Positions 1-64,000 of a DNA stretch of 64,000 nucleotides are shown piece after piece; the stretch's first letter is position 1, and each line of letters opens with the position of its first letter. Origin of the DNA: Oscillospiraceae bacterium (lineage in GTDB: Bacteria > Bacillota > Clostridia > Oscillospirales > Oscillospiraceae); contig JAFTMI010000029.1 in assembly GCA_017452505.1 (NCBI GenBank), positions 78,030 to 142,029 of the forward strand, in the 5' to 3' direction. Made by a program: the position numbers and the translations under genes. The notes beneath the pieces were generated by a model. That model ran no database searches and was not told where the DNA came from. It worked only from the letters and a program-made list of their open reading frames with translations.

Positions 1-867
1 CAGGCGAACATAGCGGTGCATCTTGTCCATATTCTTATGGACTGTTTCAATAAGATTCAGATACACAGATGTGGGCACATTGGTATTATTCAACGAAGCC
101 TCGAAGGCATTTTCGTATCTGCGGGCCTGAGCAAAAAACTTCATCTGCTTATTTTGGGCATCCAAAATAGAAGCTGCAGTGTTCTTAAAATCGCCAAATC
201 CCGTATAAAGACTCTCGTAGGCATTCTTCCGTAAAACCCGGTCAGGGCTGTTCTGCAAAGGCACAAAGGTGGCTTGTTTTACCGGATGGGCATTGCCATC
301 AGAATCCAATGCATCTTCAAATTTCAGATCCGCATCAGCAAACATACCGTAAATGGTATCCGGCGCTTGCGAAAGCTCACCTGCAGCTGCCAGGATTTTT
401 TCCTCAGCAGGAGAAAGAATATGCTCCCTTTTCCTCCGCAAATTGGTCAAATAACGGTGATACCGCTCCAATTTAGGGCACTCAACAAAAAAGCCGTCTA
501 ACTGTTCATCGGAGATTGCCATGATCTCCGGTGTATCAAAACTAAGAGCAGAACTTAAATCCACCATCACACTGGTAAATCTGCCGGTCATTGCCTGGTA
601 GGTTGCATTGCGGGTGTCTTCATCGGACTTACGCATACAGTAGTTGCCTAACCGGGACGCCTTCACATCGGTCATTTCAGACCGGTAAAGGTAATCATAA
701 AGGGTCTGTCCGCTTTCAGCCAAGCGACCGGCAAAGCCGGACAAAACCTCTTTGTCCTGTGCAATGGTAGACAGTTCCTGCTCCCAGGCTTCATCATTTG
801 TATATAAATCCTCAATAGCCCATTTATCGGCTACAGGAATTTCTGAACGCTCACGAATTTTATCCAT
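1..867 (-). CDS. pepF: Oligoendopeptidase F (M3 family), N-terminal part, cut by window edge
   Basis: Cytoplasmic zinc metallopeptidase of family M3B that cleaves short oligopeptides. The 289 visible codons run from ATG at 867 and continue past base 1, so the HExxH zinc site lies outside the window. The visible part starts MDKIRERSEIPVADKWAIED and holds the M3 N-terminal helical region, including the family-like stretch around ATFVPLQNSPDRVLRKNAYE. The start is set by GGAGGG 5-6 bases upstream and by a promoter at 896-924. It is divergent from the permease gene at 981. Assigned by family resemblance of the N-terminus only; the catalytic motif could not be checked. Confidence 0.85.
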   Translation of the reverse strand, partial: MDKIRERSEIPVADKWAIEDLYTNDEAWEQELSTIAQDKEVLSGFAGRLAESGQTLYDYLYRSEMTDVKASRLGNYCMRKSDEDTRNATYQAMTGRFTSVMVDLSSALSFDTPEIMAISDEQLDGFFVECPKLERYHRYLTNLRRKREHILSPAEEKILAAAGELSQAPDTIYGMFADADLKFEDALDSDGNAHPVKQATFVPLQNSPDRVLRKNAYESLYTGFGDFKNTAASILDAQNKQMKFFAQARRYENAFEASLNNTNVPTSVYLNLIETVHKNMDKMHRYVRL

Positions 868-895
868 CAATTTCCCTCCTGTTTGAATTATTTTT

Positions 896-924
896 ATTAT
901 ACCACAGCCTACAAAAATTGGAAA
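896..924 (-). promoter_or_regulatory. Sigma-A promoter of pepF
   Basis: Reads TTTCCA, 17-bp spacer, TATAAT on the minus strand. TGG just before the -10 makes it an extended -10 promoter. The -10 lies about 30 bases upstream of the pepF start. Confidence 0.7.
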
Positions 925-980
925 GTATAACCTTGATTTTATTTTCAAGATATGATAGTATTCTTCCGGTGATAAAAACT

Positions 981-1886
981 ATGAAAAAGAAACTAAAAAG
1001 CAATCTTGCAATACTGATCGCAACGATCATCTGGGGCTCTACTTTTGTGGCTCAAAGTATCGGTATGGACCATATCGGTCCTTTCACCTTCCAGGCTGCG
1101 CGATGCTTTCTGGGCGGACTGATACTGCTTCCCATCATTGCAGTATCGGATAGATTTACATATAAAAACGATAATAAAAACTTTTTGACCCGCTGGCTGG
1201 ATAAAGGTCTTTGGAAAGCCGGCTTACTCTGTGGTCTTCCTTTATTTGTTGCAACAAATTTGCAGCAACTCGGCATTGTGGATACGGATGCCGGTAAATC
1301 TGCTTTCTTGACCGCAATGTACATTGTGTTTGTACCAATCATCGGTATGTTTTTCGGTCAAAAGGCTTCAAAATGGGTGCCTGTTAGTGTCGTACTGGGT
1401 GTCGGCGGTCTGTACTGTCTAAGCTGCGTTGGTGTAACAAGCATTGCAACTAGTGATCTGCTTCTTTTGGGCTGCGCCGTAGCCTTTGCAGTGCAAATTT
1501 TAGCAGTTGACAAATTTGCCAACCAAGTGGATTGCCTGCGGCTGAACTGCATCAACGCATTTTTGTGTGCAGCTCTTTCTGCTATTGTGATGGTCTTCAC
1601 AGAAGGACCCTCTTGGACCGCAATTCGCGGCTGTTTTGGTTCCATTGCCTATGCCGGTATTCTTTCCATGGGCATTGCTTATTCTCTGCAAAATATCGGA
1701 CAGAAGAATCTGGATTCTGCCACCGCTTCCCTGCTGATGAGCACAGAATCTGTTTTTGCCGTATTAGCCGGCTGGATTGTGCTGCATGAGCGGCTGAGTT
1801 TTTGGGAAGGCATCGGTTGTGTGCTGGTCTTCGGTGCTGTTATTCTGTCCCAGCTACCGGACAAGAAGAAAGCTAAAGAAATCTAA
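981..1886 (+). CDS. EamA/DMT superfamily permease
   Basis: Integral membrane protein of 301 residues with about ten hydrophobic segments arranged as two EamA halves. It begins MKKKLKSNLAILIATIIWGSTFVAQ; the early WGSTF motif is typical of DMT transporters, and the C-terminal half has the SLLMSTESVFAVLAGWIVLHE pattern (shown in part) typical of EamA exporters. The substrate cannot be told from sequence; the family exports amino acids, metabolites or drugs. An upstream ATG at 918 is open but overlaps the pepF promoter, so 981 is preferred although its ribosome binding site is weak. A poor promoter (TTGATT, 17 bp, TAGTAT) lies at 933-961. The gene stands alone and ends in a bidirectional terminator. 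Confidence 0.85.
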   Translation: MKKKLKSNLAILIATIIWGSTFVAQSIGMDHIGPFTFQAARCFLGGLILLPIIAVSDRFTYKNDNKNFLTRWLDKGLWKAGLLCGLPLFVATNLQQLGIVDTDAGKSAFLTAMYIVFVPIIGMFFGQKASKWVPVSVVLGVGGLYCLSCVGVTSIATSDLLLLGCAVAFAVQILAVDKFANQVDCLRLNCINAFLCAALSAIVMVFTEGPSWTAIRGCFGSIAYAGILSMGIAYSLQNIGQKNLDSATASLLMSTESVFAVLAGWIVLHERLSFWEGIGCVLVFGAVILSQLPDKKKAKEI

Positions 1887-1920
1887 AAGCAGGCAATGCA
1901 ATAATGCATTGCCTGCTTTT
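1885..1920. terminator. Bidirectional Rho-independent terminator
   Basis: Perfect 16-bp inverted repeat (arms 1885-1900 and 1905-1920, 4-base loop). AAAA at the left and TTTT at the right let it work both ways. It separates the convergent permease and uridine phosphorylase genes and begins inside the permease stop codon. Confidence 0.9.
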
Positions 1921-1922
1921 AA

Positions 1923-2684
1923 TTACTTATCCGCAATGATAAGGCGCTTCATTGCTTCAATGCCTACACGGATTGCTGCGCTGGTATCCTCTGTCATCGG
2001 CATTTCAAGACCGGCTTTTTCCCGCTCCTGGTTCCAAACTGCGTGGAAACAACTGCCGCAGCGTACGCCTAAGGCCGCTGCCACAACAAACAAAGCCGCT
2101 GATTCCATTTCGCTGGCTTTGACACCAAGACGTTTCCAGCTTTCCCACTTTTGTAAAAGCTCATAGGATACTGGACTTTTCTCCGGGCTGTGCTGGCCGT
2201 AGAAGGAGTCCTTGCATTGCACCACACCCACATGGGTACGATAGCCAAGCTCCTCCCCTGCAGCTTTTAGTGCTGCTGTAACATCAAAGTCGGGGACGGC
2301 AGGAAATTCAATGGGTGCATATTCCATGGATGTATGCTCATAGCGGATAGCGCCGTTAGCAACAATTATATCACCGGGTAGCACATCCAAGGCAATGCCA
2401 CCGCAGGTACCAATGCGGATAAAAGTATCCGCACCGATGGCTGCAAGCTCCTCCATAGCGATTGAGGCAGACGGCCCACCGATACCGGTAGAGCAGACGC
2501 TCACCTTTTCACCCAGCAATGTACCTGTGTAGATGTTATATTCTCTGTTCATGCCGATATGGACAGGGTTATCAAAATGCGCAGCAATCGCCTCACATCT
2601 GCCGGGATCACCGGGCAGAAAACAGTACTTACCCACATCGCCCTCTCTGCAGTGGATGTGGTACTGCATACCAATATCTTGCAT
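1923..2684 (-). CDS. udp: Uridine phosphorylase
   Basis: Pyrimidine nucleoside salvage enzyme: uridine plus phosphate gives uracil and ribose 1-phosphate. The 253 residues carry the nucleoside phosphorylase family-1 hallmarks: GDPGR near residue 25 (phosphate site), RIGTCGG near 90 and EMESAALF near 190 (ribose and base binding). Last gene of the pyrH-polC operon, 11 bp after polC; its AAGGAGG site overlaps the polC stop codon, suggesting translational coupling. Another nucleoside phosphorylase of the same superfamily (for example deoD-like) cannot be excluded, but the pattern between residues 150 and 200 fits clostridial uridine phosphorylases best. Confidence 0.85.
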
Positions 2685-2695
2685 AAGAAACCTCC

Positions 2696-5600
2696 TTAAA
2701 ACAGGCTCATCTGATTAGTTTCCGGTAATTCGCCGAAAGCGCCTGCCTCTTTCAGCATCTGTAAGTGGGTCTTGGACACCTTGGGGCAAGCAGCAGCGAC
2801 CTCTTCAATAGAAATAAAGGTCTTGCCCTCACGTCCGTGCATCAAATCCCAGGCTGCTGTTTCGCCCAAGCCGGAAACAGCAACAAAGGGCGGCAAAATC
2901 TTGCCGTCTTCAATAAGGAATTTTGTTGCGTGACTCTTATAAAGGCTGATTGGCGCAAACTCAAAGCCACGCAGGTAGAACTCATAGACAACTTCCAGGG
3001 TTGTCAACAGATCCTCGTCCTTGGCTGTGGCATCCTCGTTGGACTCGATGGCCTTGATATTGGCCACAACATTGTCCATACCGCCGGTCATCAAAACGGC
3101 ATCAAATCCGCCCTTTTGGCTGCGGCGATAGAAATAAGCAGAATAGAACGCCAACGGGTGATTGACCTTAAACCAAGCGATGCGGAAAGCCATCATAACG
3201 TAAGCCACCGCATGGGCCTTGGGGAACAAGTACTTAATTTTTTTACAGGAAGTAATGTACCAATCCGGAACGCCCGCTTGAATCATTTCCTCCTCTGCAC
3301 CATCGGGCAGACCTCTGCCCTTACGCACAGATTCCATGATCTTGAACGCCCGCTTTTCGGGAAGTCCGCAGGAGATCAGATAGATCATGATATCGTCTCG
3401 ACAGCCGATGGTCTGATCCACCCGGGCTGTGCCGGACACGATCAAATCCTTGGCGTTGCCTAACCACACATCTGTGCCGTGAGTATAACCGGAAATACGC
3501 ACTAAAAAGTCAAACTTTTCCGGCTTGGTGTCCAGCAAAACGCCTCTTGTGAATCGAGTATTGAACTCAGGAACTGCTACAGCACCGGTTGGTCCGAGGA
3601 TTTTATCATCCTCATAGCCCAGCACCTTGGAAGATGTAAAGATAGACATAGTATCCTTATCGTCCAAAGGAATGGTCTTGGCATCCACACCGGTCATATC
3701 CTCCATCATCCGGATCATGGTGGGGTCATCATGACCCAGCATATCCAGCTTCAGCAGGTTTTCTTCCATTGAATGGTATTCAAAATGGGTGGTAATTTGG
3801 TCGGAGTTCGGGTCATCAGCCGGATGCTGGACAGGACAAAAGTCCCAAATTTCATTCTCTTGGGGAATAACCACTAAGCCGCCCGGGTGCTGACCGGTAG
3901 TACGGCGCACACCAACACATCCAGCTGCCAGGCGATTGATTTCCGCCGCAGATGCTGATTTTCCCCGTTCAGAGAGATATTTTTTCACATAGCCGTAAGC
4001 GGTCTTCTCAGCCACGGTACCCACAGTGCCTGCCCGGAAAACATGGGATTTTCCAAACATTTCTGTGCAATACGCATGGGCATTTGCCTGGTATTCGCCG
4101 GAGAAGTTCAGGTCAATATCCGGCACTTTATCACCGCCGAAGCCTAAGAATGTTTCAAAGGGAATGTTAAAGCCTTCCTTTGCGTAAGGCGTTCCACACT
4201 TGGGACAAACCGCGTCCGGCAAGTCAGCGCCACATTCATAGCCTTCCGGCACATCAAAGGTGGTGTACTTGCACTCCGGGTTGGGACAACGGTAATGGGG
4301 CGGGAAAGAGTTAACCTCAGTGATACCGGACATATATGCCACAATGGAAGAACCGACAGAACCACGGGAACCCACCAGGTAGCCGTTCTCCAGAGAGTTC
4401 TGCACCAACCGCTGAGCGGACATATAAATCACATCGTAATGGCATGTAATAATGTCATTCAGCTCGGTGTCGATACGCTTGCGAATCAGTTCCGGGGGAT
4501 TCTCACCATAAAGACGATGCATCTTGCCGTAAACAAGATCCTTCAAATCTTCAACTGAGTTTTCAATCTTGGGCGCAAACAGGTTATGAGGCACAGGTCG
4601 CACCACATCGCACATATCCGCAATCAAATTGGGATTGGTAACGACCACCTCGTAGGCTTTTTTCTCACCAAGATAGGAGAATTCCTTAAGCATTTCGTCC
4701 GTGGTACGGAAATAAAGCGGATTGGGGCGGTCGCAATCCTCAAAGCCCTTGGTAGCCAAAAGGATATGGCGGAAGATCTCGTCCTCCGGATGCAGGAAGT
4801 GCACATCACCGGTAGCAACTACTGGTTTTCCCAATTCCTCGCCTAACCGTACGATTGTGCGGTTAAACTGGCGTAGTTCCTCTTCTTCCGTAACAGTTCC
4901 CTTTTCCAGCATAAACGCATTGTTGCTTAGTGGCTGGATCTCCAGGAAATCATAAAAGGATGCGATTCGCTTCAGTTCATCATCGCTCTTGCCATCCAAC
5001 ATAGCCTGGAACAATTCACCTGCTTCGCAGGCAGAGCCAATTATCAAGCCTTCCCGGTACTTCAGAATCTCCGATTTCGGCATACGGGGCTGACGCTTAA
5101 AATACTCAAGGTTGGAAAGGGATATGAGATGGTACAAATTCCGCAGGCCCATCTGATTTTTAGCAAACAGAATAATATGGCGGGCATGGCGGTTTCCTAC
5201 ATTTCCGTGGGCGCGCAAGCCTTCCATTGCCGGATTCACCGCTTGGAGTGTATGGACATCCATCTCCTCCAACTTTTCGAACAACTTAGCCGCAATCAAG
5301 CCGCAAGTGACAGCATCATCGGCAGCACGATGATGATTAAATTCCGGCAAATTCAGCGCATTTGCCACCACATCCAGCTTAAATTTACTCAAGTGAGGCA
5401 ACAGGTTTTGAGCCATCACAAGGGTATCCGCAGATGTAAAGTTATAGGAATAACCAAGTTTCTCACAAGCGGTGCGGATAAATCCCGTATCAAAATCCGC
5501 ATTATGGGCTACCAGTACCCTGTCACCGACAAATTTCAGGAATTTGGGGAACACTTCTTCCAGCTTGGGTGCTCCTACAAGCATGTCATCGGTAATACCG

Positions 5601-7000
5601 GTCAGGTCTATAGTATCCCTCTGCAAACGCATTTCCGGGTCAACAAAGGTTTGGAAACGGTCAATTTCCTGTCCGTTTTCCATCAAAACTGCGCCAATCT
5701 CGATAATGCGGTCATGCTTGGAAGAAAGGCCTGTGGTCTCCAGGTCAAAGGCAACATACTGCCCCGCAAAATCCATATCCCGTGTTCCGTGAACAGCAAT
5801 GCGATCGTCTACATCATTTACATAGTAGCCTTCACAACCATAAAGGATCTTGATAGGATCATCCGTGCCGGCAACCTTGGGCGCAAATTTAGGATTATCA
5901 ACCACATGGAGCGCATCGGTAAAGGATTGGCAGCAACCGTGGTCCGTGATGGCAATCGCCTTGTGACCCCAGGCAGCAGCCTGTTTGATGGCTTCCTTTG
6001 TGTTGGTCAATGCATCCATGTTGGACATAATGGTATGCAGGTGAAGCTCCACACGCTTCTCCCCTTCAGCCAGATCCCGGCGTTTGTGCATTTCGCCGGG
6101 CATCATAGAAAAGGGCTTCAAAACCATTTCATTATCAAATTGATTGATCTGCAGGCGGCCCTGCACCTTCAGCACAGCACCCTCTTTCACATTCTCAAGA
6201 ATAGGTTTTGCCTCACTGCTTTCCATAAAGCGGTTAATGCGGATCGAACCGGTATTGTCGGTCATATCGAAATTAACGACCCAGGCATTGCGCTTTTTCA
6301 GTTCCTTATGCTCCACGCTGAACACGCGGCCTTCTACGATTACACTACCCATATCCAGATTCAGTTCCTGCATCGGTGTTACTGTACCCTTAAAGGGTTT
6401 GCCGTAAAATGTAGAAGAATCTGCAGGCTTTTGTTCTTTTTTCTCAACAGCAGCTACTTTAGGCAGGTTCTGCATAAACTCGGTACGCATCTTCTCCATG
6501 GCTTCATAAAGAGCCTGTCCTTCCAACGCATGGCCTGCATGGATTTCAAACGCTACCTCGCAGCCAAACCGTTCCCGAAGTTGCCGTGATACCGAAGGCA
6601 CAGCTTTCAGGAGGGTATCTTTGCCATTTGCTCGCAGTTGGATATGCATAGTGTTCTCTTGCCATTCCCAAGCTGCGCCGGCTAAACTACCCATATTCAT
6701 GGAATCCTCTGCCACAAACAGCGCAATCAGATCTTCGTTACGGATATTATGCAATTGCTCTGCCGGATGGGTAGCCACGATCACCACGTGGGAAAGACCG
6801 TATAGTTCCGCAATATCCCGCTCAGCCTGCTGCAAAAACGCAGTAGGTATGTAGTCTGCAGAATGGACTGCAACGGATACGGTCCTGGTTTCCGGGTCTA
6901 CATCCGCAGCGACAACGGCCGCCTGAGAAAGAGCCTCTTGCAGCACTTCAGGCGGCGCATAGTCCGGGAACATATTTAGAAAATATACCTGTTCTGTCAT
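2696..7000 (-). CDS. polC: DNA polymerase III alpha subunit, PolC type
   Basis: Main replicative polymerase of low-GC Gram-positive bacteria, with built-in 3'-5' proofreading. Length 1434 is normal. Domains in order: N-terminal region to about 200; OB fold about 205-300; first part of PHP with [12 protein letters not shown] near 318-329; DEDDh exonuclease about 413-580 with DLET at 419-422, HNADFD near 499 and HHRAADD near 556; rest of PHP; polymerase core with GSRGSVGSS, a four-Cys zinc site (CPNPEC and CPKCG) and the catalytic PDIDLNF motif; C-terminal region ending QMSLF, a beta-clamp-binding-like tail. Start ATG follows AGAGGAAAAG. It sits 10 bp after ispG, in its classic Firmicute place. 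A second alpha subunit, dnaE, is at 30170-33628. Confidence 0.98.
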
Positions 7001-7009
7001 CTTTTCCTC

Positions 7010-8047
7010 TTATAACAATTCTATTCGCTTCAGTAACTCCGGCAAAAGCTGGTCATAGGGCAGTTTGCAGATCTGTTGCCCTTTTTCAAACAGCATACCG
7101 CAGCCGTCGCCGCCGGCAATGCCGATATCTGCTTCCCGCGCCTCGCCGGGGCCATTTACAATGCAGCCCATAACCGCAACGGTAATGGGTTTTTCGCAAT
7201 TCTTCAGTGCCTCATCCACCTGGTTGACCAAACCGATCAGATCAATTTGCGTTCTGCCGCAGGTGGGGCAGGAAATGATATTAACGCCTTCCTCGCGAAG
7301 ACCGGCAGCCTTTAGAATATCCTTCGCTGCATAGACCTCTTCAACTGGGTCATCCGTTAGGCTTACACGGATTGTATCACCGATTCCGTCCAATAAAAGC
7401 GCACCAATACCCATAGCGGACTTCATAAGGCCCATTCGCACAGGACCGGTCTCTGTGACACCGATATGAATGGGATAGTCGCATTTGCTGCGGAACAGCC
7501 GAGCTGCAGCCACCATAGTCGGCACATTGGATGACTTCATAGAAACGCAGGTATCATAAAACCCATATTTTTCCAGCAGTTCCAAGTGCTGAAATGCACT
7601 CTCAACCAGTGCTTCTGCTGTAGGGTGGCCATACTTTTCCAGCAATTTCTTATCCAGGCTGCCACCATTGACACCAATACGGATGGGAATATTCCGTTCT
7701 TTACAAGCAGCAACCACAGCCTGGACACGGTCCTCTCCACCGATATTGCCGGGGTTAATGCGGATCTTGGACGCGCCGCCCTCAGCCGCCAAAAGCGCCA
7801 ACTTGTAGTCAAAATGAATATCGGCTACCAGTGGCAGCGGAGAAGCCTTGCAAATTTCACCAAAGCTCTTGGCCGCCTCCTGGTTGGGAACAGCCAAACG
7901 GGCGATCTGACAGCCAGCCGCAGCCAGCTTGCGGAGTTGTGACAGAGAACCCTCCACATCGGTGGTTTTGGTATTGAGCATGGACTGAATTGCTACAGGG
8001 GCGCCGCCGCCAATGGGAACACCGCCAACATGGATTTGTCTTGTCAT
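7010..8047 (-). CDS. ispG: 4-hydroxy-3-methylbut-2-en-1-yl diphosphate synthase
   Basis: [4Fe-4S] enzyme of the MEP pathway that converts MEcPP to HMBPP with reduced ferredoxin or flavodoxin. The 345 residues include the cluster ligand region CPTCGRTQIDL (near 260) and GCIVNGPGEA (near 295), plus the TIM-barrel N-terminus with VGGVPIGGGAPVAIQSMLNT (in part). Start ATG 8047 follows AGAGGTGATACT. It lies between rseP and polC in the same operon as dxr and uppS, so isoprenoid supply is transcribed together with undecaprenyl lipid and phospholipid genes. dxs, the first MEP enzyme, is separate at 55632-57473. Confidence 0.97.
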   Translation of the reverse strand: MTRQIHVGGVPIGGGAPVAIQSMLNTKTTDVEGSLSQLRKLAAAGCQIARLAVPNQEAAKSFGEICKASPLPLVADIHFDYKLALLAAEGGASKIRINPGNIGGEDRVQAVVAACKERNIPIRIGVNGGSLDKKLLEKYGHPTAEALVESAFQHLELLEKYGFYDTCVSMKSSNVPTMVAAARLFRSKCDYPIHIGVTETGPVRMGLMKSAMGIGALLLDGIGDTIRVSLTDDPVEEVYAAKDILKAAGLREEGVNIISCPTCGRTQIDLIGLVNQVDEALKNCEKPITVAVMGCIVNGPGEAREADIGIAGGDGCGMLFEKGQQICKLPYDQLLPELLKRIELL

Positions 8048-8051
8048 AGTA

Positions 8052-9104
8052 TCACCTCTTAAAAATCACAAAAATATCCTTAAATAGAATTACTGCCATC
8101 AAAGCCAAAAGCAAAACCATACCGATTCCGTGGATATAGCCCTCATATTTTGCATCTAACTTCTTCCGGGTGATCTTTTCAATTGCGCAGGTCAAAAGTA
8201 AGCCCAAAACGCGACCACCGTCCAAGGCAGGAATGGGCAGCATATTCATCATCGCTAAGTTGATGGCGATCATACTGCCAAAGCTGAGGCTTGTCAGAAT
8301 TTGCGCACGAACAGTGTCAACACTTTCCACCGTTTCGGACATCATTTGCACGATTCCTACGGGACCTGCCATATCCTTAACGCCAGCCTGACCGGTAAAG
8401 AGCATCTTCAGGCTGAGGATTACGGATTTGATCTGATAACGGGTCTCAGGCCAAATTTGCCGCAATACCGAATGAAAAGTTGTCTTTTCCCGGCCAAAGG
8501 TCAAGCCGAAACGAACGCCTTCTCCGTCACCAAAATCCTTACGGACAAACGGAACATCCTCCAACTTGAGTTTCTGGCCATTTCTCTCAACAGTTACATC
8601 ATAATTTCCGTCTTTCAGAAAGTGTGTCTCCAAAGCAAAGTCAGCATAAATATCAGTCTTTGTACCGTTCAAGGAAAGAATTCTGTCACCTGTTTGCAAG
8701 CCGCCCACTACCGCAACAGAGCTGTTCGACTCCACATTCACCAGTTTGGTATCCGTATAGCCCTTGCTGCAGGAAAGTACAATCGCAATTAAAACAACAC
8801 CTGTAACAAAGTTCATAAAAGAACCGGCAACCAAAATGATCAGCCGTTTCCACCAGTCCGCTTTCTGGAAAGAATGGGGATCATCGGTATCTTCATTCTC
8901 ACCTTCCATGGCGCAGTAACCACCAATGGGAATACACCGAATGGCATACAGGGTGTCCCCTACTTGTTTTTTGAAGATAGCAGGACCCATAAACATAGAA
9001 AACTCATTCACCCGGACTTTTGAAAGCTTTGCAGCTACAAAATGGCCCAACTCGTGAATAAATATTAAGAAACTAAATAGTAAAATCGCAAAAACAATGG
9101 TCAT
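8052..9104 (-). CDS. rseP: RIP zinc metalloprotease, RseP/site-2 protease family
   Basis: Intramembrane M50 metalloprotease that cleaves transmembrane anti-sigma factors or remnant signal peptides. The 350 residues start with a hydrophobic helix carrying HELGH at 17-21 (zinc site). A central PDZ-like domain around 115-200 includes GLQTGDRILSLNG. The C-terminal membrane part has NMLPIPALDGGRV, which supplies the third zinc ligand Asp. ATG 9104 follows GAGGA. It sits 12 bp after dxr and 4 bp before ispG, its usual place in the dxr-rseP-ispG cluster. No substrate anti-sigma factor is encoded in this window. Confidence 0.95.
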   Translation of the reverse strand: MTIVFAILLFSFLIFIHELGHFVAAKLSKVRVNEFSMFMGPAIFKKQVGDTLYAIRCIPIGGYCAMEGENEDTDDPHSFQKADWWKRLIILVAGSFMNFVTGVVLIAIVLSCSKGYTDTKLVNVESNSSVAVVGGLQTGDRILSLNGTKTDIYADFALETHFLKDGNYDVTVERNGQKLKLEDVPFVRKDFGDGEGVRFGLTFGREKTTFHSVLRQIWPETRYQIKSVILSLKMLFTGQAGVKDMAGPVGIVQMMSETVESVDTVRAQILTSLSFGSMIAINLAMMNMLPIPALDGGRVLGLLLTCAIEKITRKKLDAKYEGYIHGIGMVLLLALMAVILFKDIFVIFKR

Positions 9105-9116
9105 AAATATCCTCGC

Positions 9117-10268
9117 TTATTGTTTGGCTTCCCGGCGAACTGCCTCTCTTGCCACTCGATCCGCCTCTAATATCTGTTCCAGAGTAGGATTTGCAATAAA
9201 GGCAACCGCATTCACCGCTTTGGATACCAAATCATAAATATCATAAAAACCGATCTTATCGGCTAAATACAGAGCCACAGCTTCCTCGTTGGCGCCGTTC
9301 ATTGCCGGGCAGGCAGTTCCACCAAGCTTTGCGCACTGTCTTGCCAGCGCCAAACAAGGAAACGCTTCCATATCCGGTGCTGCAAAGGTAAGACTGCCGC
9401 AGGTCAGCAGATCCAGCGCCTCCACAGGACATTCCTTACGCTCCGGATAAGTCATAGCCAACTGAATTGGCAGGCGCATATCGGGGCTTCCCATTTGTGC
9501 CATCACAGCGCCGTCCGTAAACTCAACCATAGAATGCACAATACTCTGCCGGTGGATCACCACATCCACCTTCTCCAATGGCAGGTCATATAAACGCATA
9601 GCCTCGATCACTTCCAGGCCCTTGTTCATCAGTGTAGCGCAATCGATGGTAATTTTCGGACCCATCTTCCAGTTGGGATGCCGCAGAGCATCCGCTTTGG
9701 TCACAGAACGCAGCTGCTCCTTATCCATTCCGTAGAATGGACCTCCGGAGCAGGTCAAGATAATGCGCTTGATTTCCGCTTTGCTGTGACTGCCCATCAA
9801 ACACTGATAGATTGCAGAATGCTCGGAGTCAACAGGAATAATTTCAGTACCGCAGCGCTTTGCCTCTGCCATCACCAATTCACCGGCGCAGACCAAGGTC
9901 TCCTTATTGGCAAGACCAATGCGTTTACCTGCGCGAATGGCAGCAAGGGTGGGCTTCAAACCAACCATACCAACAACTGCAGTAATCACACAGTCCGCTT
10001 GTGGGATGGTAGCAGCCTCAATAAGGCCCTCCTCACCCCAGACAATACGGATAGGCAGGTCGGAAATTTCCTTCTGCAGTTCAGTCGCTGCGGCCTCCGT
10101 TGCCATTACGGCCAGTGCAGGACGGTACTTCCGGCACTGCTGTGCCATGCGCCCCACACTGGTACCGGCAGTAAGGGCCGCAACCGGAATATTCAGATTA
10201 TCAACAATATCCAAAGTCTGCCGGCCAATGGAACCGGTTGAACCAAGGATGCTAATGCACTGCATCAT
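9117..10268 (-). CDS. dxr: 1-deoxy-D-xylulose 5-phosphate reductoisomerase
   Basis: Second MEP-pathway step: DXP is rearranged and reduced with NADPH to 2-C-methyl-D-erythritol 4-phosphate. The 383 residues show the NADPH-binding GSTGSIG near 8-14, ANKETLVCAG near 120, the metal and substrate region VDSEHSAIYQC near 147, and the flexible-loop segment ending in MNKGLEVIEA near 215. The first two codons are both ATG (10268 or 10265), and either could be the start after GGTGAAA. It is spaced 2 bp from the cdsA stop. Confidence 0.97.
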   Translation of the reverse strand: MMQCISILGSTGSIGRQTLDIVDNLNIPVAALTAGTSVGRMAQQCRKYRPALAVMATEAAATELQKEISDLPIRIVWGEEGLIEAATIPQADCVITAVVGMVGLKPTLAAIRAGKRIGLANKETLVCAGELVMAEAKRCGTEIIPVDSEHSAIYQCLMGSHSKAEIKRIILTCSGGPFYGMDKEQLRSVTKADALRHPNWKMGPKITIDCATLMNKGLEVIEAMRLYDLPLEKVDVVIHRQSIVHSMVEFTDGAVMAQMGSPDMRLPIQLAMTYPERKECPVEALDLLTCGSLTFAAPDMEAFPCLALARQCAKLGGTACPAMNGANEEAVALYLADKIGFYDIYDLVSKAVNAVAFIANPTLEQILEADRVAREAVRREAKQ

Positions 10269-10270
10269 TT

Positions 10271-11086
10271 TTATTTCACCACCAACGGTATAGTCAAAAG
10301 CAACAGCTCCACAAGGGGTGCAACCACGACCATAGAATCAAATCGGTCAAAAATTCCACCGTGTCCGGGGATCAAATTGCCATAGTCCTTAATGCCGGTA
10401 TGGCGCTTGATAACAGAGAAACACAAATCTCCAAACACAGCGCCCAGAGAACCCAGAATTCCATAAACAGGCACATAGATCCAATTCACTTGGAAATCAA
10501 AAGCACCTTTCAAAATCAAACAGTAGATGACCACACCGACAATCGCAGTAACCACGCCGCCAACCAAACCCTCCACGGTCTTTTTGGGACTGATTACCGG
10601 AGCCATTTTATGCTTTCCAAAGAAACGACCAGCAAAATACGCACCGGTATCCGACAGAAATGCAACAACAAACGGTAACAAGATAAGATGTCTGCCTGTT
10701 TCCTGGCTATGAATCCGAACCACAGCGCTCAACAAATAAGGCAAAATGATACCCGCAACAAAAGTATATGCCAAGTCTTCAAAGCGGAGTTGATCGTGAT
10801 TTTTCAAAAGCTCACCAAACAAGATGGCAAAAAAAGCCAATGCACCCAGTAAAATTGCGGGATATGCTGTCACGGTGCTACCCCAAAGGGATACATAGAG
10901 TGCCATAATAATAGCATACCAAACCAAGCGATTTTGTTTCACCAAACCGGTATTGTGGAGCAGCTCATAGGCACCAATGGCAGCCATCAAACCAAAGAGA
11001 ATCGCTGTGCAGATCTTAGGCAGAAACAAAACAATCGCCAGCAAGAAAGGCAGCAAGGAAACCGCTGCAATGATTCGTGTTTTCAA
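10271..11086 (-). CDS. cdsA: Phosphatidate cytidylyltransferase (CDP-diglyceride synthase)
   Basis: Integral membrane enzyme making CDP-diacylglycerol from phosphatidate and CTP, the branch point of phospholipid synthesis that feeds pgsA at 21228. About eight hydrophobic segments, with the family signature SPKKTVEGLVGG near 180 and the C-terminal SVIKRHTGIKDYGNLIPGHGG stretch (in part) near 225, which carries the conserved KD and GHGG. The start chosen is TTG at 11086: GGAGG lies 8 bases upstream and the start abuts the uppS stop (11088-11090), so the two are probably translationally coupled. The frame stays open to 11176, but that would bury it inside uppS. 271 residues. Confidence 0.93.
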   Translation of the reverse strand: MKTRIIAAVSLLPFLLAIVLFLPKICTAILFGLMAAIGAYELLHNTGLVKQNRLVWYAIIMALYVSLWGSTVTAYPAILLGALAFFAILFGELLKNHDQLRFEDLAYTFVAGIILPYLLSAVVRIHSQETGRHLILLPFVVAFLSDTGAYFAGRFFGKHKMAPVISPKKTVEGLVGGVVTAIVGVVIYCLILKGAFDFQVNWIYVPVYGILGSLGAVFGDLCFSVIKRHTGIKDYGNLIPGHGGIFDRFDSMVVVAPLVELLLLTIPLVVK

Positions 11087-11087
11087 C

Positions 11088-11810
11088 TTACGCACCTCCA
11101 AAACGCCTGTTGCGGCGGTTATATTGGGAAATGGCCTCATCCAGATCCTCAGGACCAAAGTCGGGCCACAGTACATTCATAAACACATACTCAGAATAAG
11201 CAGACTGCCACAGCAGGAAATTGCTGGTACGCAGCTCACCGGAGGGTCGAATAATCAGCTCCGGATCCGGAACATCCTTGGAATAGAGGTAACCACTCAG
11301 TTTATCCTCTGTTAGATCCTCCGGCTGTGCTTTTCCGTCTGCCACGTCTTGGGCAAACAGCCGGGCAGCCCGGACCAGCTCATCGCGGCCACCATAATTC
11401 AGGCAAAAATTTACCTGCACATCGTAATCGCCGGATTTGCTCTGTGCTTCCTCGCACAGCTTTTGCAGATTGGGGCTGAGGCGGGACAAATCACCAAAGA
11501 AGCAGAACCGGACACGATTTTTCTCCATATCCCGCAGAGCCTCTTTCAGATAATTGCCAAGCAGCCGCATAATACCACTTACTTCATCAGCAGAGCGTTT
11601 CCAATTCTCTGTGGAAAACGCATAGACAGTCAAATATTCCACACCCAAGGTGCGGCAATAATTTGCAATTTTACGGAATGCCTCCGCACCGGCTGCATGG
11701 CCGGCTGTACGGGGCAACCCCCGGTTTTTAGCCCAGCGTCCGTTGCCATCCATAATAATCGCAATATGTCGGGGCACGGGCTGTTTATTCTCATTCACAG
11801 AAGGTGTCAT
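11088..11810 (-). CDS. uppS: Isoprenyl transferase (undecaprenyl diphosphate synthase)
   Basis: cis-prenyltransferase that builds C55 undecaprenyl diphosphate, the lipid carrier for peptidoglycan. 240 residues with HIAIIMDGNGRWAKNRG near 14-30 (catalytic Asp in the MDGN motif), YLTVYAFSTENWKRS near 75, and the C-terminal RPSGELRTSNFLLWQSAYSE region (in part) that binds diphosphate. Start ATG 11810 has AAAGGAG six bases upstream; the frame is open further to 11873 with no ribosome binding site. A 63-bp gap separates it from frr. Product use fits the neighbouring cell-envelope genes. Confidence 0.96.
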   Translation of the reverse strand: MTPSVNENKQPVPRHIAIIMDGNGRWAKNRGLPRTAGHAAGAEAFRKIANYCRTLGVEYLTVYAFSTENWKRSADEVSGIMRLLGNYLKEALRDMEKNRVRFCFFGDLSRLSPNLQKLCEEAQSKSGDYDVQVNFCLNYGGRDELVRAARLFAQDVADGKAQPEDLTEDKLSGYLYSKDVPDPELIIRPSGELRTSNFLLWQSAYSEYVFMNVLWPDFGPEDLDEAISQYNRRNRRFGGA

Positions 11811-11873
11811 CACTGACTCCTTTCCAAAATAGTAGTGTTGGGGGCGCAAGCGCCCCCAATCCTTGCAAGGCAA

Positions 11874-12428
11874 TCAGATTGCCATCAGTTCCTTTTCCTT
11901 TGCAGCGGTGGCTTCGTCTACCTTCTTGGTAAACTTATCCAGCAGATCCTGCAGATCCTTTTCGGCCTTCTTCTGCTCGTCCTCGGTAATAGCAGAATCC
12001 TTCTTCAGCTTCTTCACATAGTCCATACCGTCACGGCGGATGTTACGCATGGCAACCTTAGCATCCTCGGCATACTTTTTGACCTGCTTGGTCAGTTCCT
12101 TACGGCGCTCCTCAGTGAGCTGCGGGAAGATCAGGCGGATCACGCGGCCATCATTCTGAGGCGTGATGCCCAAGTCGCTCATCTGAATGGCCTTCTGGAT
12201 CTCCTTCAGAAGCTGGGTATCCCAAGGCTGCACAACCAACGTACGGGCATCGGGAGAGGAGATGGTAGCCACACCGTTAAGGGCAGTCTCCTGTCCATAA
12301 TATTCCACAGTAATGCGATCAAGAACCTTGGGGTTGGCACGGCCTGCCCGAACTGCATCAAACTCTTCTGCCAGGTGTACCAGGGTCTTGTCCATCTTCT
12401 TGGTGAATTCAGTAAAATCTACGCTCAT
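11874..12428 (-). CDS. frr: Ribosome recycling factor
   Basis: Splits post-termination ribosomes together with EF-G. 184 residues, normal length, all-alpha domain I plus small domain II. Visible signatures are RAGRANPKVLDRITVEYYG (about 27-45) and the C-terminal long helix with MRNIRRDGMDYVKKLKKD. ATG 12428 follows AAGGAGG. It lies 3 bp after pyrH, the near-universal pyrH-frr pair. Confidence 0.98.
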   Translation of the reverse strand: MSVDFTEFTKKMDKTLVHLAEEFDAVRAGRANPKVLDRITVEYYGQETALNGVATISSPDARTLVVQPWDTQLLKEIQKAIQMSDLGITPQNDGRVIRLIFPQLTEERRKELTKQVKKYAEDAKVAMRNIRRDGMDYVKKLKKDSAITEDEQKKAEKDLQDLLDKFTKKVDEATAAKEKELMAI

Positions 12429-12431
12429 TAT

Positions 12432-13142
12432 TTAGTCCTCCTTAACAATTGTACCAATGGTTTCACCGCGGGCAACGCGGAGAATATTTTCAGGATCCTT
12501 CAATGCAAAGCAAATAAGTGTCATATGGTTGTCCATAGCCAAGGTCATAGCCGTGGTATCTGTAGCCTTCAGATGGCGGGCCAAAACCTCGTCATATGTA
12601 AGGGTATCAAATTTCACAGCAGTGGGATCAACATTGGGGTCTGCAGAGTAAATGCCGTCAACATTCTTAGCCATCAGAATAGCATCTGCCTCGATCTCCA
12701 CGCCACGGAGCACAGCACCGGTATCTGTGGAGAAATAGGGGTTACCGGTACCGGCTGCAAAAATCACGACCTTACCCTCGTTCAGGTAACGATTTGCAGT
12801 ATCCCGGGTAAAATACTCACAGAATTTATTCATTTCTACCGCGGACAATACACGGGCATCCACACCATGCTTTTCCAAAGCATCTGCAACAGCGATCGCA
12901 TTCATCACTGTTGCCAGCATACCCATGGCATCGCCATGAGAGCGCTGCATCTTATCTGCGCCGTCCTTAACGCCGCGCCAGAAGTTACCGCCGCCAATTA
13001 CAAGGCCGAGCTGAACACCCTCGTCAACACACTGTCTGATAACCCTGCAAACAGAATTAACAACCTCAAAATCCAGGCCTCTGCGCTGATCGCCGGCCAA
13101 AGCCTCACCGCTGATTTTCAGCAGAATTCTTTTATACTTCAT
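12432..13142 (-). CDS. pyrH: UMP kinase
   Basis: Phosphorylates UMP to UDP with ATP; bacterial hexameric amino-acid-kinase-fold enzyme regulated by GTP and UTP. 236 residues with KRILLKISGEALAG at 4-17 (phosphate loop), GLVIGGGNFWRG near 50 (nucleotide site) and KNVDGIYSADPNVDPTAVKF (about 155-175). Start ATG 13142 has AGGAAGGAGAG upstream. First gene of the long operon pyrH-frr-uppS-cdsA-dxr-rseP-ispG-polC-udp, driven by the promoter at 13176-13204. Confidence 0.98.
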   Translation of the reverse strand: MKYKRILLKISGEALAGDQRRGLDFEVVNSVCRVIRQCVDEGVQLGLVIGGGNFWRGVKDGADKMQRSHGDAMGMLATVMNAIAVADALEKHGVDARVLSAVEMNKFCEYFTRDTANRYLNEGKVVIFAAGTGNPYFSTDTGAVLRGVEIEADAILMAKNVDGIYSADPNVDPTAVKFDTLTYDEVLARHLKATDTTAMTLAMDNHMTLICFALKDPENILRVARGETIGTIVKED

Positions 13143-13175
13143 TTCGGGAAATCTCTCCTTCCTTTTACTCTCCCT

Positions 13176-13204
13176 ATTTTAATATAAAACCTTCAAATTG
13201 ACAA
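13176..13204 (-). promoter_or_regulatory. Sigma-A promoter of the pyrH operon
   Basis: TTGTCA, 17-bp spacer, TAAAAT on the minus strand, about 35 bases upstream of the pyrH start and divergent from the glnS promoter 80 bases away. Confidence 0.75.
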
Positions 13205-13284
13205 CTATAATTTCGATAAATTTTCATTTTTGTCAACTTGCCGAAAAAGTTTATTCAAAAATCGTTTCCACGTGTTCTTTGTAG

Positions 13285-13313
13285 TTGCAAAAATGACGGA
13301 CATGGGTTATAAT
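13285..13313 (+). promoter_or_regulatory. Sigma-A promoter of glnS
   Basis: TTGCAA, 17-bp spacer, TATAAT; the glnS start is 35 bases downstream of the -10. No T-box is present between the promoter and the start, so this synthetase gene is not controlled the way tyrS is. Confidence 0.8.
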
Positions 13314-13348
13314 ATACCCAAATTTTTCAAAAAGAGAGGTCTACAACA

Positions 13349-15028
13349 ATGGCTGAAATGAACGAAAGCAAAAATTTCATCCATGCCTTTATCGACGAGG
13401 ATATTGCCGAGGGTGGTCGCTACGCAGGACAGACCGTTCACACCCGTTTTCCGCCGGAGCCTAACGGCTATCTGCACATCGGTCACTGCAAGGCACTGAT
13501 TATCGATTTCGGTACCGCAGAAAAATATAACGGCATGTGTAACCTGCGTATGGACGACACAAACCCCACCAAAGAAGATGTTGAGTTTGTGGAAGCTATC
13601 AAAGAGGACATTCGCTGGCTGGGCTTTGACTGGGGCGATCGGTTCTACTACGGTTCTGACTATTTTGAGAAGGACTATGAGTATGCTGTGGAGCTGATCA
13701 AAAAAGGTCTTGCCTATGTATGTGAGCTGACTCCTGAGCAGGCAAAGGAGATGCGTGGTGATCTGAATACCCCGGCTACTTCCCCCTATCGCGACCGTCC
13801 CATTGAGGAGAGCCTGGATCTGTTTGCCCGGATGCGCGCCGGTGAATTTGAGGACAACCGCTACACCCTTCGCGCTAAGATTGACCTTGCTTCCGGCAAC
13901 TTTAATATGCGCGATCCGGTAATTTACCGTATTCGTCATATGCACCATCACCGCCAGGGTGATAAGTGGTGCATCTATCCCATGTACGACTTTGCTCACC
14001 CCATCCAGGACGCTTTGGAGGGTATCACCCACTCTCTGTGTTCTCTGGAGTTTGAGAACCACCGTCCTCTGTACAACTGGGTCGTTGAAAATGTTTCCGT
14101 CCCCCACCACCCCCGGCAGATCGAATTTGCCCGTTTAGGCATTGATCATACCGTGCTGTCCAAGCGCAAGCTCCGTCAGTTGGTGGAAGAAGGCCGTGTT
14201 GCCGGCTGGGATGACCCCCGGATGCCCACTCTGTGCGGTCTACGCCGCAGAGGCTATACACCCACGGCAATCCGCAATTTCTGCGACCGCGTTGGTGTTG
14301 CCAAATCCCCCAATACCATTGAGTACGCTTTCCTGGAGCACTGCCTGCGTGAGGACTTGAACGAGACAGCTCAGCGGGTTATGGCTGTTGTAAAGCCCGT
14401 GAAGCTGACCATTACCAACTATCCCGAGGGTCAAAGCGAGACCTTCCAGGTTGAGAACAATCCCAACAAGCCCGAGGACGGCACCCGTGAGGTTAGCTTC
14501 TCCCGCAATCTGTGGATCGAGGCTGACGACTTCCTGGCTGAGCCTGTTCCTAAGTATAAGCGACTTTACCCCGATGGCCCTGAGTGCCGCTTGAAGGGTG
14601 CTTATGTGATCAAATGCACCGGCTGCATTACCGATGAAAACGGCAATGTGACCGAGGTGCTGGCAACCTACGATCCCGATTCCAAGGGCGGCGATCCTGC
14701 CGACGGCCGGAAGATCAAGGGCGCAACCATCCACTGGGTGGATGCTGCTACCTGTTGCGATGCGGAGGTCCGTCAGTACAGCAACCTCTTTGACGACCCC
14801 GATCCCGATGCATCCGGCAAGGATTTCCTGTCCTGCCTGAATCCCAATTCCCTGGAAGTTCTTACCGGCTGTAAGGTGGAAGCCAGCCTGGCTAACGCCA
14901 AAGCTCCTGCATCCTATCAGTTTATGCGTTTGGGCTACTTCTGCCCCGACTCCAAGGATTCCGCTCCCGGTCATTTGGTATTTAACCGCTCTGTGAGCCT
15001 GAAAGATAGCTTTAAGCCTACCAAATAA
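13349..15028 (+). CDS. glnS: Glutaminyl-tRNA synthetase
   Basis: Class I synthetase that charges tRNA-Gln with glutamine. 559 residues: Rossmann catalytic domain with FPPEPNGYLHIGHCKA near 34-49 (HIGH motif) and VLSKRKL near 269 (KMSKS equivalent), followed by two beta-barrel anticodon-binding domains. No C-terminal YqeY-like domain is fused. Most low-GC Gram-positives lack GlnRS and use Glu-tRNA amidation, so this gene marks a lineage that gained it. Codon use is strongly C-ending, like nifJ and unlike most neighbours, which suggests high expression. Start ATG follows AGAGAGG. Single-gene unit with a terminator at 15033-15063. Confidence 0.96.
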   Translation: MAEMNESKNFIHAFIDEDIAEGGRYAGQTVHTRFPPEPNGYLHIGHCKALIIDFGTAEKYNGMCNLRMDDTNPTKEDVEFVEAIKEDIRWLGFDWGDRFYYGSDYFEKDYEYAVELIKKGLAYVCELTPEQAKEMRGDLNTPATSPYRDRPIEESLDLFARMRAGEFEDNRYTLRAKIDLASGNFNMRDPVIYRIRHMHHHRQGDKWCIYPMYDFAHPIQDALEGITHSLCSLEFENHRPLYNWVVENVSVPHHPRQIEFARLGIDHTVLSKRKLRQLVEEGRVAGWDDPRMPTLCGLRRRGYTPTAIRNFCDRVGVAKSPNTIEYAFLEHCLREDLNETAQRVMAVVKPVKLTITNYPEGQSETFQVENNPNKPEDGTREVSFSRNLWIEADDFLAEPVPKYKRLYPDGPECRLKGAYVIKCTGCITDENGNVTEVLATYDPDSKGGDPADGRKIKGATIHWVDAATCCDAEVRQYSNLFDDPDPDASGKDFLSCLNPNSLEVLTGCKVEASLANAKAPASYQFMRLGYFCPDSKDSAPGHLVFNRSVSLKDSFKPTK

Positions 15029-15032
15029 GCAC

Positions 15033-15063
15033 AAAAGAGCCCGTCGGAAAGACGGGCTCTTTT
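15033..15063. terminator. Bidirectional terminator between glnS and tex
   Basis: 13-bp perfect stem (15033-15045 with 15051-15063), 5-base loop, A4 on the left and T4 on the right. It serves both convergent genes. Confidence 0.9.
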
Positions 15064-15064
15064 C

Positions 15065-17218
15065 TTATTCCTTGGGAACATTCTTCATTGTGAGGCTGAT
15101 ACGTTTCCGCTTTTCGTCCACTTCCAAGACAGATACTTTTACAATATCACCAACCTGCAAAACCTCTGAGGGATGTCGCAGTTTACGGTTGCAGACTTGG
15201 GAAATGTGAACAAGGCCATCCTGGTGAACACCGATGTCCACGAATACGCCAAAATCAATCACATTACGAACTGTTCCGGATAAAACCATTCCGGGTTTCA
15301 AATCCTTTATCTCCAGCACATCGGTTCGGAGGATCGGCGCGGGCAGATCATCACGGGGGTCGCGACCGGGCTTTTGCAGTTCCTTTACCACGTCCTCCAA
15401 GGTAGGCACACCTACACCGCAACGCTCCGCCGCATCTGCAATACCAAGGCTGTCCACACGGGACTGCAGTTCAGTAAGGTTGCCGCTAATAACATCCGCT
15501 TTCGTGTATCCGCAGAGTGTTAACAACGTTTCTGCAGCGTCATAGGCCTCGGGATGGACACCTGTGTTATCCAAAACTTCCTTACTCTCTGGTACTCTAA
15601 GGAAGCCTGCACACTGCTGGTAAGCCTTAGGGCCCAGCTTGGGAACTTTCTTCAGCTGACTTCTGGAGGTAAATGCACCATTCTCTTCCCGGTAAGCAAC
15701 CACATTCTTGGCAGTGGTACTGTTAAGGCCCGACACCTGCTGCAGCAGGCTCATAGATGCCGTATTCACATCCACGCCAACCGCATTCACGCAATCCTCC
15801 ACAACACCGCCCAAAGCCTCATCCAGCCGTTTCTGAGGACAATCATGCTGGTACTGTCCAACGCCAATAGCCTTGGGATCGATCTTTACCAACTCTGCCA
15901 AAGGGTCTTGCAATCTTCTCGCAATGGATACAGCAGAGCGGAGATTTACATCATAGTCCGGGAATTCCTCGGCAGCCAGCTTGGATGCAGAATACACAGA
16001 AGCGCCGGCTTCGTTGACGATCATATAGCTGACACCGGGCAGATTCTTCAGCATTTCTACCGCCATTGCCTCTGTTTCCCGGGATGCAGTACCATTACCG
16101 ATTGCCAAATGCCGAACGGAATACTTACGGATCATCGCGCTGAGATTCACGATGGCTTCATCCTTTTTCCGCTGTGAGAAAGTAGGATAGACCACGGTGG
16201 TATCCAACACACGACCGGTACCGTCCACAACGGCTACCTTACAGCCGTTCTTAAATCCGGGATCAAGTCCCATTGTCACAAAACCCTTAACCGGTCGCTG
16301 CATCAGCAGTGGTTTTAAGTTCAGTGCAAAATTGGCAATGGCAGATTCTGCGGCTCGATCAGTCAAAGTATTTCGCAATTCCCGTTCAACACTGGGTGCG
16401 ATCAGTCGGTCGAAGGCATCCTCCGCCGCAGCCTTCACAAAGGCAGACACCCACATCGTAGGCTTTAGGGACATACGGCACACCAGTGCCTGCCCTTCAT
16501 TGCCGGGCAGTGCAGCAGATACCTTCAAAAAGCCTTCCCGCTCTCCCCTGTGGATAGCCAAAATCTGATGGTTCATCAGACGGGAAACAGGGGCAGTAAA
16601 ATCATAGTAAAGCGTATAAACGCTTTCGGCTTCCGGATCAGTAGCCTGTACGGTCACCACTGCCCGGCTTTCCATCTTCAAGCGCAGAGCCTTACGGATA
16701 TCCGGATTATCGGAAATCATTTCTGCAATGATATCAGATGCGCCAGCCAAGGCATCTTCCAAAGTTTCCACACCTTTTTCGGAGTCAATGTATTCCTTGG
16801 CAAGCTCGCTGGGATCTTCTCCTGTTTGGTCGAAAATCGCAAGCGCCAAAGGTTCCAGACCCTTTTCCATGGCAACTGTCGCGCGGGTACGGCGCTTTTG
16901 TTTATAGGGTCTGTAAAGGTCTTCCGCTTCTGCCAGGGTTTTTGCTGCCAAAATTGCGGATTCCAATTCAGGCGTCAGCTTTTCCTGGCCATCAATTGCG
17001 CGAATGATCTCCTCTTTGCGCTCCTGCAAATTCCGCAAATAATTGAGCCGAGTCTCCAGGTTTCGCAAGGTTGTATCATCCATACCACCATGGAGCTCCT
17101 TACGGTAACGGGCAATAAAAGGAATGGTGTTACCCTCGTCTAAAAGGGTCACGACATTCTCCACATACTGGGGCTTTTGGCCTAGCTCCTGGGCCAGAGT
17201 TGTAATAATGGTTTCCAT
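15065..17218 (-). CDS. tex: Tex-family S1 RNA-binding transcription accessory protein
   Basis: Cytoplasmic nucleic-acid-binding protein of the Tex/Spt6-like family; its precise role in Gram-positives is poorly defined. 717 residues: helical Tex N-terminus with FIARYRKELHGGMDDTTLR near 32-50; YqgF/RNase H-like domain with GLDPGFKNGCKVAVVD near 320; tandem helix-hairpin-helix with LNSTTAKNVVAYREENG near 500; C-terminal S1 domain with GTVRNVIDFGVFVDIGVHQDG (in part) near 645. Start ATG 17218 follows AGGAG; the frame is open to 17287 but has no site there and would include the promoter. Single-gene unit. Confidence 0.95.
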   Translation of the reverse strand: METIITTLAQELGQKPQYVENVVTLLDEGNTIPFIARYRKELHGGMDDTTLRNLETRLNYLRNLQERKEEIIRAIDGQEKLTPELESAILAAKTLAEAEDLYRPYKQKRRTRATVAMEKGLEPLALAIFDQTGEDPSELAKEYIDSEKGVETLEDALAGASDIIAEMISDNPDIRKALRLKMESRAVVTVQATDPEAESVYTLYYDFTAPVSRLMNHQILAIHRGEREGFLKVSAALPGNEGQALVCRMSLKPTMWVSAFVKAAAEDAFDRLIAPSVERELRNTLTDRAAESAIANFALNLKPLLMQRPVKGFVTMGLDPGFKNGCKVAVVDGTGRVLDTTVVYPTFSQRKKDEAIVNLSAMIRKYSVRHLAIGNGTASRETEAMAVEMLKNLPGVSYMIVNEAGASVYSASKLAAEEFPDYDVNLRSAVSIARRLQDPLAELVKIDPKAIGVGQYQHDCPQKRLDEALGGVVEDCVNAVGVDVNTASMSLLQQVSGLNSTTAKNVVAYREENGAFTSRSQLKKVPKLGPKAYQQCAGFLRVPESKEVLDNTGVHPEAYDAAETLLTLCGYTKADVISGNLTELQSRVDSLGIADAAERCGVGVPTLEDVVKELQKPGRDPRDDLPAPILRTDVLEIKDLKPGMVLSGTVRNVIDFGVFVDIGVHQDGLVHISQVCNRKLRHPSEVLQVGDIVKVSVLEVDEKRKRISLTMKNVPKE

Positions 17219-17245
17219 AGCATTCTCCTGTGTTAAGATGCAATA

Positions 17246-17274
17246 ATTGTACCATAATTCCCAATCCATTTCAA
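17246..17274 (-). promoter_or_regulatory. Sigma-A promoter of tex
   Basis: TTGAAA, 17-bp spacer, TACAAT on the minus strand, about 28 bases upstream of the tex start. Confidence 0.75.
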
Positions 17275-17318
17275 CGCAAAATACCACTGTCTTGAATATA
17301 AATTTTCATCAATATATC

Positions 17319-17347
17319 TTGCTTATCCGAAACATCAATGTTATAAT
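17319..17347 (+). promoter_or_regulatory. Sigma-A promoter of the beta-propeller gene
   Basis: TTGCTT, 17-bp spacer, TATAAT, with the start codon 32 bases downstream of the -10. Confidence 0.7.
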
Positions 17348-17379
17348 AAATAATGATTACATATAGAGAAGGTGTTGTT

Positions 17380-19272
17380 ATGAATTTTTCTATTCTCACA
17401 TCAGCGCTATCCGCAGCCGAAAGCTATAAGCAGATGAAAACCTCACTCATCTTGCTGGCAATCATCTGCGGTGCCTTACTCCTTGCCAGTGTTGTATTCA
17501 CACTGGTTGCTGCACAATTCAAATGGAAGAGAAAAGAACGTAAAACTGAGTGGACCATCTTGAAAGCAATGTATCTTTCAACGCTGATCGTCTTGGTTTG
17601 TACGGTAGTTTGCCTTGTTCGCTACAATGTTGTTGGCAACAAACTGGATGCACAGATCTCAACAAAGCCTTCCACTACTACCGCAACACAAGCCAGCTCT
17701 CCTTCTGCGACCACCGCTCCCACAACTGCACCCACAACACCTCCCACCCAAGCGCCCGAACCTACCTTTACCCCCGCTAAAAGCGATTCCAGCAACCCGG
17801 AAAATTGGGGTATTAAATGGGAAATCATCCGGGGCGGTGAAATGATTGACAGCATGCCTTCTACAGGAATTTCTCTCGGCAAGCCGGAAGATTATTTTGC
17901 GCTGCCCGGCATCGCTACCTTCCGTGGTAACAACTTCCGCAACAGCCCAACATACGGTACTGTAAATGTGACCGAAAATACCTTTGAAAAGGCCTGGGGT
18001 CGTGATATCGGTTCTCTCAATGGATGGACCGGCTGCGGCTGGACCGGCCAGCCCTTAATTGTAGAATGGGATCAGGAAACCAAAGACATTATGAATTTGT
18101 TCCCGGAGAAGAAGGAAAAAGAAGGCCTTGTTGAGGTCATCTATGCAACCTTGGACGGCAACATCTACTTCTACGACCTGGACGATGGAACATATACCAG
18201 AAATCCCATCAGAGTTGGCATGAACTTCAAGGGCGCCGGTGCATTGGATCCCAGAGGCTATCCCATTATGTATGTAGGCTCCGGTGACTTCTTGAATAAC
18301 AAATCCCCCAGAATGTATATGATCAGCCTTATTGACGGCAGCATCCTTTATGAAAAGAATGGTTACGATGGCTTCTCCTGGCGTGCAGGTTGGAGCGCCT
18401 TCGACTCCAGTCCCTTGGTCGATGCCGAAACGGATACATTGATTTGGCCCGGCGAAAACGGTGTGCTTTACACTATCAAACTGAATACCAAATACGACAA
18501 AGCCGCTGGCACTCTAAGCATCGAGCCTGCAGAGCTTGTCAAGACACGTTATGACACCAAGCGTTCTAATGGTGACACCTACTGGATCGGCTATGAGCCC
18601 AGCTGTGTGATCGTTGATCGATACCTGTACATCTCCGAAAACGGCGGTATGTTCTTCTGCATTGATTTGGATACCATGCAGTTGGTTTGGTCTCAAGATA
18701 CCCGTGACGACTCCAATTCCACACCTGCATTTGAATGGAGTGGCACAGACGGTGGCTATATCTATACCGCTCCCTCCCTCCACTGGACAGCAAGCGGCGG
18801 ATACGGTTATATTTGTGTTTACAAGCTGGATGCCAAGACCGGTGAGATTGTCTGGGAGACAAAGTTTGAGTGCGGCACTGTAAAGGACGTATCCGGCGGT
18901 GTGCAGGCTTCTCCCATTCTCGGCAGACCCGGAACGGAACTGGAAGGTTTGGTTATTTATCCCATTGCCAGAACTCCCAGTATCTGGGAAGGCAAATTGG
19001 TAGCTATCGATACCAAGACCGGCGAAATTGCTTGGGAAACAGCCATGAACAATTATGCATGGAGCTCCCCTGTTGCCGTTTACGGTGATGACGGTTCAGC
19101 GCGCATTATTGCCTGTGATTCCGTAGGCAATATGATGATGTTGGACAGCAAAGGCACTGTTTTAACAACGATTAGTCTTGGCAGTAATATTGAGGCCTCT
19201 CCTGCCGTATTCAAAGACACATTGGTGGTCGGCACGCGTGGTTGTCAAATTTACGCTCTGAAACTTAAATAA
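17380..19272 (+). CDS. Membrane-anchored PQQ-like beta-propeller protein
   Basis: Function unknown. 630 residues. Two N-terminal membrane helices (about 22-45 and 57-77) are followed by a Thr/Pro/Ala-rich linker of about 40 residues (about 85-130), typical of extracellular spacers. Then comes a long extracellular domain with repeated propeller blades of the PQQ/BamB type: blade-like endings such as ASPAVFKDTLVVGTRGCQIY near the C-terminus, and repeated DAKTGEIVWET and DTKTGEIAWET strands. Genuine PQQ quinoprotein chemistry is not implied; this fold is common in binding proteins. Start ATG 17380 follows GAAGGTG; 17353 is open but less likely. Single-gene unit. Confidence 0.8.
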   Translation: MNFSILTSALSAAESYKQMKTSLILLAIICGALLLASVVFTLVAAQFKWKRKERKTEWTILKAMYLSTLIVLVCTVVCLVRYNVVGNKLDAQISTKPSTTTATQASSPSATTAPTTAPTTPPTQAPEPTFTPAKSDSSNPENWGIKWEIIRGGEMIDSMPSTGISLGKPEDYFALPGIATFRGNNFRNSPTYGTVNVTENTFEKAWGRDIGSLNGWTGCGWTGQPLIVEWDQETKDIMNLFPEKKEKEGLVEVIYATLDGNIYFYDLDDGTYTRNPIRVGMNFKGAGALDPRGYPIMYVGSGDFLNNKSPRMYMISLIDGSILYEKNGYDGFSWRAGWSAFDSSPLVDAETDTLIWPGENGVLYTIKLNTKYDKAAGTLSIEPAELVKTRYDTKRSNGDTYWIGYEPSCVIVDRYLYISENGGMFFCIDLDTMQLVWSQDTRDDSNSTPAFEWSGTDGGYIYTAPSLHWTASGGYGYICVYKLDAKTGEIVWETKFECGTVKDVSGGVQASPILGRPGTELEGLVIYPIARTPSIWEGKLVAIDTKTGEIAWETAMNNYAWSSPVAVYGDDGSARIIACDSVGNMMMLDSKGTVLTTISLGSNIEASPAVFKDTLVVGTRGCQIYALKLK

Positions 19273-19275
19273 ATT

Positions 19276-19303
19276 ACAGGGCGCAAGTTTTGCGCCCTGT
19301 TTT
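19276..19303 (+). terminator. Terminator of the beta-propeller gene
   Basis: 11-bp stem (19276-19286 with 19290-19300), 3-base loop, then TTT. Confidence 0.85.
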
Positions 19304-19314
19304 CTCTCGCACTG

Positions 19315-19343
19315 TTGACATTTTTTTGTACTTCCACTATAAT
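19315..19343 (+). promoter_or_regulatory. Perfect-consensus sigma-A promoter of the cytidylate-kinase-like gene
   Basis: TTGACA, 17-bp spacer, TATAAT: all twelve consensus bases match. The start codon is 31 bases downstream of the -10. Confidence 0.9.
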
Positions 19344-19373
19344 AAAATTGACACCAAGAATGGAGGTACTATT

Positions 19374-19982
19374 ATGGAAAAGAAGATTATTACCATCAGC
19401 CGTGAATTTGGCAGCGGCGGCCGCACCATCGGACATCAGGTGGCGGAAGCACTTGGTATTCCGTTCTATGATAAGGAGCTGGTGGAGCATATTGCTTTGG
19501 AATCCGGCTTTGCACCCGAGTATGTGGAGGAACACAGTGAGCACTCCCCCGGAAAGAGCATTTTTTCTTACGCCTTTGCTTCCCATGGACACCCCGGTGT
19601 GATGAACGGTCTTTCCACCGCGGATTTCCTTTGGAATGTGCAATGTAATGTTATTTTGCAGATTGCCGAGAAAGGCCCCTGCGTTATTGTAGGCAGAAAC
19701 GCTGACTATGTGCTCAAGGATCGTCCCGATGTACTGCACGCCTTTATCTGCGCTGATAAGGAAGCACGGGCCGAACGCATCGTCCGGCTTTATGGTGAGT
19801 CTGAAAAAACGCCCAAAGCCCGCTTGAACGAAAAGGATAAGCGCCGCAAGGTCAACTGCCAGCACTATACCGGCAGAACCTGGGGTCAATCTCAGAACTA
19901 CGATATTTGCTTGAATTCCAGCGTGTTGGGCATTGAGACCTGCACTGATATTTTGGTCAAGCTGATGAAAGGCGAAAAATAA
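19374..19982 (+). CDS. Cytidylate kinase-like family protein
   Basis: P-loop nucleoside-monophosphate-kinase-like protein of 202 residues. It begins MEKKIITISREFGSGGRTIG; ISREFGSGGRTIG is the family's P-loop variant (G-S-G-G-R rather than GxxGxGKS). IVGRNADYVLKDRPDVLHAF (in part) near 105 and ADKEARAERI match the nucleotide-binding core of this family. The substrate is not established, and true cmk is a different, longer-recognised gene. TGGAGGT lies 7 bases before ATG 19374. Expressed alone from a perfect-consensus promoter between two terminators. Confidence 0.85.
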   Translation: MEKKIITISREFGSGGRTIGHQVAEALGIPFYDKELVEHIALESGFAPEYVEEHSEHSPGKSIFSYAFASHGHPGVMNGLSTADFLWNVQCNVILQIAEKGPCVIVGRNADYVLKDRPDVLHAFICADKEARAERIVRLYGESEKTPKARLNEKDKRRKVNCQHYTGRTWGQSQNYDICLNSSVLGIETCTDILVKLMKGEK

Positions 19983-19989
19983 ATACATA

Positions 19990-20020
19990 AACAGCCCAGG
20001 AGGAATCCTGGGCTGTTTTC
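19990..20020. terminator. Bidirectional terminator
   Basis: 12-bp stem (19990-20001 with 20006-20017), 4-base loop. It lies between convergent genes; TTTTC follows on the plus side. Confidence 0.85.
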
Positions 20021-21172
20021 TTATACATTCAGCTTCTCGCCTTCTGTGATATGAATAGGTACACCGTTAACTTCCACGTTTTCATCGGCGCAGATCATAA
20101 TATACTTCACGCCGCCAATCACACGGGTTTCGATCAAGTCGCTCCGCTCCGGAGAAACCTGTATGGACACATCGGGTGTTGTGATCTCAATACGGTTACT
20201 GTTGATAATATTCTTAGGATGCAGCTGTGTCTCAAAACCAAAGGTTTCATCAAATGCCACGTTAAACTTTGAGATATGTTCCTGAGAAACACCGCAGGAG
20301 CTCAAGCTTGCACTCACATCCTCCTTAGAGATCAGCAACGGATCGGCAACTCTGCTCTGTTTATGCAACTCAATACTCTGACAAATCTGCTCATGGACCG
20401 TCTGCACCACATCCAGGCTGCATTCCTCCTGCAAGCTGGTGCCCAGCAGGGCTTCAAAGGACTTCTTCTGCTCTGCTGCAGGCTTAGGCGCCCTGGTATT
20501 GAACAATGCATCAATTAAATTCTCGTGGCCCTCCTTGGGGCTGTGCGTGTAGAAAAGGGCATTGTAGATATTGGTGGCGCGGCTGTCAAAAGCCGGGAAC
20601 AAGAAACCTACTTCCGGCGCAGCAGGCACATTGGCCACACCACCATCATGGAAAGCCTTATCCTCCGGGTCATAGCGCAAATTAGGCTTGCTCAGCTTCA
20701 CAGGGCAAACAGCGCACAGGATATACTTATAGACTTCACCGGATGCGTCGGCCTGGATTTCGTCATCCTTACTCTTAAAAGGCACGTCATAGCTGTCGCA
20801 GCCGATCAGTATCAGCAGGCCGTCATCTACATTCACATTCTGAAGAATTTTCTGATACAATTCCAAGCGCAGGTTTTCATCCTTCAATTCTGAATTACGC
20901 AGTTCCATCAGCAGTTTATGCTCCGGGCTACCGGCTACCTGAGAGGTTTTAAAGGTAATGTCGATAAGATTCTTGCCCAAAGACCCGGACAACGCCCGTT
21001 TCATCAAGCCAAAATACCGCTCGGCTTCATTCTCAGGCATAATGCCGGTGCTTTGCTTAAATTCCGATATAATCTCTCTTTGACTATTCACATAGCAGCC
21101 GTAAATAGCAGTCATATTGCTGCGATCCCGGCGCACACGGCGGCGAATCTCACCAATTTCCTTGATATTCAT
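20021..21172 (-). CDS. DUF4317 domain-containing protein
   Basis: Uncharacterised protein family of Clostridia; no function is known to me. 383 residues with no signal peptide or membrane helix, so probably cytoplasmic. It opens MNIKEIGEIRRRVRRDRSNM, contains IYGCYVNSQREIISEFKQST (family-typical start) and a central segment PNLRYDPEDKAFHDGGVA. The C-terminal part ends ENVEVNGVPIHITEGEKLNV. Start ATG 21172 follows AAGGAG; the frame is open to 21223 without a site. It is the last gene after pgsA (55-bp gap) in the recA-pgsA run and ends at a strong terminator. Confidence 0.85.
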   Translation of the reverse strand: MNIKEIGEIRRRVRRDRSNMTAIYGCYVNSQREIISEFKQSTGIMPENEAERYFGLMKRALSGSLGKNLIDITFKTSQVAGSPEHKLLMELRNSELKDENLRLELYQKILQNVNVDDGLLILIGCDSYDVPFKSKDDEIQADASGEVYKYILCAVCPVKLSKPNLRYDPEDKAFHDGGVANVPAAPEVGFLFPAFDSRATNIYNALFYTHSPKEGHENLIDALFNTRAPKPAAEQKKSFEALLGTSLQEECSLDVVQTVHEQICQSIELHKQSRVADPLLISKEDVSASLSSCGVSQEHISKFNVAFDETFGFETQLHPKNIINSNRIEITTPDVSIQVSPERSDLIETRVIGGVKYIMICADENVEVNGVPIHITEGEKLNV

Positions 21173-21227
21173 ATTGTAGGTCTCCTTCACCGCTTGTGCC
21201 GGTGCATTGCACCGGCACAGCATTTAT

Positions 21228-21758
21228 TTAATCCCAAAGGCAGTTCCAATTCTGCACAAAGTATTCGATACCGGAATAAACAGTAGTCACGATGATAACG
21301 GCAACAACAGCAGTGGAAATCCAACCGACACCGGGGAATGCCATCATTACACACAGGCCGATCATTGTGCTGGCAGTTTTAATTTTGCCGCTCCAGCCGG
21401 CAGCAATCACCTTACCCTTGCCTACAGCAACCAAACGAAGGCCGGTAACAGCAAACTCACGGGTCAGCACCAGCATCAGTGCCCAAGCTGCCATCTGACC
21501 CCACTCGCAGAACATAGTCATTGCTGCGATAGTCAGCAGCTTGTCTGCCAAGGGATCTAAGAACTTACCAAAATCGCTGACCTGGTTACATTTCCGGGCG
21601 ATCTGTCCGTCAACATAGTCCGTGAGGCTTGCAATAATAAACACAGCCAAGGCCAGCCACATCCACAAACCGGACATGCCGCCGCTTAAGTACATCATTA
21701 CCATATAAAGCGGAATAAAAGCCACACGAACCAATGTAATCTTACTTGCTAAAGTCAT
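21228..21758 (-). CDS. pgsA: CDP-diacylglycerol-glycerol-3-phosphate 3-phosphatidyltransferase
   Basis: Membrane enzyme making phosphatidylglycerophosphate from CDP-diacylglycerol (the cdsA product) and glycerol 3-phosphate. 176 residues with about five hydrophobic segments. The CDP-alcohol phosphotransferase motif DGx2ARx8Gx3Dx3D is complete in DYVDGQIARKCNQVSDFGKF plus LDPLADK (about 47-73). Start ATG follows GGAGG. It is 2 bp after rimO, in the frequent rimO-pgsA-recA neighbourhood of Firmicutes. Confidence 0.96.
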   Translation of the reverse strand: MTLASKITLVRVAFIPLYMVMMYLSGGMSGLWMWLALAVFIIASLTDYVDGQIARKCNQVSDFGKFLDPLADKLLTIAAMTMFCEWGQMAAWALMLVLTREFAVTGLRLVAVGKGKVIAAGWSGKIKTASTMIGLCVMMAFPGVGWISTAVVAVIIVTTVYSGIEYFVQNWNCLWD

Positions 21759-21760
21759 AA

Positions 21761-23089
21761 TTAATCCTCCATTATATATCCGGACAGTTCCCCGTCTACA
21801 ACACCGTCGATGCGCACGTTCACAAAAGTGCCTTCAACCAATGCCTCCTGGGAAGCTATCCAAACTCTACTGTCTATCTCCGGGGAGTCTGCATAGGTAC
21901 GGCCATAAAACTGTCCCATATCCTCGTCATAACCGTCCACAAGTACGGTTTCTGTTTTTCCAAGCATTGCACCATTATAATCATCCATAATGGCCGATTG
22001 GATCATCTCCAGCTGCTGGGCTCTCTGCTGGGCAATTTCAGAATCAACAAATTCCATTTCCGCAGCCGGAGTTCCTTCCTCCGGTGAGAACGGAAACACA
22101 CCGACACGCTCCAGGCGCTGCTCCTTCAGGAACTCGCACAATTCCGCAAATTCATCCTCACCCTCACCGGGAAGACCGGTGATCACACTGGTGCGAAGGA
22201 CAAGACCGGGAATACGCGCACGAAGCTTTGTAAAGAGATCTTCTAAATGTTTTCTGTCACCGCGTCGGTTCATGAGCTTTAGAATCTTGCTGCTACAATG
22301 CTGGATCGGTATATCCAAATACTTCACGATCTTCGGCTCTGTGGCCATCACATCAATGAACGCATCATCTATTTCATCGGGGTAAGTATAGTGGACACGG
22401 ATCCACTCCAAACCATCGATTTGGCATAGCTGCCGCAGTAATTCCGGTAACAATCGCTTATGCTCCGGGAAATCCGTTCCATATCGGCTGGTATCCTGTG
22501 CAACAACAAGCAATTCCTTTACACCGCTTGCTGCCAAAACTCTGGCTTCATATAGAACATCATCCATCTGGCGGCTACGGAATTTACCGCGTAAGTAGGG
22601 GATAATACAATAGGAACAACGGTTGTCACAGCCCTCAGCAATCTTTATATAAGCATAATGCTCGGGGGTTGTTAAGATGCGGCCACACTCTTCCTCCGGG
22701 GTGTCAATGGATGCGAAATCACTGACACTCTCCCCTGCCAACAGTTTTTCAATGGTCGGTACAACCTGGGTATAGCTGCCTGTTCCCAAAATACCGTCAA
22801 CTTCCGGCAATTCATTCAGAATTTCCTGCTGATATCGCTGGGACAGGCAACCGGTAACAAGAATCTTACCAACAAGTCCTTGCTCTTTCAACTGTGCCAT
22901 CTGCAGGATAGAATCAATCGCTTCGGATTTTGCAGAATCGATAAATCCACAGGTATTGATCACAACCACATCCGCACCAACCACATCCGCCTGCACCTGG
23001 TAACCGGCGTCCTGGATGCGGTACATCATTCTTTCACAATCCACCTGGTTTTTGGCGCAACCAAGGGATATAAAACCAACTTTAATCAT
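21761..23089 (-). CDS. rimO: Ribosomal protein uS12 methylthiotransferase
   Basis: Radical-SAM enzyme that methylthiolates an aspartate of ribosomal protein S12. 442 residues: UPF0004 domain with GFISLGCAKNQVDCERM at 5-21 (cluster Cys), radical-SAM CxxxCxxC in EGCDNRCSYCIIPYLRGKF near 150, and a C-terminal TRAM domain ending GVVDGELSGYIMED. LGCAKNQVD and the TRAM ending separate RimO from MiaB. Start ATG 23089 follows GGGAGGAAAT and overlaps the end of recX by 8 bp; the frame is open to 23395 but those codons lie inside recX. Confidence 0.96.
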   Translation of the reverse strand: MIKVGFISLGCAKNQVDCERMMYRIQDAGYQVQADVVGADVVVINTCGFIDSAKSEAIDSILQMAQLKEQGLVGKILVTGCLSQRYQQEILNELPEVDGILGTGSYTQVVPTIEKLLAGESVSDFASIDTPEEECGRILTTPEHYAYIKIAEGCDNRCSYCIIPYLRGKFRSRQMDDVLYEARVLAASGVKELLVVAQDTSRYGTDFPEHKRLLPELLRQLCQIDGLEWIRVHYTYPDEIDDAFIDVMATEPKIVKYLDIPIQHCSSKILKLMNRRGDRKHLEDLFTKLRARIPGLVLRTSVITGLPGEGEDEFAELCEFLKEQRLERVGVFPFSPEEGTPAAEMEFVDSEIAQQRAQQLEMIQSAIMDDYNGAMLGKTETVLVDGYDEDMGQFYGRTYADSPEIDSRVWIASQEALVEGTFVNVRIDGVVDGELSGYIMED

Positions 23090-23717
23090 ATATTTCCTCC
23101 CGGAAATCTCTGCCATCAGTGTATTCCTGCACGGCTCTGCGGATTTCCTGGTAGCTGTGACCCCGGCGAAGAAGACTGTCCGTAGTCCGGCGCAGGTCTT
23201 TTTCGTCCCAGGTATCACCCAGCTTTGTTTGTAAAAATGCCAGTATTTTTTCGGTTTGATCAGGATAATCTGCCAACACCGTTTCCCACAATTCCTTGGG
23301 AATCCGCTTTTCAAACAGCGCCTGTTTGGCGCGGGAACGGCCATAGCCCTTGGAAATACACCGCTGCACGATCTGATGGGCTGTCTTTTCATCATCCAAC
23401 AGATCCAAGTCAGTCATCCATTCTACGGCCTGCTTGGCATCTTCCTTACTCTCACCCTTTTGGATCAGCCGATGTTCCAAATCTGACTTAGAGACACTGC
23501 TGGCTGAAACGATCCGCACTGCGCGCATCTTCGCGGACATTTTTCCGGCGGCGATCTGAAGCTTTTGAATCTCATCATCATCCATTTCCTTGCCGGAATA
23601 CAGAAGAAAATCCTCAACCGTCTGCCGATACAGACGCATCACAGTGCCATCATCAAATTTAACCGTGTACCGCCCTGCCCTGTCCGGCTGGGCGGCCACA
23701 GACTCAATCCTCATCAT
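23082..23717 (-). CDS. recX: RecX family regulatory protein
   Basis: Small helical protein that modulates RecA filaments. About 211 residues. Three-helix RecX repeats are visible: [20 protein letters not shown] near 90, [20 protein letters not shown] near 130, and [19 protein letters not shown] near the C-terminus. The start is uncertain: ATG at 23717 or 23714 lies inside the recA end, and GTG at 23699 is also possible with GAGG just upstream. The gene overlaps recA by about 14 bp and rimO by 8 bp, so all three are cotranscribed and probably coupled. Confidence 0.88.
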
Positions 23718-24804
23718 CGAAATCGTCAGCGCTGATAGCAATGGGCTGCTCCGCTGCCTTCGCAGGGGTTCTCGCAGCTGCGCCGGCAATCAGCCTTTCA
23801 CGGACCTGGGCCTCCACCTGCTCCGCAACATCGGGGTTAGCCTGCAGGAAGGTCTTTACGCTGTCCTTGCCCTGGCCGATACGCTCATCGCCCATGCTGA
23901 ACCAGCTGCCGCTCTTCTGTACGATTTCCATTTGCACAGCAAGGTCAACCAATTCGCCCCACTTGCTGATGCCTTCACCGTACATAATGTCGAAATAGGC
24001 CTCACGGAACGGAGGTGCGACCTTGTTCTTTACAACCTTAACGCGGGTCTTGTTGCCGATCACGTTACCGCCTTCCTTGAGGGACTCCACACGGCGAACA
24101 TCCAAGCGAACGGAGGAGTAGAATTTCAGTGCATTACCGCCGGTCGTAGTCTCGGGGTTGCCATACATCACACCGATCTTCATACGCAACTGGTTGATAA
24201 AGATCACAACACAGTTGGTCTTAGCAATGGTACCGGCCAGCTTACGCAGCGCCTGAGACATAAGTCTCGCTTGCAGACCCACAAAGGTATCACCCATTTC
24301 ACCTTCGATTTCCTGCTTAGGAACCAGTGCGGCAACGGAGTCAACGACCACTGCATCCACAGCGCCGGAACGCACCAGGGCATCGGTGATCTCCAACGCC
24401 TGTTCACCGGTATCCGGCTGAGATACCAACATATTGTCCGTATCTACGCCCAAAGCCGCTGCATAGACAGGATCCAGAGCATGCTCTGCATCCACAAATG
24501 CGACCTCACCGCCCATCTTCTGTGCCTCTGCCAAAATATGCAGTGCAAGTGTAGTCTTACCGGAAGATTCAGGGCCATAGATCTCAATAATTCTGCCCTT
24601 GGGGACACCGCCAATACCCAGCGCTGCATCCAGCGCTAAAGAGCCGGTGGGAATGGCATCCACATTCATATCCGGACGGTCACCCAGGCGCATAACGGTA
24701 CCCTTACCGAAATTCTTCTCAATTTGAGAAATTGCGGTCTGTAACGCCTTCTTCTTGTCAGATGCGGGGGTGGGAGCTTCATACGCGGTTTTCTTTGTAG
24801 CCAT
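23704..24804 (-). CDS. recA: Recombinase RecA
   Basis: DNA strand-exchange ATPase of homologous recombination and co-protease for the SOS response. 366 residues with Walker A GPESSGKT at 77-84, [20 protein letters not shown] (Walker B region and loop L1) near 155, the [20 protein letters not shown] loop L2 region near 205, and an acidic C-terminal tail ending DDFDDED. Start ATG follows AAGGAAG. It is embedded between prmC and recX without its own visible promoter, so SOS control directly at recA is not evident from this sequence. Confidence 0.99.
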
Positions 24805-24806
24805 AG

Positions 24807-25673
24807 TTATGCTTCCTTCCTGTACTGGGCAAGGACTGCCCGTTCTCTTTCGTTATAATCTCTGGAGCGTTCCAGTATTGTGAACCCATTTTCTTCCAGC
24901 AGGGCGCACACAGTGTCTCCCTGCCCCATTCCAAACTCAAAGCACAAATAGCCACCGGGTTTGAGTGCGGAACGGTATTTTTCTGCAATGCTTCTATAGA
25001 ACTCCACTCCGTCATCACCACCATGAAGTGCCAATCTCGGTTCAAAGGCAGCCACACTGCGGGGCAGCTCTCTCATTTCACGGGTTGTAATATAAGGCGG
25101 ATTGGATACGATCATATCAAATTTACCTAAAAATGCAGGTGGTTCTTCCAGCGCATTCACCTGCACACAGGATACCCTTGCAGAAAGCTTATTTGCAGAA
25201 ATATTTTTCCTTGCTACCTGCAGGGCATCCCGGGAGATATCTGCCAAGGTTACTTTTGCATCGTTTACCCTTGAGGCTATCGCAAGGCCAATACATCCAG
25301 ATCCTGTGCAAAGATCCAAAATGCGTGGATTCTCGCCCAAATACAGAGCCTGTTGAATAGCCAAGTCCGTTACTGCACAGGTATCATCCCGGGGAATCAA
25401 TACGCTGGGATTTACCATTAAGGTCAATCCGTAGAATTCCCACTCTCCCAGCACATATGCCAGCGGTTCATCCGCCAGGATCCGCTTTACCAGCTGTTCC
25501 GCTGTAGCAAAGGCATCATCAGAAACATACATCTGCCGGTCTGCAAGAAACTGTTCTTTTGTTTTAGCTGTAACCTTGCACAACAGTTGTCTTGCAATAA
25601 ATGCTGCCGATTCGGCATCTTCTTTTTCCATAAGGGAGCGGCGTACCTTTTGGTACAGCTCCGATAATGTCAT
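24807..25673 (-). CDS. prmC: Peptide chain release factor N5-glutamine methyltransferase
   Basis: Methylates the GGQ glutamine of release factors RF1 and RF2. 288 residues: helical N-terminal domain, then Rossmann SAM domain with [17 protein letters not shown] (SAM site) near 113 and the catalytic NPPY in [10 protein letters not shown] near 180. Start ATG 25673 overlaps the stop of the preceding DUF1385 gene as TAATG, a stop-restart arrangement. In many Firmicutes prmC sits beside prfA and the DUF1385 gene; prfA is absent here and recA follows 2 bp later. Confidence 0.95.
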
Positions 25674-26653
25674 TACCAACGGTCTTCCCCCTCATTTTCG
25701 GGCAAAACCGCATTTAGCGCCTCAATGCCGATCTCGATCATACTGTCATCCGGTTCCTTTGTGGTAAAATTTTGAAACCACATACCGGGTGCTGACAGAA
25801 TGTGGGTAAACCAATTGTCGTGTCTTCCAACCCAGCGGTTGATCTCATAGCTGAAGGCAACAACCAAAGGCAGCAAAAGCAGCTTGAATCCAATCATAAT
25901 CAGCCGGTACAGGAATGTACCCTTTATCGCAGCTAAGCTCGGAATTGCAGCAAGCAAAGCGGTGGATGCAACAGAAAACAGCAAGATAGATATGATCATA
26001 ACCACCAGTAAAAAGCTTGTTCCGCAACGCGGGTGCAGCCTTGTTTGACACCGGACATTTTCCACAGTAAGAGGAAGTCCTGCCTCATAGCACCGAATGG
26101 TTTTGTGTTCCGCACCGTGATAGGCAAATACACGCTTCATATCCTCCATACAGGAAACCAGCAGTATATAACCTGTGAACAGTGCGATGCGAATACCGCC
26201 CTCAATTACATTCTGGACAAAGCCACTGACCCATCTGTCAAAAAAGCTGCCAATTAACATTGGAAGCAGGAAAAACAGAAAAATCGACAGGCCCAAGCCT
26301 AATGCCACTGCCGAACCGACAACAAAGCTTTGAAACTTCTTATTGCCTAACTTCTTTTCAAGCCACTTATCAAATTTAGACGGTTCCTCCTGTGTTTCTT
26401 CAGGGGACAGATCTGCAGAACGCAGGATCGCCTTTACGCCACATACCTGGGCATCAAAAAAGTTTACAACACCGCGAATAAGCGGCCATTTCAGCGGAGA
26501 TTTTTCCGGATGGGTTTTTCGGTCAGAAACTTCAACTGTCACACCGTCCTTACCCCGTACCACAATGGCATCTTTTTGGGGTCCACGCATCATAAGGCCC
26601 TCAATAAGCGCCTGACCGCCGATCATTGTTTTGAATTTTTCCTGATTTGCCAT
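25673..26653 (-). CDS. DUF1385 (YqhQ-like) membrane protein
   Basis: Function unproven. 326 residues. The family-defining N-terminus MIGGQALIEGLMMRGP at 10-25 is followed by a conserved KSPLKWPLIRGVVNFFD segment, about four to five membrane helices (around 110-130, 150-170, 220-250, 265-290), and a conserved AYHGAEHKTIRCYEAG (near 178) with HPRCGTSFLL. Start ATG follows AAAGGACG. It is 12 bp after the histidine kinase and overlaps prmC by one base, which ties the two-component system to the prmC-recA run. Confidence 0.9.
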   Translation of the reverse strand: MANQEKFKTMIGGQALIEGLMMRGPQKDAIVVRGKDGVTVEVSDRKTHPEKSPLKWPLIRGVVNFFDAQVCGVKAILRSADLSPEETQEEPSKFDKWLEKKLGNKKFQSFVVGSAVALGLGLSIFLFFLLPMLIGSFFDRWVSGFVQNVIEGGIRIALFTGYILLVSCMEDMKRVFAYHGAEHKTIRCYEAGLPLTVENVRCQTRLHPRCGTSFLLVVMIISILLFSVASTALLAAIPSLAAIKGTFLYRLIMIGFKLLLLPLVVAFSYEINRWVGRHDNWFTHILSAPGMWFQNFTTKEPDDSMIEIGIEALNAVLPENEGEDRW

Positions 26654-26665
26654 AGTCGTCCTTTC

Positions 26666-28102
26666 TTACTGAGAAGCCGGCAGCCGTATGGTCACCAACG
26701 TGCCACCGGTAAGAGCATTCTCCAACGTAAGTTCACCGCCGTGCATCTGCACGATCTCATCACTGACCGCAAGTCCTATGCCGGTACCTCTTGCTTTGGA
26801 ACTGCCCTTATAGAATTTCTTCTTCACCAATTCCAGTTCATCCTCAGGAATGCCGGGACCGTAATCCCGAATGGTGACAATTACAGAATCGTCTTTATAC
26901 ACGATACCCGCATCTATCATCTTGCCTTCGCCGCCATGCTTCACAGCATTGTTCAGAATATTCAAAAACACCTGTCGCAAACGCTGCGGATCGCAGGGAA
27001 TCTCCGGAATTTCCTGGTCGTTCTCCAGGTACTTCAGATGAATGCCTTCTTCAGCCAAGCGGCTGCCATACATAAACACGGTATCCTCAAACTCACTGCG
27101 GATATCCACCATTTCCACATTTAAGGTCATACGGCCATCCTGCAAGCGGGTAAAATCCAAGAGATCTACCACCATACCGGTCAATCTGTCTGCTTCCCTG
27201 TGAATGATACGCACGCCACGGCGGGTATCATGATCCAACACATCGGAATCCAAAAGGGTTTCACTCCAACCGGTAATTGCTGTGAGTGGTGTACGCAATT
27301 CGTGGGAAAGCGAAGAAATGAAATCTCTTTGAATTTTCTCGTTTTCGCTGATTTTCAGGGACATTTCGTTGATCGTACGGGCCAAATCTCCGATTTCATC
27401 ATCAAACTGGGTTTGGATCTGCGTACCGTAGCTGCCATTGGCAACCATTTGCGCCTTATCAACGATTTCACCCAATGGTATCAAAATCGTACGGATATAA
27501 TAGTTACTGCTTAAAATAACCAGCAATATAAACACACTCAACGCACCAAGTGAAATGCCGGCAACAATTGCAATTTGTCTGTCCATGATCTGGGTGGAAG
27601 TTACAAAACGCAGCACACCGATCACTTCGCCGTTGCTGTAGATCATTGGGCTGGATACAGCCATGATTCGCTCGCCGGTCTGGGAGTTCTCACCAACATA
27701 AACGCAGATATCCCGAGTCGTGACCGCATCGGTAATATCAGGTGTGGAGGGCGATTTACCGACCCAATCACCATAGGAAGATGCCACCATTCTGCCAGAA
27801 GTGTTAATAAACTGCAGCTCGATGTTATTCCGATCCTCAAAGGTCTGCGCATAGGTGATGCAGGACTGGTAATATGCATTATAGCTTTGGTTTAAGTAAT
27901 CCGCAAAGAATTCCGTTGTGGATCTGGCGCGGTAGCGCATATCCGACTCCATTGCCGAGTAGTAGTATACAGAAAAGGCGGTAGTTACAACCAAAACAGC
28001 AACGAGGCCCAGCATGCCGATCACGGCAACAGTATTCAAAAACCAGCGACGGCGCAAGCCTGTGATTTTCAGAAGGCGCCATTTTCTTTTCTTAAATATC
28101 AT
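26666..28102 (-). CDS. HAMP-domain sensor histidine kinase
   Basis: Membrane sensor kinase of 478 residues. Helix 1 about 22-48; extracellular sensor about 50-172 (PAS/Cache-like size); helix 2 about 176-199; HAMP about 203-255; HisKA with SSLSHELRTPLTAITGWSE, phospho-acceptor His267; HATPase with NILNNAVKHGG (N box), RDYGPGIPEDE (G1) and GTGIGLAVSDEIV (G2). ATG 28102 overlaps the response regulator stop as ATGA. The signal sensed is unknown. The co-transcribed VCBS lipoprotein at 28798 could be a partner; that is inference. Confidence 0.95.
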   Translation of the reverse strand: MIFKKRKWRLLKITGLRRRWFLNTVAVIGMLGLVAVLVVTTAFSVYYYSAMESDMRYRARSTTEFFADYLNQSYNAYYQSCITYAQTFEDRNNIELQFINTSGRMVASSYGDWVGKSPSTPDITDAVTTRDICVYVGENSQTGERIMAVSSPMIYSNGEVIGVLRFVTSTQIMDRQIAIVAGISLGALSVFILLVILSSNYYIRTILIPLGEIVDKAQMVANGSYGTQIQTQFDDEIGDLARTINEMSLKISENEKIQRDFISSLSHELRTPLTAITGWSETLLDSDVLDHDTRRGVRIIHREADRLTGMVVDLLDFTRLQDGRMTLNVEMVDIRSEFEDTVFMYGSRLAEEGIHLKYLENDQEIPEIPCDPQRLRQVFLNILNNAVKHGGEGKMIDAGIVYKDDSVIVTIRDYGPGIPEDELELVKKKFYKGSSKARGTGIGLAVSDEIVQMHGGELTLENALTGGTLVTIRLPASQ

Positions 28103-28785
28103 ATGCCCCATTTATAGCCAAAACCCCACACTGTCGTAATATATGTAGGCTCGGCGGTGTTGTCCTCAATCTTGATCCGAAGTCGGCGAATATTCACATC
28201 CACGATTTTCAGATCACCCTCATAATCCCTGCCCCATACAGCTGATAGAATATCTTCACGGGAGAGGGTTCTTCCGGGATTCTGCATAAAGAGTTTTAAG
28301 ATAGCGTATTCAACCTGTGTCAAACGAATGCGGCTGCCCAGTTTTTCAAGGACGTGGCTGCGGGTGTTCATCACAAATGGTCCATGGCACAGCAGCTCTG
28401 TTTCAGCCCTGCTCTCTCCACCAATACGACGGTACAGTGCATCGATTCTGGCAGTAAGTTCTGCCGGAGAGAACGGCTTAGTAACATAATCATCCGCACC
28501 GGTCATAAGTCCTGTAACTTTATCAATCTCCTGAGTACGGGCAGTAAGCATAATGATACCGATCTGTTTGCTTGTAGCGCGAATCCGCCGGCACACTTCA
28601 AAACCATCAATGTCCGGAAGCATCACATCCAGGATCGCTACACCAATGTCAGGATTTTTGTTCAGTTTCTCCAGCGCCTCCATGCCCGATGCTGCCTCAA
28701 TTGCCTGGTAGCCTGCACGCTTTAGATTGATCACCACAAAGCTACGGATATTTTCCTCATCTTCTAAAATAAGTACTTTCTTCAT
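28099..28785 (-). CDS. OmpR/PhoB-family response regulator
   Basis: DNA-binding regulator of 228 residues. Receiver domain with acidic pocket E8/D9, phospho-acceptor Asp53 in VAILDVMLPDIDG, and the conserved TKPF lysine near 103. C-terminal winged helix about 130-226 with RLTQVEYAILKLFMQNPGR and VDVNIRRLRIKIEDN, ending in the typical TVWGFGYKW. Start ATG 28785 has AAGGGG 8 bases upstream. Paired with the kinase at 26666 through a 4-bp overlap. Confidence 0.95.
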   Translation of the reverse strand: MKKVLILEDEENIRSFVVINLKRAGYQAIEAASGMEALEKLNKNPDIGVAILDVMLPDIDGFEVCRRIRATSKQIGIIMLTARTQEIDKVTGLMTGADDYVTKPFSPAELTARIDALYRRIGGESRAETELLCHGPFVMNTRSHVLEKLGSRIRLTQVEYAILKLFMQNPGRTLSREDILSAVWGRDYEGDLKIVDVNIRRLRIKIEDNTAEPTYITTVWGFGYKWGI

Positions 28786-28797
28786 TCCCAAAACCCC

Positions 28798-30120
28798 TTA
28801 CATTTCTCCGGAATTCCAAGCCTGATGGATCTGACTAAAACTACCGATCAAGCTTTCTTGTGTGATTGCGTATTTTTCAGCAGCACTCTCCAGAGTTGCG
28901 GAATAAATTGTTGTGTCAGTCTTTAGCAAAACAAATTTATCATCAGACAAACTTTGCTCATCTCTGTTTTGACCGGTCAAGATAAACACAGTAAAGAGTT
29001 TTTCCGCATTGGTGTAGTCAGCATTCCAAAGATAGAATGCAAATGTGTTTGACTCTACCTCCACAGTGATTCGAGGAGCAAGTTTGCTATCTATCCTTAA
29101 AAACCAGCCGCCGGCGGCATTGTAGTAAGTGTAAAGCTTGTCAATGGTGTTACCGTTACTACCCATCGCATACCACAAAACCAACTTGCTGGGCTCTGCT
29201 GTCAACACATTGCCAAGGGGCCTCGTGGTTATAATGCGAGGAAGCTCCGTAACGCCGTCATTATCGATATCATCGGCATAAATGTAGTAATTCCGCAGTG
29301 TTTGGGTGCCCATCCCCTGAGGATCGGCTTTGACCGCATTCACAAGGTGCTGATCTGCAATTGTATAAACATCTGTAACAAGGGATGTATCCTCTACCGA
29401 CGTGGCAACAAATATTGCCTGTTTGCCGTCATAGAGCTTTCCAACCAGTACGCGCTTTAATTTATCCACAGATGTAGACAAGCTGACCTCATTGGAGCGC
29501 TCAACAATGCCATCCTTCAAGCTGTACAGCTCAGCAACACCCAGATCGGATCCCAACTGACCTGAATGGAGGACAAACAATTCGTTTTTCCGGTCTCCAT
29601 CCATGTCCACAGCCAAAAACTTTCTGTAATTTGTGGTGATCAAGCGCTCCGACTCTCCACCGGCAAATGTATAAACAGACACTGATCGTGTGAGCAAATC
29701 GCTGATTTTATGCCCAACCACAACCTCAAATCCAGGATTGTCATCCATTTGAATATATTCAACCTGGTCAAAGTCTGCGCCATTGTTCTCAATGGTATCA
29801 ATATGTGTGTACGTGCCGTTCACCCGGTCAAACACAAGGATACGCAAAGGAAGTTCAGCTGAGCCTTTGCAAAAAACCAAATACTCCTGCTCCCCATCTC
29901 CGTCGATATCCGCCATCTGCACAGATTGCTGATTATCGCCGGAAATCGGCGCACTGAACTTTAGCCCCGTCATAGCCTTATCCATTACGGATTGCAGGTT
30001 ACTGTAGTCCTCCGACCGTTTGGGAAGTTGGTACATCTGTCCAACTGTCCGCATAGTGCAGCCGGTAAGCATCAGCGCTGCTACAAGACAACTTGCCACA
30101 GCTCTTATTCGATTTCTCAT
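28798..30120 (-). CDS. Lipoprotein with VCBS/FG-GAP-like repeats
   Basis: Function unknown. 440 residues. Signal peptide with lipobox LTGC (Cys21), so probably lipidated on the outer face of the membrane. The mature part has recurring Asp-rich, calcium-loop-like segments: DIDGDGEQEYLVF near 70, DMDGDRKNELFVL near 152 and DIDNDGVTELPRI near 263. These resemble VCBS/FG-GAP integrin-like propeller repeats. GAGGAGG precedes ATG 30120. It is the first gene of the unit that continues into the response regulator (12-bp gap) and kinase, suggesting it takes part in or is controlled by that system. Confidence 0.8.
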   Translation of the reverse strand: MRNRIRAVASCLVAALMLTGCTMRTVGQMYQLPKRSEDYSNLQSVMDKAMTGLKFSAPISGDNQQSVQMADIDGDGEQEYLVFCKGSAELPLRILVFDRVNGTYTHIDTIENNGADFDQVEYIQMDDNPGFEVVVGHKISDLLTRSVSVYTFAGGESERLITTNYRKFLAVDMDGDRKNELFVLHSGQLGSDLGVAELYSLKDGIVERSNEVSLSTSVDKLKRVLVGKLYDGKQAIFVATSVEDTSLVTDVYTIADQHLVNAVKADPQGMGTQTLRNYYIYADDIDNDGVTELPRIITTRPLGNVLTAEPSKLVLWYAMGSNGNTIDKLYTYYNAAGGWFLRIDSKLAPRITVEVESNTFAFYLWNADYTNAEKLFTVFILTGQNRDEQSLSDDKFVLLKTDTTIYSATLESAAEKYAITQESLIGSFSQIHQAWNSGEM

Positions 30121-30139
30121 AGCAACACCTCCTCAAGTA

Positions 30140-30168
30140 ATTATACCATATCAGGGCTTATTTGAAAA
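30140..30168 (-). promoter_or_regulatory. Extended -10 promoter of the lipoprotein/two-component operon
   Basis: TTTTCA, 17-bp spacer, TATAAT on the minus strand with TGG directly before the -10. The lipoprotein start is about 20 bases downstream. It lies at the very end of dnaE, so read-through from dnaE is also possible; no terminator is visible there. Confidence 0.7.
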
Positions 30169-30169
30169 G

Positions 30170-33100
30170 CTATTTTATTACAACATTCTCTTTGCCAAGT
30201 ACACGTTCCAGCTCCGGTATCATGCGGCTGTCTAAGCTGCATCTGCTGCCCCGGCGCTGCTTGGTATCCGCAAAGTAAACGACTACCTGACTGTCTCCCG
30301 GGAACATACTCAGAATTGCGCGAATCTTATCAAAAAGAGCCCCCTCCTCAGTGGGAAGACGCAGATAAAGTGTACCGGTCTTCTGCACTGTAGGGCCGGA
30401 CATTTCCTCCATCAAGCGATTCTGCTCTGTATAGTCGGACATAGGGCAGGCGCGGTTAATGACAATTTGAGGTTCTTTGTCATCCCGCATGGAAAGCCGG
30501 CCCACAATTACAACAGGAAGGTTCTCCCGAATATAATTGCCGTACTGGCTAAGCACATTGGAAAATGCCAGCATTTCAATGGACGCGGTGTCATCCTCAA
30601 GAGTAACATAGGCCATCATCGAATTGTTCCGGGTGGTCTTCATTTTAATGGACTGTACCACGCCGGCAATGCTGACGATCTGCTCGTCCTGGTAGGTACT
30701 TTCCTCATCCATAAGCTGACCAATAGGAACCACATGGGTGCCTTTCAACAAGTGCCGGTAATCGTCCATCGGATGACCGGACAGGTAGATACCGGTGGTT
30801 TCCTTCTCCATCAGCATCAAGTCAGCCTTACTCATTTCTGCCAACTTAGGGATGGGAATTTCCACAGCATCATCCGTATCCTGGAGCATGGCAAAGAGGT
30901 TCATCTGCCCCTCTATATTCCGTTTCCGGGAAGATGCGATGGAATCCATCATATTTTCATACACAGCCAAGAGTTCACTGCGGTGGTAGCCAAAACAATC
31001 CATAGCGCCGCACTTGATAAAATTCTCAACTGCACGCTTATTCAGCTCGTCCCCCATTCTCTGGATAAAGTCCTCCAAAGACTGGAACGGACCGTCCGCT
31101 TCCCGCTTCGCAACCATACTACGAATAAGGCCGCGGCCTACATTCTTCACAGCGCCCAAGCCGAAACGAATAGCATCGCCTTCCACAGCAAAACTGTCAA
31201 CAGAATGGTTCACATCCGGAGGGAGCGTTGCAATGCCAAGATCCTTGCACTCGGCAATGTAGCCGGATATCTTAGTAGCAGAGTCAAGCACAGAGGTCAT
31301 CAACGCCGCCATATACTGGCGGGGATAATGACACTTGAGATAAGCCGTCTGATAGGCCACAACCGCATAACAAACAGCATGGGCCTTGTTAAACGCATAG
31401 TTGGCAAAGGCAACAATCTCATCGTACAGGGATTGGGCTACACTTTCACTGATACCATTGGCAATACAGCCCGCAATTCCCTTTTCCTTGTCACCATAGA
31501 CAAAGACCTTCCGCTCTGCCTCGATCACATTCATTTTCTTTTTGGAGATTGCTCTGCGGATATTGTCCGCCTGGCCCATGGTATAGCCACCAAGCTGCCG
31601 GAATATCTCGATAACCTGCTCCTGGTAAACAATACAGCCGTAAGTAACCTTCAAAATAGGCTCCAGCTCGGGGCATTTGTAGGTAACTTTCTTGTGGTTC
31701 AGCTTATTCTCAATGAACTTAGGAATGGAGTCCATAGGACCGGGTCGGTACAGGGCCACAATAGCTGTGATGTCCTCGATACTGTCTGCTTTCATACCCA
31801 CGCAGACCCCGGTCATACCGGCAGACTCCAGCTGGAATACACCCTGGGTCTTGCCTTCGGTGAGCATTTGGAAGGTTTCCGGGTCATCGTCCGGTATCCT
31901 GTCCATCGAAAACTCGGGATTAAACTTCTGAATCTGCAGCTCTGCGTCACGGATGACCGTAAGGTTTCGCAGACCCAAAAAGTCCATCTTCAGCAAACCC
32001 AGTTCCTCAATGGTAGTCATTGTGTACTGGGTAACTGTGGTCTCGTCATTCCGGGACAGAGGCACATAGGTATGCACCGGGTCAGCGGTGATCACAACAC
32101 CGGCAGCATGGGTAGAGGTATTTCTGGGCATACCCTCCAGGCTCATTGCAGTATCAATAAGGTTTTTGACCCGTTCATCGCCATCGTACATCTCCTTCAG
32201 CTTGGGAGATACATTCAGCGCATCCTTCAAAGTGATGTGCAATGGCATTGTGGGTACAAGCTTTGCAACCACATCGGTTTCCGCATAGGTAAAGTTCAGC
32301 GCACGGCCCACATCACGGATCGCACCGCGGGCAGCCATTGTACCAAAGGTGGCGATCTGTGCCACATGGTCGGCGCCGTACTTCTGCATAACATAGTCGA
32401 TAACTTCGCCACGGCGTTCCTGGCAGAAATCCGTATCGAAATCGGGCATGCTGACACGCTCTGGGTTGAGGAATCGCTCAAAAATCAGCGAGTATTTCAT
32501 GGGGTCAACTTCCGTAATGTGCATACAGTATGCAACAATAGAAGCAGCGCCGGAGCCACGGCCAGGGCCTACAGGAATACCGGATTCCTTCGCAAAGCGG
32601 ATAAAATCCCAAACGATGAGATAGTAGTTTACATAGCCCATACGGCTGATAACACCGATCTCATATTCCAGTCTTTCCCGGTAGCTGTCAGGGGCATCGG
32701 GATAGCGCTCCCGGAAGCCGTCTTCACAGAGCTTGCGGAAGTATTCCTCGTTGGTAAAACCTTCCGGCACAGGGAACGAGGGCAAATGGTACTCATTAAA
32801 GACGAACTCCAAATTGCAGCGATCTGCAATCTTCATGGTGTTCTCAAAGGCTTCATCACAGCCGGGGAACAGCTGCCGCAACTCATCTTCACTCTTCAGA
32901 TAAAACTCCTCGGTCTGGAATTTCATCCGATTGGGATCATCCACAGTCCGCCCTGTCTGAACGCACAGCAGGACATCCTGCATCCGGGCATCTTCCTTGC
33001 GAAGGTAGTGAGCGTCATTTGTGACTACCAAAGGAAGTCCTGTTTCCCGGGCAATACGCATGATGCCTTGATTTACAGGGGTCTGCTCGGGAATGCCGTG

Positions 33101-33628
33101 ATCCTGTAGCTCCAAATAGAAATGATCCGGTCCGAAAATATCAGCCATTTTCTCTGCATATTTCAGCGCTGCATCGTAGTCCTCCTGCAGCAGCCTCTGG
33201 GGGATCGCACCTGCCAAGCAAGCAGAGGTAGCAATTAAACCCTCATGTCGTTCACGAAGCAAATTCAGATCCACTCTGGGCTTTCCATAGAAGCCCTCCA
33301 CAAAGGCCTGGGATACCAAGTAGCAAAGATTCTCATAACCTTGCCTATCCTTACACAACAGGACGAGGTGGTAGGGATCATTATCGATACCATGGACACG
33401 GTCGGACATATTCCGCGGTGCCACATACACCTCGCAGCCAATGATAGGCTTGATGCCGGCGGCTTTTGCAGCCTTGTAAAAGTCGATACAGCCGTACATA
33501 ACGCCGTGGTCAGTGATAGCAACAGCGGTTTGACCAAGCTCCTTGACCCGATCCATAAGCCCATCGATGCGGCATGCGCCATCCAGGAGGCTATATTCCG
33601 TATGCAAATGTAAATGCGCAAAACTCAT
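30170..33628 (-). CDS. dnaE: DNA polymerase III alpha subunit, DnaE type
   Basis: Second C-family polymerase of the window; in PolC-containing Firmicutes DnaE extends primers on the lagging strand. 1152 residues: PHP domain with HLHLHTEYSLLDGACRIDGL (in part) near 5-25 and ITDHGVMYG, polymerase core with GPGRGSGAASIVAYC near 355 and the catalytic Asp pair in MPDFDTDFCQERR near 405, helix-hairpin-helix region, and OB domain with VSIAGVVQSIKMKTTRNNSM near 990. Unlike PolC it has no exonuclease insertion. Start ATG after AGGAGGG overlaps the whiA stop by 4 bp. Confidence 0.98.
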   Translation of the reverse strand: MSFAHLHLHTEYSLLDGACRIDGLMDRVKELGQTAVAITDHGVMYGCIDFYKAAKAAGIKPIIGCEVYVAPRNMSDRVHGIDNDPYHLVLLCKDRQGYENLCYLVSQAFVEGFYGKPRVDLNLLRERHEGLIATSACLAGAIPQRLLQEDYDAALKYAEKMADIFGPDHFYLELQDHGIPEQTPVNQGIMRIARETGLPLVVTNDAHYLRKEDARMQDVLLCVQTGRTVDDPNRMKFQTEEFYLKSEDELRQLFPGCDEAFENTMKIADRCNLEFVFNEYHLPSFPVPEGFTNEEYFRKLCEDGFRERYPDAPDSYRERLEYEIGVISRMGYVNYYLIVWDFIRFAKESGIPVGPGRGSGAASIVAYCMHITEVDPMKYSLIFERFLNPERVSMPDFDTDFCQERRGEVIDYVMQKYGADHVAQIATFGTMAARGAIRDVGRALNFTYAETDVVAKLVPTMPLHITLKDALNVSPKLKEMYDGDERVKNLIDTAMSLEGMPRNTSTHAAGVVITADPVHTYVPLSRNDETTVTQYTMTTIEELGLLKMDFLGLRNLTVIRDAELQIQKFNPEFSMDRIPDDDPETFQMLTEGKTQGVFQLESAGMTGVCVGMKADSIEDITAIVALYRPGPMDSIPKFIENKLNHKKVTYKCPELEPILKVTYGCIVYQEQVIEIFRQLGGYTMGQADNIRRAISKKKMNVIEAERKVFVYGDKEKGIAGCIANGISESVAQSLYDEIVAFANYAFNKAHAVCYAVVAYQTAYLKCHYPRQYMAALMTSVLDSATKISGYIAECKDLGIATLPPDVNHSVDSFAVEGDAIRFGLGAVKNVGRGLIRSMVAKREADGPFQSLEDFIQRMGDELNKRAVENFIKCGAMDCFGYHRSELLAVYENMMDSIASSRKRNIEGQMNLFAMLQDTDDAVEIPIPKLAEMSKADLMLMEKETTGIYLSGHPMDDYRHLLKGTHVVPIGQLMDEESTYQDEQIVSIAGVVQSIKMKTTRNNSMMAYVTLEDDTASIEMLAFSNVLSQYGNYIRENLPVVIVGRLSMRDDKEPQIVINRACPMSDYTEQNRLMEEMSGPTVQKTGTLYLRLPTEEGALFDKIRAILSMFPGDSQVVVYFADTKQRRGSRCSLDSRMIPELERVLGKENVVIK

Positions 33629-34539
33629 AGCGTACCCTCCTGGGCCATCTGTACCAGCTTTTTCAGCCGGTGGTTCATAGCCGGTTTGCTGATGGGCGGT
33701 TCCATAAGTGCCGCCAGCTCCGTTAGTGATGCCTCGGGATTTTCCTCCCGGGCCATAACTGCGTGCTTTAATTTCTCCGGCAGTTTATCGAAAAGTCCCC
33801 GCTCTCGCAAAACACGGATGGCATTGAGCTGCTCTTGGGCAGCTTCCACCACCTTAGAGGTGTTGGCATCGTCACAGTTGCAACGGCGGTTAACCTTGTT
33901 GTTCAGTTCCTTTTCCAGTTTCGCCTCCATAATACCCATGGCCGCCAGGGGCGCACCCAGATATGTGAGGCAATCGGTGATCATATCACTCTGCTTAAAA
34001 TACAGCACATAACCGCCTGCGCGGGAGGCAGCTTTCGGCTCAACGCCCAGCACCTCATACATCAATGAGTTACACTCTCTGGCAACGCTGCTGTGGGTGG
34101 TGGTCAATTCAATATGATAACCTTTTGCAGGGTCCGTAACAGAGCCTCCGGCCAAAAATGCGCCCTTCAAGAAAGCGGCCTTGCAGCAATCGTCCTCCAC
34201 AACAGGAAGGTTAATGTGCAAAGAAAGGGTGTCTTTCGCATCAAAGCCGTAAGCGGACATAATCCGGTGGATCTTATCCTTATCGGTGATTTGAAAAATC
34301 AGTTTACCGGCGCTGTCTCCTTCCGGCTCCGCGTCAAAAGCAACGCCAAAGGCCTTTTTGAACAGCTTTGGCAGCAACCCGGCAAATTCCCGGCTTTCTG
34401 TGATGATGCGGATGCCGTCAGTGCGAAAGCTATTACAGAAAAGCAAAATGCCAAAGCATTCCGCCAGGGCGCAGCAATTCTTTGTGGGATTGTAACGGCA
34501 GATCTCTTCTTTTGCGCTGCCGGAAAAAGAAATAGCCAT
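33625..34539 (-). CDS. whiA: DNA-binding protein WhiA
   Basis: Conserved Gram-positive DNA-binding protein; a sporulation regulator in Streptomyces, with a role linked to cell division and metabolism in Bacillus. 304 residues: LAGLIDADG-like fold with CCKAAFLKGAFLAGGSVTDP (in part) near 118, and a C-terminal helix-turn-helix with LTELAALMEPPISKPAMNHR (in part) near 265. ATG 34539 follows GAGAGGAG. The usual partners rapZ and yvcK are missing between murB and whiA; murB is 19 bp upstream and dnaE overlaps downstream. Confidence 0.95.
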   Translation of the reverse strand: MAISFSGSAKEEICRYNPTKNCCALAECFGILLFCNSFRTDGIRIITESREFAGLLPKLFKKAFGVAFDAEPEGDSAGKLIFQITDKDKIHRIMSAYGFDAKDTLSLHINLPVVEDDCCKAAFLKGAFLAGGSVTDPAKGYHIELTTTHSSVARECNSLMYEVLGVEPKAASRAGGYVLYFKQSDMITDCLTYLGAPLAAMGIMEAKLEKELNNKVNRRCNCDDANTSKVVEAAQEQLNAIRVLRERGLFDKLPEKLKHAVMAREENPEASLTELAALMEPPISKPAMNHRLKKLVQMAQEGTL

Positions 34540-34557
34540 TGCCCTGCTCCTCTCTGT

Positions 34558-35469
34558 TTACCAAATACGAACCTCAGGTTCTAAGCGAATGCCCGATTCC
34601 CGGAACACCCGGTCGGACACATCGGTTAAAAGTTTCTTTACATCTTCGGCGGTTGCGCCGCCCAAATTCACCACAAAGCCAGCGTGCTTTTCTGACACAG
34701 CGGCGTTGCCGATGCGGTGACCCTTCAGCCCTGCGTGGTCAATGAGCGCCGCTGCATAGCCACCTACAGGCCGCTTAAAGGCAGAACCTGCAGAGGGTAG
34801 ATCCAGGGGTTGCGACGCACTGCGTCGAGCCATCAGATCCTGCATCACAGCGCGAATCTCATCACAAGGTTTGGGACTCAATTCAAAAACTGCGCTCACC
34901 ACGATGCCACCCTCGTCTTCCAAGCGGCTATGGCGGTAAGAAAAGTTCATTTCCTCGCCTGTGTAGGTACGCAAATTGCCGGACATATCCATCACTTCTA
35001 CCTGGGTGCAAACCTGGCAGATCTCGCCGCCGTAAGCACCGGCATTCATATACACACCGCCGCCAACCGTTCCGGGAATACCGTGGGCAAATTCCAAGCC
35101 TGACAAGCCTGCGTTAGCCGCAAACACCGCAGCCCGGGTCATTGTTACACCGGCAGCTACGCGAATATGGGTATCATCGATGCTCTCTATTCCGCCAAGG
35201 CAATCCTTCAGGCAAATCACCAAACCGGAAAGGCCTTCATCCGGTGCCAGAATGTTAGTTCCTGCGCCTAATATAGCGGTTTTACAGTCCAACAAAGCGG
35301 ACACTTTCAAAACTTCCGCCAATTCTGCAGCGGTTTTGGGGAAAGCCATCACCTCAACCGGGCCGCCGATGCGGAAGGATGTATGTTTCGCCATAGATTC
35401 ATTATACCTAAGTTCTAACTCCGGCAATAAATCGGCCATTTTCTGCTGAAAATCAGTCAAATTTCTCAT
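34558..35469 (-). CDS. murB: UDP-N-acetylenolpyruvoylglucosamine reductase
   Basis: FAD enzyme that reduces UDP-GlcNAc-enolpyruvate to UDP-MurNAc, the second committed step of peptidoglycan precursor synthesis. 303 residues, type IIb length. FAD-binding pattern in LGAGTNILAPDEGLSGLVI near 82, GLEFAHGIPGTVGGGVYMNAGAYGG (in part) near 125, conserved YRHSRLE near 172, and SAGSAFKRP near 218 with the catalytic serine region. Start ATG 35469 follows GGAGG; the frame is open to 35526 but that covers the promoter. First gene of murB-whiA-dnaE. Confidence 0.97.
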   Translation of the reverse strand: MRNLTDFQQKMADLLPELELRYNESMAKHTSFRIGGPVEVMAFPKTAAELAEVLKVSALLDCKTAILGAGTNILAPDEGLSGLVICLKDCLGGIESIDDTHIRVAAGVTMTRAAVFAANAGLSGLEFAHGIPGTVGGGVYMNAGAYGGEICQVCTQVEVMDMSGNLRTYTGEEMNFSYRHSRLEDEGGIVVSAVFELSPKPCDEIRAVMQDLMARRSASQPLDLPSAGSAFKRPVGGYAAALIDHAGLKGHRIGNAAVSEKHAGFVVNLGGATAEDVKKLLTDVSDRVFRESGIRLEPEVRIW

Positions 35470-35497
35470 AAACGCCTCCGGGCATATGATTATGTAC

Positions 35498-35526
35498 AGT
35501 ATATCATATTTAGGCGCAATATGCAA
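35498..35526 (-). promoter_or_regulatory. Sigma-A promoter of murB-whiA-dnaE
   Basis: TTGCAT, 17-bp spacer, TATACT on the minus strand, about 29 bases upstream of the murB start. Confidence 0.75.
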
Positions 35527-35550
35527 TTATAACTATCATATTTTTTACAG

Positions 35551-35582
35551 AAAAACAGCCGGGTAAAAACCCGGCTGTTTTT
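35551..35582 (-). terminator. Terminator of the Ltp-like lipoprotein gene (copy 1 of a repeated terminator)
   Basis: 14-bp stem (35551-35564 with 35569-35582), AAAA loop, U-rich on both sides. The first 30 bases, 35551-35580, are identical to 37101-37130. Confidence 0.9.
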
Positions 35583-35624
35583 GTGAAAACACCATCAATT
35601 CCATTCTTTGTCCATTGCTATTGA

Positions 35625-36968
35625 CTATATACAGCTATCAACCAGTGCTTCTGCTTCTGAGTAATCCATCATTTCACTATACCAGTTAATAATTGCTTCG
35701 CGTGTATAACCGTATGATAGCAAAAGCTTGACACGTTCTTCCTCGCTTGCTGTAGCTTCTCCACGATAATAACCACTAGTATTATCTAACGCATATTGAA
35801 TAATATCCTCGTCATAACCCAGGTCGGCCAAATAATCATAAAAATCATAATATGTAACTATCACGCTATAATCATTATTCCAATATTCCTTCATCTCATT
35901 GATAGCCTTACTTTTCCAATCGATTCCGAAATTATCGACCGCATATTGAAGTTCTTCTTCTGTGAAGCCAGCACACCCACAATCTGCACCGCCGCAACTT
36001 TCAACCAAAAAACGTATATCATTCTGAGAAACACCAGAGCCTATATTATCCTCCAATAAGTCTTTTGCAGTTTGCAATGCATGCTTTTTCCAATCAATAT
36101 TCGCATTTTGGATAGCATATTCAGCTTCAGTCTCAGTAAACGGCTCAAGCCCGTCTACCTGTAATTTATACTTTACAAAATGTCTATCCGTAGGAAACCA
36201 TCGATCTGCTTGCTTAATTGCCTCTTCAACAGCCGCAGCATATCTGTCAACCTTAGATTCAGTACTCTGCCCAGAATTGCCTAAAGCACTGCTTGGTGCA
36301 CTTGGCGTTGTTGCTACCTCAAGCAACTTTTTAGTAATTCTACCATTGACTTCGAAATAGTAAGCATAATCAGCTGCCGAAAGTTTATCGGTCTTAATCT
36401 CACTCATTTTCTGCACCGTTTCGGCATACTGCTTTAAATACTTGTTATAGTCGTCCATTAAGTCAAGAACATTGTCGGATTTCTCGAAAGCCTTCATAAA
36501 GGCAATATACTCATCAAAGAACTTTTCGTAACTATCCATTGCCTTCTTGAACTCCGGGGTTACATTTGACGATGCAGATTGCGTATTCTTTGTTGCAGCA
36601 GTTGTTGCCGTTGTGGGCTTTGTTGTAGGGGGTGTAGTAGTTTTGGTCTTTGTAGTGGGCGTAGTAGTTATCGACACAATTTCGGTTGCCGTAGTAGTCT
36701 GTGTTTCTGTTGAAGACGGTTCAGTTGCCTCAGTGTTGTCACGCTGGGCATAGATTTCAACCAGCTTTTCGGAAAGTTGGGCATCCTTGGTTTCTGCAAA
36801 ACCCTTGTTCAAAATATCGATAGCTGAATCAACATCGTTCTTGTCAAGAAAATCCTGCGCCATTGACAGGTATGTGTCAGCGGCAGATGTATCAGCCTTT
36901 TTACCACAGGAACAAAACACCGTTAATACTATAACCAACGCAAGAATTAGCGCAAATGCCTTTTTCAT
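35625..36968 (-). CDS. Lipoprotein with C-terminal Ltp-type repeats
   Basis: Likely surface lipoprotein of 447 residues; function unknown. Signal peptide with Cys21 in FCSC. A short TPR-like helical segment follows (AADTYLSMAQDFLDKNDVDS, about 29-48), then a Thr-rich linker of about 60 residues, a helical middle (about 140-270), and a C-terminal half with repeats of the Ltp type. Two are clear: FTETEAEYAIQNANIDWKKH near 290 and FTEEELQYAVDNFGIDWKSK near 345; a third, degenerate one is YDEDIIQYALDN. Known Ltp of a Streptococcus phage blocks superinfecting DNA entry; that role here is only a possibility. Start ATG follows GGAGAGGG. Flanked by identical terminators. Confidence 0.8.
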   Translation of the reverse strand: MKKAFALILALVIVLTVFCSCGKKADTSAADTYLSMAQDFLDKNDVDSAIDILNKGFAETKDAQLSEKLVEIYAQRDNTEATEPSSTETQTTTATEIVSITTTPTTKTKTTTPPTTKPTTATTAATKNTQSASSNVTPEFKKAMDSYEKFFDEYIAFMKAFEKSDNVLDLMDDYNKYLKQYAETVQKMSEIKTDKLSAADYAYYFEVNGRITKKLLEVATTPSAPSSALGNSGQSTESKVDRYAAAVEEAIKQADRWFPTDRHFVKYKLQVDGLEPFTETEAEYAIQNANIDWKKHALQTAKDLLEDNIGSGVSQNDIRFLVESCGGADCGCAGFTEEELQYAVDNFGIDWKSKAINEMKEYWNNDYSVIVTYYDFYDYLADLGYDEDIIQYALDNTSGYYRGEATASEEERVKLLLSYGYTREAIINWYSEMMDYSEAEALVDSCI

Positions 36969-37011
36969 AATTTCCCTCTCCAATCTACAGGTTATTTACT
37001 GTTCCGATAGT

Positions 37012-37040
37012 ATTATACAGTATTTACCAAATAATTACAA
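37012..37040 (-). promoter_or_regulatory. Sigma-A promoter of the Ltp-like lipoprotein gene
   Basis: TTGTAA, 17-bp spacer, TATAAT on the minus strand, about 43 bases upstream of the start. Confidence 0.75.
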
Positions 37041-37055
37041 GTTATTTAAGTTTTA

Positions 37056-37096
37056 GATTACCACACCAGTGTGTGCACTGGTTCGCAATGACAAGT
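37056..37096. repeat. Short intergenic hairpin repeat with a TCGCAATGACA end
   Basis: Palindromic element: AGATTACCAC at the left, a perfect ACCAGTG/CACTGGT stem with TGTG loop at 37064-37081, then TTCGCAATGACAAG at the right. GATTxCCAC...TCGCAATGACA is the layout of a widespread family of small intergenic palindromes that I recognise from other gut bacteria. It lies between the promoter of the Ltp-like gene and the ferredoxin terminator, outside both transcripts. Confidence 0.55.
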
Positions 37097-37100
37097 TCTA

Positions 37101-37130
37101 AAAAACAGCCGGGTAAAAACCCGGCTGTTT
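37101..37130 (-). terminator. Terminator of the ferredoxin gene (copy 2 of the repeated terminator)
   Basis: Same hairpin as 35551-35580 (CAGCCGGGT with ACCCGGCTG, AAAA loop), 10 bases after the ferredoxin stop, followed on the minus strand by a T run. Confidence 0.85.
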
Positions 37131-37139
37131 ATGTAGGAT

Positions 37140-37529
37140 TTACTTTTCGACGATCTCCAGGATCTCCATAGGACAGGCCTTCACGCAAATACCGCAAGCG
37201 ATGCACTTAGCAGCGGGGCTATCAGCCTTGGGAGCTACCATAACCTTCATTGGGCAGGCTTCCACGCACTTGCCGCAGGAGGTACACAGTTTCTTATTGA
37301 TCATATACACACCGGTCTTGGGGTTCTGGGTGATCGCACCGGACTCACAGACCTTAGCACATTTACCGCACTGGATGCAGGTCATGGGCTTGGCTGCGCC
37401 GTTCTTCTCAATGATCTGAATGCAGGACAGATCCTGGTGAAATTCCTTGAAGAACGCCTCAGAGCAAGCTGCAACGCACTGCAGGCAAGCCATACACTCG
37501 GCACCCTTTTTCACAGAAAGCTTTTTCAT
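37140..37529 (-). CDS. Ferredoxin-like protein with four Cys clusters
   Basis: Soluble iron-sulfur electron carrier or electron-transfer subunit of 129 residues. Four CxxCxxCxxxC-type motifs are visible: CMACLQCVAAC near 13, CIQCGKCAKVC near 51, CTSCGKCVEAC near 82 and CIACGICVKAC near 108, the last three followed by typical small or Pro residues. Up to four [4Fe-4S] clusters are possible; the first motif lacks the following proline. The fold resembles HycB/DmsB-type subunits, but no catalytic partner is adjacent, so it is transcribed alone. Start ATG follows AGGAGA; the promoter is at 37567-37595. Electron partner unknown; nifJ in this window makes reduced ferredoxin. Confidence 0.88.
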   Translation of the reverse strand: MKKLSVKKGAECMACLQCVAACSEAFFKEFHQDLSCIQIIEKNGAAKPMTCIQCGKCAKVCESGAITQNPKTGVYMINKKLCTSCGKCVEACPMKVMVAPKADSPAAKCIACGICVKACPMEILEIVEK

Positions 37530-37566
37530 AAGAGAAAATTCTCCTTTGTCATTTATTTTCTGTTAC

Positions 37567-37595
37567 ATTATACTCCAAACTTTTTTAAATATCAA
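37567..37595 (-). promoter_or_regulatory. Sigma-A promoter of the ferredoxin gene
   Basis: TTGATA, 17-bp spacer, TATAAT on the minus strand. Confidence 0.8.
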
Positions 37596-37654
37596 TGGTT
37601 ATTTGATAATATTTTTACAGGAAACACGCAAATTTCCTGTCTAAGTACGCAAGC

Positions 37655-37676
37655 GCTGGAAATACTACTGTTGAAA
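37655..37676 (+). promoter_or_regulatory. Shared 22-bp element upstream of the small lipoprotein gene (copy 1)
   Basis: Matches 38066-38087 at 18 of 22 positions, including an unbroken AATACTA core. The core with its preceding GG fits the -10 pattern GGNNANANTR known for forespore sigma-F promoters in Bacillus. No convincing -35 was found, so the promoter role is inferred. Confidence 0.4.
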
Positions 37677-37696
37677 TCTAAAAAAGGAGAATGCAT

Positions 37697-37975
37697 ATGA
37701 AGAAACTCATCGTTTTTACTTTTGTACTTGCTTTGGCCTTTTCTCTGTGCGCCTGCGCCTGCAGCAAGAACACATTGGATCCTACTGAAACCACCGGTGC
37801 AAACGCAACAACAGCACCCACGACTGACACAGTTATGCCCACTACAGAAATGACCATCCCTGTTCCCCAGACCAATGTTCCCGATCCCGGCATCAACACT
37901 GATCCCACCCATATCCCTGACAGCACTGACAGTACAGATGCTACCATGATGCCCCGGAACGGAATCCTGGGGTGA
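37697..37975 (+). CDS. Small Thr/Pro-rich lipoprotein
   Basis: Unrecognised 92-residue protein. Signal peptide MKKLIVFTFVLALAFSLCAC with a Cys cluster; the most likely lipidated residue is Cys20 (LCAC). The mature part is low-complexity Thr/Pro/Asp-rich (TTAPTTDTVMPTTEMT) without a fold signature, resembling a surface spacer. AAGGAGA lies 6 bases before ATG 37697; the ATG at 37691 is too close to it. It has its own terminator, and its upstream element resembles that of the next gene. Confidence 0.7.
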   Translation: MKKLIVFTFVLALAFSLCACACSKNTLDPTETTGANATTAPTTDTVMPTTEMTIPVPQTNVPDPGINTDPTHIPDSTDSTDATMMPRNGILG

Positions 37976-37977
37976 CA

Positions 37978-38013
37978 GAAAGCCAGGATGGGCAAGCGCA
38001 CATCCTGGCTTTT
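37978..38013 (+). terminator. Terminator of the small lipoprotein gene
   Basis: Stem AAAGCCAGGATG with CATCCTGGCTTT around a 10-base loop, then TTTT. Confidence 0.8.
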
Positions 38014-38065
38014 CATTCAAACAGTTACATAGGTGAGAAACCTTTCCTCTTGTGTTTCCCCAACA

Positions 38066-38087
38066 GCGGGGAATACTAATGTCGAAA
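38066..38087 (+). promoter_or_regulatory. Shared 22-bp element upstream of the 58-residue gene (copy 2)
   Basis: Second copy of the element at 37655-37676; it contains GGGAATACTA, again a GGNNANANTR match. The ribosome binding site follows at once, so a transcript starting here would have a very short leader. Confidence 0.4.
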
Positions 38088-38099
38088 GGAGGCGATCGT

Positions 38100-38276
38100 A
38101 TGCATTTAAAAGGTTTGGCTATTGCGGTTGGTGTGGGCGCGGCGGTAGGTGCTGTGGCGATCTTAACCATGCCCAAGAATAATCCCACCCGTCGTTTGGC
38201 TGCAAAAGCGGCTGACAAAATGGAAGATATGACCTGGAAGCTTTCCAACAAACTCACTGACGAATTTGACCTGTAA
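38100..38276 (+). CDS. Small YtxH-like membrane protein
   Basis: 58-residue protein. One glycine/alanine-rich hydrophobic helix near residues 4-22 is followed by a basic and amphipathic tail (RRLAAKAADKMEDMTWKLSN). This layout is like YtxH-type small membrane proteins, but no domain can be claimed. AAAGGAGG lies 7 bases before ATG 38100, and the upstream frame (from 38052) has no site. No function is known. Confidence 0.65.
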   Translation: MHLKGLAIAVGVGAAVGAVAILTMPKNNPTRRLAAKAADKMEDMTWKLSNKLTDEFDL

Positions 38277-38285
38277 TACAGTAAA

Positions 38286-38309
38286 CACCCCCGACCGCAG
38301 TCGGGGGTG
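38286..38309 (-). terminator. Hairpin between the 58-residue gene and clpE-like
   Basis: 10-bp GC-rich stem (38286-38295 with 38300-38309), CGCA loop. Only TTT follows on the minus strand, so it is a weak terminator for the clpE-like gene; nothing T-rich follows on the plus strand. Confidence 0.6.
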
Positions 38310-38313
38310 CAGA

Positions 38314-40587
38314 TTATTTGGCAGATATTTTGATCTCGCTGTTTTTTACAGTAATTTTAATAGCAGAAATGGGCTTTTCAAAGGAATCAATGATCTTCTC
38401 GCTGATGGGATCTTCCAGGCTGCGCTGGATCTCTCTGCGGAGATTCCGGGCGCCATAGGTCACAGAATAGGCCTTATCCACCAAATATTTGCGAACCTCT
38501 TCGTCCCAGGTAAGCTTCAAACCGCGGTTTTCCAGGCTCTGCCGCAGTTCTTCCAGCATAATGTCCGCAATACCAAGGAAATTCTCTTCTGTCAAGCGGT
38601 TGAAGGAAACGATCTCATCCACTCGGTTAATAAACTCAGGCCGCAGGAACTCCCGCAGGGCATTCATGGTCTTTTCCTTGACCATCTCATTATCGGTTCG
38701 GCCAAAGCCCAAACCGCCCACACGGCCCTCAGAACCGGCATTGGAGGTCATGACGATAATGGCATTTTCAAAATTCACGACACGCCCCTGGGCATCGGTG
38801 ATACGGCCGTCATCCAGCACCTGCAGAAGAATGTTCAGCACATCCGGGTGGGCCTTTTCGATCTCGTCGAACAACACCACAGAATACGGCTTTCTGCGGA
38901 TCTTCTCTGTCAGCTGGCCTGCTTCATCATAGCCAATATAACCGGGAGGCGAACCGATCAGCTTGGAAACAGTATGCTTCTCCATAAACTCCGTCATATC
39001 CAGCCGAATTAGAGAATCCACAGAATCAAACATATCGTTTGCGAGGCATTTCACCAATTCTGTCTTACCCACACCGGTAGGACCGACAAAGATAAAGGAA
39101 ACAGGCTTCTTCTTGGGGCTGATGCCCACGCGATTTCTGCGAATTGCCTTGGCAACAGTTTCCACAGCCTCGTCCTGGCCGACAATATGCTCCTTCAGCC
39201 GGTCAGCAAGTCCCTTAAGCTGCTGATACTCCTGTGCCTTGATCTTGCTGGCAGGAATTTTGGTCCACAGCTCAATAATCCGAGCTAAATTCTCAATGGT
39301 AACAGCCGGCGCAGGAATTTTCTCCAGTTCTTCGATCTCCGCTGCCAATTGGCACAGCTTGCTGCGGATGGTTGCCAGGCGCTCATAATGCTCGTTTTCC
39401 GTATCCTCGGTAAGCATTCGCAGCTCCAGCTCGTAATCATCCCGTTCCTTCTTTAATTCAGCACGACGGGAAATCTCCTCGCAGCGCAGGTTCACATCGG
39501 AACAAGCTTCATCCAATAAGTCGATTGCCTTATCCGGCAGGAAACGGTCGGTGATATAGCGCTCGGACAGGATAACACACTGCCGGGCGATCTCTGGAGA
39601 AACCACAACACCGTGGAACTCAGCATAGGCCTTGGAAACACCCTGCATAATTTGGCAAGCCTCCTCGATGGTAGGCTCAGCCACAGACACCGGTTGGAAG
39701 CGGCGCTCCAATGCAGCGTCCTTCTCAATGTGCTTATGGTATTCATTGAAGGTAGTCGCACCGATCACCTGGATCTCACCGCGGGACAAGGCGGGCTTTA
39801 GAATATTGGCCGCATTCATAGAGCCTTCTGCATCACCGGCACCAACCAGGTTATGGACCTCGTCGATCACTAAGATAATGTTACCGCAGGCCTTTACCTC
39901 AGCGATCAAGCCCTTCATTCGGCTCTCAAACTGGCCACGGAACTGTGTGCCTGCCACAAGTGCGGTCAAATCCAGCAGAAGAACTTCCTTATTCCGCAGG
40001 TTGTAGGGCACTTTGCCTGCAACGATCCGCTGGGCAAGACCCTCCGCAATAGCAGTTTTACCAACACCGGGCTCACCAATCAGGCAGGGATTATTCTTCT
40101 GACGACGATTCAAAATTTGAATCACCCGTTCAGTCTCCTCATCTCTGCCAATCACAGGATCCATCTTGCCTTCACGGGCGCGACCGGTAAGATTCAGACA
40201 GTAGTTGTCCAGGAATTTATGCTTACTGTTTTTTTCCTTCTTGGACTTTTGTTCCTTATCGGTTTCCTGCTTCGGCTCCATTTCGCCCTTCTGCGCGCCC
40301 ATATTCTCCAGCAGCTGGTTCAGCATTGGGAATGTGGCAGTGCGGCCTTCGGTCTCGTCCTCTTCTCCATCCATCTGACCGAACATATTGCTCATTTCAT
40401 CGGAAAGATTATCAAGATCTTCATCTGAAAAGCCCATTTGCTTCACAGCCGCATCGATCTGAGGAATACCCAGAGAACGGGCGCATTTGATACAATAGCC
40501 CTCATTCATGCTCACGCCGTTTTCAATCTTTGTTATAAAGACAACGGCCATATTCTTCTTACATTTGGTACACAACTTTGGCTGCAT
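38314..40587 (-). CDS. clpE: ClpE-like ATP-dependent Clp protease ATPase
   Basis: Hsp100/ClpC-E class unfoldase, expected to work with ClpP. 757 residues. N-terminal treble-clef-like zinc site with C6/C9 and C32/C35 (LCTKCKKN and YCIKCARS), an acidic linker, then AAA module 1 with Walker A GEPGVGKT at 171-178, an M-domain coiled coil (about 380-440, [11 protein letters not shown]), AAA module 2 with GPTGVGKTE near 508, and the sensor region. The zinc finger in place of the double Clp-N repeat points to ClpE rather than ClpC. ATG 40587 is chosen because the earlier frame to 40677 has no site. No CtsR-like heptad repeat was seen upstream. Confidence 0.85.
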
Positions 40588-40618
40588 ACGATTCTCACAA
40601 CCTTTCTTCCGGTACAAT

Positions 40619-40648
40619 ATCATAGTTTCACCGGAAAAGGAAAAACAA
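40619..40648 (-). promoter_or_regulatory. Possible promoter of the clpE-like gene
   Basis: TTGTTT, 18-bp spacer, TATGAT on the minus strand; moderate match in the 62-bp gap after truA. Confidence 0.4.
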
Positions 40649-40649
40649 T

Positions 40650-41432
40650 TTATGAATTTTTGAGTAATGGCGTACATTCAAATTTATCCAGTCCGTCATC
40701 ATACCACAGGTGGGTCATATAAAGGCCACCTGCCGGCACGGTAGGACCGGCTGCAGTTCGGTTTCCCTCTAAAAGGATTTTGGCAATCTGCTCCGGGGGG
40801 AATTTTCCCTCAGCGGCATAGACCACTGTGCCCACAATAACCCGTGCCATATTGTACAAAAATCCGTTAGCGCAAACTTTTATTTCGATGATATCACCCT
40901 TGCGCTCTACATTGCAGTAATACACTGTGCGGACTGTAGATTTTACATCCGTTCCAACACTGCGGACAGCGGCAAAATCGTGAGTGCCAATAAACTGGTC
41001 TGCCGCACTCTGCATCACAGTTTCGTCAAGATGCTTGGGATAAAACCAAGCTCTGTTCACATAGAATGGATCTCTCAGACGGGAGTTATAAATCGTGTAG
41101 GTATATTCCTTGCGGACACAAGAGCCAATTGCGTTAAAGTTTTCATTCACCTCAAACGCCTTTGTCACAGCAATATCAATGGGCAAATGGGTATTTAGCG
41201 CATAGGGTAATCGATCTACCGGAATAGTTGATTCCGTTCGGAAATTTGCCACATAGCACCGGGCATGAACACCGGCATCCGTCCGACCGCAGCCGGTTAC
41301 ATGAACCGGGTGGTTTACCACCATTTCGATGGCTTTTTCCAATGTTTGTTGGACAGTGGCCAGGTTTTTTTGTGTCTGCCAGCCGTGGTAGGCAGTTCCC
41401 TCATAAGTCAAAAACAATGCAATATTGCGCAT
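40650..41432 (-). CDS. truA: tRNA pseudouridine(38-40) synthase
   Basis: Converts uridines 38-40 of the tRNA anticodon arm to pseudouridine. 260 residues, with catalytic Asp52 in GCGRTDAGVHARCY, N-terminal LTYEGTAYHGWQTQ and the C-terminal RVIVGTVVYAAEGK stretch. Start ATG 41432 follows GAGGT; the frame is open to 41465 inside ecfT. It follows ecfT by 7 bp; ecfA-ecfA-ecfT-truA is the standard Firmicute order. Confidence 0.97.
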   Translation of the reverse strand: MRNIALFLTYEGTAYHGWQTQKNLATVQQTLEKAIEMVVNHPVHVTGCGRTDAGVHARCYVANFRTESTIPVDRLPYALNTHLPIDIAVTKAFEVNENFNAIGSCVRKEYTYTIYNSRLRDPFYVNRAWFYPKHLDETVMQSAADQFIGTHDFAAVRSVGTDVKSTVRTVYYCNVERKGDIIEIKVCANGFLYNMARVIVGTVVYAAEGKFPPEQIAKILLEGNRTAAGPTVPAGGLYMTHLWYDDGLDKFECTPLLKNS

Positions 41433-41439
41433 AACTACC

Positions 41440-42246
41440 TCACAAGCCAAAGGATGCTGCCACAATCACACCGGAAAGAAGCATAAGCAGGATCAAGTAC
41501 GCAAAATAATCCCGTCTGCGATAGCGCAGCAGTTTCATTTTTGTACGGCCCTCGCCGCCTTGATAGCAACGGCATTCCATAGCTGTTGCCAATTCGTCAG
41601 CACGGCGGAAGGCACTGATAAACAGCGGCACTAAAATCGGCACAAGCGCTTTCACCCGTTTCAAAACGCTGCCTGTTTCAAAATCGGCGCCTCTTGCCTT
41701 TTGGGCGGAAATGATTTTATCTGTTTCCTCGATCAATGTAGGAATAAAGCGCAGAGCAATGCACATCATCATAGCCAGTTCATGAACCGGTACACGGATC
41801 TTCTTCAGCGGTGACAACAAGGATTCCAGACCATCAGTCAACTGAATAGGAGATGTGGTATAGGTCATTAGGAAGGTTGCGGAAATCAGCATTAAAATTC
41901 GCGCAACCATAAAAAACGCCCGAATAACGCCCTCTAATGTAATGGTGATCTTCCAAAAAGCAACCAAAACTGTTTCACCGCCGTTAAACAGCAGATTCAA
42001 AAGACCGGTGAATATTAGGATGAAGATCAGCGGTTTCATGCCCTTAAGCAAGGCTTTTACAGGAATCTTAGACAACGCCACCATTACGATCAGAAATGCC
42101 AGCATGATCCCATAAGACACCCAACTGGCCGCTGTAAACAGCGCAACGATGTATATGATAAGCCCAACCAACTTGGTTCTTGGGTCCATACGGTGAATCA
42201 CAGAATTTCCCGGGAAATACTGACCAAGGGTAATGTCTTTAAGCAT
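41440..42246 (-). CDS. ecfT: Energy-coupling factor transporter transmembrane protein EcfT
   Basis: Membrane scaffold of the group II ECF vitamin/micronutrient importer; it links the two ATPases to interchangeable S components. 268 residues with about six membrane helices. The cytoplasmic coupling helices carry SAQKARGAD near 180 and MECRCYQGGEGRTK near 225, the two Ala-Arg-Gly-type contact motifs (the second reads QGGEGR). Start ATG 42246 has GGAGGGG 7 bases upstream and overlaps ecfA2 by 8 bp. No S component is encoded nearby, as usual for shared modules. Confidence 0.95.
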   Translation of the reverse strand: MLKDITLGQYFPGNSVIHRMDPRTKLVGLIIYIVALFTAASWVSYGIMLAFLIVMVALSKIPVKALLKGMKPLIFILIFTGLLNLLFNGGETVLVAFWKITITLEGVIRAFFMVARILMLISATFLMTYTTSPIQLTDGLESLLSPLKKIRVPVHELAMMMCIALRFIPTLIEETDKIISAQKARGADFETGSVLKRVKALVPILVPLFISAFRRADELATAMECRCYQGGEGRTKMKLLRYRRRDYFAYLILLMLLSGVIVAASFGL

Positions 42247-43102
42247 GGGCATTCCCCTCCTTCAGCTGCCGCAGGACTTTTATCGCCTGATCCATGGTAA
42301 ATACAGGCTCAACCGGCAAACCCAATTTCCGTAACTGCAAAAACAGCTTTGTGATCTCGGGAATATCCAAACCCATATCCACCAGCTCCTGCGCTCTGGT
42401 AAACACCTGCTCGGGAGTGCCGTCCATAGCCAGCGTGGCATCATTCATCACAAGCAATCGGTCGGCAAGGCGGGCAACATCGTTCATAGAATGGCTGACC
42501 ATCATAATGGTTGCATTCTTGCTTCTGCGGTAGGCTTCGATGTTGGAAAGTACCTCTTCCCTGCCCTCCGGGTCCAGTCCGGCGGTGGGTTCGTCCAAAA
42601 CAAGAACTTCCGGTTCCATTGCGATCACACCAGCAATGGCAACACGCCGCTTCTGTCCACCGGACAAATCAAAAGGCGATACCTCCAGCTGCTCATCGCT
42701 AAGGCCCACCAATTTGGCCGCTTCCCGGACACGGCGATCGATCTCTACCGACTTAAGACCCATATTCTTTGGACCAAAAGCAATATCCTTATATACCGTT
42801 TCCTCGAAGAGCTGATACTCCGGGTACTGGAACACCAATCCCACACGGAAACGGCTCAGCCGGGTAACTTTTTTATCAGACCAAATATCCACACCGTCCA
42901 ATAAAATCTCACCGGTTTCCGGTTTTAGCAAGCCATTCAAATGCTGCATCAAGGTGGACTTACCCGATCCGGTATGTCCGATCACACCGATAAACTCACC
43001 ACGCTCCACAGCAAAGGAAATATTATCCAACGCCTTGTGGGCAAAGGGCGTACCGATGCTATAAGTATGACTTAAGTTTCTAACCTCTAAAATAGGCGCC
43101 AC
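42239..43102 (-). CDS. ecfA2: Energy-coupling factor ATPase EcfA2
   Basis: ABC ATPase of the ECF module, 287 residues. Walker A GHTGSGKST near 42, Q-loop VFQYPEYQLFEETV near 93, signature LSGGQKRR near 145, Walker B VLVLDEPTAGLDPEGRE near 165, and the switch His in MVSHSMNDV. The start is GTG 43102 with AGGAGG upstream. It lies 19 bp after ecfA1. Confidence 0.96.
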   Translation of the reverse strand: MAPILEVRNLSHTYSIGTPFAHKALDNISFAVERGEFIGVIGHTGSGKSTLMQHLNGLLKPETGEILLDGVDIWSDKKVTRLSRFRVGLVFQYPEYQLFEETVYKDIAFGPKNMGLKSVEIDRRVREAAKLVGLSDEQLEVSPFDLSGGQKRRVAIAGVIAMEPEVLVLDEPTAGLDPEGREEVLSNIEAYRRSKNATIMMVSHSMNDVARLADRLLVMNDATLAMDGTPEQVFTRAQELVDMGLDIPEITKLFLQLRKLGLPVEPVFTMDQAIKVLRQLKEGNAHA

Positions 43103-43121
43103 TTTTCTAACCTCCTGTGGG

Positions 43122-43967
43122 TCAGGCCTTCAAAGTTTCACAAAGTACCTGCGCACATTCTTCTGCATTCAATCGATCCAAGGGAAGGTCAAAGCCGCAA
43201 GCATTTAATTTGCTGCACAGTTCCACTGTCTCCGGAGCTGCCAATCCCATGCTGTGAAGCTTCTCAATCTGAGAGAATACTTCCCGGGGTGTGCCATCCA
43301 AAGCCACCTTTCCCTTGTCCAGTACCACCACACGCTGGGCTTGAGCAGCCTCATCCATATGGTGGGTTATTAAAATTACAGTAATTCCTTTTTCGCTGTT
43401 CAGCCTTTTGACCGTTTCCATCACTTCAGCACGGCCTTTGGGGTCCAGCATTGCGGTAGGCTCATCCAGCACAATGCACTTGGGCTCCATCGCGATCACA
43501 CCGGCAATGGCTACCCTCTGCTTCTGTCCGCCGGACAGAAGGTGGGGCGCATGGTTGCGGTATTTATACATATCAACCAGCTTCAACGCCGTATCCACCC
43601 GCTGGCGGATCACAGGCGAAGAAATACCTAAATTCTCCGGAGCAAAGGCTACATCTTCCTCCACAACATTGGCAACGATCTGATTGTCCGGATTCTGGAA
43701 CACCATACCGACTGTTTTGCGGATCTGTATCAGTTTTTCTTCGTCCGAAGTGTCAAGCCCCCAAACATATACCTTGCCTCCACTTGGCAAAAGAATGCTG
43801 TTAAAGTGCTTGGCGAGGGTGGATTTTCCGCATCCGTTGCTACCTAAAACGGCGACAAAACTGCCTTCATCAATGGATAGATCAAGTTCCTCGAACACGG
43901 CAACGCCGGGTGCATCATCCACGCCCGGATAAGTATATGCCAATTTTTCTGCAGTAATTGCACGCAT
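43122..43967 (-). CDS. ecfA1: Energy-coupling factor ATPase EcfA1
   Basis: Second ABC ATPase of the ECF module, 281 residues. Walker A GSNGCGKST near 41, Q-loop VFQNPDNQIVANVVEEDVAF (in part) near 90, signature LSGGQKQR near 142, Walker B CIVLDEPTAMLDPKGR near 162, switch His in LITHHMDEA. The QNPDNQ motif and ecfA1-ecfA2 order set the assignment. Start ATG 43967 follows AGGAGG; the longer frame to 44126 overlaps the methyltransferase gene. Confidence 0.96.
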   Translation of the reverse strand: MRAITAEKLAYTYPGVDDAPGVAVFEELDLSIDEGSFVAVLGSNGCGKSTLAKHFNSILLPSGGKVYVWGLDTSDEEKLIQIRKTVGMVFQNPDNQIVANVVEEDVAFAPENLGISSPVIRQRVDTALKLVDMYKYRNHAPHLLSGGQKQRVAIAGVIAMEPKCIVLDEPTAMLDPKGRAEVMETVKRLNSEKGITVILITHHMDEAAQAQRVVVLDKGKVALDGTPREVFSQIEKLHSMGLAAPETVELCSKLNACGFDLPLDRLNAEECAQVLCETLKA

Positions 43968-43980
43968 ATTCTGCCTCCTG

Positions 43981-44847
43981 TCAAGGCGTCCAACGGCCGG
44001 TTGCGCCGCAAGGCAGCACCAAGCCGGTGGATTGCACCGGAAGGCCCAGTTCACCCACAGCGGTACTACCGCCGTAGACATTGCCAAACACCACATCCGA
44101 TGCATAGCCAACAGCGGAAGGTGCAAGACCGGTGGTATAAGAATTGATGATCACAAACAGCGGATTATCAGACAGAAGCTTCACAGTCTCCTGCAGGAAG
44201 GGATAAAAGCTGGTTTCCATCTTCCAAATCTCACCGCTGGGTCCCCGTCCATAGCTGGGCGGATCCATAATAATACCGTCATAACGGCGGCCGCGGCGAA
44301 TCTCTCTTTGAATAAATTTACCGCAATCGTCCACGATCCAATGTATGGGTCGGTCAGCAAGGCCGGATGCAGCAGCATTTTCCTTTGCCCAGGCCACCAT
44401 ACCCTTAGAAGCATCCACATGGTACACCTCTGCACCACCGGCTGCCGCAGCAAGCGTAGCACCACCGGAGTAGGCAAACAAATTCAGCACCCGGGTAGGA
44501 CGACCGGCAGACGCGATCTTATCCCGGATAAAGTCCCAGTTGGCTGCCTGCTCCGGGAACACGCCGGTATGCTTAAAATTCATAGGTTTCACATTAAAAG
44601 TCAAATAGTCCTTATAGTGAATCTGCCAACGCTCCGGCAGGTGGTGGTCAGACCAATGGCCGCCACCTGTAGAAGATCGAATATACCGGGCATCATATTT
44701 TTTCCAGGCAGGATGGCAGTGGGGTGTATCCCAAATCACCTGAGGGTCTGGGCGAACCAGGGTGTACTTCCCCCACCTCTCCAGGCGTTCACCGCCTGCA
44801 GTGTCCAAAACCTCATATTCCTTCCATTCATCGGAAATCCAAATCAT
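43981..44847 (-). CDS. Class I SAM-dependent (rRNA-type) methyltransferase
   Basis: 288-residue methyltransferase of the PF10672 group, related to the catalytic domain of RlmI/RlmK. SAM-binding VLNLFAYSGGATLAAAAGGA (about 117-136), VYHVDASKGMVAWAKENAAA (in part), and the catalytic MDPPSYGRGP near 187, the m5C/m2G-type DPPxxG motif. No PUA domain is present. The RNA target is unknown. Start ATG 44847 follows AAGGAGA. It sits between PBP1A (33 bp upstream) and ecfA1 (13 bp downstream). Confidence 0.85.
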   Translation of the reverse strand: MIWISDEWKEYEVLDTAGGERLERWGKYTLVRPDPQVIWDTPHCHPAWKKYDARYIRSSTGGGHWSDHHLPERWQIHYKDYLTFNVKPMNFKHTGVFPEQAANWDFIRDKIASAGRPTRVLNLFAYSGGATLAAAAGGAEVYHVDASKGMVAWAKENAAASGLADRPIHWIVDDCGKFIQREIRRGRRYDGIIMDPPSYGRGPSGEIWKMETSFYPFLQETVKLLSDNPLFVIINSYTTGLAPSAVGYASDVVFGNVYGGSTAVGELGLPVQSTGLVLPCGATGRWTP

Positions 44848-44880
44848 CTGTTTCTCCTTTTGCGTCAATACACGCATATC

Positions 44881-47580
44881 TTACTGCACACCGGGATGCT
44901 GGGCCGCATACTGTTCCCAAGCACTTTGGGTGTGGACCTTACAGGTCACATAAGGGGCATCGTTGGTTATGTTGCCGCTCATGCCCTTAAATACCGCGTC
45001 AGTGCCATCGGCATTGATATAGTATACATAGTCATTGCGCAAATAGTCGCTGATTAAGCGATAAGACGAAGCCTTCAAAATCTGGTCGATCTCGTTCTTT
45101 GTCATTTTCACAAGACCTTCCTGGCGGAGTTTCACAGAGCTGTCAACAGCGGCAAACTTTCTGCACCACTGGGTCGCAACGCCGCCACCGGAGCAGTAAT
45201 CCACCATTACATGCTTATCGCAATACTGGGTCGGCATATCCTCGGCATACACAACAGCCTGACTGGTTGCAATAAAATCACTGGGATTCAAGGGTGCATC
45301 CAGCCGGATATCGTTGGTACAGGCAGAGGTTGCGATCTTGCCGGAGGAAAGGCACATATTTACGCTCTGGAGCTTACTCTGATTGTACAGTAAAATATCG
45401 CTCTTTCCCTGATGGAGGGGGCCCATAACCTGCTTAAACAAATATGCAGCAGGGTTGTTTACGCTATAGCACTGAATAGACTCCGGACTTTCAAAGCCGC
45501 ACCATACAGCTGCTGTATAGTAGCCGGTAAATCCGCAGTACCAACGGTCATAGTTATCACCGGAAGTACCGGTCTTGCCGGCAGTAGAAACGCCATAGGA
45601 GTAGAACAGATCAGCCTCTGTACCGGTACCTTCTCTGGTAGCGGCAGTCAAACAGTAGTTCATATAGTCTACGGATTTTTCGCTGAGAATCTGTTCTGTC
45701 TTCTGCGTATTGTCCAGCACCAGATTACCCTTAGAGTCATAGACCTTGGAGAACGTTCTTCCGTAACGGTAATTGCCCTTGTTGGCAAAGGTAGCAAAAG
45801 CACTTGTCATATCACGCACAGTGACACCAAAGGTCTGCGCACCCAAAGCCAGCGGGCCAATGTCGATATCGCTGTGGTTGCGGCCATCTGGATCGGTATA
45901 AGACTCAACCAAAGTAGAAATGCCAAACTTCTCTTTCGCAAACAGGTAAGCATAATTCACTCCGGCCCTGTCAACAACATTGGCTGCCACAGCATTTACG
46001 GAACGGACAACACCGCGGAAAACAGTACGGGCATAAGAATAGGTCCTGGTATCATTGAGCGGATAAGGTCCGTTGCTATAGCTAAGGGGCAAATCCTTAA
46101 TCACGGTTGCAGGTGTAATTGCGCCGGATTCAAAGGCCGGAGCATAAACCGTAACAGGCTTGATGCAAGAACCGGATTGCCGTTTGGCGTCAGTGGCTCT
46201 GTTCCAGGCATCATGATCGGTCTTCTTGCCAACGTCACCGGCCATAGCAACAATATCGCCGGAGCGGTTATCGATGATTACAATTGCGGAGCGAAGCTGC
46301 TGACCACCACGGGTATCGGGGATCTTATCTATGTTGGTATAGACAGCATCTACGCAATCCTGGGCCGCTTTATCAAAAGTGGTGTAAATATGGTAGCCGC
46401 CTTTTTGGATCTGTTGGAGCATCAGTTCTCTTGTGCTGGAATTCCACTGGAATCCGGATTCCTCCGCAAACGCCTTGGCTACATCCTCCAAAACGGTATC
46501 ACCAAACCAAGAATATATATCCTGAGAATTATCTTTCTGCAGGGATACCTGCGTGTTGCATTGTGGGCAATAACGCTTGCCGTCAGATTCTTTATAGTTT
46601 TTGGCTACATCGCGATAACCACAATTTTCACAAGTGGTAAGCCGGTCCTCCTCGTCTACTCCAACTTTTAAGACAAGTTCCTGCGCAATTGCTTCTTGAT
46701 ATTCAGCCTCAGTCAGCCAGCCATATTCGCGCATAGCCCAAAGGACATCTTCTTTTCGCTTTTTATTATTATCAAAGTTCTGATAAGGATCATAATATGT
46801 GGGAGAATTTGTGATACTGATCAAACTGGCGCATTCCGCAGGGGTCAGTAACTCCAATTCCTTGCCGAAATATGTCTCTGCTGCGCTGCGAACACCACGG
46901 CAGCCTTGACCTAAATAGATGCAGTTTAGATACATCTCCATAATGGTATCCTTGTGATACCGTTTCTCCAACTGCAATGCCCGGAATATCTCCAACACCT
47001 TGCGCTGAACGGTAACATCATCGGCGCTTTCATCCTCAAACAGCAGTAGATTTTTAATCAGCTGCTGGGTGATGCTGGAGCCGCCAACCGAGTCATCGCC
47101 AAAGAACATACGGGCACAGGCCTTAACGGTTGTTATCCAGTCAACACCTTGGTGTGTATAAAAACGGTGATCCTCAATGGCAACCGCCGCATGGACCAGA
47201 TCCTCGGGAATATCTTCCAAATCTGCCCATTTACTGCTTGTTGTTGCAAAAATATTCTGATAGACCTGAATATCGCCGGCAGAATCCACATAGTACATAG
47301 TGGAGCTCTGATCCATAGATACATCTTCAATGGCCATACCTGCCATAGGCAGGATGTCATTTTGCAGATAGTCACCCAGTACCCCCATAAAGGCGAAGCC
47401 ACAAACAATGCCAACTAACAAAACCGTGATCGCGGCTCCGGCCAACACTTTCAAAACAGAAAAGGCGATCATCCACCCTCTGTGTGCAGTACGAACACTC
47501 CAATGAGGATTCCAGTTTTGTCGGGCCTGTTTCTGCTTCTCCTTTATATCTTTGACTTTATGCAAGATTTTTTCAAACAT
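44881..47580 (-). CDS. Class A penicillin-binding protein (PBP1A type) with zinc-ribbon insertion
   Basis: Bifunctional peptidoglycan synthase of 899 residues. Basic cytoplasmic tail, membrane helix about 44-66; GT51 glycosyltransferase about 90-300 with catalytic Glu136 in IEDHRFYTHQG and GGSSITQQL near 167; transpeptidase about 430-730 with SxxK at Ser471-Lys474 (SGSCIKP), SVN at 527-529 and KTGT at 669-672. Between the domains, residues 317-341 form CENC-x17-CPQC, a zinc-ribbon-like insertion that I do not know from standard PBP1A. Start ATG 47580 follows GGAGGT. It heads the run that continues into the methyltransferase and ecf genes. Confidence 0.95.
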   Translation of the reverse strand: MFEKILHKVKDIKEKQKQARQNWNPHWSVRTAHRGWMIAFSVLKVLAGAAITVLLVGIVCGFAFMGVLGDYLQNDILPMAGMAIEDVSMDQSSTMYYVDSAGDIQVYQNIFATTSSKWADLEDIPEDLVHAAVAIEDHRFYTHQGVDWITTVKACARMFFGDDSVGGSSITQQLIKNLLLFEDESADDVTVQRKVLEIFRALQLEKRYHKDTIMEMYLNCIYLGQGCRGVRSAAETYFGKELELLTPAECASLISITNSPTYYDPYQNFDNNKKRKEDVLWAMREYGWLTEAEYQEAIAQELVLKVGVDEEDRLTTCENCGYRDVAKNYKESDGKRYCPQCNTQVSLQKDNSQDIYSWFGDTVLEDVAKAFAEESGFQWNSSTRELMLQQIQKGGYHIYTTFDKAAQDCVDAVYTNIDKIPDTRGGQQLRSAIVIIDNRSGDIVAMAGDVGKKTDHDAWNRATDAKRQSGSCIKPVTVYAPAFESGAITPATVIKDLPLSYSNGPYPLNDTRTYSYARTVFRGVVRSVNAVAANVVDRAGVNYAYLFAKEKFGISTLVESYTDPDGRNHSDIDIGPLALGAQTFGVTVRDMTSAFATFANKGNYRYGRTFSKVYDSKGNLVLDNTQKTEQILSEKSVDYMNYCLTAATREGTGTEADLFYSYGVSTAGKTGTSGDNYDRWYCGFTGYYTAAVWCGFESPESIQCYSVNNPAAYLFKQVMGPLHQGKSDILLYNQSKLQSVNMCLSSGKIATSACTNDIRLDAPLNPSDFIATSQAVVYAEDMPTQYCDKHVMVDYCSGGGVATQWCRKFAAVDSSVKLRQEGLVKMTKNEIDQILKASSYRLISDYLRNDYVYYINADGTDAVFKGMSGNITNDAPYVTCKVHTQSAWEQYAAQHPGVQ

Positions 47581-47662
47581 TATATAACCTCCATCCATAT
47601 GGCAAAGAGCCGACAGGATCAAATATCATTCAAATGTGCATGGCTATAGCACTACGCATATC

Positions 47663-47691
47663 ATTATAGCACATCTACCATAAAAACGAAA
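47663..47691 (-). promoter_or_regulatory. Extended -10 promoter of the PBP1A gene
   Basis: TGC directly before TATAAT on the minus strand; the -35 position (TTTCGT, 17 bp) is poor. About 80 bases upstream of the PBP1A start. Confidence 0.55.
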
Positions 47692-47817
47692 GACCTATTT
47701 TATAAATTATCTATGAATATACAGTTACAGTATGCCCAAAATATAACGATTTTCCCACACGCAGATTTCATAAAAAACATTTGTAAGGATATACTGTAAT
47801 CAGCGGCAGGATTATAC

Positions 47818-47846
47818 TTGATTTTCACAGGGTTTACGGTTAGAAT
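47818..47846 (+). promoter_or_regulatory. Sigma-A promoter of the DUF1292 gene
   Basis: TTGATT, 17-bp spacer, TAGAAT, 32 bases upstream of the start. Another candidate (TTCATA, 17 bp, TATACT) lies at 47768-47796. Confidence 0.65.
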
Positions 47847-47878
47847 ATACCTACAACGACGATTGGAGGTATCCACTA

Positions 47879-48157
47879 ATGGATGATTACGGTTCTGATT
47901 TTATTACCATCGTAGACGAGGACGGTACCGAGTTCGAGCTGGAAGTTCTCACCAGCATTGAATATAACGGCGAAACCTATTTGGCTGTCACCCTGGCTAC
48001 TGACGAAGAAGATGCGGAATTGGAGGTCAGCATTCTCAAATCCGTAGAGGAGGATGACGGAGAATCCACCCTCTGCGCCATCGAAGATGAGACCGAGCTG
48101 GAAACTGTCTATAATTTGATTATGGAGCAGCTCTACGAGGAAGATAATGAAGCGTAA
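47879..48157 (+). CDS. DUF1292 (YrzB-like) acidic protein
   Basis: Small uncharacterised Firmicute protein of 92 residues, very acidic throughout. The family pattern FITIVDEDGTEFELEVLTSI (about 8-27), YNGETYLAVTL, then an acidic stretch and EEDGESTLCAIEDETELETV (in part) is complete. No membrane helix. TGGAGGT precedes ATG 47879. In Bacillus the homologue sits in the yrzL-yrrK-yrzB cluster; here it stands alone just upstream of the 6S-like RNA. Confidence 0.9.
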   Translation: MDDYGSDFITIVDEDGTEFELEVLTSIEYNGETYLAVTLATDEEDAELEVSILKSVEEDDGESTLCAIEDETELETVYNLIMEQLYEEDNEA

Positions 48158-48384
48158 CCGCACTGCCTGCTTGGTGCGTAATGCGTCCTGTTGGACCCAC
48201 ATTTTATAATACGGGATGCTTGACTTCCTTGTCGTATTGCAGACCTCCCGCCCCTGCTTTGACAGACGGCGGACGTTGGGAGCAGCGAAGACACGGAGCG
48301 GCGACCCACCTGCAGATTGGTGCAGGTCATAATCGGACGCATACGGCCAAAGCGGGTATGGCAAGGGGAGCTAAGCTCCCCTTG
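48158..48384 (+). ncRNA. ssrS: Structured RNA, probable 6S RNA
   Basis: Noncoding RNA of about 200-225 bases directly after the DUF1292 gene, with its own terminator. A long imperfect closing stem pairs about 48166-48188 with 48334-48355 (CCTGCTT and ATGCGTCC against GGACGCAT and AAGCGGG). Inside is a large asymmetric bubble (48189-48220 against about 48301-48333, containing the promoter-like TATAAT at 48205-48210). The 3' side of the bubble holds a perfect ACCTGCA/TGCAGGT hairpin at 48308-48327, and an irregular upper arm includes CTCCC/GGGAG. This rod-bubble-rod form is the 6S layout, in which the RNA mimics an open promoter and binds sigma-A polymerase. A GATAAT at 48143-48148 could be its -10. 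Exact ends are not known. Confidence 0.65.
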
Positions 48385-48390
48385 TTTTTT
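48362..48390 (+). terminator. Terminator of the 6S-like RNA
   Basis: Stem CAAGGGGAGC/GCTCCCCTTG (48362-48371 with 48375-48384) and T6. Confidence 0.9.
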
Positions 48391-48456
48391 ATTTTGGCAT
48401 ATCTTCTAAAAAATTGTAAACTTTTTGCACAAATCCAACAAACTGAAAGTTTCCTC

Positions 48457-48485
48457 TTGAAACTGGGGGAAAAATAGGTTATAGT
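48457..48485 (+). promoter_or_regulatory. Sigma-A promoter of the foldase gene
   Basis: TTGAAA, 17-bp spacer, TATAGT, about 60 bases upstream of the start. Confidence 0.75.
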
Positions 48486-48544
48486 ATATTAACTTGTGCG
48501 CCCACTTCGGGCCGCAAACCATTCGTATGAGAGGAATTGATACT

Positions 48545-50212
48545 ATGAGCGCATCCAGCAAGAAAAAGCTCCGCAAGGAGTTGGCTGCCGAAATGCTGAC
48601 CGAAAAGCAGCGGCAGGAGAAAAAAGAGGCAAAAAAACTCAAGGCTATGACCATTTCCTTTGTGGCGATCATGCTTGTAATTGCCATCGTTTTCAGTGTA
48701 GTCCTTGTGGATAACGGAATCAACAGATCCGGTTATTTCCAGAAGAAGACTATTGCCGCTACTGTCAACAAACAAGATATGAATAGCGTTCAGGTCAACT
48801 ACTATCTGACCGACTATATCAAGAACATCTATTCTCAATGGCAGAGCCAGTACGGCGACAATCTCAGTGTAATGCTGGGCTTTATGGGTATGGACGCCAA
48901 TAAATCTTTAGACGAGCAAATCTACGACAAGGAAAGCGGACAAACCTTTGCCGACTATTACCTGGGCGAGGCTTTGGCTAAGGCTAAGAGCGATTATGCA
49001 CTCTACAACAAAGCCATGGCTGAAGGCTTCAAGCTCAGCGAGGACGAGCAGAAGGCTATGGATTCCAACTTAAGCATGATGGATCTGTATGCCCAGCTTT
49101 ACGGCTATAAGAATGCGGACAAGTTCCTGCAGGCTACATACGGCTATGGCGCCACCCTGGAGTCCTACACCGAGTACACCAAGATCTCTACTATTGCCAC
49201 CGCATTCTACAGTAAGTACAGCGCAGATCTCAAGTATGACGATGCTGCAATCCGCGACTACGAAAAGGGCAAGGAAAACAACTTTACCTCTTTCAGCTAT
49301 GCTACTTACACTTTGTCCGCCGATGATTTCCTGCCCGAACAAGCTGACGACAAAGAGAAGAAAGAGCCTACCGCTGAGGAAACCGCAGCTGCCCTGAAAA
49401 AGGCAGAAGAGGCTATTAACTCTCTGAAGGATGCAAAGAACCTGGAAGAACTGAATAAGATGATCGGCGCCCTGGAGATTAATAAGGATTCTAAAGACCC
49501 TGTTACTTCACAGGCCAGAACCGATTTGCTGTACCCCCAGATTGCCACCAACCTGCAGTCTTGGCTGGCTGACAAGGCCCGTGTTGAAAACGAGATCACT
49601 GTCATCGCTGAAGAAACTACTTCCAAAGATAAGGACGGCAAGGAAGTAAAGACTACCACCGGTTACACCATCGTTCTTTTCCAGGCACGTAATGAAAATA
49701 CACAGAAGTTGGCGAATGTCCGTCACTTGTTGGTTGCCTTCGAAGGCGGCAGCACTGCCACCGACGGCAGCAAGACCTACTCTGACGAAGAGAAAGCTGC
49801 TGCAAAGGCTGAGGCGGAAAAGCTTCTGAAGGAATGGGAAGACGGCAAGAAGACCGAAGAGTCTTTCGTTGAACTGGTCAAGAAGCATACCAAGGATGAC
49901 GCTTCTAAGGAGACCGGTGGTCTGTACGAAGATATTCACCCCAAGTCCAACTATGTTCCTAACTTCCTAAACTGGTGTATTGACTCCAACCGCAAGGTTG
50001 GCGATACCGGTATCATCCAGTCTGAGTACGGCTATCATATCATGTACTTCTCCAGCTATGATGAGCTCACCTACCGTGATTATATGATCCGTGAAGAAAT
50101 GCGTACCAACGATGTTGAAGAATGGTACAATAAAACCCTGGAAGGTACTTCCACATCTGTGGGCAATGTCAAATATCTGAACATGGATATTGTTTTGGCT
50201 AACCTCGGTTAA
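48545..50212 (+). CDS. Membrane-anchored parvulin-type peptidyl-prolyl isomerase (PrsA/SurA-like foldase)
   Basis: Extracytoplasmic folding factor of 555 residues. It has a charged cytoplasmic tail (about 1-33), one membrane helix (about 34-55), a SurA-type helical N-domain, a Lys/Glu-rich coiled segment near 270-310, and a C-terminal parvulin domain about 380-530 with ANVRHLLVAFEGG, SFVELVKKHTKDDASKETGG (in part) and VGDTGIIQSEYGYHIMYF. Unlike Bacillus PrsA it has no lipobox and is anchored by a helix. ATG 48545 follows GAGAGGA at a long spacing; the earlier frame from 48494 is unlikely. Single-gene unit. Confidence 0.85.
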   Translation: MSASSKKKLRKELAAEMLTEKQRQEKKEAKKLKAMTISFVAIMLVIAIVFSVVLVDNGINRSGYFQKKTIAATVNKQDMNSVQVNYYLTDYIKNIYSQWQSQYGDNLSVMLGFMGMDANKSLDEQIYDKESGQTFADYYLGEALAKAKSDYALYNKAMAEGFKLSEDEQKAMDSNLSMMDLYAQLYGYKNADKFLQATYGYGATLESYTEYTKISTIATAFYSKYSADLKYDDAAIRDYEKGKENNFTSFSYATYTLSADDFLPEQADDKEKKEPTAEETAAALKKAEEAINSLKDAKNLEELNKMIGALEINKDSKDPVTSQARTDLLYPQIATNLQSWLADKARVENEITVIAEETTSKDKDGKEVKTTTGYTIVLFQARNENTQKLANVRHLLVAFEGGSTATDGSKTYSDEEKAAAKAEAEKLLKEWEDGKKTEESFVELVKKHTKDDASKETGGLYEDIHPKSNYVPNFLNWCIDSNRKVGDTGIIQSEYGYHIMYFSSYDELTYRDYMIREEMRTNDVEEWYNKTLEGTSTSVGNVKYLNMDIVLANLG

Positions 50213-50223
50213 TATCACAACAA

Positions 50224-50260
50224 ATCAGCCACAGGCGTTAGGCCTGTGGCTGATCTTCTT
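50224..50260 (+). terminator. Terminator of the foldase gene
   Basis: 13-bp stem (50224-50236 with 50242-50254) followed by CTTCTTT. Confidence 0.8.
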
Positions 50261-50265
50261 TATAA

Positions 50266-50292
50266 AAGAAAACCACCGGCCATGCCGGTGGT
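50266..50292 (-). terminator. Terminator of tyrS
   Basis: Stem ACCACCGGC/GCCGGTGGT (50272-50280 with 50284-50292), followed on the minus strand by TTTCTTTT. Confidence 0.85.
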
Positions 50293-50299
50293 CTTCTTA

Positions 50300-51523
50300 T
50301 TAATTGAGAATTGCTTTGTGGAAAACTTTTTTGCCCTTGCGGATCTTAACGCCTTCACGGAGCATTTCTTCTGTGACAGCGAACTGTGGGGCGGGCACTT
50401 TTTCGTCATTGACGAAGACACCGCCCTGCTCGACTAATTGGCGAGCCTGCTTGTTGGAGGGTGCCAAACCACAGGCAACCATCAGATTCAGAATGCCGAT
50501 CTTACCGTCAGTCAGCTGCTCTGCAGCAATTTCGGTGGTAGGCATATTGGCATCGTCACCGCCGCCGGCAAACAGTGCCTTGGCAGCAGCCTGGGCCTTG
50601 TCTGCTTCCTCCTCACCGTGAACAAGCTTTGTCAGCTCGTAAGCCAGGATCTCCTTGGCAGTATTCAGCTGGGCATCCTTCCAGGAATCCATCTCGTTGA
50701 TCTGCTCCAGGGGCAGGAAGGTCAGCATGCGAATGCACTTGAGGACATCAGAGTCCTCCACATTGCGCCAATATTGATAGAATTCGAAGGGTGAAGTCTT
50801 ATTGGGATCCAGCCATACAGCGCCCTTGGCGGTCTTGCCCATCTTCTTGCCCTCGGAGTTGAGAAGCAGGGTGATGGTCATTGCATGCGCATCCTGGCCC
50901 AGTTTCCGGCGAATCAACTCAGTACCGCCCAGCATATTGCTCCACTGGTCGTTACCGCCAAACTGCATATTACAGCCGTACTTTTGGAACAGATAGTAGA
51001 AGTCATAAGACTGCATAGGCATATAGTTGAATTCCAGGAAGGACAGGCCCTTCTCCATTCTCTGCTTGAAGCACTCAGCACGGAGCATATTGTTCACGGA
51101 GAAACATCCACCGATCTCTCGGATAAAATCCACATAGTTCAGCTGCAGCAGCCAATCGGCATTATTGACCATCATAGCCTTATCATCGCCGAACTCAATA
51201 AACCGCTCCATCTGCTTTTTGAAGCAAGCACAGTTGTGATCAATGGTCTCCTTGGTCATCATGGAGCGCATATCGGTACGACCGGAAGGGTCGCCAATCA
51301 TAGCCGTGCCGCCGCCAATCAGTGCGATAGGCTTATTGCCGGCCATCTGCAAACGCTTCATCAGACACAGGGCCATAAAGTGGCCAACGTGCAGAGAATC
51401 GGCTGTGGGGTCAAAACCGATATAGAAAACAGCCTTGCCGTTGTCGATCATCTCACGGATCGCTTCTTCGTTGGTAACCTGGGCAATCAAGCCTCTGGCA
51501 ACCAGCTCGTCATATACTTTCAT
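50300..51523 (-). CDS. tyrS: Tyrosyl-tRNA synthetase
   Basis: Class I synthetase charging tRNA-Tyr. 407 residues: catalytic domain with [12 protein letters not shown] at 37-48 (HIGH motif), the tyrosine-binding Tyr/Gln/Asp region [10 protein letters not shown] near 170, KMGKT near 226 (KMSKS equivalent), and a C-terminal S4 RNA-binding domain ([20 protein letters not shown]). Start ATG 51523 follows GGAGGA; the open frame to 51607 lies in the T-box leader. The T-box directly upstream means transcription rises when uncharged tRNA-Tyr builds up. Confidence 0.98.
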
Positions 51524-51534
51524 CCTAAATTCCT

Positions 51535-51798
51535 CCAAAAAATATAAAGCCCCCTGTCCCGAAGGACAGAGGGCGTAAATTACGCGGTACCACCTCTGGT
51601 TCGGCACGATCTCACAACCGTACCCTCACGGCGTTAAAAACGCCACTGCTGTATCGGGCATACCCGTCCTTCCCTACTAAAGTTCAGAAAGGCCGCTCCA
51701 GGAGGTAACTTCAGCAATTCCCCTGCTGTCTTGCACCCTCCGGCAGCTCTCTGAAACCAGGAAATTACTTACTGCATCCTGTCATCGCGTTGAAAGTA
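51535..51798 (-). promoter_or_regulatory. T-box riboswitch leader of tyrS
   Basis: tRNA-sensing transcription attenuator. The conserved T-box AGAGGTGGTACCGCG lies at 51583-51597 on the minus strand; its UGGN bases pair with the free CCA end of uncharged tRNA. A terminator hairpin (GCCCCCTGTCC with GGACAGAGGGC at 51549-51574) and a T-rich tract come next. Upstream is a stem I region with GAGAGCTGCCGGAGGGTGC and GACAGC. A UAC tyrosine codon in AGTTACCTCC (51705-51707) sits where the specifier loop is expected, which fits tyrS. Confidence 0.92.
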
Positions 51799-51803
51799 AA
51801 GCT

Positions 51804-51832
51804 ATGTTAACAAAAAACGCGCAATTTGTCAA
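51804..51832 (-). promoter_or_regulatory. Sigma-A promoter of the tyrS T-box transcript
   Basis: TTGACA, 17-bp spacer, TAACAT on the minus strand. The -35 overlaps the last codons of recN. Confidence 0.85.
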
Positions 51833-53484
51833 GTGGCATCGGCCAACATCTCACCAGCACTTTTCAGCGTAGTTTCTGTGATATTAGCGCCGCCGATGAT
51901 ACGGGCCAATTCCCGCTTTCTGCCCTCAATATCCAAGGGCGTTACTGTGGTATAAGTACGCCCGCTGCGCTCTTCCTTCGCAATCAGCAAATGGGTACTG
52001 GCCAAAGCTGCAAGCTGGGGCAAGTGGGTCACACAGAGCACTTGCTTATTCTTTGCCACGCTACGAAGCTTCTCTGCCACCTTTTGAGCTGCACGACCGG
52101 ACACACCTGTATCCACCTCGTCGAAAATCAAGGTAGCTACCTGATCCTGCTCCGCAAGCACATTCTTCATTGCCAGCATGATCCGAGCCAATTCACCACC
52201 GGAAGCCACCTTATTCAAGGGCTTCAGCGCTTCACCGGCATTGGCTGACATATAAAAGGCAACTGCATCGGCGCCGTTTGCCGCCATTTCGATCTCTTGA
52301 AACGCACAGGCAAATTGCACCTTGGGCATATCCAACTGGGCCAGCTCAGAAAGAATTCGCGCAGACAAGACTTCAGCTGTCTTCTTACGATTCTCCCGCA
52401 AACGCAAGGCGATCTCCATAGTTTCAGCCTCGGCCATTGCCAGTTTCTTCTTCAGCTTGTCGATGGTATCATCGGCGAATTCAATTTCATCCAGTTCTTT
52501 TTGTGCATTCTCTAAATAGGCAAGGATATCCCGACAGGTTGCGCCGTATTTTCTGCGCAGTCGATGGATCACATCCAAACGGGCTTCAATTTTATCCAAT
52601 TCGTCCGCAGAAAAACTCAAATCGTCACGGGCATCACGAATCTCTTCAGCCACATCCTGCACCTGGTACATTAGGTCAGCTACCCGCTCATGGAGCGCTG
52701 AATAGGTATCTGTATAGCGGTTCAAACGGGACAACTCCCGTTCTGCCTCAGCAAGCAGCGTAGCCGCGCCGTCTGTGTCGTCGTCACCATATAGGCTTAC
52801 CGTGGCTGCATGCATCGCATCACTGAGTTTTTCACCGTTTTGCAGGATTTTTCTGCGTTCCTCTAACTGCTCATCCTCGTCGGGTTCTAAATTCGCCTTG
52901 GATATCTCCTCAATTTGATAACGGAGGGTCTCCATTTTGCGGAGCTTTTCTCCCTCGTCCATAGACATCCGCTGGATCTCCCGGCGAATCTGAGACATTG
53001 CGTCAAAGGATGCTGCGTACTCCCCTCTTAACGCGCTGTTCTCCGCAAAATCATCCAGGAAAATCAGATGATTTGCCTCGTCAAACAAGGAGGCTGAATC
53101 GTGCTGGCCGTGGATGTTGATCAGCTGAATACCAAGCTTGCGAAGAATAGACACAGTAACCAAGGCGCCATTGACACGGCAAATATTTTTCCCGTCAAGG
53201 AACACATCCCGGTGGATCACAGTCTCCGCATCATAAGGAACACCGTTTTCTGCAAACCAAGAAAGTTCCGGCACGTCCGTAAATACAGCCCGGACAGTTG
53301 CCTTATCTGTTCCCGTACGGATCATATCCCGGTAAGTTCGCTCACCTAAAATTGCCGAAATCGCATCGATCACAATGGATTTACCGGCACCGGTCTCACC
53401 GGTGAGAACATTGAAGCCGGCGTCAAAGGAAATGTCAGCGCACTCAATGACCGCAATATTCTCAATATGCAAAAGACTCAGCAC
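51829..53484 (-). CDS. recN: DNA repair protein RecN
   Basis: SMC-like ATPase acting early at double-strand breaks. 551 residues: Walker A GETGAGKS at 29-36, two long coiled-coil arms (about 150-370) around a central hinge, and a C-terminal ATPase half with KVASGGELARIMLAMKNVLA (signature, near 425) and ATLIFDEVDTGVSGRAAQKV (in part; Walker B), then HLPQLAALA. Last gene of dxs-tlyA-nadK-argR-recN, 13 bp after argR. Start ATG 53484 follows AGGAGGGG. Confidence 0.97.
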   Translation of the reverse strand: MLSLLHIENIAVIECADISFDAGFNVLTGETGAGKSIVIDAISAILGERTYRDMIRTGTDKATVRAVFTDVPELSWFAENGVPYDAETVIHRDVFLDGKNICRVNGALVTVSILRKLGIQLINIHGQHDSASLFDEANHLIFLDDFAENSALRGEYAASFDAMSQIRREIQRMSMDEGEKLRKMETLRYQIEEISKANLEPDEDEQLEERRKILQNGEKLSDAMHAATVSLYGDDDTDGAATLLAEAERELSRLNRYTDTYSALHERVADLMYQVQDVAEEIRDARDDLSFSADELDKIEARLDVIHRLRRKYGATCRDILAYLENAQKELDEIEFADDTIDKLKKKLAMAEAETMEIALRLRENRKKTAEVLSARILSELAQLDMPKVQFACAFQEIEMAANGADAVAFYMSANAGEALKPLNKVASGGELARIMLAMKNVLAEQDQVATLIFDEVDTGVSGRAAQKVAEKLRSVAKNKQVLCVTHLPQLAALASTHLLIAKEERSGRTYTTVTPLDIEGRKRELARIIGGANITETTLKSAGEMLADAT

Positions 53485-53497
53485 GCTGCTCCCCTCC

Positions 53498-53950
53498 TTA
53501 GTTTAACAGATTCTTAATTTCTCCACAGAACGTGGCTGCGGCATTGATATCGCGCATAACTACGATCACCGTATCGTCACCGGACAAACAGCCCACCACT
53601 GTACGCATACTCATGGCATCGATTGCGGCACCAGCAGCTGATGCAAGGCCGGGTAAAGTGTGAATCACAATGATGTTCTGCGCATAGTCCACTCGCACAA
53701 CGCATTCCTTGAAAATGGTATTGAGACGGGTGGAGAATGTACTGGTCTGCTCATTTCCGGAAATCGCGTACCGGTAGGTACCTAAATTGGTAAGCTCTTT
53801 TACAATTCGCATTTCCTTAATATCTCTGGAAATTGTGGCCTGAGTACCGCGGAAACCAGCCTCCTGCAATTCTGTCAGCAGCTGCTCCTGGGTCTCTACA
53901 TTTTTGGTAGAAATAATTTCTAAGATCTTTGCCTGTCTTTGATTTTTCAT
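53498..53950 (-). CDS. argR: Arginine repressor ArgR
   Basis: Arginine-responsive hexameric DNA-binding regulator. 150 residues: winged helix with VETQEQLLTELQEAGFRGTQ (in part) and ATISRDIKEMRIVK (recognition helix) at about 17-51, and a C-terminal oligomerisation/arginine domain with GLASAAGAAIDAMSM and GCLSGDDTVIVVMRD. ATG 53950 has AGGTGA five bases upstream; a GTG at 53959 is less likely. Placement between nadK and recN is the usual Firmicute order; no arginine genes are in the window. Confidence 0.96.
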   Translation of the reverse strand: MKNQRQAKILEIISTKNVETQEQLLTELQEAGFRGTQATISRDIKEMRIVKELTNLGTYRYAISGNEQTSTFSTRLNTIFKECVVRVDYAQNIIVIHTLPGLASAAGAAIDAMSMRTVVGCLSGDDTVIVVMRDINAAATFCGEIKNLLN

Positions 53951-53959
53951 TGCATTCAC

Positions 53960-54823
53960 CTACCCGATTCTGAATTTCATATTGACCACATCAAAAAAGC
54001 TGCGGTCCTTGAGTCGCACCAACTTTGTGCACAGGTTGGATTTCCGGATTGTGGCTACATCGCCCATATTCATCCGCAGCGTTCTGCCGCCGTCTACAGA
54101 CAAATAGGCATTCCGGCGGGCATTCTGTGTCATAGTCACAGAGACTGTACGCTTATCAGAAACCACAATACAGCGGCTTGCTACATCGTGGGCACAAATG
54201 GGCGTAATGAGAATGCTGTGGGCATCCGGTTCCACAATAGGACCTCCAGCGGAAAGGCTGTAAGCAGTAGACCCGGTGGGTGTGGCAACAATAATTCCGT
54301 CACCACCGCATTCCATCGCCTGCACACCGTCACACTGAACCTTCAAATGCACGATCCGGGCCACTGCGCCCTTGGTGATTGCCACATCATTGAGGCAAAG
54401 ATCGTGGAAGATAATATCCCGGTCTCTGTGTACCGTCACATCCAGCATCATGCGGTTATCGATGGTATAATCATCGGTAGCAATACGCGCCAACTGAGAA
54501 AGCTCCCCGCTTTCCAGCTCTGCCATAAAGCCCATAGTACCGATGTTCACGCCCAACACAGGAATCCCCTGCCGTGTTGCTGTTTTTGCTGTGTGCAAAA
54601 GGGTTCCATCTCCGCCAAAACAGATCAGCATATCTGCACCAGGCAGTTCCCGATCCAAACGGCTGAAGCGGATATCCCTGGGTAATTCATAATTTCTGTC
54701 CACCTCAAAGGGCAGGCAAACACGGGTATCGATACCCGCGCCTTTCAGCACAGTCATTGCCTCCCGCAAGGTAGCAAAATTCTTATCCCGATAAGGATTG
54801 GGGGATAATATTACACGCTTCAC
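53960..54823 (-). CDS. nadK: NAD kinase
   Basis: Phosphorylates NAD to NADP, supplying NADPH used for example by Dxr. 287 residues with the catalytic GGDGTLL near 70 (CFGGDGTLLHTA), NIGTMGFMAE near 90, and the C-terminal GSTAYSLSAGGPIV region near 172. The start is GTG 54823, with AAGGGG 8 bases upstream; the GTG at 54832 is too close to that site. It lies 5 bp after tlyA. Confidence 0.96.
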   Translation of the reverse strand: MKRVILSPNPYRDKNFATLREAMTVLKGAGIDTRVCLPFEVDRNYELPRDIRFSRLDRELPGADMLICFGGDGTLLHTAKTATRQGIPVLGVNIGTMGFMAELESGELSQLARIATDDYTIDNRMMLDVTVHRDRDIIFHDLCLNDVAITKGAVARIVHLKVQCDGVQAMECGGDGIIVATPTGSTAYSLSAGGPIVEPDAHSILITPICAHDVASRCIVVSDKRTVSVTMTQNARRNAYLSVDGGRTLRMNMGDVATIRKSNLCTKLVRLKDRSFFDVVNMKFRIG

Positions 54824-54828
54824 AGAAT

Positions 54829-55635
54829 TCACCCCTTTAATGTTTCGTGAGCATCAGCAACTACCGATGCAGTATCCGGCTGGATGCCGGGTTTATCGTC
54901 CAAAGTCAAATGGGCCAAAAATTCAATATTCCCCTCAGGACCCTTCACCGGAGAAAAAGTCAGTCCCAAAATGGTAAAACCGGTTTCCTGGGTCAATGCG
55001 ACAAAGTTATCCAGCACTTCCTTGTGAATGGCAGAATCCCGGACTACACCCTTCTTTCCAACCTTTTCTTTGCCGGCCTCAAACTGCGGCTTGATCAAAC
55101 ACAGCACCTGGCCTGTAGGCTTCAGAAAGGTCTTAATAACAGGCAAAACGATCCGCAGGGAAATAAAGCTTACATCAATCACAGACAGATCCAGGGGCTC
55201 ACCCAAGTCTTCCGGAGTCACATAACGCACATTAGTGCGCTCCATCACCACCACACGGGGATCTGAGCGAATTTTCCAATCTAACTGGCCGTAGCCCACA
55301 TCAATGGCAAACACCTTGCTGGCACCCTGTTGGAGCAGGCAATCGGTAAATCCGCCGGTAGATGCGCCGGAATCGCTGCAGACATAACCGGTAGGATCAA
55401 CGCCAAAATCACGAAGCGCTTTTTCTAATTTTAAACCACCACGGCTCACATATGGACAACCACCGCCGTTGCGAACCTCAACCAGTACAGTTTCCTCATA
55501 GGAAACACCGGGCTTATCCGCCTTTTGGTCATTCACATACACAAGCCCACTCATAATGATTGCCTGGGCCTTGGTTCTGGTCTCGGCAAAGCCTTTTTCA
55601 ACCAAAAGCACATCTAAGCGCTTTTTAATTTTCAT
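54829..55635 (-). CDS. tlyA: TlyA-family S4/FtsJ RNA methyltransferase
   Basis: 268 residues: S4 RNA-binding domain about 4-65 (RLDVLLVEKGFAETRTKAQA, in part) and an FtsJ-like SAM domain with CSDSGASTGGFTDCLLQQGA (in part) near 85 and the K-D-K-type residues around DVSFISLRIVLPV. Mycobacterial TlyA 2'-O-methylates 16S and 23S rRNA; the target here is assumed similar. Start ATG overlaps the dxs stop by 4 bp. Old hemolysin annotations for this family are not supported by its domains. Confidence 0.94.
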   Translation of the reverse strand: MKIKKRLDVLLVEKGFAETRTKAQAIIMSGLVYVNDQKADKPGVSYEETVLVEVRNGGGCPYVSRGGLKLEKALRDFGVDPTGYVCSDSGASTGGFTDCLLQQGASKVFAIDVGYGQLDWKIRSDPRVVVMERTNVRYVTPEDLGEPLDLSVIDVSFISLRIVLPVIKTFLKPTGQVLCLIKPQFEAGKEKVGKKGVVRDSAIHKEVLDNFVALTQETGFTILGLTFSPVKGPEGNIEFLAHLTLDDKPGIQPDTASVVADAHETLKG

Positions 55636-57473
55636 TTGCCGAGCACCTCCTTCATCTTTTGGGCCAAGGATTCAGCATCCAGCCCGTATTTTTTATACAA
55701 CTGAGCCACACTGCCGTGGGGCACATACTGCTTTCCCAAATCAACACAAGTAAAGCGGTGGTTTTCTCCCAATTCGGATGCAACCGCATCATAGATACCG
55801 CTGCTGGCCTCCTCAGCGAAAACAACACTGGATATGCCGTTTAGTGCATTTTCCAAGTCTGAAAAGTCATTGGACGACAAATCAGCAAGCCGAATCACAG
55901 AAATATCAATACCCTGCTCTGCAAGAATATTCGCTGCATCCAAAGCATTGTTCGCAAGTGTTCCGTAGGTTACGATTGCGCCATCCCTACCCTGCCGATG
56001 GGTAATTACAGGCTTTTCTGCATTCCAATCTGCATCAGTGTATGCGCCGTCTCCACCGCGAGGATAGCGAATCGTAACCGGACCATTTTGCTCCTCTACA
56101 GCCCAGGTAAGCATTTTTTCCAGTTCCTGTCGGGATGCAGGGGCTAAAATCCGCAGTCCCGGTGCCTGGCGAAGAAAGCCAACATCATAAATGCCGTGAT
56201 GGGTCTCTCCATCCTCACCGACTAAGCCGGCGCGATCAACAGCTAGTACCACATGGAGATTCAGCATGCAAATATCCTGCAGGATCATATCATATGCCCG
56301 CTGCAGGAATGTAGAATACAGCGCAACAACAGGAATCATCCCCTGCTTGGCTAGGCCACCGGCCATGGAAACTGCATGGCCCTCGGCGATTCCAACATCA
56401 AACAAGCGTTTAGGAAATGTTTTCTTAAAATCCAACAAACCAGTGCCACCGGGCATTGCTGCGGTAATTGCGCAAAGTTTCTCGTTCTTATCTGCCAATT
56501 CCACCATCGTATTACCAAAGGCTTGGGAAAAATTGGGCGCAGAGCTACTCAAGGGTTCTCCGGTAGCAGGATTAAACTTGCCGATACCATGAAAAAGCTT
56601 GGGATGCTCCTCCGCCGGAGCATAGCCTTTACCCTTTTCGGTAGTTACATGTAACACCACTGGTCGGTTCATATCCTTGGCCGACTGCAAGAGGAAAATC
56701 AGTTTTTCCGTGTCGTGTCCGTTTACAGGGCCCAAATAGGTAAAGCCCATACTTTCAAAAATCGTTTCCGACAGCAGCATACGGCGCACTTTATCCTTGG
56801 TGCTGCGGAGGAATCGGGAGATTCCCTTGCCACCCGGTACTTTGGATAAAAATTCCTTTGTATGCTGCTTCATTCCCAAGTAACGAACCTTGGTTCGCAC
56901 TTGTCGCAGATGAGAAGCCATACCGCCTACATTGCGGTCAATGGACATTGCATTATCATTCAAAATAATGATCATTGGCTCATTGCTGACAGAGGCATCA
57001 TTCAGACCCTCAAAGGCAAGGCCTCCGGTTGCAGCGCCGTCGCCGATAAGCGCAACGACATTATAATCTTCCTTTTGCATGGTTCTGGCACGGGCCATAC
57101 CCAAAGCGATGGAAACAGAACTGGATGCATGACCGGCAATGAATGCATCCGTCACGCTCTCCGAAGGTTTGGGGAAACCAGCCATACCGCCAAACTGTCG
57201 CAATGTGGCAAACTCAGCCTGGCGGCCGGTCAGAATCTTATGAATATAGGACTGGTGTCCCACATCAAAAACCAACCGGTCCTTGGTGGTATCAAACACC
57301 GTTTCAATGGCAACCGTCAGCTCCACAACGCCTAAATTGGACGCAACATGCCCACCGGTCTGAGACACCTGGGAAATTAAAAATTCCCGAATCTCCCGGC
57401 AAAGCACTGTCCTGTCTTTTGGGGTCAAATTCACCAAATCCCGGTGGGAACGGATATTCTCTAATATACTCAC
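55632..57473 (-). CDS. dxs: 1-deoxy-D-xylulose-5-phosphate synthase
   Basis: First MEP-pathway enzyme: pyruvate plus glyceraldehyde 3-phosphate gives DXP, using thiamine diphosphate. 613 residues: HQSYIHKIL near 69, TPP-binding GDGAATGGLAFEG with NDNAMSI near 150-180, a pyrimidine domain with GIAEGHAVSMAGGLA near 365, and a C-terminal transketolase domain. The start is GTG 57473, with AAAGGTA about 9 bases upstream. First gene of dxs-tlyA-nadK-argR-recN; xse and ispA genes often upstream in Firmicutes are missing here. Confidence 0.97.
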   Translation of the reverse strand: MSILENIRSHRDLVNLTPKDRTVLCREIREFLISQVSQTGGHVASNLGVVELTVAIETVFDTTKDRLVFDVGHQSYIHKILTGRQAEFATLRQFGGMAGFPKPSESVTDAFIAGHASSSVSIALGMARARTMQKEDYNVVALIGDGAATGGLAFEGLNDASVSNEPMIIILNDNAMSIDRNVGGMASHLRQVRTKVRYLGMKQHTKEFLSKVPGGKGISRFLRSTKDKVRRMLLSETIFESMGFTYLGPVNGHDTEKLIFLLQSAKDMNRPVVLHVTTEKGKGYAPAEEHPKLFHGIGKFNPATGEPLSSSAPNFSQAFGNTMVELADKNEKLCAITAAMPGGTGLLDFKKTFPKRLFDVGIAEGHAVSMAGGLAKQGMIPVVALYSTFLQRAYDMILQDICMLNLHVVLAVDRAGLVGEDGETHHGIYDVGFLRQAPGLRILAPASRQELEKMLTWAVEEQNGPVTIRYPRGGDGAYTDADWNAEKPVITHRQGRDGAIVTYGTLANNALDAANILAEQGIDISVIRLADLSSNDFSDLENALNGISSVVFAEEASSGIYDAVASELGENHRFTCVDLGKQYVPHGSVAQLYKKYGLDAESLAQKMKEVLGK

Positions 57474-57543
57474 AAGGAACACTACCTTTTTTCTTTCTTG
57501 CAGTTAAGTTTCGAGGCAACATAGGTTGCTGAATACTGAATGT

Positions 57544-57572
57544 ATATTAACATAGAATCTTTGAATATACAA
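57544..57572 (-). promoter_or_regulatory. Sigma-A promoter of the dxs operon
   Basis: TTGTAT, 17-bp spacer, TAATAT on the minus strand, about 70 bases upstream of the GTG start. Confidence 0.65.
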
Positions 57573-57659
57573 GTATAAATAAATATTTTGCATAAATTTT
57601 CAGTATTTCCATAGCTTGCCGACAAAGAAAAAATATTGCGTATATCGAGAAATTAGGAC

Positions 57660-57688
57660 TTGACAAACAGCACTAAATGGAGTATTAT
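57660..57688 (+). promoter_or_regulatory. Sigma-A promoter of tRNA-Ser
   Basis: TTGACA, 17-bp spacer, TATTAT; the mature tRNA begins 33 bases after the -10. Confidence 0.8.
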
Positions 57689-57720
57689 ACACAGGCTGAC
57701 TGCAATCGCGGTCGCAATAC

Positions 57721-57812
57721 GGAGAAGTCGCGTAGCTGGCCGAGCGCGCACGATTGGAAATCGTGTATACCCCAAAAGGGTATCGAGGGTTCAAATCCCT
57801 CCTTCTCCGCCA
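57721..57812 (+). tRNA. tRNA-Ser (anticodon GGA)
   Basis: Class II tRNA of 89 bases plus encoded CCA (57810-57812). The acceptor stem GGAGAAG pairs with CTTCTCC. Anticodon GGA is at 57756-57758 in the loop TTGGAAA. The long variable arm TATACCCC/GGGTAT is typical of serine tRNAs, and the T arm is GAGGG-TTCAAAT-CCCTC. Pieces of its 3' end recur at 57954-57973 and 58149-58163. Confidence 0.98.
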
Positions 57813-57817
57813 AAAAG

Positions 57818-57849
57818 GAAAGTCACCCTATTGGGTGGCTTTCTTTTTT
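57818..57849 (+). terminator. Terminator of tRNA-Ser
   Basis: GTCACCC/GGGTGGC stem flanked by AAA/TTT, TATT loop, then CTTTTTT. Confidence 0.85.
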
Positions 57850-57855
57850 ATTGAA

Positions 57856-57973
57856 GAGGGATTTGAACAACTAAATGCAACAGTCCGGTGAACTGTTGCC
57901 GACGACGGCTGGACGGAGGCGAACCTTTATTTTCGCATAGCGAAAAATGCAATAAATCCCTCCTTCTCCGCCA
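57856..57973 (+). repeat. Multi-hairpin repeat unit 1, ending in a tRNA-Ser 3' copy
   Basis: Outer stem GAGGGATTT (57856-57864) with AAATCCCTC (57954-57962). Inside: hairpin A, GCAACAGT/ACTGTTGC with loop CCGGTGA (57877-57899); a GC-rich stretch (57900-57922) with a short GCCG/CGGC stem; and hairpin B, TTTTCGC/GCGAAAA with loop ATA (57930-57946). The last 20 bases (57954-57973) are identical to the end of tRNA-Ser including CCA. The left arm matches the antisense of the tRNA T arm. Orientation is given relative to the tRNA; the active strand, if any, is unknown. Confidence 0.8.
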
Positions 57974-57975
57974 AG

Positions 57976-58012
57976 CAAGAAAAACCACCCAAACGGGTGG
58001 TTTTTCTTGTTT
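57976..58012. terminator. Terminator-like hairpin after repeat unit 1
   Basis: Perfect 15-bp stem (57976-57990 with 57995-58009), AAAC loop, T3 following. It resembles the tRNA-Ser terminator in its CACCC/GGGTG core but differs in its arms, so each tRNA-end copy is followed by its own hairpin. Confidence 0.6.
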
Positions 58013-58021
58013 AAGGGTGGT

Positions 58022-58163
58022 GGGATTTGAACCATAGCAGTGCAATATGCCGGTGACATATTGCTGGAACCAGTGCAAACACTGGTTCCTACCTTTGTTT
58101 TTGCCATCGGCAAAAACGCAACAAATCCCCCCTTCTCACTTTTGCCGTCTCTCCTTCTCCGCC
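58022..58163 (+). repeat. Multi-hairpin repeat unit 2, ending in a tRNA-Ser 3' copy
   Basis: Same plan as unit 1. Outer stem GGGATTT (58022-58028) with AAATCCC (58123-58129). Hairpin A is GCAATATG/CATATTGC with the identical loop CCGGTGA (58042-58064). A middle hairpin, GGAACCAGTG/CACTGGTTCC, lies at 58066-58089. Hairpin B is TTTTTGCC/GGCAAAAA with loop ATC (58098-58116), preceded by the ACCTTTRTTTT stretch shared with unit 1. The end is less clean: CCTTCTC at 58131-58137, then 11 other bases, then TCTCCTTCTCCGCCA at 58149-58163. Confidence 0.78.
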
Positions 58164-58194
58164 ATATTGGATGTTCTAAAATATTCTTCTTGTC

Positions 58195-58223
58195 TTGACA
58201 TTCCATCCATTTATAGATATAAT
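58195..58223 (+). promoter_or_regulatory. Perfect-consensus promoter of tRNA-Thr
   Basis: TTGACA, 17-bp spacer, TATAAT; the tRNA begins 20 bases after the -10. Confidence 0.9.
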
Positions 58224-58242
58224 ATTAGAGCTTTCACAAGCT

Positions 58243-58318
58243 GCTAGTGTAGCACAGTCGGTAGTGCATCTCACTCGTAATGAGAAGGTCGCCTGTTCGA
58301 GTCAGGTCACTAGCTCCA
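58243..58318 (+). tRNA. tRNA-Thr (anticodon CGT)
   Basis: 73-base tRNA plus encoded CCA (58316-58318). Acceptor GCTAGTG pairs with CACTAGC, anticodon CGT is at 58276-58278 in loop CTCGTAA with TCTCA/TGAGA stem, T loop TTCGAGT. It reads ACG codons. Confidence 0.97.
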
Positions 58319-58353
58319 AAGATCCCGTCCACACAAGTGGGCGGGATCTTTAC
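58318..58353 (+). terminator. Terminator-like hairpin after tRNA-Thr
   Basis: AAAGATCCCG/CGGGATCTTT stem (58318-58327 with 58342-58351). The T tract is short. Confidence 0.7.
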
Positions 58354-58435
58354 CTATTACTTTTTCACTCTTCACTTTTCAGTATAAATTTGTTAACGGG
58401 ATTTTAGAAAAGTAATAAGTAGCAGTGAAGAAGTA

Positions 58436-58464
58436 TTGCGGCCGCGCAGCTTTTATGCTATAAT
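58436..58464 (+). promoter_or_regulatory. Promoter of the acetyltransferase gene
   Basis: TTGCGG, 17-bp spacer, TATAAT with TGC before it (extended -10). The start codon is 22 bases downstream of the -10. Confidence 0.75.
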
Positions 58465-58485
58465 ACGCCCTAGGCGGTGATATAA

Positions 58486-58986
58486 ATGAGCACTGGTGAA
58501 TTTTTGTTTCTTGACAAGCAAAAATCAGAAAACTATTTGCCCCAAATATTTAGAATTTTACATTCGAATATGAGTATAATTGCACCAACGAACAATTCTT
58601 ACGAGAAAGATTTTGAAATATGGAGTTCGTATTTAATTCCAGCTATGCAAAAGGAGCAACGGCAAATTGTTTTGATGTATGTTGGAAATAGACTTGTTGG
58701 CTATTTTCAGTATTATATCAACAGTAATGCCGATTCATTGATGATGGAAGAAATACAAATTATTAAAGATTTTCAGGGCGTTGGCTTATTCTCCGAGTTT
58801 TATAAGTGGTTAATCAAAAGTTTACCTGAAAATATTATGTATGTAGAAGCATATGCAAACAAAAGGAATATCAAATCACAAGGCATTTTAAAACATTTGG
58901 GCCTAGTCGAGTTAGGAGAAAATAAAAACGGCAATTCTTTTTATTACAAAGGTAAATATGCTGATTTGGTTAATATATATCGTTAA
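58486..58986 (+). CDS. GNAT-family N-acetyltransferase, AT-rich
   Basis: 166-residue acetyltransferase-like protein; acceptor unknown. The core lies in QRQIVLMYVGNRLVGYFQYY (strands 2-3, about 59-78), MMEEIQIIKDFQGVGLFSEF (motif A; QGVGLF in place of the usual Q/RxxGxG/A, about 85-104) and YVEAYANKRNIKSQGILKHL (motif B, about 123-142). The ribosome binding site is GGTGAT. Its codons are markedly A/T-ending, unlike every long gene around it, and it sits just after two tRNA genes and a repeat array, which suggests recent acquisition. Expressed alone, with terminator at 59003. Confidence 0.82.
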   Translation: MSTGEFLFLDKQKSENYLPQIFRILHSNMSIIAPTNNSYEKDFEIWSSYLIPAMQKEQRQIVLMYVGNRLVGYFQYYINSNADSLMMEEIQIIKDFQGVGLFSEFYKWLIKSLPENIMYVEAYANKRNIKSQGILKHLGLVELGENKNGNSFYYKGKYADLVNIYR

Positions 58987-59002
58987 ATCCAAACTACCCA
59001 AA

Positions 59003-59034
59003 GAATCCCACCTCAATTGAGGTGGGATTCTTTT
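59003..59034. terminator. Bidirectional terminator
   Basis: Perfect 28-base palindrome (59003-59030) with TTTT on the plus side. It separates the acetyltransferase gene from convergent pncC. Confidence 0.85.
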
Positions 59035-59501
59035 CATTTATTCTCTTCTAAAATTATTTGCAGCGCTGCTTGAATCGCTTGATTCCGCACTTCTTCCCTA
59101 TCACCAATGAAATGATATTCATTTGCATAAGACACTGTGGCATCAGCATAACCGATAAAGACAGTTCCAACGGGGTTGCCGTATTCATCGCCGCCGGGGC
59201 CGGCAAGTCCTGTGACAGAAACGGCAATATCTGTTTGCAAGGCTTTTCTTGCTCCTTCCGCCATCGCTCGGGCCACAGGCTCCGATACTGCACCATATTG
59301 CGCAAGCATTGCTGCAGGCACACCAAGCAAGTTTTCCTTAATCTCATTTGTATAGGAGATAATGCCACCCTTATAGACCGCAGAACTGCCGGATACCGCT
59401 GTCAACGCCGCACCGATGCCGCCACCGGTACAGCTTTCCGCTGTGGCAAGCGTCCTGCCTTGGAGCGCCTTAATTACATCAGATGAAAGGTTCGTCATCA
59501 T
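59034..59501 (-). CDS. pncC: CinA-type nicotinamide-nucleotide amidohydrolase (PncC)
   Basis: Deamidates NMN to nicotinic acid mononucleotide in the pyridine nucleotide cycle. 155 residues, a free-standing CinA C-terminal domain. Signatures are LATAESCTGGGIGAALTAVS (near 18-37), YKGGIISYTNEIKENLLGV and VTGLAGPGGDEYGNPVGTVF (in part). No N-terminal MoCF/COG1058 domain is fused. The start (ATG 59501 or 59498) lies inside the end of thiI, a 23-bp overlap. Confidence 0.93.
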   Translation of the reverse strand: MMTNLSSDVIKALQGRTLATAESCTGGGIGAALTAVSGSSAVYKGGIISYTNEIKENLLGVPAAMLAQYGAVSEPVARAMAEGARKALQTDIAVSVTGLAGPGGDEYGNPVGTVFIGYADATVSYANEYHFIGDREEVRNQAIQAALQIILEENK

Positions 59502-60675
59502 ATTTCACCGTAATCTTTTCAACCGTTTCCAAAGCCTGCTGAATCAGCGCTTCTCTGTCCAGATTCTTCTCTGCATTAACAAGCTGACCAATGGTAGGCT
59601 TGGTCTTGGGATGCTTGGGCGTAAAGACAGTGCAGCAATCCTCATAGGGCAACACGGAAGTTTCCATTGTGCCGATTTTGCGAGCGATGGTAACAATCTC
59701 TTCCTTATCCATGCCGATAAGCGGCATAAAGATAGGAATTTCCACCACTGCGCCGGTGACCTGCATAGCCTGCATAGTCTGGCTGGCAACCTGACCCAGG
59801 TTCTCACCGGTAATCAATGCGCCGCAGCCGTCGCCTTTGGCAATCCTCTCTGAAATTTCCATCATAAACCGACGCATTATCAGCGTAAAGAACTCCTCGG
59901 GGCAGTTATCCCGGATTGCTTCCTGGATCTGGGTAAAACCAACAATATTCACGGTCATTCTGCCGCAGTAGGCAGTTACTAAGCGGGCCAGCTCCATAAC
60001 CTTGTCCCTGGCAAGCTGGGAGGTATAAGGATAGGAGAAGAAGTGAACGCACTCCACCTCTACGCCCCGCTTTGCAATCATATAGGCCGCCACGGGAGAG
60101 TCGATACCGCCGGAAAGCAGACACATTGCCCGTCCGCCAACACCGGTGGGCAGACCGCCTGCGCCGGGCTCAGCAGGGCCATGGACATAGGCAGCTAAGT
60201 CACGGACTTCCACAAACACAGTATATGCGGGCTTACGGACATCCACCGTACAGTTGGGATGGGCTTCCGCCAAACGACCGCCAATTTCCCGGGAAATTTC
60301 AATGGAGGTCATAGGAAACCGCTTGTCGGAACGCTTGGACTCCACCTTAAAAGATGCAGCGCAATCCAGGTCATCACCCAGGTACTCTTCAATAGAATCG
60401 TAGATCTTGTCGATGTCCTTTTCACAGGCGCGGCAACGACACAGGCTCACCAAGCCAAAGATCTTATGGCAGGCATCCCAGGCGCCGTCAATATCTGCCT
60501 CATCGTCCATGGGCTCTACATAAACTGTAGACTGCATTAAATATACATCAAAATTACCGTAGGCTTTCATACGGCGACGGATATTCTGCCGCAACTTATC
60601 CTCAAACTGGCGCTTATTTGCGCCTTTCAGCACAATTTCGCCCAATTTCAGCAAAAAAATCTCTTTCAAAATCAT
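59479..60675 (-). CDS. thiI: tRNA 4-thiouridine synthase ThiI (short form)
   Basis: Adenylates U8 of tRNA for sulfur transfer. 398 residues: N-terminal ferredoxin-like and THUMP domains (about 1-165), then the PP-loop ATPase with LLSGGIDSPVAAYMIAKRG near 186-205. It stops after about residue 398, so the C-terminal rhodanese domain with the persulfide Cys of E. coli ThiI is missing, as in most Firmicutes, where a dedicated cysteine desulfurase supplies sulfur. No such gene is adjacent. Start ATG 60675 follows TGAGGA closely; a TTG at 60669 would have better spacing. Confidence 0.95.
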   Translation of the reverse strand: MILKEIFLLKLGEIVLKGANKRQFEDKLRQNIRRRMKAYGNFDVYLMQSTVYVEPMDDEADIDGAWDACHKIFGLVSLCRCRACEKDIDKIYDSIEEYLGDDLDCAASFKVESKRSDKRFPMTSIEISREIGGRLAEAHPNCTVDVRKPAYTVFVEVRDLAAYVHGPAEPGAGGLPTGVGGRAMCLLSGGIDSPVAAYMIAKRGVEVECVHFFSYPYTSQLARDKVMELARLVTAYCGRMTVNIVGFTQIQEAIRDNCPEEFFTLIMRRFMMEISERIAKGDGCGALITGENLGQVASQTMQAMQVTGAVVEIPIFMPLIGMDKEEIVTIARKIGTMETSVLPYEDCCTVFTPKHPKTKPTIGQLVNAEKNLDREALIQQALETVEKITVKYDDEPFI

Positions 60676-60686
60676 TTCCTCATTTC

Positions 60687-62198
60687 TTATAGTTCAACAG
60701 TGCGGTATTGAATCGCTTCCGCAATATGGGTAGCGGAGATGTTCTCCTCCCCTTCCAAATCCGCGATGGTTCTTGCCACACGCAGAATGCGGTCATAGCT
60801 CCGGGCTGTGAGGCCAAAGGCATCAAATGCCTGGTGCATCAGTTCTGCGCTTGCCTCGTCCAACTTACAATGCATACGCAATTCCTCCGGGCCCATCCGG
60901 GCATTACACATACCGGAGAAATCTCCAAAGCGCTTATTCTGCCGTTGTCTTGCGGCGTTTACTCGTTCTTTGATAGCTTTAGAGGGTTCTGCTTCCTTGC
61001 GGGTGCGCAGTTCCTCAAACTTTACAGCCGGCACTTCTAAAATCATATCGATTCTGTCAAGAAGCGGCCCGGAAATCCGGCTGCGGTAATTTTGCACTGA
61101 CTGTTCCGTACAGGTGCATCTGCCGGAAGGGTCACCGTACCAGCCGCACTTACAGGGGTTCATTGCGCAAACCAACATAAACTCAGCAGGATAAGATACC
61201 GTACCGGACACACGGGATATGGTAACCCGTCCATCTTCCAAGGGCTGACGCATCACATCCAATGTATCCTTGTGAAACTCAGGCAGCTCGTCCAGGAAAA
61301 GCACGCCCTTGTGGGCAAGGGATATTTCACCCGGCCGGGGATTCACACCGCCGCCGGCGAGACCCGCATTGGACACCGTATGGTGAGGGCTGCGGAAAGG
61401 CCGTTGCATCACCAGGGGCGATTTAGCAGACACCATTCCCATTACGGAATAAACCTGTGTGACCTCCAAGGATTCCTCCCAGGTCATATCCGGGAGAATT
61501 GACGGCAGTCGCTTACTGAGCATACTCTTACCGGAGCCAGGAGGGCCAACCAGCAAAATATTATGGCTTCCGGCAGCCGCAACTTCCATTGCGCGCTTTA
61601 CATTCTCTTGACCCAGCACGTCCTTGAAATCAAGCGCCTCCGTATCTCTACGTTCGGGAACCCAAATGGGTTCTTCCTCTAACTGGATCTCACCGTTCAG
61701 TGCAGATGCCAACTCCTTGACCGTTTTCACAGGGATAATCGCAGGCCCTCTCGCTAAGGTAGCCTCCGGAGCATTCTCAGCAGGGACATAGACAGTTTGG
61801 AAACCGGCATATTTCGCTGCAATCACCATCGGCAGCACACCGTTTACGGGACGGATCTGTCCGTCAAGGCTCAATTCACCGATAAATGCACTGGAGGATT
61901 TCGGTCTGCGGATCGTACCTACTGCGGACATAATACCCAAAAGAATGGGCAGATCATAATGGGTACCGGCCTTCTTCAAATTGGCAGGTGCCAAATTCAC
62001 AGTAATGCGACCGGAAGGAAACTTCATACCGCTGGTCTTGGCTGCGGCACGAACACGTTCTCTTGCTTCCTTTACCGCCGCATCGGGCAAGCCCACTATA
62101 TCAAAAGCGGGCAAACCGTTGGATACATAGCACTCCACGGAAATAGGATTTCCCTGGATACCACTGACACCCATTGTATTCACACTGCAGATCAACGC
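60687..62198 (-). CDS. comM: YifB/ComM-family Mg-chelatase-like AAA ATPase
   Basis: AAA+ protein of the ComM family; in competent Gram-negatives it promotes branch migration during transformation, and its role in Clostridia is untested. 503 residues: N-terminal Lon-protease-like S5 domain (about 1-170, with GLPAFDIVGLPDAAVKEARE), Walker A GPPGSGKS at 217-224, Walker B LFLDELPEF, and a C-terminal ChlI-like domain. The start chosen is TTG 62198: GGAGG is 8 bases upstream and the N-terminus MICSVNTMGVSGIQG aligns in length with family members. The in-frame ATG 62210 lies before that site. Heads comM-thiI-pncC. Confidence 0.93.
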   Translation of the reverse strand, partial: ALICSVNTMGVSGIQGNPISVECYVSNGLPAFDIVGLPDAAVKEARERVRAAAKTSGMKFPSGRITVNLAPANLKKAGTHYDLPILLGIMSAVGTIRRPKSSSAFIGELSLDGQIRPVNGVLPMVIAAKYAGFQTVYVPAENAPEATLARGPAIIPVKTVKELASALNGEIQLEEEPIWVPERRDTEALDFKDVLGQENVKRAMEVAAAGSHNILLVGPPGSGKSMLSKRLPSILPDMTWEESLEVTQVYSVMGMVSAKSPLVMQRPFRSPHHTVSNAGLAGGGVNPRPGEISLAHKGVLFLDELPEFHKDTLDVMRQPLEDGRVTISRVSGTVSYPAEFMLVCAMNPCKCGWYGDPSGRCTCTEQSVQNYRSRISGPLLDRIDMILEVPAVKFEELRTRKEAEPSKAIKERVNAARQRQNKRFGDFSGMCNARMGPEELRMHCKLDEASAELMHQAFDAFGLTARSYDRILRVARTIADLEGEENISATHIAEAIQYRTVEL

Positions 62199-62225
62199 AG
62201 ACACCTCCATTACATAATTACATAC

Positions 62226-62254
62226 ATAATACTTCATAGAATGAAAAAATACAA
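62226..62254 (-). promoter_or_regulatory. Sigma-A promoter of comM-thiI-pncC
   Basis: TTGTAT, 17-bp spacer, TATTAT on the minus strand, about 28 bases upstream of the TTG start. Confidence 0.7.
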
Positions 62255-62325
62255 TTCTTTTTTTGTTTGCAATCCCCGCAAACGACATTTTTCAAAATTT
62301 TAGAAGAATATTCCCCTTCTATCAC

Positions 62326-62354
62326 TTTACAAAACAGAAATTCGGTGATATGAT
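62326..62354 (+). promoter_or_regulatory. Sigma-A promoter of nifJ
   Basis: TTTACA, 17-bp spacer, TATGAT, about 42 bases upstream of the start. Confidence 0.7.
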
Positions 62355-62383
62355 ATTGAAGTAAAACTTTGGATTACTTTTAG

Positions 62384-64000
<1,617 letters not shown>

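Follow-up and report, generated by a model that had tools for sequence, protein, structure and literature searches.

tRNA-tail units of gut Oscillospirales: folded repeats with target-derived arms that may belong to an integron-like cassette system

Here we describe tRNA-tail units, short folded repeats that stand behind tRNA and tmRNA genes in Oscillospirales and carry arms matching the tRNA beside them. Each unit follows the general plan terminator, T', core and T, in which T is a forward copy of the adjoining tRNA's 3' end, T' is the T-arm of that tRNA in reverse complement, and the core consists of two or three hairpins. The units share this anatomy, their arms match the target, their cores are specific to the genome, they are present in some genomes and absent from others, and in places they bracket genes. 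By a modest lean, we consider them probable recombination sites, used by an integron-like system whose cassettes are anchored at tRNAs. A wider reading is plausible and falls a little short of an even call: that gut Oscillospirales possess a gene-capture system which docks at tRNA and tmRNA genes, uses folding sites with arms made from the target tRNA, and gathers genes for defence, toxin-antitoxin pairs and regulation, as an integron would but without an integron integrase.

Anatomy and fold of the units behind tRNA-Ser(GGA)

The window, the whole 64-kb stretch of DNA that was analysed, contains two such units behind tRNA-Ser(GGA), all on the + strand. The host gene lies at 57721..57812 (tRNA call and repeat search), and the copied part is its 3' end, from the T-loop to CCA. 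It is followed by the predicted terminator hairpin of unit 1, an A-tract, stem and T-tract read from the sequence (57813..57849). Arm T' of unit 1 is the T-arm of tRNA-Ser in reverse complement (57856..57868; repeat search, 13 nt, 100%). Behind it come hairpin A with the loop CCGGTGA (57877..57899; sequence and alignment of own-genome copies), a middle region of the variant type CGACGGCTGGACGGAG that folds poorly as a single hairpin (57900..57923; sequence and folding), hairpin B (57929..57948; sequence, folding and alignment), and arm T, a forward copy of the tRNA-Ser 3' end through CCA (57954..57973; repeat search). Unit 2 has a predicted terminator hairpin (57974..58013; repeat search), arm T' (58019..58033; repeat search, 15 nt, 93%), hairpin A, again with the loop CCGGTGA (58042..58064; sequence, folding and alignment), a middle hairpin CCAGTGCAAACACTGG (58066..58089) and hairpin B (58097..58117), both from folding and alignment, and a decayed copy of the tRNA-Ser 3' end as arm T (58123..58137; read from the sequence). 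The last bases of tRNA-Ser recur for a third time as CTCCTTCTCCGCCA at 58149..58164 (repeat search, 69% over the whole reference).

The initial annotation had described two tandem multi-hairpin units here, and we find both in place, with the pairing it gave and with the CCGGTGA loop in each; three of the eight hairpin A pairs are altered on both sides between units 1 and 2, as it had noted. Its closing stem does pair as GGGATTT with AAATCCC (GAGGGATTTGAAC at 57856-57868 with AAATCCC from 57954 in unit 1; GGTGGGATTTGAACC at 58019-58033 with AAATCCC from 58123 in unit 2), but it is not a free-standing stem, since the arms are copies of the tRNA end. Positions 57856-57868 are the exact reverse complement of the T-arm at 57789-57801 (100%), and the 3' closing arm of unit 1 opens the forward copy of the tRNA-Ser 3' end (57793 vs 57954, a start-to-start distance of 161).

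In a sister genome (G075; 95% identity over 816 bp of the dxs-tRNA region), unit 2 stands directly behind tRNA-Ser, with its terminator hairpin adjoining the tRNA CCA. Unit 1 is cleanly missing there along with its terminator hairpin at 57813..57849, the missing piece being 161 bp long and bounded by tRNA-end repeats. Neither unit is a copy of the other. Tandem duplication of one unit was rejected as the origin of the pair because the cores differ in their middle parts and the sister species has unit 2 alone.

Folded as RNA, unit 1 has a z-score of -2.45 (3 of 200 shuffles fold equally well) and unit 2 of -6.53 (0 of 200). In an alignment of 11 copies from the genome of the window, 20 of 38 pairs are altered on both sides, and the covariation score was reached by none of 500 shuffles. 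A genus alignment of 105 distinct rows has 37 of 37 pairs altered on both sides, though this alignment was fitted to the model and leans towards it; its closing stem is paired in 93.6% of cells, and the hairpin A loop reads CCGGTGG in 62 rows and CCAGTGG in 20. These paired changes keep the fold and bear out the earlier claim of selection on a folded form. The initial annotation had not recognised the units as a named family, and no Rfam family reached its gathering score over them; the listed sub-threshold matches (E up to 10) look like chance.

Above threshold in the window, Rfam matched two tRNAs, a T-box and 6S RNA. The T-box leader stands ahead of a synthetase-like gene (51566-51794, - strand) and the 6S RNA at 48161-48362 (+ strand). 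A palindromic repeat of the type CATTGCGA..CCAGTGCACACACTGG..GCAATC occurs at window position 37081 (minus strand) and, elsewhere, in locus L019 near 697-760; its inner hairpin resembles the middle hairpin of the units.

Hosts, arms and cores across genomes

BLAST found 17 places in the genome of the window (G000), among them a tRNA-Gln copy with a large insert seen by BLAST only. A covariance model, R1, built from the 11 own-genome copies gave 17 matches at E up to 1, 15 of them at E below 1e-6, and 13 distinct units once two match pairs with identical sequence on contigs C51 and C68 had been merged. These two contigs both carry the same tRNA-Gly/Arg/His cluster with its units. Eleven of the 13 units have a same-strand tRNA or tmRNA upstream in the fetched locus (Ser twice, Tyr, Val(CAC), Val(GAC), Leu, Arg(ACG), Arg(TCT), Arg(CCG), His and tmRNA). 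The fetched loci of the other two, L028 and L035, have none upstream; the arms of L028 resemble a tRNA-Lys end by eye, and a serine recombinase gene precedes its unit.

The covariance-model search of this and related genomes that had been proposed at the outset returned further covarying copies, with R1 matches in 20 of 25 same-genus genomes (own included) and in one of 15 others. The 80 regions around listed R1 matches together with the own-genome loci gave 110 matches, or 104 after removal of repeats and two reverse-strand echoes. Of these, 76 from 18 genomes lie at most 70 bp (median 48 bp) behind a same-strand tRNA or tmRNA, and their hosts comprise 28 tRNA isoacceptors and tmRNA. The rest are second or third units, units at contig ends, or copies away from a called tRNA.

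Across a sample of the order, R1 matched 6 of 295 genomes, and the four from other genera form a second subfamily with a shorter core. A model built from that subfamily, R2, was scored with strict filters on samples of the order and the phylum. In the order, 57 of 295 genomes matched, from 31 of 148 genera, and a few of these (G000 and G001 included) are weak matches to subfamily 1; phylum-wide it matched 2 of 398 genomes, both from Oscillospirales. In one genome (G280; L310, L325), three identical 117-bp subfamily-2 units stand in tandem between two tRNA-Ser genes without a terminator, which is a very recent amplification. A 25-mer from hairpin A returned 82 stretches in named genomes, and among the 80 listed nearly all were Oscillospiraceae or Clostridia metagenome assemblies, many from ruminants by name. 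A Gordonibacter match (L270) was set aside as a family member, since it matches in hairpin A only and has no tRNA near it. Plasmid and phage collections gave no match; viral contigs gave one stretch for one 25-mer and none for a 24-mer. A literature search, with subscription papers and preprints outside its range, returned no account of such units among the matches listed.

The arms track the tRNA. In 70 of the 76 adjacent units, at least 95% of other tRNAs fit the direct arm T less well than its own tRNA does, and the same holds for the inverted arm T' in 50 of 76. The left edge of T is sharp, at T-loop base 55/56 in 58 of 76 units; its right edge, near CCA, is blurred. The acceptor-stem part of T' places its own tRNA in the top 5% for only 12 of 76 units, and a longer inverted copy was accordingly rejected as a general rule. 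In four units of one genome (G002), T' also includes the complement of CCA, and the stretch from the tRNA end over the terminator to T' is a single near-perfect palindrome (CCA/TGG). T' is probably a physical copy of the target tRNA that decays outside the T-arm. The cores track the genome: those from the same genome resemble each other more (effect +0.096; 0 of 300 label shuffles), and those behind the same tRNA type do not (-0.008; 227 of 300 shuffles). This genome-wide likeness could reflect gene conversion between units. In two genomes (G018:C1, L208; G241:C8, L350), two tRNAs with the same anticodon (Pro and Leu, respectively) are separated by a few kb and both are followed by a unit of their own; here the whole tRNA may have been duplicated together with the unit.

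A hairpin with a T-run, scored by a looser hairpin test, lies in 67 of the 76 gaps between tRNA and unit. In the window, predicted terminator hairpins were read both behind tRNA-Ser, ahead of unit 1, and between units 1 and 2. The initial annotation had raised transcription from the tRNA-Ser promoter, which is unlikely as a rule because such hairpins separate the tRNA from the unit and the units from each other. None of the 67 units with a terminator has a tRNA within 250 bp downstream, vs two of the nine without (Fisher p 0.013). Hand counts for subfamily 2 gave a unit close behind a tRNA in 28 of 30 fetched loci, and a further tRNA downstream in all six loci with a gap of 8-21 bp.

G-U pairs make up 66 of 265 non-Watson-Crick cells in the units (105 rows) vs 26 of 27 in tRNA acceptor stems, or 1.9% vs 6.6% overall. 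Under RNA folding, their share is 3.0% in terminators, 10.8% in tRNAs and 11.5% in shuffled units. Their scarcity leans towards folded single-stranded DNA over RNA, though the test is not clean because terminator hairpins, which act as RNA, are poor in G-U too. Of the two forms first suggested, RNA is thus the less likely.

Empty sites, genes between units and candidate enzymes

Comparison of tRNA-Tyr loci showed sites with and without a unit. In six same-genus genomes the native terminator stands straight behind CCA; in the genome of the window and its sister, a terminator-T'-core-T insert lies ahead of that native terminator. Thirty fetched tRNA-Tyr loci comprise eight with a complete unit, spanning both subfamilies, three with the inverted arm only, and 19 with none within 330 bp. 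Of these last, L201 does have a unit, preceded by about 200 bp of other sequence; L204 offers only 34 bases for judgement; and L179 looks like a decayed unit. Duplication of the terminator along with the tRNA end was dropped as an idea, because the empty sites show that the inserted piece carries its own terminator. The mobility supposed earlier is supported by this presence and absence between species, and insertion and loss fit the pattern of unit 1 alike.

We then placed 125 units from loci that were partly chosen for several units (L206 and L233 are one place): 80 are at a tRNA, 13 in tandem, 15 separated by a longer gap from the preceding unit or tRNA, and 17 without an upstream neighbour in their locus. 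Several of the intervals contain genes. L209 has two C5 methylases, a HaeIII endonuclease and Shedu SduA between units; L349 has an N6/N4 methylase and a TdeIII endonuclease behind two tRNA-Ser units; and L207 has a Phd/ParE pair, in which Phd scores below its cut-off. L217, from the genome of the window, contains a response regulator and a histidine kinase bounded by a decayed unit. L302 encodes a 273-aa protein and an Exo_endo_phos protein, and its arm T equals the end of a tRNA-Leu 1.9 kb upstream over 22 nt. A helix-turn-helix protein lies behind tmRNA in L237, and a 1346-aa protein with a weak LmuA match behind tRNA-Gln in L271, which also has a transposase-like ORF on the opposite strand (by eye). 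L206 and L229 contain proteins without a family match, and AbiE genes lie ahead of the unit in L227, seen from that end alone. In the inter-unit intervals, 21 of 23 ORFs of at least 90 aa are co-oriented with the tRNA, a count that drops overlapping ORFs and includes the L208 interval, which also contains a tRNA; the cargo could be separate elements. Genes flanked by units at both ends suggest, without proving, a gene-capture system that plugs into tRNA genes.

Other features bear on how the genes arrived. Beside the unit, cargo ends have about 60-80 bp common to unrelated cargos and tRNA types (L210, L216, L229 and L201; L302 and L217/L019), a pattern to be expected if separate integrative elements ended there. 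For example, a common end of about 60 bp (..GTTCGAATTCATACGC..AAAACGG..) lies just before Tyr-, Ser- and Gln-type units in L210, L216, L229 and L201. In two genomes, a gene for a large serine recombinase ends right beside a unit (L212 11326-12922, G000:C10; L291 3071-4702), and these are possibly elements inserted between a tRNA and its unit. One viral contig also appears to end at a tRNA-unit junction. Genes may therefore have entered ahead of existing units, and they may have been brought by ordinary integrative elements using the same tRNA end.

Behind a tRNA-Tyr (L367 5846-9136, G002:C39), a 309-aa Xer-like integrase facing the tRNA is followed by a pair of genes, AAA_21 ATPase and RloB-like; this is likely a defence island without a detected unit. 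L271 (from 1522) and L188 (tRNA-Tyr) have a similar stretch, CAACCATAGTAATTCGAAC..., directly behind CCA, and in L271 it precedes a transposase-like 391-aa ORF. Could this be an insertion sequence that also picks tRNA ends?

The integron integrase IntI (TIGR02249) was over its cut-off in none of 20 unit-bearing genomes, several of them incomplete; weaker matches occurred in 11 of the 20, and those seen cover the shared C-terminal part. PF00589 was present in eight of eight genomes, with an Xer-type pair in carriers and unit-free genomes alike. The Xer-like integrase beside the tRNA-Tyr of G002 was rejected as a general enzyme, being present in 4 of 61 genomes only. Among tyrosine integrases of element-rich vs element-free genomes (20 regions, four of them without a sequence by the motif filter), we found no shared private clade. 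RVT_1 was present in 7 of 15 genomes and had no match in the unit carriers G000 (82.5% complete), G075, G001, G011 and G018, and reverse transcription was rejected as the mover on that account.

Proposed mechanism and comparison with known systems

In our proposal, the unit would be a DNA recombination site with its own terminator, placed at the end of a cassette in the 3' end of a tRNA or tmRNA. An incoming cassette would keep the tRNA intact by bringing both a terminator and an identical 3' end (from base 55/56 to CCA), and the displaced tRNA end would become arm T. In a single strand, T' would pair with T and the core would fold into two or three hairpins, a structure that a recombinase would recognise as with attC in integrons. 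Empty cassettes would measure about 160-190 bp, and others would hold genes ahead of the terminator. Because the arms would be made from the target tRNA, one core family could fit any tRNA. We infer that recombination acts on the folded DNA strand, with a single recombinase moving the cassettes; that T' arises as a physical copy of the tRNA end; and that genes are carried along with units.

A rather unlikely but serious alternative is that the units are passive hairpin repeats. In snap-back or template-switch replication at the palindromes of terminator and T-arm, the polymerase would copy the tRNA end in both directions and acquire a core from another copy, and the genes would be hitch-hikers of ordinary tRNA-targeting elements. 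The near-perfect palindrome through CCA/TGG in the four G002 units would fit such an origin, as would the cores common to many tRNAs within a genome, and the serine recombinases and viral contig end adjoining units would fit hitch-hiking. The search for a dedicated enzyme also favours it, given the integrase results above (TIGR02249 0/20, the G002 integrase 4/61, and an Xer-type pair in unit-free genomes too). It fails, however, to predict the conserved hairpin A loop, the sharp edge at base 55/56, or a closing stem paired in 93.6% of cells. A structured RNA aboard a mobile element, acting in trans or in cis on the tRNA, is improbable. The strong paired changes and the position beside tRNA genes agree with it, and the inverted arm could pair with the tRNA T-arm, but a predicted terminator separates tRNA and unit in 67 of 76 cases, Rfam gives no match, and G-U pairs are scarce, with the caveat that terminators are low as well.

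Direct copies of tRNA 3' ends are described as the usual mark of integration by phages and other integrative elements (PMC9897764), and units could on that ground, and with serine recombinases adjoining some of them, be leftover att sites. We regard this as quite improbable, as unrelated att sites would not share a covarying core and an inverted T-arm behind 28 isoacceptors and tmRNA. We give hardly any weight to a retro-element, in which terminator-primed reverse transcription of pre-tRNA would jump to a core RNA; it would account for the order T-terminator-T' and for the T-loop boundary, but RVT_1 is unmatched in the five carriers named above.

If the recombination-site proposal is true, bacteria would have a second way besides integrons to collect gene cassettes at folded DNA sites, and this system would sit in an order whose bacteria are common in the gut, with no integron integrase in the 20 carriers searched. 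It would point to places behind tRNA-tail units for defence and toxin-antitoxin genes, pose the problem of how arms are acquired by a mobile site from its target, and open a hunt for a new recombinase. Should the genes prove to be hitch-hikers, the units are still widespread mobile repeats at tRNA tails that confuse the annotation of tRNA ends and att sites.

Integron gene cassettes with attC sites are among the closest known systems. Integrons are marked by an R box (GTTRRRY/RYYYAAC), extrahelical bases and bottom-strand recombination; the T-loop GTTCRA of the units is only partly like GTTRRRY by eye. Both attC sites and units are short imperfect inverted repeats, the units 88-125 nt by model matches and attC sites given as 57-142 nt (PMC2727003). 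The units fold with paired changes at the size of attC, conserve structure more than sequence, and would lie at the ends of small cassettes. ORFs between units mostly share one direction, which either cassette genes or separate elements could give, and tandem arrays with defence and toxin-antitoxin cargo occur. They differ from integrons in having no integron integrase over cut-off in 20 genomes, in an insertion point at the tRNA or tmRNA 3' end, in outer arms that are that tRNA's sequence, and in many sites per genome.

Prophages, ICEs, IMEs and tRNA islands likewise insert at a tRNA 3' end, restore an identical end and leave a direct repeat, and a direct repeat of the 3' end that restores the tRNA is present in the units. 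Unlike these elements, gene-free units of about 160-190 bp have no integrase gene of their own, share one folded core over all their hosts, carry the T-arm in inverted form as well, and occur in tandem arrays. REP/BIME and related sequences are short palindromic repeats with many copies and genome-specific variants, as the units are; the units differ in being tied to tRNA 3' ends, with target-derived arms, their own terminator, and one orientation in the 76 adjacent units, which follows from their selection as same-strand. With Rfam structured RNAs, they have a covarying multi-hairpin fold in common and reach no gathering score. The tRNA-tail units belong to none of the families tested. We call them a new category because the families searched gave no match and because we know of no kind of element with arms derived from its target tRNA.
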